A stretch of DNA of 50,130 nt from contig CAIYHQ010000066.1 of NCBI GenBank assembly GCA_903926075.1, positions 1-50,130 on the forward strand, given 5' to 3'. The DNA comes from an uncultured Methanomicrobiales archaeon. Lineage in GTDB: Archaea; Halobacteriota; Methanomicrobia; Methanomicrobiales; Methanospirillaceae. The notes under the pieces are model-generated. The model worked only from the letters and a program-made list of their open reading frames with translations. It was not told the origin of the DNA and searched no databases. Positions 1-50,130 of the stretch are shown here, piece by piece (position 1 is the stretch's first letter; the number at the start of each line of letters is the position of its first letter). Made by a program: the position numbers and the translations under genes.

Positions 1-220
1 AAAATAGTCAATCCCCTTATTCAAATGGTGGGCTGCCCTGCTCACGTTCCGCATGAATTATGATATAACAGTTGAGTACTTCATTGTTTTGATATGTTAT
101 CACCGCCGTTCAAATTCACTATCTTTCTTGAACTATTTCAGGGTAATGCATGGCAATTTTTGCAATATGCCAGTGATCGCAATAAGAAATATCTGCCCTT
201 ATGACTCATGATAGCTTATT

Positions 221-1810
221 ATGAGGTTCTTCAATACAGCAGGGCCGGTGAATTGTCAGGATCACTACTGTCTCCCTCCGCTTTCACGGTTTGACCTGGT
301 TGAGATCCTGTCCCTCATCGCTCAGAAGAAGTACTTCGTCCTCCATGCTCCCCGGCAGAGTGGAAAGACATCCTGCCTGCTTGCCCTCCGGGATCACCTG
401 AATCGTGAAGGAAACTACACGGCACTCTATATTAATGTTGAGTGCGGCCAGACGGCCAGGGGCGATGTCGGGAGGGGGATAAAGGCAATACTTAGCGAAC
501 TTGCCCTTCAGGCAGACAGGACTCTTGGAGATACTACTCTGCGGGGCCTCATTAATAGCAGTCTTGAAGCGTATGGAGAGGATGCGGCCTTAAAAACAGT
601 TCTTTCAGACTGGTGCCTAAAACTGAACCATCCACTTGTCCTCGCCATCGATGAGGTGGATGCCCTTGTCGGTGATACACTTATCTCCCTTCTTCGTCAG
701 ATTCGTTCGGGCTATCCTGAAAGGCCCTCATCATTTCCTGCTTCAGTTATCCTGTGCGGAGTCCGTGATATCCGTGATTATCGGATCCACTCAGAGAAAG
801 ATCAGGAGATCATAACCGGGGGAAGTGCCTTCAATATCAAGGCAGAGTCACTTCGGCTTGGAAATTTTTCTGACGAGGAGGATAGAACACTGTGCCTGCA
901 GCATACTCGGGAGACTGGCCAGGTGTTTAGTGAAGGTGCTCTTGCAGCTATCTGGCATCTGACCTGCGGTCAGCCTTGGCTCGTTAATGCTCTTGCGTAT
1001 GAGGTCTGTTTCAAACTTGAGGAGGGAAGGGATCGCACGAACCTAATCACCATGTCTCTCGTTATGGATGCAAAAGAGCGTATAATACAACGGAGGGAGA
1101 CGCATCTTGATCAGCTGGTAGACAAGCTGAAAGAAGAGCGTGTCAGAGGAGTTATCGGACCGATTCTTGAAGGTACCATGATTGAGAATGCTGTAAGTGA
1201 AGATGATATTGGCTACGTACAGGACCTCGGTCTTATCACGAGAAGAAGTGAGGGTTTTGTGATTGCAAACCCCATCTACCAGGAGATTATCCCCAGGGCG
1301 ATAACGTATATAACCCAGTTAAACCTTGAACCCGCGGTAAACCCCGCTTGGTTTATCGGCCCCGAAGGGAGACTCGATATAAAACACCTACTTTCTTCTT
1401 TTCAGCAGTTCTATAGAGAGAATTCAGCGAGTTGGACCGATATCGCAAACTACAAAGAAGCTGGCCCACAACTTCTGCTCCAGGCGTTTCTTCAGAGGAT
1501 CGTTAATGGTGGCGGGCAGATAACCCGGGAATATGGCCTTGGTATGGGAAGGACTGATCTCTTCATTCTCTGGCGTCTTCCTTGCGGAAACGTTCAACGG
1601 TTTGTTATCGAATGCAAGGTATTGAGAGGTTTGCGCGAGGCGACAATTACCTCAGGGGTTACCCAGGTGCTCAAATATGCTGACTCCTGCGGTGCAGATG
1701 AGGTATACCTTGTCATCTTTGACGAGACTAAAAAGAAGAGCTGGGATAGGAAAATATATACTGAGACCCGTGAGCAGGGGGGAGTGACAGTAACGGTGTT
1801 TGGGATGTGA
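221..1810 (+). CDS. AAA ATPase fused to a C-terminal PD-(D/E)XK nuclease-like domain
   Basis: A 529-residue protein. The N-terminal P-loop ATPase has a Walker A motif APRQSGKT (K49) and a Walker B LVLAIDEVDAL near residue 140, as in the archaeal STAND-like/AAA ATPase group. The C-terminal part resembles a PD-(D/E)XK nuclease: D446 in GRTDLF, then E464 and K466 in the strand VIECK, so the catalytic triad looks intact. These proteins are common in methanogens and of unsettled role; defence, DNA processing or selfish-element functions have been suggested for relatives. It stands alone, with no partner gene, 220 bases from the window edge. By eye its GC content and codon use (many C/G third positions) are higher than those of the AT-richer genes to its right, which suggests separate acquisition. 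The two-domain reading is confident; the cellular role is unknown. Confidence 0.8.
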   Translation: MRFFNTAGPVNCQDHYCLPPLSRFDLVEILSLIAQKKYFVLHAPRQSGKTSCLLALRDHLNREGNYTALYINVECGQTARGDVGRGIKAILSELALQADRTLGDTTLRGLINSSLEAYGEDAALKTVLSDWCLKLNHPLVLAIDEVDALVGDTLISLLRQIRSGYPERPSSFPASVILCGVRDIRDYRIHSEKDQEIITGGSAFNIKAESLRLGNFSDEEDRTLCLQHTRETGQVFSEGALAAIWHLTCGQPWLVNALAYEVCFKLEEGRDRTNLITMSLVMDAKERIIQRRETHLDQLVDKLKEERVRGVIGPILEGTMIENAVSEDDIGYVQDLGLITRRSEGFVIANPIYQEIIPRAITYITQLNLEPAVNPAWFIGPEGRLDIKHLLSSFQQFYRENSASWTDIANYKEAGPQLLLQAFLQRIVNGGGQITREYGLGMGRTDLFILWRLPCGNVQRFVIECKVLRGLREATITSGVTQVLKYADSCGADEVYLVIFDETKKKSWDRKIYTETREQGGVTVTVFGM

Positions 1811-1916
1811 TGGCGGTACTCTGTTGAAGACTTAGACCCAGCATCGTTTGACCACCCGCCTTTTTGTCCTGGACTTCACGTACCTTTTTCTCTCTCGTAA
1901 TGATGAGTGATCATTT

Positions 1917-2639
1917 TCAATCAGATAAATATCCTCCCCTCTTTAATTTCCGTGAAAGCCAGACAGAACTGTATACCATGTTTTTAAGGTCTTCTCCAAT
2001 GTACTTATTATTCTCAATCTGGCCCCAATCTTTAGTTGTATCTTCATCATTCTCTCCCACCCATGATGCAATAGCAACTTCAGGAGTATGAAATCCAAGC
2101 CACGAGAAAAAGTTAAGAAGGTTTCCTGCTACGTGCTGAATACCATCCACATGACCTATTATAATAAGGCCAATTACCTTATTGTGAATTAGACGGTTCC
2201 CAAACCAGGAATACTGGTTCTCAATGCAGTTCATCCTCTCAATAAATTTCTGGACCAGGGCTGTGTGATTGTTCCACCTGATGGGGGTTGCGAGTATGAG
2301 AATGTCTGCTGCAAAAACGGCGTCATAGACTTTCTGCATCTCGTCATCTTCATATTTCAAAGAACTTTGACATGGATAAGTACAATATGAGGGATTTTCC
2401 GAATAATTTCCTTCGCAATCATAAATTTTTAGATCTTTTACGCGGATAAATTCTGTATCACAACCGAATGATGAAAATATCTCCAATGACCGTATCAGGA
2501 GCTTTTCAGTTTTGCTCATGCCGGAAATCTGCCTGCTTGAACCGGAAATTCCAAGGACTTTTTGTCCAATTCCAGTATCTGAATCGGGTACACGGACAGA
2601 ATCGTAACCTAATTTATGACCAACCAAAGGTGCAGGCAT
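1917..2639 (-). CDS. flavodoxin-fold NAD(P)H-dependent FMN reductase family protein
   Basis: A 240-residue protein of the NADPH-dependent FMN reductase/iron-sulfur flavoprotein superfamily. After about 26 extra N-terminal residues comes the first strand and FMN-phosphate loop (KVLGISGSSR, about 27-36). The region ILATPIRWNNHTALVQKF is the usual second flavin-contacting segment. Cysteines occur in the middle (CEGN...YCTYPC), but the compact four-Cys cluster of true iron-sulfur flavoproteins is not seen, so a flavin-only redox protein is more likely. It is transcribed away from the DUF2769/thioredoxin/CcdA genes on its right, hinting at a shared redox theme. No clear ribosome binding site precedes the ATG, and the true start could be a little downstream. 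The partner and substrate are unknown. Confidence 0.8.
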   Translation of the reverse strand: MPAPLVGHKLGYDSVRVPDSDTGIGQKVLGISGSSRQISGMSKTEKLLIRSLEIFSSFGCDTEFIRVKDLKIYDCEGNYSENPSYCTYPCQSSLKYEDDEMQKVYDAVFAADILILATPIRWNNHTALVQKFIERMNCIENQYSWFGNRLIHNKVIGLIIIGHVDGIQHVAGNLLNFFSWLGFHTPEVAIASWVGENDEDTTKDWGQIENNKYIGEDLKNMVYSSVWLSRKLKRGGYLSD

Positions 2640-2702
2640 AGAAATAGTATTAGAGGGAGAACTTTATCACTTTCGTGGTCCCTATCATAAAATCAGGATT
2701 CC

Positions 2703-2939
2703 ATGGAAAAACAGAGTGAAAAGATCTGTATATGTTCAGAGTGTCCGACATATACACTTTGTGCAGCAGAATGCGGAGAGCTATTTTATTGTTATGAAGG
2801 AAATAGCCCGAACTGCATATCGATTATGCAGGTCTGTATTTGTCCAAACTGTAATGTATGGAAGGACGACCTGATGAAAAAGGGGTACTATTGTGTGAAA
2901 GGGAGTGAAAGTATGTTAACAGGAGATAATGCCCTCTAA
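2703..2939 (+). CDS. small cysteine-rich DUF2769 family protein
   Basis: A 78-residue protein with eleven cysteines, arranged as CxC, CPxC-like and CxCPxC clusters. This matches the DUF2769 family found mainly in methanogens and related anaerobes. The spacing suggests binding of zinc or an iron-sulfur cluster, but the family has no established function that I know of. It begins with an ATG 63 bases from the divergently transcribed flavoprotein and lies 40 bases before the thioredoxin-like gene, so it may belong to the same redox group. The family call is good; the function is not known. Confidence 0.75.
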   Translation: MEKQSEKICICSECPTYTLCAAECGELFYCYEGNSPNCISIMQVCICPNCNVWKDDLMKKGYYCVKGSESMLTGDNAL

Positions 2940-2979
2940 ACAAAATCATTATCCACAATCATAACGACTTATTATTAGA

Positions 2980-3591
2980 ATGAACAAGAATAATCTCCTT
3001 ATTTTGATTATAGCATTAATCGCGGTTATTTGTGTAGCAAGCCTTGCCATGCTTGCAAAAAGTCCGGATATCAGCTCACCCGCAACTTCTCAAAAAACTG
3101 GACCAGTAAGTGTTCCCACAGCAACCCTTTCGCAGACCGGGTTGAATGGACCAGATTTGACATGGCTCCATGCCAGGATAACTGATGTAAATACTGGTGG
3201 TGACTTCACACTGGGGGATAATTTTGGAAAACCAGTACTGGTATTACTATTTACACTAAGCTGTCCAATCTGCGTTGAACAGCAAAAGGCGATAATGTCG
3301 CTTAAAAAAGAATATGGAAATGATTTTATTTTTGTTGGCCTTGTCGCGGATCCGAATGAGAAACCTGAAAATGTAAAAAATTATCTGAAACAGCATAATT
3401 TTGGTGACAGTAAATATGCAATAATGAGTTATGATTTAGGGCAACCTATGGTAGATGAATATGGGATTGGGATTGTAACTCCGGCTAATGCACCCTTGAT
3501 TGTAATTTGCAACGGAACCAAGGTGAACAGGTTCGGATGGGGTATAAAATCAGAATCAATGATAAAAGAAGGTCTGTTTTCAGTCTGCTAG
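2980..3591 (+). CDS. membrane-anchored thioredoxin-like (TlpA/ResA-type) protein
   Basis: A 203-residue protein. An N-terminal hydrophobic segment (about 5-27) is a signal anchor, followed by a Ser/Thr/Pro-rich linker and a thioredoxin fold from about residue 60. The redox-active pair is CPIC (C95, C98), with the TlpA-like context VLLFTLSCPIC. It is probably an extracytoplasmic thiol-disulfide protein tethered to the membrane. The next gene, a CcdA-like membrane protein, starts one base after this stop codon; CcdA proteins pass electrons from cytoplasmic thioredoxin to such exported partners, so the two probably form a reducing pathway. A cis-Pro-like position is seen in TPANAPL near residue 168. 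The start has no clear Shine-Dalgarno sequence. Confidence 0.85.
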   Translation: MNKNNLLILIIALIAVICVASLAMLAKSPDISSPATSQKTGPVSVPTATLSQTGLNGPDLTWLHARITDVNTGGDFTLGDNFGKPVLVLLFTLSCPICVEQQKAIMSLKKEYGNDFIFVGLVADPNEKPENVKNYLKQHNFGDSKYAIMSYDLGQPMVDEYGIGIVTPANAPLIVICNGTKVNRFGWGIKSESMIKEGLFSVC

Positions 3592-3592
3592 T

Positions 3593-4255
3593 ATGGATAT
3601 AATCTCAAACTGGGCCCTTTCTTTCCTGGCAGGGCTCCTTTCCCCTCTGGGTGCAGTCTGTGTCCTTCCTTTATACCCGGGTTTCCTGAGTTATCTTGCG
3701 GGTTCAGAAGAAAATGGAGGACGTAAAGTAAATCCATTACTGCTTGGGATTATTATCACGGCTGGAATAATGACTGCAATGCTCGCTGTTGGATTTCTTT
3801 TTGTATTTCTTCTTAAAGAATCGCTTTCATCAGCTGCTGGAATAATTTCGAGAGCTGCTTTTATTCTCCTTCTTATAATCTCAATTTTTCTTATAACCGG
3901 CATTTCCATACCTAATAAATTTCCATCCCTTCCACTACCGAGGTGGAGGAATAAATTCGCAGGTGCTTTTTTATATGGCATTCTGTTCGGATTTATTATA
4001 ATTCCGTGCAATCCTGCACCAATGGTGGTAGTTTTTGGAATGAGTACCACCGTGTCATCATTTCTTTCTAACCTGGTAAGTTTTTTTTTATTTGGGTTTG
4101 GCATGGCATTGCCTCTGCTTGCAATAGCCGTCATTTCTCTTGAAAAGGGGCAGATGTTTACAAAATTTTTAATAACTAGAAGGAGGGCGCTAAATTTTGT
4201 AACCGGTATTTTCATGGCTGTTATTGCACTTTATTACCTCTTCTTCGTCTTTTAG
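3593..4255 (+). CDS. ccdA: CcdA-like thiol-disulfide electron carrier, membrane protein
   Basis: A 220-residue, very hydrophobic protein with about six transmembrane segments, of the CcdA/DsbD transmembrane family. Signature regions are LSPLGAVCVLPLYPGFLSYL near the N terminus (C23) and IPCNPAP in the middle (C139); two membrane-embedded cysteines are the redox pair expected for this family. It follows the thioredoxin-like gene after one base and is surely cotranscribed. The likely role is moving reducing equivalents across the membrane to the exported thioredoxin-like partner, for cytochrome maturation or disulfide reduction. No cytochrome maturation genes lie nearby, so the final acceptor is not evident. 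Confidence 0.85.
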   Translation: MDIISNWALSFLAGLLSPLGAVCVLPLYPGFLSYLAGSEENGGRKVNPLLLGIIITAGIMTAMLAVGFLFVFLLKESLSSAAGIISRAAFILLLIISIFLITGISIPNKFPSLPLPRWRNKFAGAFLYGILFGFIIIPCNPAPMVVVFGMSTTVSSFLSNLVSFFLFGFGMALPLLAIAVISLEKGQMFTKFLITRRRALNFVTGIFMAVIALYYLFFVF

Positions 4256-4372
4256 TCTGGTTTTTTTTAGTGACTAATTTTCTTTGTGAAATTATACAAG
4301 TTCAGCTTAATCAGATATGCAGGACAACATTATCTATCAATAAATAAAACGATTTAACAGGGAGTTAAGGTT

Positions 4373-5953
4373 GTGAACTCTGAAAAAAAGTCGGGCCTGG
4401 AATGGGAGATGTACAGGCTTTTAGGGACTGATGTGCTTTCTTACAGATTTATAGTACCCTATAATGATTCTGTTTTTGTGGGCGATATTTTTAAAATAAT
4501 GGATAATAACCAGAATTATACTTTCTTTGCCAAAGTAACCGGTATAAAACATGGCAGTTCTTTTCTGAATCTCGAAAAGGATAGGGAAATTTCAGGTATT
4601 CCCACCTTTAGTGCGAAAGAATCATGGCAGTCAGTTGAAGCATATCCATTAGGATTTTTTGATAGTTCCGGGAACTTCAACCTTCCCAGGACTCTTCCTG
4701 CAAGGTGTTCGAAAGTTGTTCGTCCAACCCAGGAAGACCTGATGTTTCTTCGAAAAGTCATGGGAGGAATTGAGATCGGGACAATGATCTCCGGGTCCGG
4801 AGTAATTAAAGACCTCACTGTTGCCCTCCCTGAGCGGGTACTAGTGCAACATATGGGCGTTTTTGCTACAACTGGTATGGGAAAAAGTAATTTTATGAAG
4901 GTTTTTTGCGCATCTGCAATGAAATCCCGTAAATTCGGCCTGCTTATTGTTGACCCGCACGGTGAATACATCGGTGGTTTAAGGGGGATATCGGGTGAGA
5001 TAATGCAAGGACTTTACCATTATGAAAAGGGGAGAGATGGCCTTGATATCTTCTCTATTCGTCCCCAGCGTGACAGGGAACAGTATGGGATGAAAGAGCT
5101 TTTCATTGAGTATGATGATTTCAGAATGACTGACCTGGGTCTCTTGTATGAATTATCAGGTTATATTCTCGATATTGTTGAATCCCTTGATACATTTAAG
5201 GGTAGCGACATTATCGATTTTTTTATGAATGAAGGTATGGATTCACTTCCTTCGGCTTCAAAGACTACGAGCGGAGTGAGTTTTCATCCTGCTATTGCTG
5301 ATATCATAAGAGGTTCAAACCCTGGTGCCGGCAGAGTCATTGAAGGAAGAGTAAAAAATTTACAAAGAACAAGTTCCCGTTTTTTTAGAAAGAACGGTTC
5401 TTCCATAACTGATATTTTAAAAAGTCTTTATCAGAACAAGGTGGTTCTGATTGATATCCCAGGTTTAGATGAACGCAGCGAACTATTTTTGCTCTCTGCT
5501 ATCGTCAGAAAAATCCTGTATTTCCATGAAGAAGCTGCAAATCAGATGGGTGCAGACCTCTGGACTGTTGAACCAAAACAGGTTCTTATTACAATTGAGG
5601 AAGCCCAGAGAGTGCTTGGCCCAAAAGCACCTGACACCGGAATTTTTCGTGAATGTGCAATGGAGGGGCGTAAGTTCGGAGTTGGTCTGTGCGTTATAAC
5701 ACAACAGCCGAAAAATATAGATCAAAGAATCCTTGCCCAGATCAATACGTTTGTTGTGATGGGCCTGTCCGATAAAAAAGATAGGGATACAATTGCAGAG
5801 AGCGCAAAGCAGGACCTTCACCACCTGGATACAGAGATTCAGACTCTGGGGAGAGGAGATGCAATAATAAGCACCATAGGTATTCCTTTTCCGATAAGTA
5901 CAAGAATACATCTTTTTGAAAATTACCTTAAAGAGTTAAATAAAAAGGGATGA
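4373..5953 (+). CDS. HerA-like hexameric ATPase/helicase (DUF87)
   Basis: A 526-residue FtsK/HerA-superfamily ATPase. An N-terminal beta-rich HAS-barrel-like part (to about 140) precedes Walker A (TTGMGKS, K171), a strand with LLIVDPHGEY typical of HerA, a second acidic motif ITIEEAQRVLGP, and a C-terminal sensor/arginine-finger region with ITQQPKNID. HerA enzymes translocate DNA and normally act with the NurA nuclease in end resection beside Mre11-Rad50. None of these partners is in the window, so this may be a HerA-like paralog with another role. The start is GTG at 4373, preceded by GGAG (4361-4364). The following MBL gene runs on the opposite strand and converges with it. Confidence 0.85.
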   Translation: MNSEKKSGLEWEMYRLLGTDVLSYRFIVPYNDSVFVGDIFKIMDNNQNYTFFAKVTGIKHGSSFLNLEKDREISGIPTFSAKESWQSVEAYPLGFFDSSGNFNLPRTLPARCSKVVRPTQEDLMFLRKVMGGIEIGTMISGSGVIKDLTVALPERVLVQHMGVFATTGMGKSNFMKVFCASAMKSRKFGLLIVDPHGEYIGGLRGISGEIMQGLYHYEKGRDGLDIFSIRPQRDREQYGMKELFIEYDDFRMTDLGLLYELSGYILDIVESLDTFKGSDIIDFFMNEGMDSLPSASKTTSGVSFHPAIADIIRGSNPGAGRVIEGRVKNLQRTSSRFFRKNGSSITDILKSLYQNKVVLIDIPGLDERSELFLLSAIVRKILYFHEEAANQMGADLWTVEPKQVLITIEEAQRVLGPKAPDTGIFRECAMEGRKFGVGLCVITQQPKNIDQRILAQINTFVVMGLSDKKDRDTIAESAKQDLHHLDTEIQTLGRGDAIISTIGIPFPISTRIHLFENYLKELNKKG

Positions 5954-5959
5954 TGAGAA

Positions 5960-6694
5960 TTAAACAGAGAGAAATGCTTTCTTCACGTTCTCAAATATAT
6001 TTCCATGACCAGGTATTATGTAATCTGCAACTTTAATAATTCTCATGTAACTGTCCATTGAAAGGCTGTGGGAGAGAAAATCCGGATTAAATTCCCAGAA
6101 CTTTTCAAGATAATAGTATACTGGCGTTACTATTGCATCTCCTGCAATCACCACTTTAATGCAATCATGAAATAACTGAAATTCACGCGATTTATTTCTT
6201 ACAAAACTGTCGGCTGGAACCAGTTCAACTATCAGTGATGAATGGTCGCGTGTGTGTCCAGGTGTGGAGATGACCTGAACTCCTTTTGTAATTGTTTGTC
6301 CATGTTTTGCCCTTGTAAATTCAAATGAACCTATCTCATTTTTCTGTCCACCCATTACAATTTCAGCTGAAGAGAAGAGTTCATGGTTATTAATATGATC
6401 TCCATGGGGGTGTGTTATAAATAACAGATCAATATCTTTTGGTGATAACCCAAGCAAATGCAATGAGTGAGTAAGAGTGCGTTTATTCTCACGATAATTA
6501 GTCTCTTTATCAGTGTAAAGGTAATCAAAACCAGTATCAACGACAATTCTTATATCTGATTCAATATAGGTTACAGTCGAACCCCCGCCGGTTCCGGATT
6601 CATGTTTCAGGGTTGAACTCCGAAAGTCACCACTTTCAAATCCTTCTATTGTGACATTTCCCTCCTTTAAAATCTTTAAAGACTGAACCGCCAT
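5960..6694 (-). CDS. MBL-fold metallo-hydrolase
   Basis: A 244-residue metallo-beta-lactamase-fold protein. The metal-binding HxHxDH motif is HPHGDH within FITHPHGDHINN; further ligands are STPGHTRDH, GDAIV and the terminal PGHG. The zinc site therefore looks complete. The arrangement resembles the general hydrolase group (glyoxalase II-like or lactonase-like), whose substrates cannot be read from sequence. It starts 36 bases after the end of aroC on the same strand and ends 6 bases from the convergent HerA-like gene. It could be read through from the aro operon, but nothing links it to aromatic synthesis. Confidence 0.8.
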   Translation of the reverse strand: MAVQSLKILKEGNVTIEGFESGDFRSSTLKHESGTGGGSTVTYIESDIRIVVDTGFDYLYTDKETNYRENKRTLTHSLHLLGLSPKDIDLLFITHPHGDHINNHELFSSAEIVMGGQKNEIGSFEFTRAKHGQTITKGVQVISTPGHTRDHSSLIVELVPADSFVRNKSREFQLFHDCIKVVIAGDAIVTPVYYYLEKFWEFNPDFLSHSLSMDSYMRIIKVADYIIPGHGNIFENVKKAFLSV

Positions 6695-6730
6695 TGAAAT
6701 AAATCTACCTTTTATTCATTAGTGATTGAA

Positions 6731-7738
6731 TTAATGAAATTCTTTGGAAAGTCCAATAATTTTCTTTTGATTTATCAGGGCATCGGCAAGTACAAGTGCA
6801 AGCATTGATTCTGCAACAACAAGTACGCGGGGAACGATACAGGGGTCATGTCTTCCACCAATTGAAATTTTTTGAGATTTATTATGGATATCAACTGTAT
6901 TTTGCTCTTTATCAATCGAAGGAGTCGGTTTTATTGCAAGCCTTGCAATTATATCCTGCCCTGTACTGATTCCACCCAGGATTCCGCCAGCATTATTTGA
7001 ACAAAACCCCTCTTCTGTAATCTGATCATTATTCTCACTTCCTAATAGTTTTGATGCGAGAAATCCATTCCCTATTTCAACACCCTTCACTGAGCCGATA
7101 CTCATCATCGCCCAGGCAATCAAGGCATCAAGTTTTCCAAAGACCGGGTCACCAAGACCCGGAGGGCACCCTCTCGCTTTTACTTCAATTATTCCCCCGA
7201 CTGAATCCCCTTGTTCCTTTGCTTTGATTATCTCGTACTGGAACCTCTTTTCATCAGAAGTTCCATGAATTTCGCAAATTTTGCTCTCAATTATTATTCC
7301 ATATCCTGAAATACACCGAAGTGCTACTACCCCGGCTGCGACACGGGCTGCAGTTTCCCGTCCTGAACTTCTCCCGCCACCTCTGTGGTCGCGTATCCCG
7401 TATTTATGATAATATGTGAAATCAGCATGTCCTGGTCGAAAAACGGTCTTTAATAAATCATAATCGCCTGGATTCATGGAATTGTTTCTGATTATCAGAG
7501 CTATCGGCGTTCCAGTAGTTTTCTCTTCAAATACACCTGACGCGATAATAACCCGGTCCTCCTCATTCCTTGGAGAGACGAGTGGACCTGTACCTGGCCT
7601 TCTTCTGGACATTAATTCAATAAAATCTGTTTCTTTCAGGGAGACTCCAGGTGGACAGCCGTCAATGATAACTCCAAGGCATGGTCCGTGACTTTCCCCA
7701 AATGTAGTAACCCGAAAACTCGTTCCAAAAGTATTCAT
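6731..7738 (-). CDS. aroC: chorismate synthase
   Basis: Chorismate synthase converts 5-enolpyruvylshikimate 3-phosphate to chorismate using reduced FMN, the last step of the common aromatic pathway. The 335-residue protein is of normal length for the archaeal/short form. The family signatures are present: the N-terminal [48 protein letters not shown] and the central [18 protein letters not shown]. The ATG overlaps the stop of the aroK-aroE fusion by four bases (ATGA), so translation is probably coupled. It is the last gene of the aro operon. Confidence 0.97.
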
Positions 7739-9003
7739 GTTAATATTTCCTTTATCCTTTCAAGAGGGACATCTATTCCAGTGAAGAGTCTGAACTGGTG
7801 TTTCGCCTGAACTGCAAACATCTCTGTCCCTGGAATCGTTTTAGCCCCTCTTTTCATTGCTTCCTTAATAAGGGGAGTTTCTTTTGGGGTATATACCAGA
7901 TCAAAAACTGTCATCTCTTCATTAATAATATCAGGATTTACCGGTATCCCCTCTCCGTTCATTCCCAATGGAGTCGAGTTTATAAGCAGGTCAGGTTTGA
8001 TATCTCCAATTTTTGAAATATCTGCCGCTTTACAATGGAACTGGTCGCGAATTTTATATGCTTTCTCAATTGTCCTGTTCACAACTGTAACATCAATACC
8101 CATTGAAAGGAGCCCGTATACTGCTGCAACTGCTGCCCCACCGGCCCCGATTACAACAGAATTTGCACCTTCAAAAGAGGAGAGAGGTTCAACAATACCT
8201 TTCCAGTCTGTGTTGTGACCAATAAGGGAATTTTCACACCTGACAATACTATTTACTGCACCAATCTCACGGGCTTCTTTACTTAATACATCACAATATT
8301 TTACAGCCGTGTTTTTGAATGGAATAGTGACAGTAAGTCCTTTCAAAGGTAATTTGAAAACATTTTCGATTATACTGTTAAAATCGTTATTTTCAAACCT
8401 TAAATACCGATAAGGAAGTTTGTATAGAGAGAAAAGCTTGTTGTAAAGCTCCGGGCTTCTGCTATGTCCGCATGGGTTGCAGGCAATTCCGCAGATACGT
8501 TGAACTGGGGAAAGTTCCTGCATAATCTTCTCAACAACCTGATCAGGAGTCAGATCGTCTGTATTTATACAGATATCTGAAAAAGCCTGGTATAGGACAC
8601 ATCTCTCTTTCAGGACTTTTTTAATTTCTTCAAGAAGAGGAAGATCTGTCAGTTTTGGACGTGAATTGTCATTGGTTCTTGATAATATGGTTTTTGTTCC
8701 TGCAGTAAGCAGAATCACTATCCCATCTTCTCTTAAAACCTTGATATTTTCAGGTGAGAGGACTACACCTCCACCAGTACTGATAACACCGTGAAATGTC
8801 CTGAGTGAATTAATTAATTCTTTTTCTATAGTTCTGAATGCTTCTTCTCCTTCATTTTGAAATATCTCATGTATTGTGGAACCAGTTTTCACTTCAATCG
8901 CGTTATCCGTATCTAAAAAATGGAGTTTTAAGTTCTCTGCAAGCTTTTTTCCAGTCTCAGTCTTTCCGACTCCACGGTATCCGGTCAGGACAATCTTTGG
9001 CAA
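7735..9003 (-). CDS. aroK-aroE fusion: bifunctional shikimate kinase / shikimate dehydrogenase
   Basis: A 422-residue fusion. Residues about 1-165 are a bacterial-type (P-loop NMP-kinase fold) shikimate kinase: Walker A TGYRGVGKT, DTDNAI for shikimate binding, STGGGVVLSPEN and the lid arginine region. Residues about 170-422 are shikimate dehydrogenase: CGHSRSPELYNKLF for shikimate binding, LTVTIPFKN with the catalytic Lys, NTDWKG, the NADP loop GAGGAAVAAVYG and NSTPLGMNG. It would reduce dehydroshikimate and phosphorylate the product, two consecutive steps. Many archaea instead use an unrelated GHMP-type kinase, so the AroK type is notable. It overlaps aroA by 19 bases and aroC by 4. Both active sites look intact. 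Confidence 0.95.
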   Translation of the reverse strand: MPKIVLTGYRGVGKTETGKKLAENLKLHFLDTDNAIEVKTGSTIHEIFQNEGEEAFRTIEKELINSLRTFHGVISTGGGVVLSPENIKVLREDGIVILLTAGTKTILSRTNDNSRPKLTDLPLLEEIKKVLKERCVLYQAFSDICINTDDLTPDQVVEKIMQELSPVQRICGIACNPCGHSRSPELYNKLFSLYKLPYRYLRFENNDFNSIIENVFKLPLKGLTVTIPFKNTAVKYCDVLSKEAREIGAVNSIVRCENSLIGHNTDWKGIVEPLSSFEGANSVVIGAGGAAVAAVYGLLSMGIDVTVVNRTIEKAYKIRDQFHCKAADISKIGDIKPDLLINSTPLGMNGEGIPVNPDIINEEMTVFDLVYTPKETPLIKEAMKRGAKTIPGTEMFAVQAKHQFRLFTGIDVPLERIKEILT

Positions 9004-10259
9004 AGGCCTCGTTCCTCCAGCAGAACCCAGAAATCAGGGAAGGATTTTTTTACACACTCTGCGCTCCTGATAACTACTTCTCCAGAAATAAAACCCATAA
9101 CTGCAGAGCTCATTGCAGTCCGGTGGTCGCCCTCAGGATCTATATCCGCGGGTCCGGGTTTTCCAGGTTTTATTGTTATTGTGTCTGCCGTAACTCTGGT
9201 TTCTATCTCCATTGACTGGAGAATTTTTGCCATAACCTTTATCCGGTCGCTTTCTTTATATTTTAGATGATGGATTCCTGAAATTGTTGTCTCTGTGTCT
9301 GCAAACGGTGCAATCGCACAGACTGTCTGAACTGTGTCCGGCGATTTTGACATGTCAACCGAAACACCGGTCATAGGTCCATCCCGGGTGACCCTGACTT
9401 TATTTTCATGATATTCTACTTTACAACCCATCTTTTCCAGTATGTCAAGAAATTTTTTGTCTCCCTGAAAAGAATCTTTTGAGAGCCCGTTTACTGTTAC
9501 CGACCCTCCATTTACCGCTGCAATTGCAAAGAGATAGGAAGAAGAAGAGAAATCACCTTCAATCTGATATTCTCTGCAACTGTACTTACTCCTGCTGTCA
9601 ACTGAAAAGTGGGTATAAGAATCATTTTTCACATTTGCACCAAAGGAACGCATCATATCAAGTGTGATGTCGATATATGATGCAGAAACCGGTAATTCAG
9701 GAAGTTCCAGTTCAACATCTGTCTCTGCACAGGGTGAAGCAATCAGTATAGATGAAATAAACTGGCTGCTGACAGAGCCTGAAAGAGTAGTAAAACCACC
9801 GGAGAGTTTACCTGATACATGAACTGGCGGAGTCCCATTTTGTGCAGAAATATTTCCTCCAATCTTGTTAAGTCCACTGACAAGGGGTCCGATAGGTCGT
9901 TCCTGCATTCTCTCGTTTCCGGTAAGAGTGACGGGTCTTTTAGTGAGTAATGAAAAAGCGGTAAGCAGCCTTAAACCCGTCCCATTATTATCAAGATTTA
10001 TTTTGACAGGTCTTTTGCGAGGAAAAATCCCACCCGTGCCTTCAATAAAAAATTTTTCATTTTTCACACTGATCCTGACACCAAGCCTTCGAAGAGATTT
10101 AAGGGTCAGAAGAGTGTCTTCAGCAAATAACGGGCGGGTGAGGACTGAGTCTCCGGTGGCTAGTGATGCTATAATAAGTGCCCTGTGAGTGTAACTTTTT
10201 GACGCTGGAGCATCAAATATTAAATCTACTGGCCCTGTCTTTAAGGTCCTGACTCTCAT
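8985..10259 (-). CDS. aroA: 3-phosphoshikimate 1-carboxyvinyltransferase (EPSP synthase)
   Basis: EPSP synthase transfers the enolpyruvyl group of PEP to shikimate 3-phosphate. The 424-residue protein matches the usual length and carries the substrate-binding start APASKSYTHRALI, LDNNGTGLRLL in the first domain, GNERMQERPIGPLV, GSVSSQFISSILIA, EGDFSSSSYLF, KYKESDRI and GDHRTAM near the end, all hallmarks of the family. It begins directly after the pheA stop (no gap) and overlaps the next gene by 19 bases, inside the minus-strand aro operon. Confidence 0.97.
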   Translation of the reverse strand: MRVRTLKTGPVDLIFDAPASKSYTHRALIIASLATGDSVLTRPLFAEDTLLTLKSLRRLGVRISVKNEKFFIEGTGGIFPRKRPVKINLDNNGTGLRLLTAFSLLTKRPVTLTGNERMQERPIGPLVSGLNKIGGNISAQNGTPPVHVSGKLSGGFTTLSGSVSSQFISSILIASPCAETDVELELPELPVSASYIDITLDMMRSFGANVKNDSYTHFSVDSRSKYSCREYQIEGDFSSSSYLFAIAAVNGGSVTVNGLSKDSFQGDKKFLDILEKMGCKVEYHENKVRVTRDGPMTGVSVDMSKSPDTVQTVCAIAPFADTETTISGIHHLKYKESDRIKVMAKILQSMEIETRVTADTITIKPGKPGPADIDPEGDHRTAMSSAVMGFISGEVVIRSAECVKKSFPDFWVLLEERGLCQRLS

Positions 10260-11051
10260 TCAGATTCCTCCGATACTTGAATAACAACCAAGTTCCCTGA
10301 CAAGAGCAATCTTTCCTACTTCGTCAATTACTTCACAAAGAAAATTTGTAGATGAACAATCGATAAAAAAAAGATAACTTCCGCGTCCCCGCTTTGAAGG
10401 GCGGGATATTATCCTTGATAAATTAATCCCTCTTTGAGCGAAAGGACCTAGAATTTCATAAAGTAGTCCGGGTCTATCAGTTTCAGGGTCTATTATAAGA
10501 CTGCATTGAGTAAACGGACTACTTCCTTTTTTTCTTTCTTTTTCAAGTGAGACAAAACGCGTGGCATTATCCTCGCTATTCTGGACGTCTTCTCTGATAA
10601 TTACTAAATTCTGCAACCTGGCTGCATTTTCGGTTGTTATTGCTGCAGAACCCTGATCTTTTGCTGCCAGTTCTGCACTGACTGCATTACTCTCGGTATG
10701 TATTACAGTGACACCCAGTTCCTCCAGGAACTCGCTGCACTGTTCATGTGCCTGGGGATGGGCATAGACTCTTTTTATGAACTCTGTTGAAGTAACATTT
10801 GAGGCAAGATGATGCCGGATTCGAAACCATGCTTCTCCTGTGATAAATACCGGGAACTTGTTGAGTGCATCCAGCGTCAGACCTATGCTCCCTACTTCAC
10901 TGTTTTCTATTGGGACAACTCCGATAAATTCACCCTTGTAAACACCCTCAACAATTTTTTTTATTGAAGGGAGAAGCAGAGGTTCTGTTCTAAAAAGTGA
11001 TGCTGCGGCCTCATGACTGAATGTTCCGCGTGGGCCTAGTGCCGCTATCAC
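10260..11051 (-). CDS. pheA: prephenate dehydratase
   Basis: Prephenate dehydratase makes phenylpyruvate, the precursor of phenylalanine. The 263-residue protein begins with ALGPRGTFSHEAA, has the PIENSEVGS effector/active-site segment, the catalytic-domain end DNATRFVSLEKE, and a C-terminal ACT domain (about 180-263) with DRPGLLYEIL and LSRIISRPSKRG, the usual Phe-binding regulatory element. There is no chorismate mutase domain, so mutase must come from elsewhere. It lies three bases after tyrA and abuts aroA. Feedback inhibition by Phe through the ACT domain is expected from the family. Confidence 0.95.
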   Translation of the reverse strand: MIAALGPRGTFSHEAAASLFRTEPLLLPSIKKIVEGVYKGEFIGVVPIENSEVGSIGLTLDALNKFPVFITGEAWFRIRHHLASNVTSTEFIKRVYAHPQAHEQCSEFLEELGVTVIHTESNAVSAELAAKDQGSAAITTENAARLQNLVIIREDVQNSEDNATRFVSLEKERKKGSSPFTQCSLIIDPETDRPGLLYEILGPFAQRGINLSRIISRPSKRGRGSYLFFIDCSSTNFLCEVIDEVGKIALVRELGCYSSIGGI

Positions 11052-11054
11052 TTT

Positions 11055-11879
11055 TTACCTCTCCGCGAGGATCTGGATTATATGATTAGTCTCTTCCATG
11101 GCAGATTCAGAAAATTGGCCAAAAAATGCTTTATTTAGTTCAAATAATGAATTAAACCCTGAAAAATCAGAGTCAAGGATAATCTTTGAAACTTTTTCGG
11201 CGGCTTTGTTATAATTCTCCAATATTTGCCGGAAGTATGGGTTCATCTGGAGAATATCCCCATAAAGGGAACCGTCCTGAGCAAGAAGTCTTCCAACTAC
11301 ACCCATCTCCATTCTATAAACCGGACTTGCGTATTTCAGGAGTGATTCGGGCTGGACACCCATCATATGAATTGTTTCTGCAATCAGAAGCGAAGAAAAG
11401 TGCATAAGCCCCTGGACAATTGCCATTGCTTTATCGTGAGATTCAGGGGTAGTCATTGTAATGCGTGCTCCTTCGGATTTAAAGATATTTAATATAAATG
11501 AGAGAGTCTCGTCACTACATCGTGCAGGTGTTACAATAATCACCTGGTTTTTTAGAGACTGTACTCCTGGGCCAAACATAGGGTGAAGACCGATCACCTG
11601 CGCGTCTGAACGAAGCATGGCTTCAACAGGTTCAACCTTCAGTGAAGTCAGGTCACAAATTATTTGATCTTTTCTGAGAAAGGGTGTAATCTCCTCTATT
11701 ACCGGGATAGTCATCCGAATTGGGACAGATACTATGACCAGGTCGACTTTTTCTACAAGAGATAAAGGCCTTATTGGTGTTGTCTTCCCTGCAACGCTAA
11801 CATCATGCCCGTTTTCATAGAATAACTTGGCAAATAACCGACCCATGCCACGGGTCCCACCGATTATCCCGACTTTCAT
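11055..11879 (-). CDS. tyrA: prephenate dehydrogenase
   Basis: A 274-residue NAD(P)-dependent prephenate dehydrogenase of the archaeal type. The N-terminal Rossmann loop is GIIGGTRGMGRLFA, followed by VDLVIVSVPIR, ICDLTSLK and the active-site region VIGLHPMFGPG. The C-terminal all-helical dimerisation domain runs from about 165. The product 4-hydroxyphenylpyruvate leads to tyrosine. No chorismate mutase or ACT domain is attached; the length fits the simple archaeal form. It starts one base from the end of the dehydroquinate synthase gene and is followed by pheA, so the Tyr and Phe branches are cotranscribed. Confidence 0.92.
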   Translation of the reverse strand: MKVGIIGGTRGMGRLFAKLFYENGHDVSVAGKTTPIRPLSLVEKVDLVIVSVPIRMTIPVIEEITPFLRKDQIICDLTSLKVEPVEAMLRSDAQVIGLHPMFGPGVQSLKNQVIIVTPARCSDETLSFILNIFKSEGARITMTTPESHDKAMAIVQGLMHFSSLLIAETIHMMGVQPESLLKYASPVYRMEMGVVGRLLAQDGSLYGDILQMNPYFRQILENYNKAAEKVSKIILDSDFSGFNSLFELNKAFFGQFSESAMEETNHIIQILAER

Positions 11880-11880
11880 A

Positions 11881-12867
11881 TCAGCGCTCCAGAATTGACT
11901 CGTTTATTGCGTGACCAAAATGTCTTGCTTCTTCCGAAAGGACACCATAAACCCGGTCTCCTTGTTTTAGCGAAACTACAGAGATCCCTTTACCACCTTC
12001 TCCCAAGATTCGGACAGTCTCTGCATTCTGTAACATCACATGAACCTTTATCCCTTCACAAAGAGCTTCCACAAGGAGCATCGGGCGTTTCTCAATCTTA
12101 AGTCTTCCTACAGTAACTTCTTTTGAGTTACCTTCATGATCAATTAACAGCAATCTGTCACCAGAATTGAGGTCTGAAAGATATGCTGTTTTTTTATCAG
12201 GCTTCAATATGTATGCATGTACTGCCCCGGCATTTACCCTGAAAGGTCGTGGAGCTACATAGGGATTTTTTAAAGTTTCTGCATTAACAAGAAAGAAACC
12301 GTGTGATGTATTTCCGACAAGCATACCCTCTCCTTCATTAAAAAGAGTTGTTGTATCAACACAGACCCGGTCTCCTATTCCTGCAGGAGTTATACGGGTT
12401 ATTGTAAAAATCTTTAATGAAAAGTTTTCAGAAGAATTTCGCATGTAACTGCCTGTATCGCGAATAACAGACGCATCATTCGTTGAAAGGAGTATTCCTG
12501 CTACTCCGCTTTCCAGGATATTAAGCGCGAGCTCAGCCTCCTCCTTGTTTTTTACTGATGCGATGACTGACCTGGACTGGGCAACAAGATTTTCAAGAGG
12601 AATAACTGTCCAGTCCTGGGTTGTAACCACGACCCAGCCTTTCCTTGAAAGTTCTACCGCATTCTCTTCATCCTCTTTACCTGATATTGTGACAAAATGC
12701 AGATCTCTTTCAGGTACGAGGTCACCTCCTTCTCCGATCACAGTCACACGGGCTAATTCTTTGGCCTTCTCTGGTTCATCTGTGAATATTGCAGTAGCTC
12801 CGGATTCGAGTGCGGTTGTTGCAAGGTTTTTATTCCAAGGACGAACCTCAACCCAGAACTCTTTCAT
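11881..12867 (-). CDS. aroB': 3-dehydroquinate synthase II (archaeal AroB')
   Basis: A 328-residue archaeal 3-dehydroquinate synthase, the NAD-dependent enzyme that oxidatively deaminates and cyclises 2-amino-3,7-dideoxy-D-threo-hept-6-ulosonate to dehydroquinate. It replaces bacterial AroB in euryarchaea. Recognisable parts are the start FWVEVRPWNKNLATTALESG, the middle GDRVCVDTTTLFNEGEGMLVG, and VNAGAVHAYIL with the final NAETVRILGEGGKGISV. The length matches the family. It overlaps the preceding ADH synthase gene by four bases (ATGA), as expected for the paired enzymes of the route. Confidence 0.95.
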   Translation of the reverse strand: MKEFWVEVRPWNKNLATTALESGATAIFTDEPEKAKELARVTVIGEGGDLVPERDLHFVTISGKEDEENAVELSRKGWVVVTTQDWTVIPLENLVAQSRSVIASVKNKEEAELALNILESGVAGILLSTNDASVIRDTGSYMRNSSENFSLKIFTITRITPAGIGDRVCVDTTTLFNEGEGMLVGNTSHGFFLVNAETLKNPYVAPRPFRVNAGAVHAYILKPDKKTAYLSDLNSGDRLLLIDHEGNSKEVTVGRLKIEKRPMLLVEALCEGIKVHVMLQNAETVRILGEGGKGISVVSLKQGDRVYGVLSEEARHFGHAINESILER

Positions 12868-13676
12868 ACCTTATTGCTCCAGATTCCAGGTCTGCTCTCT
12901 TTTAATAGGGCATCTTCAGGGGCAACACGATCATGGACCACCCGGGAGAGCGCCCTGACGAATTCCCTGGTGTTATCCCTTTGAAATGCATTTCTTCCTG
13001 CACAAACTCCGGCTGAACCTGCACTTACAGCTTCATTTATTAACGAAAGTGATTCGAGGTCGCTTGTTTTCTCTCCTCCTGCAATGAGTACCGGTACTGA
13101 ACAACTCGCAGAAATATCCTGAAACGATTTTTTGTCGCCAGTATAATTTGTCTTGATAATATCGGCTCCGATCTCTTCAGCAACCCGCACACAATGACCA
13201 ACCAACTTAGGTGAGTAAGGGTCAATATCTTTGCCACGGGGGTATATCATCACAAGGAGAGGCATTGCCCACTTCATACAATGCCGTGATATGACTCCTG
13301 CCTCTTCGAGCATCCTTGACTCCTGGGGTGCTCCAAGATTGATGTGAATTGATACAGCATCCGCTCCAAGAGCGATTGCTTCTGCAACCGTACATATTGT
13401 TACTTTATCGTTAGGGTCAGGATTCAGCTGTGTACTTGCAGAAAGGTGAATAATGAGTCCGATATCTCTACCTGATCCTCGATGTCCACCTTTTACAAGC
13501 CCTTTATGAAGAACAATTGCATTTGCACCACCATCACTCACTTCAGATACGGTTTTTTTCATATCGACAAGCCCTTCTATCTGTCCGAGTGTGAATCCGT
13601 GATCCATTGGAATGATGACAGATCTGCCGGTGTTCCGGTCCATTATACGTTCAAGACGGATCTCTTTTCCTATCAT
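12864..13676 (-). CDS. aroA': ADH synthase, class I aldolase family (archaeal AroA')
   Basis: A 270-residue class I aldolase of the archaeal fructose-bisphosphate aldolase/2-amino-3,7-dideoxyheptulosonate (ADH) synthase family. It makes the first seven-carbon intermediate of archaeal aromatic synthesis from 6-deoxy-5-ketofructose 1-phosphate and aspartate semialdehyde. Seen are [32 protein letters not shown] and the Schiff-base lysine strand [11 protein letters not shown], plus VLIAGGEK for phosphate binding. It is the second of two tandem paralogs; its place next to aroB' makes it the better candidate for ADH synthase. ATGA overlaps join it to both neighbours. Confidence 0.9.
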
Positions 13677-14470
13677 TTGTTTCCCTCCAGCATTGCAATT
13701 GCTTCATCGGCGGTCCCGTTATGATGAACAATGTGAGATGCAGCTGCTACAAATTTTGCTGGGTTGGAAAACTGGAAAGCGTTCCTTCCAATTGAGATCC
13801 CGGCAGCACCTCCCTCTATTGCTCCTTCTATCTCCTTCATTGTTGCACCTGTCCCTTTTTTAGATCCTCCTGCAATTACAACCGGGACCGGACAGCCCCT
13901 CGTTACAGTCCTGAATGAATCCGGATCTCCTGTGTATACTGTTTTTACCATGTCGGCACCAAGTTCAGCAGCTACTCTTGCCGCGAGGGCAACATGTTCC
14001 GGAGAATTTTCCTTATCTATTTTTCTTCCTCTTGGATACATCATTGCAAGGAGCGGCATTCCCCATTCCATACATGATATTGCAACATTCCCTAGGTCTT
14101 CAAGCATGGAAGCTTCGGATTCTGCACCGATATTGACGTGAATTGAGACTGCGTCAGCTCCCATCTTAAGGGCATGAGTCACTTTGTTCACAAGTACTTT
14201 TTTATTAGGATCAGGCCCCACCGAAGTACTTGCCGAGAGGTGAAGAATCAGACCTATATCCCTTCCATGCATGCGGTGTCCGTGAAGAGCAAGACCAAGG
14301 TGGCCAACTACTGCATTTGCACCGCCTTCCGCTACCTGGTCAACGGTTTTTCCCATATCAATAAGTCCTTCAATAGGACCGAGTGTAACTCCATGGTCCA
14401 TCGGGACAATAATTGTCCTTTTTGTATTTCTGTTAATTATCCGTTCAAGCCGGATCTGTTTCCCCATCAT
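13673..14470 (-). CDS. class I aldolase paralog (FBP aldolase / ADH synthase family)
   Basis: A close paralog of the next gene, of 265 residues from the ATG at 14470; an ATG at 14467 is equally possible. In-frame sequence upstream of 14470 does not resemble the family and is judged untranslated. The motifs match: [32 protein letters not shown], the lysine strand [11 protein letters not shown] and VVIAGGSK. Methanogens have two such enzymes: one makes ADH, and one acts on fructose bisphosphate and makes 6-deoxy-5-ketofructose 1-phosphate. By order it may perform the earlier step, but sequence alone does not decide. As first gene of the minus-strand aro operon it holds the operon's promoter region. 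Confidence 0.85.
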
Positions 14471-14622
14471 GATACAAACCAACAAAATTTTTTTAATAAT
14501 TTCATACCACGCAGAAATCTGAAGAGTTATCGCGCGGTTATTAAAATCTATAATAACTAAAACGGTATGCAAAGCTAAAATCAGAATAAGGTTGTCCGAA
14601 ATTTCTTCGAACTAAATTTCTC

Positions 14623-14669
14623 CATGCATTAATGCATGTAGAACCTTGCATAGTATGCTATATGTTAGC
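14623..14669. promoter_or_regulatory. cluster of palindromes in the aro divergent spacer (candidate operator)
   Basis: Between the divergent aldolase paralog and aroD lie three inverted repeats: a perfect 16-base palindrome catgcattaatgcatg (14623-14638), gcatagtatgc with 5-base arms around one base (14648-14658), and gctatatgttagc with 4-base arms (14657-14669). All are built from GCAT/ATGC-like half sites. They sit just upstream of the aroD TATA-like box. This is the expected place for a regulator controlling both directions, but no regulator is known here and the role is inferred. Confidence 0.5.
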
Positions 14670-14675
14670 ATGGGG

Positions 14676-14684
14676 CATATATAG
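14676..14684 (+). promoter_or_regulatory. TATA-like box for aroD
   Basis: The sequence catatatag lies about 27 bases before the proposed GTG start of aroD. At the usual archaeal spacing, transcription would begin almost at the start codon, giving a leaderless or nearly leaderless mRNA. No Shine-Dalgarno sequence is properly placed for that GTG, which fits this reading. Confidence 0.45.
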
Positions 14685-14706
14685 TTTTGCTGCATACATT
14701 GGAAGT

Positions 14707-15339
14707 GTGAAGATAGTTCTCTCTCTTTTCTCATATAAATCTCAAAGTGAGCTTATTGAATCCGGACCAGATTTGCTTGAATTGAGGCTGGACAAGTGGG
14801 TCGGAGATCCAGTACAGTTTATACGTGAAAAAAAAGGGCATGAGACACTCTCAAAAATAATTACGGTCAGGAGTGAAGAGGAAGGAGGCTTTTTTAAAGG
14901 AACACCGGAAGAATGGGAAGAGATGGTAAATCCGATATTGCCATATGCCGATTATATCGATATTGAACAAAAGTACAGCAGGTTTGCTGAGGCTATAAGG
15001 GCAAAAGGAAAAAAAGTGATTGCATCTTATCATTCTTATTCAATGGTCCATACACCTCAACTCAGGGCATTAGAAGCAAATTTAAGGCGATATGGTGATA
15101 TACCAAAAATTATTGTCACACCTGAAAGCCATGATGATGTTTTTTCACTAATTCAGTACCTCATTTCCAGCACATCACCTATCTGTTTAGGTGTAATGGG
15201 TGAGGAGTTCAGATATGCCCGCGCACTTTTTGCTCTATTTGGTTCTTTTTTTGTATATTGCCATGGTGGAACGGCGACAGCAAAAGGCCAGTACAGTGTA
15301 GGTGAAATGAAAAAAATTTTAAACCTTCTTAGAAATTAA
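14707..15339 (+). CDS. aroD: 3-dehydroquinate dehydratase, type I
   Basis: Type I dehydroquinase dehydrates 3-dehydroquinate to dehydroshikimate through a lysine Schiff base. From the GTG at 14707 the protein has 210 residues and starts VKIVLSLFSY, close to the archaeal family pattern. An ATG at 14632 would add a 25-residue Cys-containing stretch unlike the family and lies inside the palindrome cluster, so it is rejected. Motifs are DLLELRLDKW, KIITVRSEEEGG, DIEQKY, VIASYHSYS with the general-base His, the Lys in PKIIVTP, and CLGVMGEEFRYAR. It is divergent from the aro operon and completes the chorismate pathway. Confidence 0.92.
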   Translation: MKIVLSLFSYKSQSELIESGPDLLELRLDKWVGDPVQFIREKKGHETLSKIITVRSEEEGGFFKGTPEEWEEMVNPILPYADYIDIEQKYSRFAEAIRAKGKKVIASYHSYSMVHTPQLRALEANLRRYGDIPKIIVTPESHDDVFSLIQYLISSTSPICLGVMGEEFRYARALFALFGSFFVYCHGGTATAKGQYSVGEMKKILNLLRN

Positions 15340-15426
15340 GAAAAATCTGCCCTGTTTTGTCATCTTCTGTACCCGTCAATTTTATATTGCATACTTATTT
15401 CCATTTCCTGGGATTATGACTCACTG

Positions 15427-15840
15427 ATGTACGCTAAAACAATCCATCTGAAGACTGACGGAGAAGGATCTGTAATCGATCTTACACGGCATATTGAGTC
15501 AGCAGTTACTGAAAGTGGTGTAAAAGACGGGCTTCTTAATGTATTTGTAAATGGTTCCACAGCCGCTGTAACAACCATCGAGTATGAAGATGGCGTGCTT
15601 CGTGACCTGGTTCAGTCTCTGTCGATACTGGCTCCGGACAACCATCACTATTTACATGATGCAAGATGGGGTGACGGAAATGGCAGATCTCATATAAAAT
15701 CAGCAATAGTAGGTCCCTCTATCACAATTCCTATTCATGAAGGGGTTATAGCCACAGGTACATGGCAGCAGGTTGTACTTCTGGAACTAGATGTCAGACA
15801 AACAAGGGAGAGGACTGTTATTATCTCTGTACTCTCTTGA
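15427..15840 (+). CDS. YjbQ family protein (UPF0047)
   Basis: A 137-residue protein of the YjbQ/UPF0047 family. The diagnostic segment is NHHYLHDARWGDGNGRSH, with conserved His/Asp residues, followed by IVGPSITIPI and a C-terminal WQQVVLLELD strand. Members are small trimeric beta-rich proteins; a weak thiamine phosphate synthase activity was reported for some, so the annotation 'secondary thiamine-phosphate synthase' is often used, but the physiological role is not firm. It stands alone, co-directional with aroD and 87 bases after it. Confidence 0.9.
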   Translation: MYAKTIHLKTDGEGSVIDLTRHIESAVTESGVKDGLLNVFVNGSTAAVTTIEYEDGVLRDLVQSLSILAPDNHHYLHDARWGDGNGRSHIKSAIVGPSITIPIHEGVIATGTWQQVVLLELDVRQTRERTVIISVLS

Positions 15841-15864
15841 TTATCTTTTATTTTTAGAATTGAA

Positions 15865-16128
15865 TCAATCGAGAGGTATAGTCTCGAGTTGGGATACTAG
15901 TTCCCAGATACGCGTCCTTGCATGAATTGGCATGTTAGGGTCATTACTAATCTCATCAATTTTTGAGATTGCTTCTGCAGCCCGAAACCCGGTTGGCTTT
16001 GAGGTGTTATTCAGAAGTTTAAGTGTTTCATCTGCTACTTTTCGTATATTTCTTGGTATTGTGTTGTCATTCGTGATGTTTTCCAACATCTGAATACATT
16101 TTTCTATCTTTGCATCCGGGGCTGTCAT
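15865..16128 (-). CDS. UPF0147 family protein
   Basis: An 87-residue helical protein of the archaeal UPF0147 family, recognised by [19 protein letters not shown] and [20 protein letters not shown]. The function is unknown. The start chosen is the ATG at 16128 because GGAGAG lies at the right distance upstream and family members begin here; the frame is open to 16179 but that part is unlike the family. It converges with the YjbQ gene and diverges from the p27-like gene. Confidence 0.88.
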
Positions 16129-16196
16129 GCTATCTCTCCAATGTTTCCGTAAAATGTACTTATATACTCCCTTATACATTTTGATATGGGTATAGT

Positions 16197-16565
16197 GTGA
16201 ACAAACAGAAAAGTGATGATGAGATAATGGCAGAACATTTGCTAAAGGGTCATAAAATGCTCCCCAATTCGTGTTCTGTCTGTGGAAATCCGGTTTTCTC
16301 TATAAAAGGCGAGATTATCTGTGTTGTTTGTAAAGACAGAGGGGACATCGTCGTGCAAAAAACTGATGAAAAAAACGATGAAAAACTACCAAAAGACATA
16401 GAAAAGCCAGAAAAACTTGTGAGCGTTTATGAGTTAAATGAATGCCTGCGTGCCACATTGATAAATCTGTGTAAAAAAATAGATTCATCTGAAGATGCAG
16501 AAAGGTGTTCCAAACTTATGGGTACATTGAAAACAGGTATTGAAGCGCTTGTAATGCTTTATTGA
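16197..16565 (+). CDS. Sjogren/scleroderma autoantigen p27-like zinc ribbon protein
   Basis: A 122-residue protein of the autoantigen p27 (Sjogren syndrome/scleroderma autoantigen 1) family, present in many archaea. The N-terminal part [19 protein letters not shown] followed by EIICVVC gives two CxxC pairs forming a zinc ribbon; the C-terminal half is charged and helical. The function is unknown. Translation may start at GTG 16197 or at the ATG at 16227, just before the conserved AEHLLKG. Its last seven bases overlap the convergent Hef gene. Confidence 0.85.
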
Positions 16566-18811
16566 ACATATGGGTGGCTGGCAAGTTCACAGATTCTGGC
16601 TGCACGTTTCTCTCCCATCCCTTCAATTTTCAATATTTCTGCTTCGGTTGCATTAACTAATGCCTTAACAGAACCAAAGTGTACCAGGAGTTCTTTTGCT
16701 GTTTTAGCGCCTATACCTGGAAATGCCATAATGATCTCTTCTTGTTTTTTACTAACAGGTGTATGGTGAGTATTGCGATGGACAGTACTTTTTCCATTTC
16801 CTGGGTGCGCATTTGATTCTCTTCGTGCAAGTGTAATGAGAAGTTTTGCAGTATCTGTTTCATCTGCTGTAAAAAGTACTGGGACTCCAAGATCTATTGT
16901 TATTGCTGCAAGTGCCCCACGAATTGCATTTTCATGTATATTTCGTTGAGAATAAAGGGAATTACCCTCAATAATCAGGAGAGGTTTCCATACTTCACCC
17001 GCCATTGTCCGTATCTGTCCTATAAGGTCACGGTCAATTAGACTATCTACAAAATCGCGTGATGTCTTACGTTCAATAAGAATTTTTTCACCGATAGAAT
17101 AATCTCCATATGGAAGCCGGGTAATTGTCAGGCGTGCTCCAAGCGTTGACAACTCAGAAACAACTGCTGACGAAGTTTCACGGTCATCGACAAGAATCGG
17201 AATTATATCTGAAAAGGCATCAATTGTTGACTGCTTTTTTTCACTTGCAAAAACGCCTGCATTATCATCAGTTTTCCTGTATTGGAGGTTTTCAACCTTG
17301 TTTACCATAACTTTTTCACGGTTTTGACTTACAAACCTGAAAGTTTCGTCAGTAGTCCCTTTTGTCACTAACAATATTACTTTTCCAGTGCAGTGACGCC
17401 CAGTTCTTCCTTTTCTTTGAATACTGCGTATTTCAGAGGGTACAGCTTCATAGAAGATTACAAGATCGGTAGAAGGTATATCAAGCCCTTCTTCACCCAC
17501 TGAAGTTGCAACAAGGACCTGAAAAGACCCCTCCCTGAAACGTGTCAGCGCTGATATCTGCTCCTTCTGCGTGAGTCCTTTCTCCCCTTCTTTTTTGGTC
17601 TGTCCTACAAATCGTTCTGAATGAATTCCTGCACTGTTCAGTTTTTCCACTATTTTCTGGACAGAGTCCCTGTATGTGGCAAAGACAATTATTCTGCTAT
17701 CTGGTTTTTTTGAGAGTTCATGGGATATGATTGTTAGAAGTACCTCTAATTTTGGATGACACTCCTCTTTCCAGCCTTCCGATTGTTCAAGCAGTTGATT
17801 AAAATCAGGATCTCTTACTAGATTTTTCGAAGCTTTTGTGGCATTAGGAGAATTTGATTCAGAAATAAGTTTCGCGAGATAGTTTTTGAGTACTTCACTT
17901 CCTTGTGACTCGGCCAGGGTTGTTGCATGCCTGACCTTCATTATCTCTGCATATATCGAGGCTGCGGTATAGCCTCCTGAATCCTTAAGGGTGATTTTTC
18001 GCTGGATCTCGGCATTGAGGTTGTTTAAGCTCTTCATTGTCAGTTGTTCACGTTTAGGTACTTCAAAACCCATCAAATGAAGATTCGATAACCGTGATTC
18101 CAGTATTGAAGAAAGTAAAAGAAGTGCCTGTTTGAGCTCAACTGGCAATTCTACATTAACTATTTCAACTTCTTTGTCATGGACATATGGCGCAACGTCT
18201 GAATCCGAAACAGACCTGGTCTCAACAATTTTTATACTTAAATTTCTGCAGATTTCGTCAATCTTCTCACTTTTTCCCCCAGGGGAGGCGGTCATACCAA
18301 GAATAAGTGGATTCGATGCTGTTGCCATGTAACGCTCTGCAATGAAGACATAAGCATAGTTACCTATTGCGCGGTGACATTCATCAATTACAAGGAGTGA
18401 AACGCTGGAAAGGTCGTATCTGCCAGAAATAATGTCGTTTTTAGTAACCTGCGGGGTAGCCACAATGAATGCAGTATTTTCCCAGGTTTTTGCCCTAATT
18501 TCGGGGTCATCATCACCTGTGAACATTTCTGAACCTTTATTCTCACCTTCTGGATTGTCAACCGCGAGAGTGCTTCTAAAGAACTGCAGGTGTTGTTCCA
18601 CGAGAGGTCTTGTAGGTGCGAGCAGCAACACCTTTCCGCCATAGTTAAACAGACGCGATGCTGCTGTAATCAAAGCCACAACTGTCTTACCGAGACCGGT
18701 CGGAAGGACTACAAGAGTATTTCCATCGAGTGCATGAGTTCCTATCGAAAGTTGATAGTCACGTGCCTGAACTAAATCCTTTTTTATCAGAGGGTGGGTT
18801 ATGTACTGCAT
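16559..18811 (-). CDS. hef: Hef helicase/nuclease (archaeal FANCM/XPF homologue)
   Basis: A 750-residue Hef protein with three parts: an SF2 helicase with Walker A VVLPTGLGKT (K42), DECH box VIDECHRAIG and C-terminal motif QRKGRTGRH; an ERCC4-type nuclease (about 555-650) with VDDRETSS, GDYSIG and the ERK motif LIERKTSRDF; and a terminal tandem helix-hairpin-helix with FPGIGAKTAKELL and IEGMGEKRAARI. Hef processes stalled forks and branched DNA in euryarchaea and binds PCNA in relatives. All catalytic motifs are present. Its ATG shares one base with the glyS stop, so the pair is probably cotranscribed. Confidence 0.96.
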   Translation of the reverse strand: MQYITHPLIKKDLVQARDYQLSIGTHALDGNTLVVLPTGLGKTVVALITAASRLFNYGGKVLLLAPTRPLVEQHLQFFRSTLAVDNPEGENKGSEMFTGDDDPEIRAKTWENTAFIVATPQVTKNDIISGRYDLSSVSLLVIDECHRAIGNYAYVFIAERYMATASNPLILGMTASPGGKSEKIDEICRNLSIKIVETRSVSDSDVAPYVHDKEVEIVNVELPVELKQALLLLSSILESRLSNLHLMGFEVPKREQLTMKSLNNLNAEIQRKITLKDSGGYTAASIYAEIMKVRHATTLAESQGSEVLKNYLAKLISESNSPNATKASKNLVRDPDFNQLLEQSEGWKEECHPKLEVLLTIISHELSKKPDSRIIVFATYRDSVQKIVEKLNSAGIHSERFVGQTKKEGEKGLTQKEQISALTRFREGSFQVLVATSVGEEGLDIPSTDLVIFYEAVPSEIRSIQRKGRTGRHCTGKVILLVTKGTTDETFRFVSQNREKVMVNKVENLQYRKTDDNAGVFASEKKQSTIDAFSDIIPILVDDRETSSAVVSELSTLGARLTITRLPYGDYSIGEKILIERKTSRDFVDSLIDRDLIGQIRTMAGEVWKPLLIIEGNSLYSQRNIHENAIRGALAAITIDLGVPVLFTADETDTAKLLITLARRESNAHPGNGKSTVHRNTHHTPVSKKQEEIIMAFPGIGAKTAKELLVHFGSVKALVNATEAEILKIEGMGEKRAARICELASHPYVQ

Positions 18812-20529
18812 TACAATAGGGATTCAAATTGAATTTTATCGTGGATAAGCCCTGGGATCAAGGTCTCAAGTTCGTCAATATTTACTCTTACCTGTTTCAT
18901 TGAATCCCTCTCCCTTATTGTCACAGTTTTATCTTTTATTGTATCAAAATCAAGGGTCACAGCGAATGGAGTACCTATTTCATCGTGTCTCCTGTACCGT
19001 CTTCCAATGGCGCCTGAGTCGTCATACACAGAAAATATAGCATTTGACCTTAACCGTGAATTCAATTCAGATGCAAGTGAATCGAGCCCTTCTTTATTCA
19101 TAAGTGGTAGTACTGCTACCTGGACTGGTGCTATCCTCGCCGGAAGGCGTAACACTTTCCTTGTTTCACCCTCAACCTCGTCCTCATAATAGCTGCATTC
19201 TAGAACCGCATAGATCATCCTATCAATTCCATATGATGGTTCAATCACATGTGGTACGACTTCTTCGCCGCGTAACTCAATTATCTCTTCTTTCATCGAA
19301 AAAAGAGAATTGGGAACTTCATATTCTTCTCCTTCTACAATAACGCGGGTGCTAGTTTCTCCAGGAATTGCATCCTTCAATGCGTCTGCAATCAATTTTG
19401 CTTTTACTTTGAACAGGGGTCCCAATTTTCCCATATCAGCTGAAATTTTCAGTTGTTTTTTTGTTTTTGGAACATCGAAAGGGACAAAAACCTTGAACTC
19501 TTTTCCGCTTTCTTTTGCATGGGCATTTAGATCATAATCCGTTCGGTCTGCAATACCAACTGTTTCAACCCACCCGAACCTGTCTGAATAAATCTCAGCA
19601 TCCCAGCAGTCAGATGCATAATGAGCCATTTCATCGCGCAAATGCTGTCTGAATCTCATGCGTTCTTCTTTTATGCCTAATTTTGTCAGCAGTTCATGCG
19701 TAAGTGCAATGTAATACGCAACATATTCATTAGCTATAATATTGGTTTTTACTGCTGCGTCCATTGTATGTTTTTTTGGGGAGAGTCCGTTATTTTGTTC
19801 GTTCATGCTATAAAGAGGGACGATATAATCCCTGTACCTTGAGAATTCAGGATGATTCTTTTGCATTGGGTGAACAAATATCTCAGCTTCTGCCTGGTTG
19901 AACTCCCGAAGGCGTATCATTCCCTGTCTTGGGGAGATCTCGTTTCTGTATGCCTTCCCTATCTGGACTGCACCAAAAGGCAATTTATCGCGATAAAAGC
20001 GTAATAGTCTTTGAAAATCGGTAAACATACCTTGCGCGGTCTCAGGTCTAAGATATCCAGTCCTCTGCGTTCCTGGTCCTATAGCTGTTTTGAACATCAG
20101 ATTAAACCCGAATACCTCTACTGGCCCGAATATTTTCTCACAAGACGGACAGGGAAGTGACATAAGGGTTCTCGCCAGTATTTCAGAACTCATAGTCTGA
20201 GCATTTGGTGTTTTGTGAGCTTCTGCAATATGATCTGCCCTTAAAAATTCCTTGCAATGAGGACACTGGACCATTTTATCTGCAAATTCCTTTACATGGC
20301 CTGAGCCGATGAATACAGATTCCTGTGCGATTGTGGGGCACTCTATCTCGTAGTAACCCTCCTGGTAGACGTAAAAAGATCTCCAGAGGTCTTCTACCCT
20401 TCTTTTAAGCATTGCTCCCAGAGGGCCGTAATCAATAAACCCTGCAACTGAGCCATAACATTCGGAAGTAGGCCAGATAAATCCCCTCCGCCTTGTCAAA
20501 TCGATTATTTCTTCATATATATCATACAT
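18811..20529 (-). CDS. glyS: glycine--tRNA ligase, archaeal/eukaryal alpha2 type
   Basis: A class II glycyl-tRNA synthetase of the dimeric type, 572 residues from the ATG at 20529; a GTG at 20538 would add three residues. Seen are the start IYEEIIDLTRRRGFIWPTSE, CPHCKEF and CPSCEKIFG zinc-like pairs in the insertion, motif 2 FGAVQIGKAYRNEISPRQGM, REFNQAEAEIFV, motif 3 VIEPSYGIDRMIY, and the anticodon-binding domain with RLPARIAPVQVAVLPL near residue 465. It charges tRNA-Gly. It is transcribed with hef. Confidence 0.96.
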   Translation of the reverse strand: MYDIYEEIIDLTRRRGFIWPTSECYGSVAGFIDYGPLGAMLKRRVEDLWRSFYVYQEGYYEIECPTIAQESVFIGSGHVKEFADKMVQCPHCKEFLRADHIAEAHKTPNAQTMSSEILARTLMSLPCPSCEKIFGPVEVFGFNLMFKTAIGPGTQRTGYLRPETAQGMFTDFQRLLRFYRDKLPFGAVQIGKAYRNEISPRQGMIRLREFNQAEAEIFVHPMQKNHPEFSRYRDYIVPLYSMNEQNNGLSPKKHTMDAAVKTNIIANEYVAYYIALTHELLTKLGIKEERMRFRQHLRDEMAHYASDCWDAEIYSDRFGWVETVGIADRTDYDLNAHAKESGKEFKVFVPFDVPKTKKQLKISADMGKLGPLFKVKAKLIADALKDAIPGETSTRVIVEGEEYEVPNSLFSMKEEIIELRGEEVVPHVIEPSYGIDRMIYAVLECSYYEDEVEGETRKVLRLPARIAPVQVAVLPLMNKEGLDSLASELNSRLRSNAIFSVYDDSGAIGRRYRRHDEIGTPFAVTLDFDTIKDKTVTIRERDSMKQVRVNIDELETLIPGLIHDKIQFESLL

Positions 20530-20655
20530 CAGGACCACGATTCCCTTTACTATTGTTTACCCCCCAGAAAAATGCTTTCTGAAAGGAGAGACATCCCTCT
20601 TATAGTTTCGTATTTTGCAAGATATGAGAAGTATTTTATAATTTGTCAGAAATCT

Positions 20656-20665
20656 ACTACGTAGT
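20656..20665. promoter_or_regulatory. 10-base palindrome next to the HTH gene start
   Basis: The perfect palindrome actacgtagt ends five bases before the ATG at 20671. A TATA-like tattttata at 20632-20640 places the expected transcription start within the palindrome. Because the gene encodes a helix-turn-helix protein, autoregulation through this site is possible, but 10-base palindromes also occur by chance. Confidence 0.3.
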
Positions 20666-20670
20666 CCAGC

Positions 20671-21291
20671 ATGAAATCACCACCGCCAGGGGGCCAACGT
20701 AAAGATCGACTTTTAGAGCTCTTCGCGAACTTAACAAGCAAGACGAAGATTGTCGAGCCCATGAAACAGATCCACGGTTCACTCCGTGATCATGACGCAG
20801 TAGAGCGTGAGGTCGCCCTTGTGATGAGGGAGATCCTTGATGGCGGCTTCTTTAAGACTCGGTTAAAACCTATAGAACTTGCAAAACTTGTATCCCTATA
20901 TTATGAAGGAAAAAATGACACAGAAATAGCAAGGGCGCTTGGAGATGAAAATCTTTCAAAGACTGTCGCAAGAGCACGCGTGAGGCTCAAACTTTACCGT
21001 GATCTTGATTTTAAGATGCCATTTGACAGAGCCAAAATGGAAGGGCTGTTAAAATCCGGACTTACGATGAAGCAGGTGAGTGAAGAGCTTGGGATAAGTC
21101 CGTCAACACTTAGGGAATACCGCCATGTCATTGAGCAGAGAGATGATAATACATTAGAACATTTCCTTGAACGAATTAAGGATGTTATGGAGGACCGCGA
21201 CCTTCAGGAACAGATGACTACAAGCCTGACAAAAGACTCACTCGGCGAATCAATTGATATCACTGAGGCAGAGTTAATTGATGTCAACTAG
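20671..21291 (+). CDS. conserved archaeal protein with two helix-turn-helix-like segments
   Basis: A 206-residue protein I cannot name with certainty. Two segments look like helix-turn-helix units: residues about 72-105 (LYYEGKNDTEIARALG, then SKTVARARVRLKLY) and about 124-152 (SGLTMKQVSEELGISPSTLREYR). The C-terminal tail is acidic. Similar proteins occur across Methanomicrobia and haloarchaea. It may be a DNA-binding regulator or a sigma-like fold protein. It diverges from glyS across a 141-base spacer with a TATA-like box and a palindrome. Confidence 0.65.
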   Translation: MKSPPPGGQRKDRLLELFANLTSKTKIVEPMKQIHGSLRDHDAVEREVALVMREILDGGFFKTRLKPIELAKLVSLYYEGKNDTEIARALGDENLSKTVARARVRLKLYRDLDFKMPFDRAKMEGLLKSGLTMKQVSEELGISPSTLREYRHVIEQRDDNTLEHFLERIKDVMEDRDLQEQMTTSLTKDSLGESIDITEAELIDVN

Positions 21292-21333
21292 ATCAAAAAT
21301 TTTCAACTTTTTCGTGAATAACCAATTCTTATT

Positions 21334-21990
21334 ATGCAATTGAAGTTTTTTGGGCACTCTGCTGTGCTCTTATCCGGGTCAAAAAATATAATTATTGACC
21401 CTTTTTTCAAGGATGGCAGGGCACCATCCGGTATTGACCTCGTTGCCGTAACGCATGGACATAGAGATCATCTGGGCGAAACAGTTTCGATAAATAGGCT
21501 TACAGTCGCAGGTAATGAAATTGCAAAGTACCTTGAAAAAAAAGGTCTGAATACTGTTGGTCTCAATATCGGTGGAAGTGCCTTCGTAGAGGGGGTCTCT
21601 TTTATGATGACACCTGCTCTTCACAGTTCCTGGATAGAAGAGGCAGGGCCTGGTGTATATGGTGGTGTTGCAGGGGGATATGTAATTGAGATGGATGGGA
21701 AACGAATCTATCACGCAGGAGATACGGGTCTTTTTTCTGACATGAAACTTATTGGAGAATATTTGAGACCTGATATAGCACTTCTTCCAATAGGTGGCAA
21801 ATTTACTATGGGCCCTGACGAAGCCATGATAGCCGCACAATTTATCGGGGCCAAAATTGTTATTCCGATTCATTACAATACATGGCCGGTAATCGAACAG
21901 GACCCAGGCATGTTTAAATTTGCACTAGAGCGCACAACTGACATTAAAGTGATAGTTCTTAAACCCGGCGAAGATTTTTTTGTAAATTAA
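21334..21990 (+). CDS. UPF0173 family metal-dependent hydrolase
   Basis: A 218-residue MBL-fold hydrolase of the UPF0173/YtkL-like family. Recognised by the start LKFFGHSAVLL, the metal motif VTHGHRDHLGE, AGDTGLFSDMK, LLPIGGKFTMGPDEA and the terminal IPIHYNTWPVI. The zinc ligands are all present. The substrate is unknown. It follows the HTH gene by 42 bases in the same direction and may be cotranscribed, but no functional link is evident. Confidence 0.9.
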   Translation: MQLKFFGHSAVLLSGSKNIIIDPFFKDGRAPSGIDLVAVTHGHRDHLGETVSINRLTVAGNEIAKYLEKKGLNTVGLNIGGSAFVEGVSFMMTPALHSSWIEEAGPGVYGGVAGGYVIEMDGKRIYHAGDTGLFSDMKLIGEYLRPDIALLPIGGKFTMGPDEAMIAAQFIGAKIVIPIHYNTWPVIEQDPGMFKFALERTTDIKVIVLKPGEDFFVN

Positions 21991-22045
21991 GTCTGGTTCC
22001 AATCCTGAATACATAAAACGTAAATCCTAAAACAGAATAGATTAA

Positions 22046-23710
22046 GTGAATAAAATTGTGATTTCGGTATTGTACGTAGATGATGAATCAATTCTTCTTG
22101 ATGTGACTAAAATTTATCTCGAACGCGACCGCGATTTTTCCATCACAACAAGCAACTCTGCCGCAGATGCTCTTACCCGCATCAGTGCTGAGAAGTTTGA
22201 TCTGATTATTTCTGATTATCAGATGCCTGAAATTGATGGAATTGAATTTTTAAAGATAGTTCGTAATATTGATCCCAAGATCCCTTTTATCCTGTTTACT
22301 GGCAGGGGGCGCGAAGAAGTCGTTATTGAAGCAATCAATAGTGGTGCTGATTTTTATCTTCAGAAGGGTGGAGACCCGAGAACCCAGTTTGCCGAACTTG
22401 CGCATAAAGCCCGCCAGGCCGTGAATCGTTACCGTGCCGAACATTCACTAAGAGAATCTGAAAAGAGACTTTCTGATATCATTAATTTTCTGCCGGATGC
22501 AACATTTGCTATTGATCTGGACCGAAAGGTAATTGCCTGGAACAAGGCAATTGAGGAGATGACGGGTGTTTCTTCTGAAGATATTCTAGGGAAAGGTGAT
22601 TATGAATACTCTCTTCCATTTTACGGTACCCGCCGGTCGATTCTTATCGATATTGTCTTTGAATCCGATGAAAAAATATTAAAAAATTATAAAGATATCC
22701 ACCACGTTCGTGACACTTACATTGCTGAAACTGATCTTTCTCATCTTCAGGGAAAACATAGGACCTTAATGGCAAAATCAAGTCCTCTTTATAATGAAAA
22801 AGGTGAAATAACTGGTGCTATTGAAAGCATCCGTGACATAACCGAACAAAAAATGGCTGAAGAGGAGCTTCGTGCCGCAAATCAGGAGCTTACCGCGACA
22901 GAGGAGGAACTTAGAACCCAGTATTATGCACTTGCACAAAAAGAACAGCAGATACGCGAAAGTGAGAACCGTATAAGGCAGATTACAGAGACAGTCCCTG
23001 GTGTTGTTTACCAGTTTTATGCAAAAAATAACGGAGAACTTGGATTATACTTTGTAACTGAAAGATCAATGGACATTTTTGGCATTAAGAATGATCCCGA
23101 TGATTTCTTTCCCAGGTTTTTTGAGCATGTTCATCCTTCAGATAAAAGTAAATTTTCTCTCTCGATAGATAATGCAGTCAGATCTTTATCTTCATGGGAT
23201 TATATCGGACGTTTTGTTAAATCAGACGGGACACTGATCTGGTTTCATGGTAAATCTGTACCAAATAAAAATAAAGATGAAATAATCTTCACTGGTGTAA
23301 TTACAGACATAACTGAACAAAAAAAGATGGAAGAAACTGTTCACTCAAAAGAGAGCATGTTCCAGGCAGTTTTTGATTATACAGAAGCCGCAACAATCAT
23401 TATTGAAGATGATATGACCATCTTTCTTGCAAATGATGCATTTTCCAAGTTACTGGGCAGGCCAAGGCAAGAGATTGAAGGTAAGCTCAAATGGACCGAT
23501 TTCGTATCTGAAAAAGATATTGAAGTGATGAAAGACCGGCATTATAACCGACGTCTGGGAACTGAAAAAATTCCTAACATTTATGAATTCGCTTTTATTG
23601 ATGTTAATGGGAAATCACATGATATACTTACTCATGTAGGTACTATACCAGGTACAAAAAGGAGTGTTGCATCTTTACTTGATATAACTACAATTAAGAG
23701 AAGGAATTAA
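22046..23710 (+). CDS. response regulator with three PAS domains and no kinase domain
   Basis: A 554-residue signalling protein. The receiver domain (about 3-125) has VLYVDDES, the phospho-acceptor Asp in SDYQMPEIDG, and the Lys in DFYLQKGG. Then come three PAS units (about 140-270, 310-430, 435-550) with DITEQK-type linkers and a coiled-coil between the first two. It ends after the third PAS (DITTIKRR) with no His-kinase, GGDEF or DNA-binding output. Such REC-PAS proteins are common in Methanomicrobiales; output would be by protein contact, or the gene has lost its kinase end. The start is GTG; no clear ribosome binding site. Confidence 0.85.
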   Translation: MNKIVISVLYVDDESILLDVTKIYLERDRDFSITTSNSAADALTRISAEKFDLIISDYQMPEIDGIEFLKIVRNIDPKIPFILFTGRGREEVVIEAINSGADFYLQKGGDPRTQFAELAHKARQAVNRYRAEHSLRESEKRLSDIINFLPDATFAIDLDRKVIAWNKAIEEMTGVSSEDILGKGDYEYSLPFYGTRRSILIDIVFESDEKILKNYKDIHHVRDTYIAETDLSHLQGKHRTLMAKSSPLYNEKGEITGAIESIRDITEQKMAEEELRAANQELTATEEELRTQYYALAQKEQQIRESENRIRQITETVPGVVYQFYAKNNGELGLYFVTERSMDIFGIKNDPDDFFPRFFEHVHPSDKSKFSLSIDNAVRSLSSWDYIGRFVKSDGTLIWFHGKSVPNKNKDEIIFTGVITDITEQKKMEETVHSKESMFQAVFDYTEAATIIIEDDMTIFLANDAFSKLLGRPRQEIEGKLKWTDFVSEKDIEVMKDRHYNRRLGTEKIPNIYEFAFIDVNGKSHDILTHVGTIPGTKRSVASLLDITTIKRRN

Positions 23711-23742
23711 TTTTATCCGGATTTTAACTGGCAAAAAAGTAA

Positions 23743-24270
23743 TCAAGGTTTTAATATAGAAAAAGGACTCGCATGGCTTTGTGCAAGAGCCAGGAACCCT
23801 AAGATATAAAGAGTCACAACAAAGAAAGCGGTACTAAATAAGCTCCTAATGGCACGTGCCCTGATTTCAATGATGCATACTGCTTCATACGCATGTAGGA
23901 GAAGGGCACACAGCAGATAAGTACCATAAGTAATGAGACTGATCCCACAAGCGAGCGACCCCCAGTTCAGTAATGATGCTGATAAAGCCACAAGTCCGAT
24001 AGCGAGATTTGCATAACCAACCTCAAGCTGGAACTCTGGTCGATCCTGGGTCCATCCCATCCTTGCCTGGTCTGACAGGTAGAATACAGAGTGCCTTAGA
24101 AAACTTAGTATTCCTACAATGCCGACAAGGATAACAGCAGCAATTCTGTAAGCAAGATCAGGGGAAATAAAAAAGAAGTAAATTGTTATAAAAATACCAA
24201 TAATTGTTGACAAAATAGTTAATGTAAAAAGTGAGGATGCAATTGCGGGGCTTATTTTATTTCGTACCAT
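23743..24270 (-). CDS. membrane protein of about five transmembrane segments (DUF6790-like)
   Basis: A 175-residue, strongly hydrophobic protein with about five membrane-spanning helices. A conserved-looking soluble loop reads GWTQDRPEFQLEVGYANLAIG, similar to the 'FQxEVGfANL' signature I associate with the DUF6790 family of archaea and bacteria; that assignment is from memory and moderate. The function is unknown. It converges with the REC-PAS gene (32-base gap) and diverges from the ureohydrolase gene. Confidence 0.7.
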   Translation of the reverse strand: MVRNKISPAIASSLFTLTILSTIIGIFITIYFFFISPDLAYRIAAVILVGIVGILSFLRHSVFYLSDQARMGWTQDRPEFQLEVGYANLAIGLVALSASLLNWGSLACGISLITYGTYLLCALLLHAYEAVCIIEIRARAIRSLFSTAFFVVTLYILGFLALAQSHASPFSILKP

Positions 24271-24393
24271 AATATCTAATAATGGTTAGAGAGTTCATAA
24301 AACTTCTATTATGCGCTCTCATGCCTTATCACCAATGAAAAAAATAAAAATGAGCGAAATTTCTATCCAGAACTATGAGCAGGAGGCATGAAA

Positions 24394-25371
24394 ATGGACG
24401 AAGATTTTGAAGATATGGCGAAAAATCTTAAAACATTCAGCAATCAGATGGTGCAGAACCCTTACTGTGGAATCCCAACATTCTTTGGTATACCCTTCCA
24501 GGAAGAACTAATAGATCTGGATATCGCACTTGTGGGAGTACCCTTTGACCTCGGAGTGACGAATCGTAGTGGTGCACGCATGGGACCGAGGGAGATACGC
24601 AACCAGTCAAGAATTGTGGGCGCCTACAATCATCACACGTTCATGACGCCATGCGCCGAATACAGGATAGCCGATGTAGGCGACTTACCTTTCCGGACGG
24701 TCTATAACCTGAAGGAAGCCTTCCAGGACATTGAGGTATTTTATAGGAATTTATCCTCTGCCGGAATTGTTCCCATTACTGCAGGAGGAGACCACTCAAT
24801 AACATTTCCTATCCTAAAATCCATTGTTAGTAAAAATAAAGTCGGTCTTGTTCATTTTGATTCTCATTGTGATACTGCCCCTCCGATTCATGGGAGCGAG
24901 TTGCAGCATGGTTCACCCATGCGCAATGCTGTTGAGGCCGGGATAATTGATCCTGAACGAACCATCCAGATTGGTATCAGGGGATCCAGTGAAATATTAT
25001 GGCAGTTTTCATACGAGAACAACATGAGGGTCATGCATATTGAAGAATTCTATGAATTGGGATGGAAGAACGTAGTCCGTGAGATCCAAAACATGATGGG
25101 AGACGAGCCAGTGTATGTCTCGTTTGACATAGACTGCCTGGACCCGGCGTTTGCCCCTGGAACCGGGACACCGGTAGCAGGCGGCATGACCACGTTTGAT
25201 GCCCTACAGACACTTAGAGGACTCAAAGGACTGAATATTATTGGTGGAGACCTGGTAGAGGTGTCCCCGCCATACGACTCCATGGGAATCACTGCCCTTG
25301 CAGGGGCTACTATCATGTTTGAGATCCTCTGCCTGGCTGCGGAGTCCCTGACTTTAGGTCGTTCTTGTTAA
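24394..25371 (+). CDS. speB: agmatinase/arginase-family ureohydrolase
   Basis: A 325-residue manganese ureohydrolase. All metal-binding motifs are present: GGDHSITFP, FDSHCDT (Ser where Ala is usual in DAHxD) and SFDIDCLDPAFAPGTGTP. It hydrolyses a guanidino compound to urea and an amine; agmatinase is the default call, but guanidinobutyrase or another guanidino hydrolase is possible, as the N-terminal part (SGARMGPREIRNQS) resembles bacterial members too. A strong AGGAGG at 24381-24386 is one base from an ATG at 24388 but seven from the ATG at 24394, so the latter is chosen. No arginine decarboxylase or polyamine gene is nearby. Codon use seems more GC-rich than in its neighbours. Confidence 0.88.
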   Translation: MDEDFEDMAKNLKTFSNQMVQNPYCGIPTFFGIPFQEELIDLDIALVGVPFDLGVTNRSGARMGPREIRNQSRIVGAYNHHTFMTPCAEYRIADVGDLPFRTVYNLKEAFQDIEVFYRNLSSAGIVPITAGGDHSITFPILKSIVSKNKVGLVHFDSHCDTAPPIHGSELQHGSPMRNAVEAGIIDPERTIQIGIRGSSEILWQFSYENNMRVMHIEEFYELGWKNVVREIQNMMGDEPVYVSFDIDCLDPAFAPGTGTPVAGGMTTFDALQTLRGLKGLNIIGGDLVEVSPPYDSMGITALAGATIMFEILCLAAESLTLGRSC

Positions 25372-25484
25372 GTAAGGACAGTAACCAAAACCTGAAAAAC
25401 GGTACCCGGTGGTATGAGAGGTGGGGCTGGAAGCAAATTTTCAAAAAAATATTGATTTATTATTGGGAAAAATATATTAACTGA

Positions 25485-26702
25485 TTAGAAATCGGTCATA
25501 ACCCTGAACTGGTCAATCTCGTCTTTGTTCATCTCTTCAAGGAACGCTTCTGCAGCATGGCGGACATCTTTTGACGCAGTAATTGCTCTTCCGACAACTA
25601 GAATGTCTGCACCTGATGCCAGTGCGTTTTTCACTACAGGTATGCGAATTCCGCCCGCAGTAGCAACAAGCAATCGTTTTCCTGCTGAATCCTTCATTTC
25701 CGGAATTGATCCCCAGGCATGCTCGCTTGATTCGCTGTCTATGGCCCTGTGAAGTTCAACAATATCAGGTTTTACTTTCAGCGCCTTAATAAGAGCAAGC
25801 GGGTCATTTACATTGAGCATATCGACAACAGAATATATTCCTGTTTTCTTTGCCTCATTTATCGCTTTTTCAAGAGTAGATACAGGTGCAAGACCTGATA
25901 TCACAACAGCGTCGGCAGAAGCATCGGCGGCCATCCGTGCTTCAAGATTTCCAGTGTCGAGAATCTTGAGGTCAGCAATAATAAATGAATTCTTCCTGAT
26001 TTTTCGTATTTCTGATACGATAGAAAGGCCGAATTTCTTAATGAGCGGAGTACCGGCTTCAATTATCAGGTGATCATTTTCCGGAAGAGACGAAAGAACC
26101 CGTGAAACAACATTCATATCCACAAGGTCAAGCGCAATCTGAAGATATGGCGGGTCCCATAGCCGTGGGACTTTGAAACCCATAACCCCGTGTGCAGCCC
26201 TGTCTTTTTCATAAATAAGTGTTTTTTCATCTGGAAACTTAGAAAAAGCCCGTTCTATTGCCAGTTTGGTTGCTCCATAGTTATAACGGTAAATCTTGTT
26301 GTAGTCTGAGGCAGACGGGTGAAGAAATGCGCTTGCAAGGATAACAAAGTCGTCAATATTAAACCCGTTAAAAATCCCTTCTTCAAGAGAATCTGCAACA
26401 GCTTTTGCGACAGCTGCCTGAACCGGACCAAACATCTGGTTCACCTGTCCTTCTTTTTTCAGGGTTACTTTGGGAATCACGATCGTTGCAGGTTTTGCAA
26501 GAAGATTTGGCCTGACTACTGCAAGGAGTGGCGTATGCCCTGCTGAAAGCTGTGATAACGAATTTGCAAATGCATTACCGATAGGTCCGTTTTTATCGCC
26601 TATCAAAAGATCAATATGAGCAAGCTCTGCTCCGTCTCCCATGAGGGCTTCTCCGATTAAGTACATAGAGCTATCCAACGTACCTATACCGTCTGTTTTC
26701 AT
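25485..26702 (-). CDS. fae-hps: bifunctional formaldehyde-activating enzyme / 3-hexulose-6-phosphate synthase
   Basis: A 405-residue fusion typical of methanogens. The N-terminal Fae domain (about 13-175; IGEALMGDGAELAHIDLLIG, AGHTPLLAVVRPNL, QMFGPVQAAVAKAVAD) condenses formaldehyde with tetrahydromethanopterin. The C-terminal Hps domain (about 180-400; QIALDLVDM, IIEAGTPLIKKFG, FIIADLKILDTG) is a TIM-barrel aldolase acting on ribulose 5-phosphate and formaldehyde. Together they release formaldehyde while making ribulose 5-phosphate for pentose supply. Homologues often begin MYLIGEAL, so the ATG at 26666 is an alternative start. It lies 63 bases behind tRNA-Trp in the same direction. Confidence 0.95.
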   Translation of the reverse strand: MKTDGIGTLDSSMYLIGEALMGDGAELAHIDLLIGDKNGPIGNAFANSLSQLSAGHTPLLAVVRPNLLAKPATIVIPKVTLKKEGQVNQMFGPVQAAVAKAVADSLEEGIFNGFNIDDFVILASAFLHPSASDYNKIYRYNYGATKLAIERAFSKFPDEKTLIYEKDRAAHGVMGFKVPRLWDPPYLQIALDLVDMNVVSRVLSSLPENDHLIIEAGTPLIKKFGLSIVSEIRKIRKNSFIIADLKILDTGNLEARMAADASADAVVISGLAPVSTLEKAINEAKKTGIYSVVDMLNVNDPLALIKALKVKPDIVELHRAIDSESSEHAWGSIPEMKDSAGKRLLVATAGGIRIPVVKNALASGADILVVGRAITASKDVRHAAEAFLEEMNKDEIDQFRVMTDF

Positions 26703-26754
26703 TGGAGAAAAAGTATGACGCCATTGTAAGCAGGATCTTGTTATTCTTGAAAAC

Positions 26755-26762
26755 TTTATAAA
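26755..26762 (-). promoter_or_regulatory. TATA-like box between tRNA-Trp and fae-hps
   Basis: On the minus strand, the mature end of tRNA-Trp is followed by a T run and then TTTATAAA. A start about 25 bases on would give a leader of about 30 bases to the ATG at 26702. The T run may end tRNA transcription and the box may start fae-hps, so the two can be separate units. Confidence 0.4.
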
Positions 26763-26765
26763 AAA

Positions 26766-26935
26766 TGGGGTCGGTGAGATTTGAACTCACGATCGACGGG
26801 TCTCTCCGATATGTGAAACGGTTCCTCCATCCAATTATGGAATCTGGAAATTATTCCTTCATCATAAAACTGGTGAGGAGTATCACAATAAACACCGCTG
26901 GAGCCCGTTGCCATTCCGGACTAGGCCACGACCCC
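26766..26935 (-). tRNA. trnW: tRNA-Trp (CCA) with an intron
   Basis: Minus-strand tRNA; exon 1 is 26898-26935 and exon 2 is 26766-26801. The acceptor arms GGGGTCG and CGACCCC pair fully, with discriminator A and no encoded CCA. The D stem is GCC/GGC, the anticodon stem is ACGGG/CCCGT, and the loop CTCCAG + A gives anticodon CCA. The T arm is GTGAG TTCAAAT CTCAC. A T run follows the 3' end. The acceptor, anticodon and T stems have no mismatches, so the gene should be functional after splicing. Confidence 0.95.
26802..26897 (-). other. 96-base archaeal intron in tRNA-Trp (after position 37)
   Basis: The intron interrupts the anticodon loop between G37 and A38, the canonical archaeal site. A bulge-helix-bulge can be drawn: anticodon-loop bases CTCC pair with GGAG near the intron 3' end (4 bp), flanked by 3-base bulges AGC and AGA, each cut after AG. 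This is the substrate shape of the tRNA splicing endonuclease. Inside it is an exact box C (ATGATGA). tRNA-Trp introns of other euryarchaea carry C/D guide RNAs for tRNA methylation; here a convincing box D and guide were not found. Confidence 0.85.
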
Positions 26936-27032
26936 TTACAGCTTATAGGAGTTTTCTCTGGCGTGATTTAATTGTTCTTATCAGTTTTTAAATTCGGAAT
27001 CATTTTTTGATTATCAGGTCAATATTACTCTG

Positions 27033-28733
27033 ATGTCAAAGGTGAGTTATACAGCCGGGTCATCTACAATGCCACTCCTTGGTATGACTATAGGAGAGAT
27101 GCTGAATGATATCGCCGCGCGGTATCCTGAGAATGATGCAATAGTGTCTGCACACCAGGGGATTTCATTAACTTATCATGATTTCCTTACGAGAGTCAAT
27201 GAAATTGCCCGCGCTCTTATGGCAATTGGAGTCGAGAAGGGAAGTCGTGTCGGGATCTGGGCTATGAACCATGCCGAATGGATTTTGGTACAATTTGCAA
27301 CTGCAAAAATCGGTGCAATAATGGTTAATCTCAACCCGGCCTACCGGACATATGAGCTTGAATATGTCTTAAAACAGGCTGAAGTTGAAACTATAATCAT
27401 TCAGGGCAGGTTTAAAAGTTCAGACTACATCGGCATGTTTTATGAAGCATGCCCTGAAGTATATGAACAAAGGCCTGGAAGGATAAGCATCGAAAAGTTC
27501 CCTTTTTTGAAGAATGTTATATTCACGGGAGATATTCCTTACAATGGCATCTATACCTGGCAGGACTTTCTTGGTAAATCTTCAGAGATCAGTCCTCGAG
27601 AGCTTATTGAGAGGGAGGAATCCCTCACATTTGATGACGCAATCAATATACAATACACAAGTGGTACTACTGGATTTCCAAAAGGAGTTGTTCTGACTCA
27701 TCATTCAATCTTAAATAATGGCTATATTATCGGAGAGGGCATGGGTTTTTCCGAAAAGGACAGGCTATGTATACCAGTACCATTTTACCACTGCTTCGGA
27801 ATGGTCCTCTCTAACCTTGCATGTGTTACACACGGTTCTACCATGGTCATTCCATCACCCGCATTTGATCCGGAATCGGTTTTAAAAACTGTTCAGAATG
27901 AACGCTGTACTGCACTTCACGGAGTCCCGACAATGTTTATTGCCGAGCTTGCGCACCCGGAATTTCCCAAATATGATTTAAGCACCCTGCGCACCGGAAT
28001 AATGGCAGGGTCTCCCTGTCCTGTTGAGGTTATGAAGCAGGTAAACAAGATGATGCATATGGACGAAATTGTGATAGTCTACGGGCAGACCGAGACTGCA
28101 CCTGGCATTACGATGACAACCACGGAGGACCCTCTCGAACGCAGGGTGTCAACGGTAGGCAGAGTTTTCCCACATACAGAGATGAAAATAATAGATCCAA
28201 AATCAGGAAAATTCCTTCCATTTGGAGAAGTTGGTGAGATCTGTGCCAGGGGTTATATGTCAATGAAGTGCTATTACAATAATCCCAGCGCCACGCATGC
28301 GACTCTTGATACGAACAGGTGGATTCATACAGGAGACCTTGGCATACTTGATGAAGAAGGTTATTTCAAGATAGTCGGAAGACTGAAAGATATGGTAATA
28401 AGAGGTGGAGAGAACGTATATCCCCGTGAGATTGAAGAATATCTTCATCTCCATCCTCAAATCGATGATGTTTATGTAATCGGTGTTCCTGACATCAAAT
28501 ATGGCGAAGAACTGGCTGCCTGGGTAAAACTCAAAGAACCTGGCTCACTCACAGAAACAGAAATAAAGAAATTCTGTGAAGGTAAAATTTCCAAATATAA
28601 AATCCCGCGTTATTTCAAGTTTGTCGATGACTTTCCAATAACAGTCAGCGGAAAGATTCAGAAGTTCAAGATGCGGGATCAAATGATAAAGGAACTCCAT
28701 CTTGAGGATGCGGACAGTATTGTAACAGCTTAA
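27033..28733 (+). CDS. AMP-forming acyl-CoA synthetase
   Basis: A 566-residue member of the ANL adenylating superfamily. The ATP-phosphate loop is YTSGTTGFPKG, followed by VYGQTETAPG, the hinge region TGDLGILDEEGYFKIVGRLKDM and the C-terminal lysine motif TVSGKIQKFKM. It ligates a carboxylate to CoA with AMP and pyrophosphate release. The overall pattern (SAHQGISLTYHDFL, NHAEWILVQFA) is that of medium- or long-chain acyl-CoA ligases rather than acetyl-CoA synthetase; the exact acid cannot be read. Such genes in methanogens resemble those of syntrophic bacteria, so transfer is possible. The adjacent genes give no pathway clue. Confidence 0.9.
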   Translation: MSKVSYTAGSSTMPLLGMTIGEMLNDIAARYPENDAIVSAHQGISLTYHDFLTRVNEIARALMAIGVEKGSRVGIWAMNHAEWILVQFATAKIGAIMVNLNPAYRTYELEYVLKQAEVETIIIQGRFKSSDYIGMFYEACPEVYEQRPGRISIEKFPFLKNVIFTGDIPYNGIYTWQDFLGKSSEISPRELIEREESLTFDDAINIQYTSGTTGFPKGVVLTHHSILNNGYIIGEGMGFSEKDRLCIPVPFYHCFGMVLSNLACVTHGSTMVIPSPAFDPESVLKTVQNERCTALHGVPTMFIAELAHPEFPKYDLSTLRTGIMAGSPCPVEVMKQVNKMMHMDEIVIVYGQTETAPGITMTTTEDPLERRVSTVGRVFPHTEMKIIDPKSGKFLPFGEVGEICARGYMSMKCYYNNPSATHATLDTNRWIHTGDLGILDEEGYFKIVGRLKDMVIRGGENVYPREIEEYLHLHPQIDDVYVIGVPDIKYGEELAAWVKLKEPGSLTETEIKKFCEGKISKYKIPRYFKFVDDFPITVSGKIQKFKMRDQMIKELHLEDADSIVTA

Positions 28734-28807
28734 CGACACTTTTTTTTAGTAATTCCATACATTTCATATTCGGAAGTTTCTTATTCCTAAACTTCCTCGC
28801 TACAATA

Positions 28808-31033
28808 ATGCGAGGAAATCATAAAATTATAAGTACGTTTCTTATTATTGCAATTTTTTGTGGATTTATAATTGGAATCAGCTCGGGAGCTGATGGCAAC
28901 AATGTTGATGAAGCAACCAACTGGTATCTGAAAGGGAATGACCTTATGAAACAGTCGAGGTATGAAGAAGCTCTAAGCGCATATGAAAAGGCAACAGACG
29001 CTGATTCTTATTACTCAAACGGCTGGTTTGGAAAAGGGAATGCACTCTACACACTTGGAAAGTACGAGGAAGCACTCGTTGCCTTTGAAAAAGTCCTGTC
29101 ACTGGATCCGGATTATGCAAAAGCATGGTCAATGAAGGGAGATAGTCTGATGCAGCTTAAAAATTATCAGACAGCTGCTGATTCCTATGATCGGGTTATT
29201 AAATTGTATTCTAATGACGAAACTGCAAAGGCAAACAAGGCGAAAGCACTTTCCTTTATCAATATGGGAGCTAGTAATGTAACTGTCGTTGTGACAAGTT
29301 CTATCCCTGCAACCGCCCTTCAGACACAACCCGGATTTGTCTTTCCCTCTCACCCTGTCCCTTCGTTTCTCATTCCATTAGTGATCATTGTAATAATTGC
29401 AGTAATTATTATCTTTGCTCTTATTCAGATGAAAAAAAAAACAAGGAAGACAATTGAACATAGCCCAATAGAAATAGAGAAAAGTCCTGAACAATCAACC
29501 CTTAAAAGTCCTACATCAGGTGCAGGTGAATTTTTCAACAAAAGTGTTATTCGCATCCGTTCCCTTCCAAAATGGGAATTCCGGGCACTTTGTATAATTG
29601 TCGTTCTTTTAGTTCTCCTAATGATATTTGTTATTTCAGGTTTTCTTCCGGGTTCCTCAATTGTATCTGGTTCAAACCTTGCACCTTATACGGACCCATC
29701 AAATTATTATTCCCTGAATAAACCGGTTAACTGGAAAGTTACTAATTCTCAAAATTCAATCCTCATATCGGACCCATCTGATAACGGGAAAACCTTTGTA
29801 CAGATTGAGCCTGTTATTCTTAATGGCCAGTATATGACGATGAAGGCAGGGGATGTTGCAAATTACCTTGTCGGAATTGCAAAAACTACTATGAAGGGTT
29901 TTGTCCTGGAAAACGTAAGAGAATCAGCAGATGGAAAGTTCCTGGAACTCTCAATCAGTTACGACGATGCAGGAGTAAAGAAAAATGGAGTGTATACTAT
30001 TTTTGTTAACAGTCCATATGCCATGGTAAGTGGATACGAATCACCTGCTGCAACTTTTAAAGGAAAAGAACCCTTGTTAAGGGAAATTCTAAAGAGTTAT
30101 ACTCAGCGTGTAACTCCGGTTACAAAACAATCATCAGGTTCAACAACTGGTAGAACTTCCAATCAGCAACATGTGAGTGATATCGGGCAACTCCACCCGA
30201 CAATGCAAAATAACGGGGTAAAGATGCTGCTTCCGGATGGTTGGACGGCTTCAGTTCTCCCAGGATGCACCGGACTCTCTGCCGTTGATACAACAACTCC
30301 CGGTCGTGGTGTGCTATTTTTAAACGGCCTCCACGAGGGTGTTGAGCCGCTTCCGGCTGGTATGACACCTGAACAATATGTTACAGAGTATATGCCTGCT
30401 GACTTTGCAAAGTATGGGACAACACTGACAAATGTTAAAGTCACAGGATATGAAAAGGCAGATGTGAGCAGCCTTGCGACAAACGGAGCACAGGTAAAAG
30501 CTATGAGAATTTCATTCAATCTAAATGGAGTCCCCTGCATAGGTTCACTAACTGTGGGTACCTATGGTGTAGCAGGGTATTTTACATCCGTATCATATTT
30601 GTGGGGAATTTTCGCTCCTACCAGCAGTTTCTTTGCGGATGCACCAACCTTACTCCGAATTTGGAGTTCAATTGATTATTCTGCATCAACCACAGCTGCA
30701 TGCAGGGGTGCACTGAATGCTGCATGGTCAGGCGCAAACAGCATAGGCGATAGCATCAGGGCTAACGGGGAACAGATGAGCCAGGAGAACCTCCAAGGAT
30801 TCTATAACCGGCAGGATGTTTATGATATTGCAAGTGCCAAGCGAAGTGATATGATCCTTGGCGTTGACAGGGTTTACAACCCTGATACCGATGAGGTCTA
30901 TGAAGTCGATCAGAACTTTTACCAGTATTATGACCTGAACCGTGACCAATACAATTACCAGGACATGCGTGAACTTCAGCCTGATGAATTTCTGAAATAT
31001 TCCCCACTGAACGGAGAATTACACATCCAGTAA
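28808..31033 (+). CDS. TPR-repeat membrane protein with a large extracytoplasmic-type C-terminal region
   Basis: A 741-residue protein. An N-terminal signal or anchor segment (about 7-28) is followed by about three tetratricopeptide repeats (residues 37-140), a Thr/Pro-rich linker, two hydrophobic segments (about 186-207 and 257-279) separated by a basic stretch, and a long C-terminal part. That part starts with a PsbP/DUF1795-like region (YYSLNKPVNWKV) and continues with another beta-rich domain (about 430-610) before a Tyr/Asp-rich end. It is probably a surface-facing scaffold or binding protein. Similar TPR proteins are common in Methanomicrobiales; the function is unknown. Confidence 0.75.
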   Translation: MRGNHKIISTFLIIAIFCGFIIGISSGADGNNVDEATNWYLKGNDLMKQSRYEEALSAYEKATDADSYYSNGWFGKGNALYTLGKYEEALVAFEKVLSLDPDYAKAWSMKGDSLMQLKNYQTAADSYDRVIKLYSNDETAKANKAKALSFINMGASNVTVVVTSSIPATALQTQPGFVFPSHPVPSFLIPLVIIVIIAVIIIFALIQMKKKTRKTIEHSPIEIEKSPEQSTLKSPTSGAGEFFNKSVIRIRSLPKWEFRALCIIVVLLVLLMIFVISGFLPGSSIVSGSNLAPYTDPSNYYSLNKPVNWKVTNSQNSILISDPSDNGKTFVQIEPVILNGQYMTMKAGDVANYLVGIAKTTMKGFVLENVRESADGKFLELSISYDDAGVKKNGVYTIFVNSPYAMVSGYESPAATFKGKEPLLREILKSYTQRVTPVTKQSSGSTTGRTSNQQHVSDIGQLHPTMQNNGVKMLLPDGWTASVLPGCTGLSAVDTTTPGRGVLFLNGLHEGVEPLPAGMTPEQYVTEYMPADFAKYGTTLTNVKVTGYEKADVSSLATNGAQVKAMRISFNLNGVPCIGSLTVGTYGVAGYFTSVSYLWGIFAPTSSFFADAPTLLRIWSSIDYSASTTAACRGALNAAWSGANSIGDSIRANGEQMSQENLQGFYNRQDVYDIASAKRSDMILGVDRVYNPDTDEVYEVDQNFYQYYDLNRDQYNYQDMRELQPDEFLKYSPLNGELHIQ

Positions 31034-31048
31034 AATTTTTGCCCTTTT

Positions 31049-31906
31049 TTAAGTTAGCAATAATGCTGATACCAGAAATACGATAAGGGAAAGAAACATC
31101 CCGTACTTCTGAAAATGAGAGGCAGATGTGTTTTTTACACATTCCGGACTTTTGCAGTTCAATGGTTTTATTGCGCCATAAAGGACTATGAGGTCAACTG
31201 GAATTATTCCTGAACAATAAAGAAGTCCCCACCGCGAAAATGGTACGAAACTGATAATGACGGCACTGATTGTAAAAAACAGGGCAATTAAAAGACTCTT
31301 TCCTATACCTATCCTTCCAGGCAGGGTTAAAGCTCCTGATGCCATGTCACCTTTGATATCCTCGGCATCCTTCAGAATCTCCCTTGAGATCATGGCACAG
31401 AATGTAATACCTGCAATTGGAATATTCAGGATTATACCGTTTATTCCAAAGTATGCCCCTCCAAAAAGAAACATACTTGCCGAAAGATATGCCACAGCCA
31501 CGTTGCCGATGAATGCTGTACGCTTAAGGTAAAGAGAATAAATTATGAGTAAAACCGAATTGAATAGCGCAATAACAGCACAGAACGTTCCAAGAGTGAG
31601 TGAAATAGATATTCCGGCAATAAACAGAATTACCGAATATATGAGTGCACCCTTGTCTGAAATTTTTCCCTGAGGGATAGGGCGTAGAGGACGGTTTATT
31701 TTGTCAATCTCACGGTCAAAGTAGTCGTTAATTACATTTCCCGCTCCAGTTATTAGAAAAACGACTAAAAAAAGGAAAAAACTGCCTGAAATTAGTGTAC
31801 CGGTAGCAATAACATATCCTACCAGACTTGCGAGTCCAGCTGCTAATGCATTTACTGGTCTGAGAATTGTTAACAATGTAGTGGTGGATGTCAGGTTAAA
31901 GACCAC
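31049..31906 (-). CDS. UbiA prenyltransferase, probable digeranylgeranylglyceryl phosphate synthase
   Basis: A 285-residue integral membrane protein with about eight hydrophobic segments, of the UbiA family. The two Asp-rich prenyl-diphosphate motifs are NDYFDREIDKINRPLRP (NDxxDxxxD) and DAEDIKGD. In archaea this form adds the second geranylgeranyl chain to geranylgeranylglyceryl phosphate, the committed step to archaeol lipids; the short loop pattern and length fit that enzyme. It begins 24 bases after tRNA-Arg, in the same direction, so it may be transcribed through from the tRNA. It converges on the TPR membrane gene. Confidence 0.88.
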   Translation of the reverse strand: MVFNLTSTTTLLTILRPVNALAAGLASLVGYVIATGTLISGSFFLFLVVFLITGAGNVINDYFDREIDKINRPLRPIPQGKISDKGALIYSVILFIAGISISLTLGTFCAVIALFNSVLLIIYSLYLKRTAFIGNVAVAYLSASMFLFGGAYFGINGIILNIPIAGITFCAMISREILKDAEDIKGDMASGALTLPGRIGIGKSLLIALFFTISAVIISFVPFSRWGLLYCSGIIPVDLIVLYGAIKPLNCKSPECVKNTSASHFQKYGMFLSLIVFLVSALLLT

Positions 31907-31929
31907 CGTAATTCCGCGAAATGTTTTAA

Positions 31930-32004
31930 CGGACGTGGGGGGATTTGAACCCCCGACCTATAGCTTAGGAGGCTACCGCCCTGTCCTGACTAGGCCACAC
32001 GTCC
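31930..32004 (-). tRNA. trnR: tRNA-Arg (CCT)
   Basis: Minus-strand 75-base tRNA without intron. The acceptor stem GGACGTG pairs with CACGTCC, the anticodon stem GTAGC/GCTAT holds the loop CTCCTAA with anticodon CCT (reads AGG), and the T arm is GGGGG TTCAAAT CCCCC. The discriminator is G and no CCA is encoded. A TATA-like sequence TTATAC lies about 30 bases upstream on the minus strand. Confidence 0.95.
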
Positions 32005-32133
32005 TTTTCCTTATTTAGTAGTAAGACTGAGGGTATAAGGTTAACGAGGAAACGGTTTCAGGAGAAAGCGAAAAAGGATGGTCCAGAGAAAGAAGTTGTT
32101 AATTTTTTTTTACAGAGGCAGGTGTTCAGGTTT

Positions 32134-33249
32134 ATGGAAATAAGAATAGTTTCTGAAGGTTCAACAACTTTTTCTGTCCCTGTACAGGACATAGAAGGGA
32201 ATTTCCCGCCTAATACTGCTCCAGTTTTTTTTAATCCCAGAATGAAACTGAACCGGGACTCTAATGTCCTTTTCTATTCAGTAGTGCGACCTGTTCTTTA
32301 TCTGGACCTAATGGGGGCATCTGGTGTCCGTGGATTAAGGATAAGAAATGAAACCGGAATTCCCGTGATTATCAATGACAAAAATCCGGTTGCTGTAGAA
32401 CTTATCCAGAAAAATGTCAGGGACCTTGGGCTTTCTATTGAAGTGTCCAGAACAGATGCAAACGTTTTACTCTCTTCGGGTTATTTTGATGCGGTTGATA
32501 TTGACCCCTTTGGCAGTCCTGCTTACTTCATAGATGCAGCCGGCAGGGGAGCCGGCCGTTATCTCTCTGTAACTGCAACAGACACAGCACCGTTATGTGG
32601 TGCTCATAAGAACGCAGGAATCAGAAGATATTCCAGTGTACCGCTTGTCACACATTATCACCCGGAGGTAGGTATCCGGATCCTTTTAGGGTTTGTAACA
32701 AGGGAGATAGCAAAATATGATCGTGGTGTTGTTCCATTATTCTGCTTTGCAAGGGAACATTACGTACGCCTGAACCTGCAACTTAAGAAAGGGGCACGTG
32801 AGGCTGATAAAAGTTTGAATAATCTGGGTTTTCTGCATCAGTGTAGTTCATGTTCAGGTTATATGCAACAAAAGGGTCTGGTATCAAAAGAATTTGTATG
32901 CACTTATTGTAAATCATCAATGATTCCTATAGGCCCGTTATGGCTTGGGAATATTTTTGATAATTGTGTCCTTACACAAATGTTAGAAAAGATAGAGACT
33001 CTGTCCCCTGGATCAAATCGTGAATTAGAGGAACTCATTAAAACCTGCCTTGGAGAACTTACCATTCCTGGATATTATGATTACCATAAACTTTCAAAGA
33101 AACTTGGAGTTTCTCCAAAGAAAATCTCTAAAATACTATTGGATCTAGAAAACCATGGTTTTTTTGGGAGCAGAGTGCATTGTTCAGGTACCGGGATAAA
33201 AACTGATGCTCCTCTTCATGTCCTCAAATCCGTTGTCAGTGCTCAATAA
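32134..33249 (+). CDS. trm1: tRNA (guanine(26)-N2)-dimethyltransferase Trm1
   Basis: Trm1 makes N2,N2-dimethylguanosine at tRNA position 26. The protein has 371 residues from the ATG at 32134, which has AGGTG nine bases upstream; a GTG at 32122 would add four residues. Seen are the start VSEGSTTFSVP and PVFFNPRMKLNRD, the SAM-binding DLMGASGVRGLR, the catalytic-site stretch DIDPFGSPAYFIDAA, TATDTAPLCGAH, and a four-Cys zinc finger CSSCSGYM...CTYCKSS. Its 3' end overlaps the convergent DRG GTPase gene by 14 bases. Confidence 0.95.
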   Translation: MEIRIVSEGSTTFSVPVQDIEGNFPPNTAPVFFNPRMKLNRDSNVLFYSVVRPVLYLDLMGASGVRGLRIRNETGIPVIINDKNPVAVELIQKNVRDLGLSIEVSRTDANVLLSSGYFDAVDIDPFGSPAYFIDAAGRGAGRYLSVTATDTAPLCGAHKNAGIRRYSSVPLVTHYHPEVGIRILLGFVTREIAKYDRGVVPLFCFAREHYVRLNLQLKKGAREADKSLNNLGFLHQCSSCSGYMQQKGLVSKEFVCTYCKSSMIPIGPLWLGNIFDNCVLTQMLEKIETLSPGSNRELEELIKTCLGELTIPGYYDYHKLSKKLGVSPKKISKILLDLENHGFFGSRVHCSGTGIKTDAPLHVLKSVVSAQ

Positions 33250-34345
33250 TTATCGTGAGGAGGTCCCCGTCTTTCACTTTGTGTGCCAGTCCAACTCTTT
33301 GACCTGGATGTTTTACTGATTCTCCCCATATTCGTGCATAACGGAACCTGTCAACAAAATCCCTGTGGAGTTTCCTGCAGATATCATCAACCTTCGCTCC
33401 TTTCCGAATGATCAGGGGCTCTTCAAGGTCAGCTTCGCCAGTCTGGGGCTTTAGAAAGATCCTGATGAACCCGAGGCTTTCATAAATCCGGTCTTTCAAC
33501 TCTTCAGTATTATATCCGGTATGAGCAGAGATCATCATGGGTGGCTGTTCAAATCTTTCTTTCAGCTCTTCTTCTATTTTGAATTTAACTTCTGTATTAA
33601 CAAGATCTGTTTTGTTTACTGTGATAAAGCTTGGAACATACACACGGTTGCCCATCATTGCATCGATAAGGTCATCCTGGGTTGCTCCGCCCCTGATGAG
33701 AACACTGGCGTTCATCATCTTGTTCTCGCTTAATATTGCACGTATCTCTTCGATATTAAGCTGTAATGACCCGACTTTACTGAGTCTTATCCCACCATAT
33801 GCAGTTTTTTTAAGAGTAATATCAGGCCGTTCAACATTAACCCGTATTCCTGCATCATAGAGTTCTTTCATAAGAACATCAACATGGCTTTGGTTGAAGA
33901 CGTCAACAAGTACAATAATGAGGTCCGCACCCCGGACCACACCAATTACTTCCTTCCCTCTCCCTTTTCCCATTGCAGCGCCAGCAATAAGCCCGGGAAT
34001 ATCGAGAATCTGAATTTTTGCTCCTTTATGTTCGAGAGCCCCAGGTACAACGGTAGTTGTAGTAAATGAATATGCAGCAACTTCGCTCTCTGTTCCTGTA
34101 AGTGTGTTCAGGAGAGTACTTTTCCCTGTTGAAGGAAATCCTACAAGCACAACAGTGGCGTCACCCGACTTTTTTACGGAATACCCTTCACCACCACCAC
34201 ACGACTTCATCGCGCGGAGAACTGCATCATCTTTGAATTTTGCAATCTTCGCTTTTATTCGTCCGATATGCTTTGATGTAGCCTTATTATAAGGAGTTTT
34301 TTCAAGCTCCTCTTCAAGTGCTTTTATCTCGTCTTCGAGGCTCAT
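33236..34345 (-). CDS. drg: DRG-family GTP-binding protein with TGS domain
   Basis: A 369-residue GTPase of the archaeal/eukaryal DRG branch of the Obg family. The G motifs are G1 GFPSTGKST, G3 DIPGLIAGA (DxPG), and G4 NKTDL; the N-terminal helical part (to about 60) and the C-terminal TGS domain (about 290-369, ending KVDDICRKLHRDFVDRFRYARIWG-like) are complete. DRG proteins associate with ribosomes and translation factors in eukaryotes; in archaea the role is less clear. It is a single gene, convergent with trm1. Confidence 0.94.
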   Translation of the reverse strand: MSLEDEIKALEEELEKTPYNKATSKHIGRIKAKIAKFKDDAVLRAMKSCGGGEGYSVKKSGDATVVLVGFPSTGKSTLLNTLTGTESEVAAYSFTTTTVVPGALEHKGAKIQILDIPGLIAGAAMGKGRGKEVIGVVRGADLIIVLVDVFNQSHVDVLMKELYDAGIRVNVERPDITLKKTAYGGIRLSKVGSLQLNIEEIRAILSENKMMNASVLIRGGATQDDLIDAMMGNRVYVPSFITVNKTDLVNTEVKFKIEEELKERFEQPPMMISAHTGYNTEELKDRIYESLGFIRIFLKPQTGEADLEEPLIIRKGAKVDDICRKLHRDFVDRFRYARIWGESVKHPGQRVGLAHKVKDGDLLTIIIEH

Positions 34346-34554
34346 TTTCCGGCCTGTACCTTCTCTTTTTCATTCAAATTAAAGAAATTTTAAAATAATT
34401 CAAAAAGTGAATGCGGAAATGTACAATATCCTAACATCATTCACACATGATGAGATAATACTTATTCTCCAAAAAATTTATCTCTTAAAATACTTGTAAG
34501 ATTTCTTATAAAGAAGTCTTTCATTTTACTGGAAACAATAATTAACCGAAGAAT

Positions 34555-35454
34555 ATGAGCTCAGTCCTGGAACCTGTTATTATATCTGCAAGCAGGAGGA
34601 CTGATATTCCTGCTTTTTATGGTGATTGGTTCCTTAATAATCTAAAAACAGGCTATTTCAGGTGGACTAACCCTTTTAATCATAAGCAGGTCAGGCTTAT
34701 CTCAATAAATAAAACAAGAGTAATTGCATTCTGGACAAAAAATCCTGAACCATTGTTTGTGAAACTTGATGAAATTGATAAATATAAAATTAATTATTAT
34801 TTCCTCTATACTCTGAATGACTATGAGAGGGAGCAGATTGAACCTTTTCTCCCCCCTCTTCGCAAACGTATAGAAAGTTTCATTGAACTTTCCCAAAAGC
34901 TCGGTAAAGAGCGTGTTATCTGGCGATACGATCCTCTAATCCTGTCAGAATCGATCTCAATCGATATCCTTCTTGATAAAATTGCAGTTATTGCAGATGA
35001 AATAAAGGAATATACCAATAAATTGATTATCAGTTTTGTCAATATCAGTTGTTATCCGTCATTAAAAAAAGCTCACAGAGAACGGATCCCATCAATTATG
35101 CGTGAATGGGAACAGAGAGAATGTTTTGAATTCGCAGAAAAACTAATGCATTTAAATAAAAAGTGGGGGTTTAATATCGAGACCTGCCGTGAAGAGATCG
35201 ACCTTAACAGGTTTGGAATAGGTCATTCCCAATGTATTAATGCAGGTCTTTTTCGAAAAATTTTTTCTTACGACCGGGAACTTATGGCATATCTTGGAAA
35301 TACTGTCCAGGGCAGCCTTTCTCATTTTTCTCCCTTACCACAATTGAAAGACCCGGGTCAACCAGAATTATGCCTGTGTGCAATAAGTAAAGATATTGGT
35401 TTTTATAATTCCTGCAGGCATGGTTGTCTTTATTGTTATGCAATCCGCCATTAA
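34555..35454 (+). CDS. DUF1848 family protein with a C-terminal CxxxCxxC motif
   Basis: A 299-residue protein of the DUF1848 family, recognised by the start ISASRRTDIPAFYGDWF and FWTKNPEP, VIWRYDPL and FNIETCREE. The last 15 residues hold CRHGCLYCYA, a CxxxCxxC arrangement (C287, C291, C294) identical in spacing to the iron-sulfur ligand motif of radical SAM enzymes, but at the wrong end of the protein. Additional Cys residues (CLCA) precede it. It may bind a 4Fe-4S cluster. The function is unknown. A TATA-like stretch lies upstream in the AT-rich 209-base spacer. Confidence 0.8.
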   Translation: MSSVLEPVIISASRRTDIPAFYGDWFLNNLKTGYFRWTNPFNHKQVRLISINKTRVIAFWTKNPEPLFVKLDEIDKYKINYYFLYTLNDYEREQIEPFLPPLRKRIESFIELSQKLGKERVIWRYDPLILSESISIDILLDKIAVIADEIKEYTNKLIISFVNISCYPSLKKAHRERIPSIMREWEQRECFEFAEKLMHLNKKWGFNIETCREEIDLNRFGIGHSQCINAGLFRKIFSYDRELMAYLGNTVQGSLSHFSPLPQLKDPGQPELCLCAISKDIGFYNSCRHGCLYCYAIRH

Positions 35455-35613
35455 AAGAAAATCGTTAAATCTGTTATCTGTAAATCCAGAGCGCGTGTCC
35501 CATTTTAATAACCGTCCCAATTTTAAAATCAGGTATAAATTATTGATCTTTATAGAGAATAATGATAAAATCAGTTGACACTATAGACAACTCCCAGAAG
35601 AAAACCGAAATCC

Positions 35614-35623
35614 GTATATAAAA
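35614..35623 (+). promoter_or_regulatory. promoter (TATA box) of the surface lipoprotein gene
   Basis: The sequence gtatataaaa is preceded by purine-rich cgaaat (possible BRE). At the usual spacing transcription would start near 35645, giving a leader of about 20 bases that includes GAGGAG (35652-35657) ahead of the ATG at 35666. It is one of the cleanest promoter/ribosome-site combinations in the window. Confidence 0.6.
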
Positions 35624-35665
35624 GCAATTGAAATAGATCAAGGTTTATTGCGAGGAGATTGTCGC

Positions 35666-36412
35666 ATGGTTGTAAAAAATATCCTTATTGTCGCAGCTGT
35701 TCTTGTATTGGGACTCTGCATAGCAGGTTGTACACAGCAGGCCCCTGTTACCCCTGTCACAAAAGCACCGGTTGAGACTACAATTGCACCTGTTGTCGCC
35801 ACTGAAACTGTAGCCATGGTGACGCTTCCGGTTACAAAACCGATAGAAGCTAATGCCACGGCTGCAGCAGCGAATGAAACGTCAGTTGCAGTATCGAATG
35901 AAACATCTGTAGCAGTATCAAATGTCACGGCTGCAGTATCGAATGAAACGTCAGTTGCAGTAGTGAATGTTACAGCAGCTGCTACTTCTGCTTCGTTGAA
36001 TGTATCAGTAACAAAAACCACTACTACAGTTCTTATCAGAAATGATCCAAAACTTGGTGCAATTCTGACAGATTCTGATGGAAAAACGCTTTACATCTTC
36101 AAGAAAGATCCGGTTGACAACAGTGTGTGCGACAGTTCATGTATCGCGAGCTGGCCGGTCTTCTATTCTTCAAAGGAGATAACGACACCTGACGGAATAA
36201 ACGCTGGTGACTTTAACGTTATAACTCGCGATGACGGTTCAAAACAGACTACATACAAAGGAATGGCTCTATATTACTATTCCGGTGACAAGGCACCTGG
36301 AGATCTGAATGGCGAGGAATACAATAATCTCTGGTATGTAGTAACTGTAAAGGACATTGCAAAGACAACAGCAGCTCCTGTTACAAATACAACAGAAAAG
36401 ACTACAGCATAA
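35666..36412 (+). CDS. secreted lipoprotein with sequon-rich stalk and PF03640-type repeats
   Basis: A 248-residue protein from the ATG at 35666, chosen because GAGGAG precedes it; the frame is open upstream (TTG at 35648) without support. A signal peptide ends in a lipobox (LCIAGC), so it is a lipoprotein. Then comes a Thr/Ala/Val-rich stalk (about 25-120) with repeated NET/NVT sequons, and a C-terminal domain of the 'secreted repeat of unknown function' type (DSDGKTLYIFKKD, CDSSCIASWPVF, GMALYYYSGDKAPGD, LWYVV). It is probably a glycosylated cell-surface protein. The function is unknown; redox or metal roles were proposed for relatives. Confidence 0.85.
   Translation: MVVKNILIVAAVLVLGLCIAGCTQQAPVTPVTKAPVETTIAPVVATETVAMVTLPVTKPIEANATAAAANETSVAVSNETSVAVSNVTAAVSNETSVAVVNVTAAATSASLNVSVTKTTTTVLIRNDPKLGAILTDSDGKTLYIFKKDPVDNSVCDSSCIASWPVFYSSKEITTPDGINAGDFNVITRDDGSKQTTYKGMALYYYSGDKAPGDLNGEEYNNLWYVVTVKDIAKTTAAPVTNTTEKTTA
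35871..35962 (+). repeat. direct repeats in the lipoprotein stalk
   Basis: A 23-base sequence beginning cgaatgaaacgtcagttgca occurs exactly at 35871-35893 and 35940-35962, with degenerate copies between. It encodes the SNETSVAV/SNVTAAV units. The identity at DNA level suggests recent duplication within the coding region. Confidence 0.8.
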
Positions 36413-36472
36413 GAAAAAATTGAGAATATCCCTCCTTTTTTTCAGGAGATGGATCTAAATTCTATTTTTAAT

Positions 36473-36883
36473 TCAGTATTTATTAAAATCAGGGAGATAA
36501 TTGGTTAAGATAAGACTTTCAGGAACATTTCCTTGAAAGATCCATTCTATAAAAATGTATGAAATGATAATAGATATGCCAATATAAACGAGAAGGTATA
36601 ATACTGGATAAGACCACTTCATAGGTTTTCCTTGAATTAAACCTGAATTTATCTTTGTGGCAGTTGTATATGCATCATAAATTGCATAAACGCCAATTAT
36701 AATCGAAGGAACAAGAAGAATAAAGAGCCCGATAATAGCTCCTGCCTCTACACAAATCCCTTTTTTTAATTCTCCATTATATATTTGTCCGAGGCCTGGA
36801 AAAAAAATTGAAAGAATTACTGCAATTCTGGGATCTTTTTTATGATCCCTTGAAATTTCATTTTCAGCGAAAACACAGGTCAT
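36473..36883 (-). CDS. small membrane protein, TM2-like
   Basis: A 136-residue protein with three to four hydrophobic segments. The part KDPRIAVILSIFFPGLGQIYNGELKKG resembles the TM2-domain pattern (a 'FPGLGQxYNG' turn between two helices) found in many archaeal and bacterial small membrane proteins. The function is unknown. Its ATG overlaps the stop codon of the upstream ACT-MBL gene by four bases (ATGA), so the two are probably translated from one mRNA. Confidence 0.75.
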   Translation of the reverse strand: MTCVFAENEISRDHKKDPRIAVILSIFFPGLGQIYNGELKKGICVEAGAIIGLFILLVPSIIIGVYAIYDAYTTATKINSGLIQGKPMKWSYPVLYLLVYIGISIIISYIFIEWIFQGNVPESLILTNYLPDFNKY

Positions 36884-38394
36884 GAAGAAATATTATGGGT
36901 GTAATGCTCAACTGAACCATAGGGTGAGAGACCTGACCTGTGTAGAACCGAGACAGGACCGTGTCCACCGCATATTATGCACCGCCTGCCGGTTCTGTAG
37001 AGTATATCATCAAGATTTTTTGCAATTGCAAGGAGTTCAGTTCTTTCTTCTTTTACAAGTGAACTATCAACATTCACACTCGTTACAAGATAAACTGCTA
37101 AATTATTGTATAGAGAACGTTCTTTTGAGATATGCTCAAGATTGAGAAGAGTATCAGCTGTAAAAATTAGTCCTTCCTTCGGTTCCAGGAGATATATCTG
37201 ACCGTACTGATGACCGCCCAGACCTTCAATTACTTCAAAATTGAATGGGCCAATACTCAAATTATCGATAACCGGTAATTTCCCTTTAATTGAGATTACT
37301 TTGCTTGAAAATGGGACTAATCCATCGGATATGGACGCATGGGAGAAGAGATCAATAAGTTTTGTATAAAGTTCTTCAAGAACCGAATCTTCATTTCGGG
37401 AACCATATGCCCTGTTTTCCCGCTTTAACACATCTATTGTTGCACTGTGACATCTTGAGGTTTTTCCGAAATACCCTGAAGCTCCACAATGGTCAGCATC
37501 TGCATGGGTGATGACAATATCTTTGACAAGACTGAAATCAGAAAGTCCATAATGTCCGAGCATCTCCCTGACATCATCAGCATAGATACCATATCCGGTA
37601 TCGATAAGTATACGCCCTTTTTGTGTATCAATAACATTAAGATTTCCACCACAAGGCAGCTGAAAGACATACAACATTGATCCTTCTTTTAGCCGGACCT
37701 TTTGGACATCTGCATAAAAATTAGGTCCAAGTGTCCCTTTCAGCGACTCACCCATGCATAGGATCTTTTCAAAAGCTTCTTTGGGATCTTTACCTGTTTT
37801 TGCCAGTTCCTGTACAATATGATTTGTATCGGCGAGGATTGCAAGAAGGTCTCTGTCATCCGGGTTTTTTGCATATGTTTTTATCCGATGTGCCAATCTC
37901 AGGTAAAATACTGTGTTATCGAGATTATTTTCCGTTTCATCATACTCAATAACTTCAAGGGTATATCGTGGTCTGAGGCGTTCAAGAAGTCTTTCAATTT
38001 TAGAACTATCTTCAAGGCTGAGTCCTACTATTAGCCTGTCATCTCTCTGGCTTCTGTCATCAAAATCAAGTTCAGTAATATTTGCGCGGGAAGATGTGAC
38101 CACCGAAAGAAATTCTGAGAGAGCTCCCGGTTCATTGGGGATTTTTATATAGAACCGGATTGTGCTATGTGGACGAAGTGAAGTCTGAAGGTATCCAATC
38201 TCCTGTAATTTGTTCATAACCTGATTATATGACTCTTCACCTGCAGTTACTTCAAAGAAAACTGTATTCGGGTCTATACGGTGATCATAATGGACCCGGT
38301 TGATATTTGCGCCGTTCTCCTTCATAACCAATGCAGCCTTTTCAAGTGAGCCAGGTTCGTCAGGAATACGGGTTACGAAAAAGTATCGTCCCAT
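36880..38394 (-). CDS. two ACT domains fused to an MBL-fold metallo-hydrolase
   Basis: From the ATG at 38394 the protein has 504 residues; the frame continues to a TTG at 38427, but the first ACT strand begins right after 38394 (MGRYFFVTRIPDEPG). Residues 3-75 and about 82-155 are two ACT domains (DEPGSLEKAA; NEPGALSEFL). A helical linker follows to about 245. The rest is an MBL fold with the metal motif THADADHCGASG, ADTLLNLEH and CGGHGPVS. ACT domains normally bind amino acids, so this looks like a ligand-regulated hydrolase. The substrate is unknown. It is followed by the small membrane protein with an ATGA overlap. Confidence 0.85.
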   Translation of the reverse strand: MGRYFFVTRIPDEPGSLEKAALVMKENGANINRVHYDHRIDPNTVFFEVTAGEESYNQVMNKLQEIGYLQTSLRPHSTIRFYIKIPNEPGALSEFLSVVTSSRANITELDFDDRSQRDDRLIVGLSLEDSSKIERLLERLRPRYTLEVIEYDETENNLDNTVFYLRLAHRIKTYAKNPDDRDLLAILADTNHIVQELAKTGKDPKEAFEKILCMGESLKGTLGPNFYADVQKVRLKEGSMLYVFQLPCGGNLNVIDTQKGRILIDTGYGIYADDVREMLGHYGLSDFSLVKDIVITHADADHCGASGYFGKTSRCHSATIDVLKRENRAYGSRNEDSVLEELYTKLIDLFSHASISDGLVPFSSKVISIKGKLPVIDNLSIGPFNFEVIEGLGGHQYGQIYLLEPKEGLIFTADTLLNLEHISKERSLYNNLAVYLVTSVNVDSSLVKEERTELLAIAKNLDDILYRTGRRCIICGGHGPVSVLHRSGLSPYGSVEHYTHNISS

Positions 38395-38481
38395 GTAATT
38401 CTTTCTTACAGGTTCTCTCTTTAACAATATCTCAATCTTTCTCTCACACTATTCTTTTAGAATATAATGTCTAAAAAACTC

Positions 38482-39204
38482 TCATTTTTGATTTTCAGTT
38501 TTACTGACTTCAGGTTCATCATTATCGGGTAACTCTTCAGGTTCAATGTCAATATCTTCAATGTCGTCAGTTGTGTGGAGGATAGTATAATAGCCCTGAT
38601 TATAAAGATTTACAGCCAATGCAATGATATTTTTCTCGTTAGGATAAATAGCGCCCGGGTTATTTATCCTCTTTTTTAAACCTGGATTTATTTCAGGGTG
38701 TTCCTCTGCATATGATTGAAGAATAGACTGAATTATCTCCTGGTTATCAGGATTCCTGAGGTACCATCCTAAAGTTCCGACAAGGTTTACTTTAACCCAG
38801 GCCAGGGAATATGTATCAGAGAATATTATTCTTTTACCTGCTTCCAAAATAAGCCGGTGAAAGTCCCGCAAAAGTTCAGGACTGATCTCATTATTGTATT
38901 TTTTTTCAATTTCTTTAGATTTCAATGCAAAAATCCTTAATAACCGGACCGGAGATTCATCACCATGTTCCGAATTCTCTGATGCGCCTCCATTGTCATC
39001 AGATATTTCTTTAAACCTGTAACTTGCAAGGGTGGCGAGAAGCCGGACTGCGGTCTGGACATTCTCGCAAATGTAAAGTCTCTGTGTTTTAAGAGGTGAA
39101 AAAAAATCGCCTTTTTCTTCACGTGTAATAACAAGGGCATTATTGTGAATATCATCTGGTTCTATTATTACATTTGCGTAATCTTCAAGGGTCTCAATTA
39201 TCAA
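38482..39204 (-). CDS. conserved hypothetical protein, mainly helical with acidic tail
   Basis: I do not recognise this 240-residue protein. It looks helical, with a middle region (about 100-160) rich in hydrophobic and aromatic residues (LLRDFHRLILEAGKRIIF, SLAWVKVNLVGTLGWYL) and an acidic low-complexity tail (DIEDIDIEPEELPDNDE). No signal peptide, membrane helix or catalytic motif is seen. The start appears to be TTG at 39204, with GGAG about nine bases before it; an ATG downstream is not well placed. It diverges from the TPR gene at 39321 and lies 87 bases upstream of the ACT-MBL gene in the same direction. Confidence 0.6.
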   Translation of the reverse strand: MIIETLEDYANVIIEPDDIHNNALVITREEKGDFFSPLKTQRLYICENVQTAVRLLATLASYRFKEISDDNGGASENSEHGDESPVRLLRIFALKSKEIEKKYNNEISPELLRDFHRLILEAGKRIIFSDTYSLAWVKVNLVGTLGWYLRNPDNQEIIQSILQSYAEEHPEINPGLKKRINNPGAIYPNEKNIIALAVNLYNQGYYTILHTTDDIEDIDIEPEELPDNDEPEVSKTENQK

Positions 39205-39320
39205 CCTGGATACTCCATCTTATTATTCTTCTAATTGAAATTGACATTTCCATTTATGTTATGTTGTCTGCCCTCTAAAAGATTTACAGTAACATTCTCT
39301 GGCATTGGAATGAAGTTAAC

Positions 39321-40082
39321 ATGGAAAAAGGTATACCACAAATTCTGAATGAGGTCGCAATCCTTTCATGGAAGAACCGCGGGCTTATGCATATTGAAAG
39401 AGAAGAGTGGAGGCAAGCAGTACTATGCTTTGAACAGGCTCTGTACGAATCACCTGAAGACTCTTATATATGGGGTGAGAAAGGGAAGGCGCTTGTCCTC
39501 CTTCAAAGTTATTATAATGCTCTTGTCTGTTTTAACAATGCAATCAGGATAAATTCACGTGATTCAGAGTTATGGTATAACCGGGGTGTATGCCTCGCTC
39601 AAATTGAAAGGTATGACGAGGCGGTCAATTCTTTTGATCAAGCTCTTGCAATAAATCCTACAGACAACTCGTCTCTCTTCAACAAAGCTCTCTGTCTCAC
39701 CGGTTTGTCCCGATATGAGGAAGCTCTTTCTGTTTTTGACTATCTCATCAGGCTTTCTCCCGAAGACCCCTCAATATGGGAGAAGAAGGGTGATATTCTG
39801 ATGGAACTGAACAGGACGATTGAAGCCATGCAGTCGTTTGAAGCATCAGTTATGCTCAATCCTCGCAATACCAGAGCAATGCTGAAAAAAGCCAATCTGC
39901 TATTCAGATATAACCGTTTTGAAGATGCAATAAAAAGTTATGAAAAGGTAATAGAGATTGAGCCTCTGAATGGGGTTGCTTATAAAAACATTGCAATCTG
40001 TCTCTCCAGAACCGGGGATGAGTCCAGGGCAAAGGACATGATGCTTAAAGCAAAAATTCTTCTAAGGGAAATTGATCAGTAG
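39321..40082 (+). CDS. tetratricopeptide repeat protein
   Basis: A 253-residue soluble protein made almost entirely of TPRs: about six 34-residue units (from residue 15 to 235), each with the W/Y-G/A-F-P-like pattern, for example LWYNRGVCLAQIERYDEAVNSFDQALAINP. It is a protein-interaction scaffold; there is no signal peptide or other domain. Partners are unknown. It is flanked by the unknown protein on the left and by the HARE-HTH gene, which converges with a gap of 19 bases. Confidence 0.88.
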   Translation: MEKGIPQILNEVAILSWKNRGLMHIEREEWRQAVLCFEQALYESPEDSYIWGEKGKALVLLQSYYNALVCFNNAIRINSRDSELWYNRGVCLAQIERYDEAVNSFDQALAINPTDNSSLFNKALCLTGLSRYEEALSVFDYLIRLSPEDPSIWEKKGDILMELNRTIEAMQSFEASVMLNPRNTRAMLKKANLLFRYNRFEDAIKSYEKVIEIEPLNGVAYKNIAICLSRTGDESRAKDMMLKAKILLREIDQ

Positions 40083-40101
40083 TAACAAAGTCATAAATTT
40101 A

Positions 40102-41589
40102 TTAATTCCCCTTTAAAATCTCATTGATATCCAGAGAGTCAAGGTCAATATCCTCGCCACTGTCCAGAAGTTGTGAGAGGTCATCGTCATCATCAAGAGA
40201 GAACTCCTCCTCTTGTTCTTTTTCTTCATCACCTTTCTCGGTTTTCTTTTTAGCAGGAGGGGTCTCTTTGCCGGTTTTTTCAGTAACATTGTCCTTTGGA
40301 TCAATTTTTACGGAAGAGTCTTTCGGTACTGGTCCGGGAGGAACAAGGCTATCTGTTGCTTGTTCTAGAGAGATATGTTCTGAAGATTTTATGGAAGCAG
40401 AATCATCAATTGCCGGCTCTGCCTCAATAAATTTTTTTGGATGTGTTTCAGGAAGTATATTTTCAGGAACATGAGCAGAAGAGCTTTTTTGTATAGACTC
40501 CTGCGCAAAAAAAGGAACTATTCCTGATGGGATTACAAGATCAAAGGAATCTCTTGCAACCATGAGGTTATTTTCAATTAACAGGTTTGCAAATGTTGTG
40601 CCGTCAATTATTCCTATCGATACAGGCCCGGGTTTTGCACATTCGTCCCAGGCTGACTGCATAAAATCTCCCGAAGATATGATAATCCCGTATTCACCAT
40701 CGAGTAATGAACTTTTCAGGTTTTGAACAATAATCTCATCTATTTTTTTTATTGTGTGAATTATCCTTATCGTAACTTTTATTCTGAGAAAATCAGTGGC
40801 TGCGAGTATACCGGATAACGAGGTTGTTCCGTCATCTGAAGTGATGTGTACCGTTACCTCGTCAAGACCCAGTCTCCCCAAAAGGACTCCTGCAATTTCC
40901 TCAAGTTGCTTAGGAGTAAATTTTGTAAGTCGTTCTTTAAGGATATCGCGTACTTCACTGATGTAATTATTTACCTGTACCTGGACTTCGTTTGAGGACC
41001 AGCGTGTCAGAGCAATAAATCCTTCCCTGTTTGCAAAGAACCTGGGGTATTCCCCTCTCTTTCGCCACGAATCAGTATATCCCAGGATTCTGCCATATAT
41101 TATTCCAGGTATGAGGTCCCCTGATACTTTGATTAATCCTTTTTCATAGGCTTTCTCTGCAACTTTTGAATAATGCATAGGTTCCTTGTGAGCGTACCAT
41201 GCAAGGACCCTGTCCACAATTTCAGGAACAGATTCCAGTCTTGGTGGTAATTGGGTAACCTGAACATCCACTTTAGGCGTAATTCTCTCTACTAACTCAT
41301 TTTCATCGGTTTCAGTTTCTACTGGAAGTTCTTTCTTTTCTTCTTTTGGAACATGTTGTGCGAGAAATTTAGGATTGAGTGCATATACGCCCATATCAAC
41401 CCAGACAAATTGTGAATCGTCCCTTTTCGTGTATATATCCATCACGATAAGTGCGTTAATACTCTGGTCAGAGATTTTTTCAAAAGAGGAAAGAAGGTTC
41501 TCACTTACTATTCTTCTCGCAATCTCCTTATAATGGAGCGGTTGTCTGGACTCTATCAATATTTTATAGACTGCTTCACTAAGCTCCAT
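40102..41589 (-). CDS. HARE-HTH protein with Mrr-like restriction-endonuclease fold and acidic tail
   Basis: A 495-residue protein. Residues about 3-73 (AVYKILIESRQPLHYKEIA) and 107-185 (KEPMHYSKVAEKAYEKGL) are two HARE-HTH winged-helix domains. Residues about 205-345 resemble the Mrr restriction-endonuclease fold: FTPKQLEEIAGVLLGRLGLDEV, then LLDGEYGIIISSGDFMQSAWDE and SIGIIDGTTFANLLIE. The usual catalytic D...QxK strand reads as VTIRIIHT, so catalysis is doubtful. The last 130 residues are Ser/Lys/Glu-rich with a strongly acidic end. Its ATG is preceded by GGAG. It may bind modified or foreign DNA without cutting it; the real role is unknown. Confidence 0.75.
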   Translation of the reverse strand: MELSEAVYKILIESRQPLHYKEIARRIVSENLLSSFEKISDQSINALIVMDIYTKRDDSQFVWVDMGVYALNPKFLAQHVPKEEKKELPVETETDENELVERITPKVDVQVTQLPPRLESVPEIVDRVLAWYAHKEPMHYSKVAEKAYEKGLIKVSGDLIPGIIYGRILGYTDSWRKRGEYPRFFANREGFIALTRWSSNEVQVQVNNYISEVRDILKERLTKFTPKQLEEIAGVLLGRLGLDEVTVHITSDDGTTSLSGILAATDFLRIKVTIRIIHTIKKIDEIIVQNLKSSLLDGEYGIIISSGDFMQSAWDECAKPGPVSIGIIDGTTFANLLIENNLMVARDSFDLVIPSGIVPFFAQESIQKSSSAHVPENILPETHPKKFIEAEPAIDDSASIKSSEHISLEQATDSLVPPGPVPKDSSVKIDPKDNVTEKTGKETPPAKKKTEKGDEEKEQEEEFSLDDDDDLSQLLDSGEDIDLDSLDINEILKGN

Positions 41590-41653
41590 TACTTTTCTCC
41601 GCGACGAAACAAATTCAATTGACTATTATTACCGGTTGATTCTTAAACTTATT

Positions 41654-42193
41654 TTAGTCTGTTGTATTTATGATTGAAGCATGACAGATTTCACAAAGAT
41701 CTCTTTTTTTCCTCTCGAGATCATCAAGTGTTTTTGGAGAATACATTATGCAATCTTCCTCATTGCAATGTTTCAGCCCATGGAGATGACCAAGCTCATG
41801 GGCCCCTTCTTTTGACAGGCGTTCAATAAGATAATCATCCGATGGAGGCAGACCATAGAATTCATTTTTAAGTCTCTCTGAAGAGACTACTGCAACCTTT
41901 GAACCGGGTCTTGCGAGACCGTAGACAGGTGAATGCATTCTCTCCATGATGTCATAAGGTATAATAAGCAGAATGTTTTCAGTAATCTCTTTTCTCCTCC
42001 TGAAAAGTTCAAGGCTGTTTAAGACCCTGTGAGCATCGTATGGAAAATTTCTTCCATTAAAACCATTGATAATAACCGGGTTTTCATAGATTTCTGTATC
42101 CAGATTGAGTATAGCTGAAATGCCACGCGCGACAGACCGCCCTATTCCGTAAGGAGATTTACTATCCCAAAAGATAAGGTCAGACATCTCCAT
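41654..42193 (-). CDS. amzA: archaemetzincin metalloprotease
   Basis: A 179-residue archaemetzincin. The zinc-binding signature is HELGHLHGLKHC, followed by NEEDCIM (the Met-turn region) and a closing CEIC pair, matching the family pattern HExxHxxGxxxCxxxxCxM...CxxC. It is a soluble, minimal metzincin protease whose natural substrates are not established. The ATG at 42193 is 11 bases from the divergent GTG of the UPF0146 gene; an ATG at 42187 is also possible. A minus-strand TATA-like ATATATTTAA lies within the UPF0146 coding region about 25 bases upstream, so the mRNA may be leaderless. Confidence 0.92.
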   Translation of the reverse strand: MEMSDLIFWDSKSPYGIGRSVARGISAILNLDTEIYENPVIINGFNGRNFPYDAHRVLNSLELFRRRKEITENILLIIPYDIMERMHSPVYGLARPGSKVAVVSSERLKNEFYGLPPSDDYLIERLSKEGAHELGHLHGLKHCNEEDCIMYSPKTLDDLERKKRDLCEICHASIINTTD

Positions 42194-42204
42194 AGCTTCT
42201 TACA

Positions 42205-42606
42205 GTGACCCCTATTAAATATATTGAGCGGGAAATAGCCCGTTTTATAATCGAGCATTATTCAAATGTTATTGAGATAGGAATTGGCAGAAATCCTGTT
42301 GCTGCACGCATAATAAAAGATTCCAGTGTAAAAATTCGTTGTTCTGATATCATACGTTATCCGGAATGTTTAGTTGAATGTGAAATAATTGATGATGTAT
42401 TTTCACCAGATATCGGTTTCTATCATGGTGTCGATGCCATTTACTCTATCAGGCCTGCACCTGAGATGATTCCACCAATGAAAGAGATTGCTGTAATTGT
42501 AAACGCTGACCTGATTGTTTATCATCTGGGGTTTGAAATTTATGGAGATGGTGGAGAAATTGTCTGTTCTCATATTCCAATTCACAGATATCATAAAAGT
42601 CAGTAA
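42205..42606 (+). CDS. UPF0146 family protein
   Basis: A 133-residue protein of the archaeal UPF0146 family, with a Rossmann-like start NVIEIGIGRNPVAARII and the AIYSIRPAPEM motif, suggestive of an incomplete methyltransferase-type fold. The function is unknown. The start is GTG at 42205; the next in-frame start would remove the conserved beginning. It diverges from amzA with an 11-base spacer and overlaps the end of rfcL by seven bases. It is thus boxed in between two minus-strand genes with almost no spare sequence. Confidence 0.9.
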   Translation: MTPIKYIEREIARFIIEHYSNVIEIGIGRNPVAARIIKDSSVKIRCSDIIRYPECLVECEIIDDVFSPDIGFYHGVDAIYSIRPAPEMIPPMKEIAVIVNADLIVYHLGFEIYGDGGEIVCSHIPIHRYHKSQ

Positions 42607-44009
42607 GTGTCAAAGAGTGTTTTTTGAGGAAGTGAAACCTGGCCCTCTTTTTCAGTTTTCATCGGTATTTCGTCTTTTATACTTGAACTCTCTTCAACTT
42701 TTAACTCCTTATTTTTTGCAGTCTTTTTAGGTACTAATATCTTCTTCTTTTCAACTTTGTCAGAGTATTGTCCTTTTTTGGTTATTTCAGGTAACTTTGC
42801 AATTATTTCAGAAACCAGTTTTTTATCTTCAAGGAGAACAATTAATTCATCCGGTGAGAATGAAAGAGTATCAATAAAAGACTGGGGAGATAATTCAAAT
42901 AACCTGGCAAATATGTCCAGGTATTCATCCCTTACGTCTGACTCTGACATGTGAAAAGTTTCACTGAATTTTCCTATCATATTTCCTCTCAATTCCTTCT
43001 GATACTTGGCTTTTGAGATCTTCTGCCAGCGGTCAGGGGGTACGATTTTCGGATGGAAAGACGATTTTTTTATAGCAATATTCACTCTTAAAAGCATATT
43101 TGCAAACGCATAACTCCATAGTTTATAATATTGCTTTCGATAGGTGTAACCGAGATACTCATCTGCCCTTGTTAAACCCTCATACGCTTCAGATATAATT
43201 TCAATGTCATTGTAATAGTTCAGGCTTGATTCTATCCACAGTATAATTTTATCAGGGGTCTCATTGACACTTTTTGATTTTGTTAACAAGTTCATCCCTT
43301 CTTTTCCGGAAAATAGTGATAGCATAAGAGAAAATTTTGTATTCCTCTCATCTTTTTCTGAACTCAACAGGTCTTTTGGTTCAAGAGTATCTTTCCCGAT
43401 AGATGAAGCATAAAGCATGTTTATTGCAGCACGTACATCTCCTCCTGAATCATGCGCGATCTCTTTTAATGCTTCATTATCACACAGGACCGATTCCAGG
43501 TTGCAAATATGTTTCAGATGTGGTACAAGGGAACGTGACTGCAACTGTATAAACTGTACAGGGATGCAACGTTTTCGGATATCTGCTGAAATTCCATAAA
43601 GGTCATTTGCTATAAGAATTATGGGCTGTTGTGAACCGTCAATAAGCTCTATTATCGCTTTTGCCCCGCCTCTGTCTGCTGAACCCTGAAGGTTATCGGC
43701 TTCATCAAGAAGTATCAGTTTATGTTTCCTGCCTGTGATACTAGCGCTTGTACTACCTTCTCCTGCTATCTTTTCAATAATACCAGCTGTTCTCTGGTCG
43801 CTTGCATTGAGGTCAACAATATCCCACCCCATATCGTTTACAAGGGCATATGCGCTTGAGGTCTTCCCGGTACCGGGCTTGCCATAAAGTATGAGTGGCC
43901 GGTTTTTATTTGACCAGTTACGTGCCCAATCGACCATAACCGCGATCGATTGTGGATTTCCTACAACCTCTCTTACCTTTGCCGGCCTGTATTTCGTGGC
44001 CCAGTCCAT
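42600..44009 (-). CDS. rfcL: replication factor C large subunit (clamp loader)
   Basis: A 469-residue archaeal RFC large subunit, which with the small subunit loads the PCNA clamp. The AAA+ motifs are near the start: the RFC box WATKYRPAKVREVVG, Walker A YGKPGTGKTS, Walker B LILLDEADNL, the sensor 1 region LIANDLYG, and SGGDVRAAINML (sensor 2). The C terminus ends in a charged linker and QKTLFDTY, a PIP-like PCNA-binding box. The length is in the normal range for RFC-L. It diverges from the methanogenesis marker 2 gene. Confidence 0.96.
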   Translation of the reverse strand: MDWATKYRPAKVREVVGNPQSIAVMVDWARNWSNKNRPLILYGKPGTGKTSSAYALVNDMGWDIVDLNASDQRTAGIIEKIAGEGSTSASITGRKHKLILLDEADNLQGSADRGGAKAIIELIDGSQQPIILIANDLYGISADIRKRCIPVQFIQLQSRSLVPHLKHICNLESVLCDNEALKEIAHDSGGDVRAAINMLYASSIGKDTLEPKDLLSSEKDERNTKFSLMLSLFSGKEGMNLLTKSKSVNETPDKIILWIESSLNYYNDIEIISEAYEGLTRADEYLGYTYRKQYYKLWSYAFANMLLRVNIAIKKSSFHPKIVPPDRWQKISKAKYQKELRGNMIGKFSETFHMSESDVRDEYLDIFARLFELSPQSFIDTLSFSPDELIVLLEDKKLVSEIIAKLPEITKKGQYSDKVEKKKILVPKKTAKNKELKVEESSSIKDEIPMKTEKEGQVSLPQKTLFDTY

Positions 44010-44083
44010 AGTGAACCGTTAGCGTGAATCAAATAAATTATGTCTGATGAGACAGAATGAGCTACAGGAAGAGACGTTTATTT

Positions 44084-45088
44084 ATGCAGACCGGTAATTG
44101 CTCCACAGACAGGATTGCAGATGTAATACGAAATTATGAAGGGGTGAAAAGAAAGCACACCATTGGTGAAATGGTCAGAGCTTTACGAATCGATACTCCT
44201 CATGTTATTGCATCATTTGGTGAGGATGCTGCTGTAATAAGACATAATGATGAGGCGCTGTTACTTGCTGCAGATGGTATATGGAGCAAGCTTATGGAAG
44301 CTGATCCGTACTGGGCAGGTTATTGTTCAGTTCTTGTAAATATTCATGATATCGCTGCAATGGGAGGGAGACCCATTGCAATGGTCGATATCCTCTCAAT
44401 TTCTGATGAGCGTATCAGGTCATCAGTCATCAAAGGGATGCATGACGCTTCAAGTCAGTTTTCAGTTCCGATTGTTGGCGGACATCTCCATCCTGACACA
44501 CCTTATAGTGTTATTGATGTAGCGATACTCGGGGTCGCCCCACTGGAATCAGTCATTTACAGTCATACTGCAGCTGTTGGTGATAAAATCATTACAGCTA
44601 TTGACATTACCGGAAGGGTACACCCCTCCTGCAGCCTGAACTGGGACTCTGTAACTATGAAGTCAGCAAGCCAGGTGCAATCACAAATTCAGGCAATGGA
44701 GAAACTTGGTAATGCTCGTCTTCTAACTGCAGGGAAGGATATCAGCAACCCCGGAATAATAGGTACATTGGGGATGCTCCTTGAAGTGAGTGAAAAAGGA
44801 GCAGAGATTAATCTGGACCTTATCCCAAGACCCGATCTTAAGTCATTAGGGATTGAATTTGAGATGTGGGTCAAGATGTACCCTGGTATGGGTTTTCTTG
44901 TAACAGCCTGCGATAAAAATGTTGAGAAAGTCTGTAACCTGTTTTCTTCTGTGGGAATGGAAGCAAAAGTTATTGGCGAAATTAATGACACAAACCAGTT
45001 AACAATTACATATAAAGATGAAGAATCATCAGTTTTTGATCTATCGGAAGATGGCATTATGAGCCTCTTTTTTGGTGATTCAGCTTGA
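44084..45088 (+). CDS. methanogenesis marker protein 2 (AIR synthase/ThiL-related)
   Basis: A 334-residue protein of the PurM/ThiL/SelD-type fold, matching methanogenesis marker protein 2 (ADVIRNYEGVKRKHTIGEMV, FGEDAAVIRHNDEALLLAADG, VNIHDIAAMGGRPIAMVDIL, GGHLHPDTPY, KDISNPGIIGTLGMLLE). It is found in nearly all methanogens; the reaction is unknown but ATP-dependent by fold. I take the ATG at 44084 because AGGAAGAG precedes it; another ATG at 44057 would add nine residues and is possible. It overlaps the marker 4 gene by four bases (TTGA). Confidence 0.93.
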   Translation: MQTGNCSTDRIADVIRNYEGVKRKHTIGEMVRALRIDTPHVIASFGEDAAVIRHNDEALLLAADGIWSKLMEADPYWAGYCSVLVNIHDIAAMGGRPIAMVDILSISDERIRSSVIKGMHDASSQFSVPIVGGHLHPDTPYSVIDVAILGVAPLESVIYSHTAAVGDKIITAIDITGRVHPSCSLNWDSVTMKSASQVQSQIQAMEKLGNARLLTAGKDISNPGIIGTLGMLLEVSEKGAEINLDLIPRPDLKSLGIEFEMWVKMYPGMGFLVTACDKNVEKVCNLFSSVGMEAKVIGEINDTNQLTITYKDEESSVFDLSEDGIMSLFFGDSA

Positions 45089-45831
45089 AAATCGGAATTG
45101 GAATAGGTTCCGACCCAGAGAAAGTTGCCAAAGATATTTTAAAATCCGGTTTCCAGAACGAAATTATAGGTTATTGTAATGTGGAATTATCCTGTTCTAT
45201 CCCTGACACAATTTCTACTGCTGTATCTCGTTATCCGGAAGAATTACTCATTAATGATCTCGTCAATGGTTCCATTGATGCGGCCATTAGAGGAACGTTT
45301 GAAGCTAACCTCACGCTTTCCTTGTTAAAGAAAAAAGAAAATGTAGACCGGCTTCTACGGATTGCATTACTTGAGACATCATGGGGAAAGAAATTCCTAC
45401 TTGCGCCAGTTGGCGTGGATGAAGGCTGGACTGTAAGCGAAAAGGTCTCTTTTATTAAGAAGGGGAGAAAAATTGCAGAAGCATGGGGTCTTTCACCAAA
45501 AACAGGAATTATTTCAGGAGGAAGAATTGGAGATATAGGACGGGACCTGCATGTTGACAGGAGTCTTGCAGATGCGGAATTGATTGCACGGATATCAGAT
45601 TCTTTTCATTATGAGATAAGAATAGAGGATGCAATACAGGATTGCGGGTTGATCATCGCACCAGACGGGATTACTGGAAATCTTATTTTCCGGACTCTTG
45701 TATTTCTTGGAGGCGGAAAAGGTCATGGGGCACCAGTGCTCAATATTGCTCACATATTTGTCGATACATCGCGCGCTTCTCCCGATTTTTTACAGGCTCT
45801 GTTGCTTTCGAAAACACTTATACAAAAATAA
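45085..45831 (+). CDS. mtxX: methanogenesis marker protein 4 / MtxX-like
   Basis: A 248-residue protein matching methanogenesis marker 4 (putative methyltransferase MtxX), related to phosphate acetyl/butyryltransferase-like folds. Recognisable are the start [16 protein letters not shown], the middle [66 protein letters not shown]. The role is not established. It starts with TTG at 45085, overlapping the marker 2 stop codon, so the two are translationally coupled. Both belong to the set of genes shared by methanogens. Confidence 0.92.
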
Positions 45832-45981
45832 TAATCGCAAATATCCCGGATAAACCTAATTTAACACTAAATATCGTTTATTTTATTAATGTGAGCAACT
45901 TTAAGGCTTGCTTTTTCTTTCTATTGATACATGTGTATTATTGTGCCCAGATCTCGTGATTCTGCGGAAATTCACACAAAA

Positions 45982-45991
45982 TTTAAATATA
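45982..45991 (+). promoter_or_regulatory. TATA box of the histone gene
   Basis: The sequence tttaaatata lies about 37 bases before the histone ATG, with purines upstream (acacaaaa). Transcription should start near 46010, giving a very short leader whose first bases form the GAGGTG ribosome site (46011-46016). Confidence 0.5.
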
Positions 45992-46022
45992 AATTGATCT
46001 ACTTTCTTTTGAGGTGTTTAGA

Positions 46023-46229
46023 ATGGCAGATTTACCAATTGCCGCAGTTGTAAGGATTGCAAAGAAGAATGGAGCAGAGCGTGTAGGAAGCGATGCAGCA
46101 ATGGCACTTGTCGCAAAAGCTGAAGAATATATCGCAAATCTCACAAAAGAGGCCAACAGGCTTGCTCTTCATGCCGGACGGAAGACCATAAAGGAAGAAG
46201 ATGTTGAGCTGGCGGCAAAGTCCGCTTAA
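46023..46229 (+). CDS. hmf-like: archaeal histone
   Basis: A 68-residue histone-fold protein, the minimal archaeal HMf type without tails. It starts MADLPIAAVVRIAKKNGAERV and contains the middle helix ALVAKAEEYIANLTKEANRLALHAGR and the end KTIKEEDVELAAK, all standard. It forms dimers and longer stacks that wrap DNA. The ATG at 46023 is preceded by GAGGTG (46011-46016) at proper spacing; the frame extends three codons upstream to a GTG, which overlaps this site and is not the start. It converges with hisB (24-base gap). Confidence 0.97.
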   Translation: MADLPIAAVVRIAKKNGAERVGSDAAMALVAKAEEYIANLTKEANRLALHAGRKTIKEEDVELAAKSA

Positions 46230-46253
46230 TCCATCTATCCTTTGAAAAAAAAA

Positions 46254-46817
46254 TTAAAAAACTCCTTTTGTGCTCATAACTGTGTTATTTTCTTTTCGTT
46301 TTAATGATGATTTTAGAGCTCTTCCAAATGCTTTGAATATTACTTCGCAGATATGGTGATCATTGCGGCCATAAGCGTCGATATTGATAGTAATTCCTGC
46401 ATGGGTTGCAAGGCTAAAAAAGAAGTGTTCTATTAAATCAGTTTCGATCTCCCCTACTTTTGAATTAGAAAACCGGGCATGCCAGACAAGATATCCGCGT
46501 CCTCCACAGTCTACTGCAATTGTTGCCAGTGCTTCGTCCATAGGAATTATTGCTTCTCCGAACCTTTCAATTCCTCTCCCATCTGCGATTAATCCTTTTA
46601 TTGCGTCACCAACGAGAATGCCGCAATCCTCGATAGTGTGATGAAAGTCAACTTTAAGGTCACCTTCTGCCAGGAGAAAAAGGCCTAAATCTCCATGCAC
46701 ACTGAAGGAATTTAGCATATGGTCAAAAAAAGGGATTCCGGTATTTATTTCTGAATCCGTTCCAGGTCTGATTCGAACAGTAATATTCGTTTCATTAGTT
46801 GTGCGTTTATATTCCAC
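46254..46817 (-). CDS. hisB: imidazoleglycerol-phosphate dehydratase
   Basis: A 187-residue IGP dehydratase, step 6 of histidine synthesis. Conserved metal-binding segments are GIPFFDHMLNSFSVHG, DFHHTIEDCGILVG, VDCGGRGYLVW and NDHHICEVIFKAFGRAL, all intact. The single-function length is normal (no phosphatase domain). It overlaps hisA by 11 bases and is the last gene of the metK-hisG-hisA-hisB unit. Confidence 0.96.
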   Translation of the reverse strand: MEYKRTTNETNITVRIRPGTDSEINTGIPFFDHMLNSFSVHGDLGLFLLAEGDLKVDFHHTIEDCGILVGDAIKGLIADGRGIERFGEAIIPMDEALATIAVDCGGRGYLVWHARFSNSKVGEIETDLIEHFFFSLATHAGITINIDAYGRNDHHICEVIFKAFGRALKSSLKRKENNTVMSTKGVF

Positions 46818-47532
46818 TATCCACCTCTGCAGCTTTAATAGCCTCTTCCAGGGTTAATCGGTTACTGTATAATGCAGAACCAAGAACAATTCCCATTGCA
46901 CCATTTTTCCTCATGCCAATAACATCATCAGTACTTGAGATCCCGCCTGCAACTGTGACCGGAATATTAACATGATTAAGGAGAGCTTTTACGGGTAAGT
47001 AATCTACCCCTTTCTCCTGGCCTTCCTTGTCAACATTTGTAAATAGCAATGATCCAGCTCCCATTTCTTCAAACCGGCGTGCCCAGGTAAGGAAGTCACC
47101 TGATTCCTTTTTCCATCCTTCTGCAAGGACCTGGCCATTACGTGCATCAACACCTGCCATAACTGCTTTACTTCCGAAAGCGTCGCGTAATTCAGTTATG
47201 ACTTCCGGGTTTGTCAGGGCAAGAGTCCCGAGGATGACTCTCTCTACACCGAGATTAATCCATTCACCCGCATCGTGAAAAGAACGGACCCCTCCTCCCA
47301 GTTGCACTTCAATATCTGTCTCTTTGATTATCGACTCTATTAAAGCAGCATTTGTATTGCTATTACCAAAAGCACCGTCAAGGTTGATTACATGTAGTGC
47401 TGTTGCTCCTTTCTCTATCCAGTGATATGCGCATATGAGAGGATCTCCAAACTCTGTTTTTGTTGTTGGATCACCCTGAACAAGTTGAACACATTTTCCG
47501 TTTAGAATATCCACAGCCGGAAAAACCTTCAT
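46807..47532 (-). CDS. hisA: phosphoribosylformimino-5-aminoimidazole carboxamide ribotide isomerase
   Basis: A 241-residue TIM-barrel HisA, which isomerises ProFAR to PRFAR in histidine synthesis. The active-site acid near the start is in PAVDILNGKCVQLVQGD, followed by VINLDGAF, VQLGGGVRS, AGVDARNGQV, FTNVDKEGQEKG and VTVAGGIS. The second aspartate motif reads TNVDKEG rather than the common TDI(D/E)RDG, still with the needed Asp. The gene lies seven bases after hisG and overlaps hisB. Confidence 0.95.
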   Translation of the reverse strand: MKVFPAVDILNGKCVQLVQGDPTTKTEFGDPLICAYHWIEKGATALHVINLDGAFGNSNTNAALIESIIKETDIEVQLGGGVRSFHDAGEWINLGVERVILGTLALTNPEVITELRDAFGSKAVMAGVDARNGQVLAEGWKKESGDFLTWARRFEEMGAGSLLFTNVDKEGQEKGVDYLPVKALLNHVNIPVTVAGGISSTDDVIGMRKNGAMGIVLGSALYSNRLTLEEAIKAAEVDSGI

Positions 47533-47539
47533 TGATATT

Positions 47540-48442
47540 TCACCTGACCATACGTGCGACAGGCATCACAAGTATGTCTTTTGCACCGGCCTTCTTCAGT
47601 TGCGTGATAAGGGAAAAGACCTGATCTTCAGGGACAACAGAATGGACCGCAACAAGCCCCTCATTGGAAGCCACATCCATTATAGTTGGACCAGAAAGAC
47701 CAGGGAGTACATCCTCGATAAGTTTTATCTTTTCGCGTTCGACATTAAGCATCAGGTAACACTGACCTCTTGCACTGACCACACTTTCCAGGGCAAGGAG
47801 CACTTCATCTATCTTTTCTGATTTTACTTCTCTTGAATGAGGATTCGCAATTACCATAGTGCTCGTTTTCATCACTTCATCGATAATTGTAAGCCTGTTT
47901 TCGGCAAGAGTTGTTCCGGAACTTGTAAGATCAACTATTGCATCTGCTATTCCAAGATACGGTGTTACTTCGCATGCCCCGGTTACATGTAAAACATTTG
48001 CCTGTATCCCGTTTTTTTTCAGGTATTCTGCTGTAATATTTGGAAATTCAGTTGCGATATTCTTTCCAACAAGTTCTTCTTTGGTGCGGATATGAAAGTC
48101 CTGTCTTACAGCAAGGATAAGTCTTGCCTGCCCTAGTTTAAGGTCCAGCAGTTCAAGTACATGTGAACCATGTTCTATAACAAGGTCATGACCTGTAATT
48201 CCAAGATCTGCTGCTCCTGTTGCGACATATTCAGGGATGTCTGATGGACGGGCATAGAGTACATCGACATGGGGGTCAGACGTTTTAGCAATGAGACGCC
48301 GTGTCCCGGTATCATTTATATGAAGTCCGCTCTTTTCCAGGAGATCTAGAACAGGGGAGGATATCCGGCCTTTATTTGGAATTGCGAGCCGGACCGTTTT
48401 TTGATCGAGGAAAAAAAGGGCTTTAGAATTCTCTTCCTTCAT
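47540..48442 (-). CDS. hisG: ATP phosphoribosyltransferase, long form
   Basis: A 300-residue HisG that condenses ATP and PRPP, the first step of histidine synthesis. The catalytic part has VRLAIPNKGRIS, YVATGAADLGITGHDLV and AIVDLTSSGTTLAENRL (PRPP loop). The extra C-terminal domain (about 225-300, ending GAKDILVMPVARMV) is the ACT-like HisG_C regulatory domain of the long form, which mediates feedback by histidine in relatives; the short form needs HisZ, which is not required here. It starts two bases after metK ends. Confidence 0.95.
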   Translation of the reverse strand: MKEENSKALFFLDQKTVRLAIPNKGRISSPVLDLLEKSGLHINDTGTRRLIAKTSDPHVDVLYARPSDIPEYVATGAADLGITGHDLVIEHGSHVLELLDLKLGQARLILAVRQDFHIRTKEELVGKNIATEFPNITAEYLKKNGIQANVLHVTGACEVTPYLGIADAIVDLTSSGTTLAENRLTIIDEVMKTSTMVIANPHSREVKSEKIDEVLLALESVVSARGQCYLMLNVEREKIKLIEDVLPGLSGPTIMDVASNEGLVAVHSVVPEDQVFSLITQLKKAGAKDILVMPVARMVR

Positions 48443-48444
48443 CT

Positions 48445-49647
48445 CTAGAAGGTTTTTATTTCACCTTTGATCACTTTTTCAGTGATGCAGGTTACTTCGC
48501 TCAGTTGTTTATTCACAATTTCGTTTATATCAATTGAAATATCCTCTATTTTTATTCCCTTTTCTGTGAGAACCTGAACGCTTGCAACGAGAGGATAATC
48601 AATTGGCTGGCCAATCTGTGAGAGGAGCCTGACATAACATTCCTGGATACCATTAACCTCCTCAACAATTCCGTTTGCAATTTCATTTGATAGTATATTG
48701 TAGATCTTTCCAATATGGTTTATCGGGTTTTTACCGCTGGTTGCTTCCATACTCATCGGCCGGTTAGGAGTGATAAGGCCGTTGCAACGATTTCCTCTTC
48801 CAACAGAGCCGTCATCTCCCATTTCTGCTGATGTACCGGTTACTGTCAGGAAAACACTTTCCTGAGTTGGATCATCTGCAGTATTTACGCTGATATGGAC
48901 TTTTCTCCCTGTATGTTTCTTTGCAACGGAGATCAACTGTTCCTGCATCATCTCTTTGTATTCAAAATATTCTTTTATACTGCTGCAGTACTTATCGACC
49001 ATTGCGCATGCGATGGTGAGTGTAATGTCATCTCCATCCCTTACTGCCATAATCTTGAGGTCCTGACCGATAACAGGGTATTTTGGTCGCATAGTATCAT
49101 CGATATACGCTGCAACGCTTTTTACAATAGTTTCGGTTTCAGTAAATGGTGCATAACCTACACCAAATGAAGTATCATTTGCTCTTGGGACGCTCGCCTG
49201 ACAAGGTTTAAATACATCGCGCAGATCAGTTGACCCTTCCCCAAGACGTGAATCAATTATTACTTCTCTGTCAAGGTTCAGTTCAGGTAATATTGATTTG
49301 AGATATATTCGTGCAGTGTCAAGAGCGATTGCATCTGTAGGAATGCTGAATTTGTCAAAACGCTTGGTTGCCCTGCCATCAAGAAGAATGTAAATTGGCT
49401 TTATCACTTTTCCTCCGCCAAATTTTGGGAGTGATTCGCCTGCTACAATTTCACCCTGATCAGTGTTGTGGTGTAGGACTACTCCACACTCATCAAGATA
49501 TGCCTTACAGAGTGCCTGGCTTATCGATTCAGCAATTCCGTCGGCAAGACTATCCGGGTGTCCAAGACATTTTCTCTCTACCAGTTCTATATGCTGCTCT
49601 TCCAAGGGTACCTGCATAAGTGATTCAATACGAATGTTGCGGCTCAT
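48445..49647 (-). CDS. mat: S-adenosylmethionine synthetase, archaeal type
   Basis: A 400-residue archaeal methionine adenosyltransferase (AdoMetSyn archaeal family), very different from bacterial MetK. Characteristic stretches are [21 protein letters not shown] near residue 20, [70 protein letters not shown] and [13 protein letters not shown]. It makes SAM from methionine and ATP. It is the first gene of the operon with hisG, hisA and hisB; the association with histidine genes is one of position only. Confidence 0.97.
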
Positions 49648-49783
49648 TGCCTACCTCAGTTTCACTACATACAGGGGTTTTCCTCTCACTTAACGGTTTC
49701 TTTAATGTACATAAAGAATAAGCAAAGTAAGAATTTCTAAAAAATTTTTGCGAATGCTTATTTTAAAGAAGAGCCCATAATCG

Positions 49784-49798
49784 TATGATTTAATCATA
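49784..49798. promoter_or_regulatory. 15-base palindrome at the start of the HTH regulator gene
   Basis: TATGATT, one base, and AATCATA form a perfect inverted repeat whose last base is the A of the ATG. A TATA-like TTATTTTA at 49759-49766 would place the transcription start within it. As the gene encodes an HTH protein, it is a good candidate for an autoregulatory site. Confidence 0.45.
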
Positions 49799-50130
49799 TG
49801 TTCACCCGGAGGATATTTGATACAAAATTCCAGGTTGCTCTGGAAGAAGAACTCAGACGCCAGGATATGACAATTCGTGAACTTGCGGATAAAACAGGCA
49901 TTCCTGCACCTACCCTCTATAAAATAACGTCTGGTGAACGGGACCCGAGGCTTAGTACTGTTAAAAAGATCAAAGAGGTTCTTGATCCGGATATGGGTTC
50001 ATTTATCGCAGTAATTGCAGTAAAATATCTTCTTGATGAAGTGGAAGGTAAGGAAGTCCAATCAGGCCCTGATTTAATTCCAGTGAAAGGATATGGGGCG
50101 AATTCGTTTGAGGAGTGTATTATTGCAGCA
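49798..50130 (+). CDS. helix-turn-helix transcriptional regulator, partial (continues beyond window)
   Basis: The first 111 residues are within the window; the frame remains open at the right edge. Residues about 12-62 form an XRE-type helix-turn-helix (LRRQDMTIRELADKTGIP, APTLYKITSGERDPRLSTVKKI). Downstream the sequence FIAVIAVKYLLDEVEGKEV and VKGYGANSFEECIIAA resembles archaeal predicted regulators of the COG1709 kind, an assignment from memory. There is no clear ribosome site; a nearly leaderless transcript is suggested by the TATA-like box 32-39 bases upstream. It diverges from the mat gene across a 150-base spacer. Confidence 0.8.
   Translation, partial: MFTRRIFDTKFQVALEEELRRQDMTIRELADKTGIPAPTLYKITSGERDPRLSTVKKIKEVLDPDMGSFIAVIAVKYLLDEVEGKEVQSGPDLIPVKGYGANSFEECIIAA

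Follow-up and report, generated by a model that had tools for sequence, protein, structure and literature searches.

A predicted PF03640 surface lipoprotein of a Methanospirillaceae archaeon: an unusually long stalk, rich in sequons and probably N-glycosylated

In a window of 50,130 nucleotides from an uncultured Methanomicrobiales archaeon (the whole stretch of DNA analysed here, contig CAIYHQ010000066.1 of assembly GCA_903926075.1), we find an open reading frame whose product is probably a surface lipoprotein with a PF03640 head; its stalk is exceptionally long, rich in sequons and probably N-glycosylated. The account that we favour with moderate confidence is that of an exported, lipid-anchored protein whose stalk, extended by duplication and glycosylated by AglB, holds the PF03640 head near the S-layer.

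Results

The anatomy put forward in the initial annotation, a lipoprotein stalk below a C-terminal domain, is borne out: a signal peptide with a lipobox cysteine at position 22 leads through a stalk predicted to be disordered to a folded head (Table 1). The lipobox reads CIAGC at residues 18–22 and follows a hydrophobic signal peptide, both read by eye from the sequence. Low-complexity stalk then occupies residues 22–118 (97 residues) and is predicted to be mostly disordered, with residues 29–108 below pLDDT 50 in the AlphaFold model of the whole protein. A start at the TTG at 35648 would add 6 codons. An antisense ORF at 35638-36021 (127 aa) was discounted, since it was taken to mirror the repeats of the coding strand.

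Table 1. Features of the lipoprotein gene and its upstream region, in window coordinates.
Feature	Position	Strand	Remarks
TATA-box-like element	35615..35623	+	TATATAAAA
Shine-Dalgarno-like motif	35654..35659	+	GGAGAT, 6 bases ahead of ATG
Lipoprotein gene	35666..36412	+	ATG start, 248 aa plus stop
Signal peptide with lipobox	35666..35731	+	IAG-C, Cys22 the predicted lipidated residue; sequence motif only
Proximal stalk	35732..35851	+	Residues 23-62, Thr/Pro/Val-rich, no sequons
Exact direct repeat, copy 1	35871..35893	+	23 bp
Exact direct repeat, copy 2	35940..35962	+	23 bp
Sequon-rich stalk	35852..36007	+	Residues 63-114, seven N-X-S/T; modelled as disordered
Head domain	36023..36358	+	Residues 120-231, pair of PF03640 repeats, CxxxC at 155/159; profile match and model
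PF03640 matches within head	36047-36163 and 36218-36343	+
C-terminal tail	36359..36409	+	Thr-rich, eighth sequon NTT at residue 241

Upstream of the gene, the element TATATAAAA is preceded by CGAAATCCG and has CGAAA upstream; we take these motifs and GGAGAT to be TATA-box-like, BRE-like and Shine-Dalgarno-like, respectively (CGAAATCCG being the BRE-like one). The arrangement suggests that the lipoprotein gene may be carried on a transcript of its own, between an upstream gene for a DUF1848 protein and a downstream, convergent gene for a DUF5683-type protein. A sigma-70-type scan yielded no terminator-like site; as a bacterial promoter model, it was left unused here. Elsewhere in the window, an Rfam tRNA match of 170 bases at 26766-26935 on the minus strand, which the ARAGORN list does not contain, resembles by eye a tRNA-Trp (CCA) interrupted by a large intron, within which lies a TGATGA box.

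The seven stalk sequons that the initial annotation had counted are all located within residues 63–114 (NAT 63, NET 70, NET 78, NVT 86, NET 93, NVT 101 and NVS 112); it had overlooked the eighth, in the tail. All seven asparagines of the stalk lie in sequons, as against one of the eight in the 130 residues of head and tail. The spacing described there as regular holds approximately, in that successive sequons are 7, 8, 8, 7, 8 and 11 residues apart, within an array that is degenerate: the tandem repeat has a 24-bp period, 4.6 copies and 73% matches, the copy number being as read in a draft assembly of 134 contigs, the only genome that a search of the genus returned. Also confirmed is the exact 23-base repeat 69 bases apart, which is in frame and is accompanied by a second exact repeat of 18 bases (starts 35887 and 35932, 45 bases apart); both spacings are divisible by three. 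A 61-nt reference copy is found again 69 bp on at 84% identity.

When the 97-residue stalk was shuffled with its composition kept, seven sequons arose in 0 of 20,000 trials (mean 1.8), and shuffling a 56-residue core gave seven in 1 of 20,000; this significance is overstated, because the repeat units descend from one another and their sequon counts are not independent. As a background from the same genome we used 303,764 bases, made up of the window and 20 further stretches and holding 267 ORFs of at least 80 aa; this non-random sample covers about 10% of 3.14 Mb, its contigs having been picked by number except for two picked for their AglB genes. Measured per 60-residue stretch, the lipoprotein ORF is the densest in sequons (7) among the 267, extreme but not alone, because two further ORFs reach 6. 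The product of one is 1,025 residues long and has 47 sequons in total. That of the other is P0001 (L078:17939-19525, minus strand), which has 528 aa, is rich in Cys and of the secreted type, and bears six sequons in its last 32 residues; a Pfam search with it gave no match at E <= 0.01. Lipoprotein stalks from the same genome were rejected as a background, since a crude lipobox filter passed 3 of the 267 ORFs, too few and one of them probably false; two further lipoprotein-like proteins of this genome (L092 and L093) carry sequons without a comparable repeat block.

Sequons in a protein and AglB in its genome, the sequence features of an AglB N-glycoprotein, are found together here. The genome encodes two STT3/AglB homologues (L040 and L041, at G000:C91 and C110) of 862 and 805 residues, both of which read WWDYG and pass the Pfam STT3 cut-off. 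Their scores against the NCBIfam archaeal STT3 profile (423.8 and 262.1 bits) lie below the 450-bit full-length cut-off, the scanned parts comprising only 423 and 407 residues. Three DUF3821 proteins, bearing the S-layer signature, are encoded as well. The presence of two AglB-type oligosaccharyltransferases and three DUF3821 proteins makes an N-glycosylated stalk plausible. According to a published study, DUF3821 is a signature of S-layer orthologues in ten methanogen genera (PMC11641113).

The head scores 88.4 bits with the PF03640 (Lipoprotein_15) profile, for which the cut-off is 24.4, and comes up as two stretches in the genome search. That search turned up no other PF03640 gene in this genome, which is estimated to be 97% complete. 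With 99.6 bits against the SCO0930 family lipoprotein profile NF040526 the protein falls below the equivalog cut-off of 275. Residues 142–148, LYIFKKD, conform to the YxFxxD-type motif associated with COG4315. A 24-row alignment with 23 bacterial segments has 22 invariant columns, among them L142, Y143, D148, C155, C159, W163 and P164. AlphaFold gives the blocks of the head a mean pLDDT of 79–94 within the whole protein, for which the five models scored 62.7, 60.6, 40, 39 and 38, two being near the best. For the domain by itself (window 36011-36361) one model near the best was obtained (90, 66, 54, 51 and 41), the single confident model of the five having pLDDT 90.3 and pTM 0.85. By sequence, the best hit of the head to a solved structure had E 0.25; a Foldseek search of the PDB with the whole-protein and domain-only models returned nothing at E <= 0.001, from which novelty of the fold does not follow, and a second look at the models with VIA gave one row at Z 2.3 and then none.

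Across the class, PF03640 was matched at E <= 0.001 in 26 of 232 genomes, and in 24 the score exceeds the family cut-off. Of 28 archaeal loci translated, L064 (the same gene as L005), L065 (a fragment with a stop) and L066 (below the cut-off) were left out; what remains is our own protein and 24 class relatives, which represent 23 of the 25 matching genomes besides ours, a second gene of genome G201 being outside the set. Most of the archaeal PF03640 lipoproteins read share a lipobox and a Thr/Pro-rich or other low-complexity linker ahead of the PF03640 repeats. The stalks of the class relatives differ from the one described here: the 21 that are measurable span 9–36 residues and none contains a sequon, against 101 residues and seven sequons for our protein by the same rough measure (about 97 residues by the low-complexity boundaries). 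The head does not, therefore, need such a stalk. In L045, L055 and L063 the stalk length is not measurable and, by eye, no sequon precedes the head. In L005, many of the 11 sequons sit instead in a C-terminal tail rich in Thr. A phylum-wide draw matched the head in 24 of 392 genomes, and 15 proteins from outside the order, one per matching genome, carry by eye at most two sequons before the LxD motif of the head; in 15 bacterial proteins the count ranges from 0 to 3 over the length read. Since the relatives' stalks are short and free of sequons, the long sequon block sets this lineage apart within the genomes read. A scan of the collection for a close relative gave 15 bacterial loci, with no close relative among them.

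A search for the stalk within its own genome returned, besides the gene itself, two matches only (E 0.48 and 0.67), and a search of 61 genomes at E <= 1 found five other places (L098–L102), of which four were read, L101 being left out. None of the four was retained as a donor: the matches to L098 and L099 are apparently due to chance and not to kinship, L100 encodes a large protein of surface type, and L102 has a true sequon-rich stalk on an unrelated protein. The last, a 290-residue open frame from a genome of the same taxonomic family, has an N-terminal stalk in which all seven asparagines of the first 100 residues lie in sequons. Given P0001 and L102, sequon-packed disordered segments are not new as a kind.

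Discussion

We suggest the following route to the surface. The protein would be exported by the Sec route, as the lack of a twin-arginine motif implies, and Cys22 would be lipidated, tethering it to the membrane. AglB may glycosylate several of the stalk sequons; the glycans would make the stalk stiffer, more extended and better protected, and thereby might hold the head some 10–24 nm off the membrane, within the S-layer or close to it. As to its origin, the stalk would have grown by in-frame duplication of 7–8-residue sequon units and then of a 23-residue (69-bp) super-unit. Its units read N-A-T-AAAA, N-E-T-SVAVS, N-E-T-SVAVS, N-V-T-AAVS, N-E-T-SVAVV and N-V-T-AAATSAS, which suggests a construction from 7- and 8-residue units and a super-unit repeated at residues 63–85 and 86–108. 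Every one of the 4 base differences between units 70–77 and 78–85 is synonymous (P ~0.006 under neutrality, in one of four comparisons); selection on the peptide is suggested for this pair only, because the remaining comparisons give 0 synonymous and 2 non-synonymous changes, 3 and 3, and, for the super-unit, 2 and 14.

The same history of duplication could also have produced the sequons as by-products, if a low-complexity Ala/Val/Ser/Thr/Asn spacer grew from a founder unit that happened to hold N-x-T; the sites would then be mostly unused and the stalk just a flexible tether. We regard this as unlikely, though deserving of serious weight: it accords with the common descent of the repeat copies, with the sequon-free stalks of all 21 measurable class relatives and with the excess of non-synonymous changes in the super-unit comparison. 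Against it, all seven sequons retain their N and S/T although X varies among A, E and V and other positions have changed, N112 lies outside the 23-residue super-unit, and the genome has two AglB homologues.

Two further proposals, both of which we hold to be improbable, would make the number of units variable. Stalk length and sequon number might switch if the 23-bp or 18-bp repeats slipped or recombined, much as the initial annotation had envisaged for the repeat number, and the exactness of these repeats and their in-frame spacings would permit it; because the spacings are 69 and 45 bp, a deletion between copies would drop 23 or 15 residues without a frameshift. Yet the array as a whole is degenerate, unlike a young, unstable one, and we think such switching quite doubtful. 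The most speculative proposal, to which we assign the least weight, is a tunable glycan brush, in which sequon units of 7, 8 and 23 residues, added or lost in frame, would set the position of the head relative to the S-layer. The glycosylated stretch, which would lie ~10 to 22 nm above the lipid if each residue spans 0.24 nm, would then be matched to the height of the lattice.

The reach of the stalk can be set against the Methanospirillum hungatei S-layer, which is described as ~9.5 nm high, 12 nm off the membrane and perforated by pores of 5–10 Å (PMC11641113). If each residue spans 0.24 nm, as in the 50-residue spacer that bridges those 12 nm, the stretch of 98 residues between Cys22 and the head would extend to 23.5 nm, whereas the top of the lattice lies at 21.5 nm by these M. 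hungatei figures, which may not fit our host. The stalk could thus be just long enough for the head to stand outside the lattice. Neither a folded head nor a glycosylated chain would be expected to pass through 5–10 Å pores, unless built into the growing lattice. The M. hungatei S-layer protein Mhun_2263 likewise relies on a spacer, a Pro-rich stretch of ~50 residues, which sets a surface domain at 12 nm above the membrane; it differs in having a C-terminal PGF-CTERM anchor and described Ig-like domains, where our protein has an N-terminal lipobox and PF03640 (PMC11641113).

Similarly, Sulfolobus SlaB is membrane-anchored with a glycosylated spacer between its anchor and beta-rich domains, including a serine/threonine-rich, highly glycosylated ST linker (PMC6911244). 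In contrast to our protein, SlaB is an S-layer subunit with a predicted coiled-coil stalk (PMC6911244), whereas the stalk here is modelled as disordered; no helix was modelled in it, but its pLDDT is below 50 and aligned relatives are lacking there. A small filament-subunit surface protein also carries many AglB-type sequons on one protein; its glycans were observed and sit on a folded subunit, whereas here we have sequons only, on a disordered stalk. In the open-licence literature we found no paper on a sequon-repeat stalk attached to PF03640. Searches were made with the terms COG4315, PF03640, SCO0930 and lipoprotein_15, of which COG4315 returned nothing and lipoprotein_15 brought up titles on mostly unrelated subjects.

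A redox or metal role for the head would be a guess. Fusions offer a possible lead to its function: a Paenibacillus protein (L023:4332-5942) combines four PF03640 stretches with a cupredoxin domain, and an archaeal relative (L063:1084-3126) has two PF03640 stretches before a PQQ-type propeller. The stalk described here is of a type unseen in the relatives read, set on a PF03640 head that is itself without a matching solved structure. If its sites are used, it would provide a compact case of N-glycans building a spacer in a methanogen-type archaeon.
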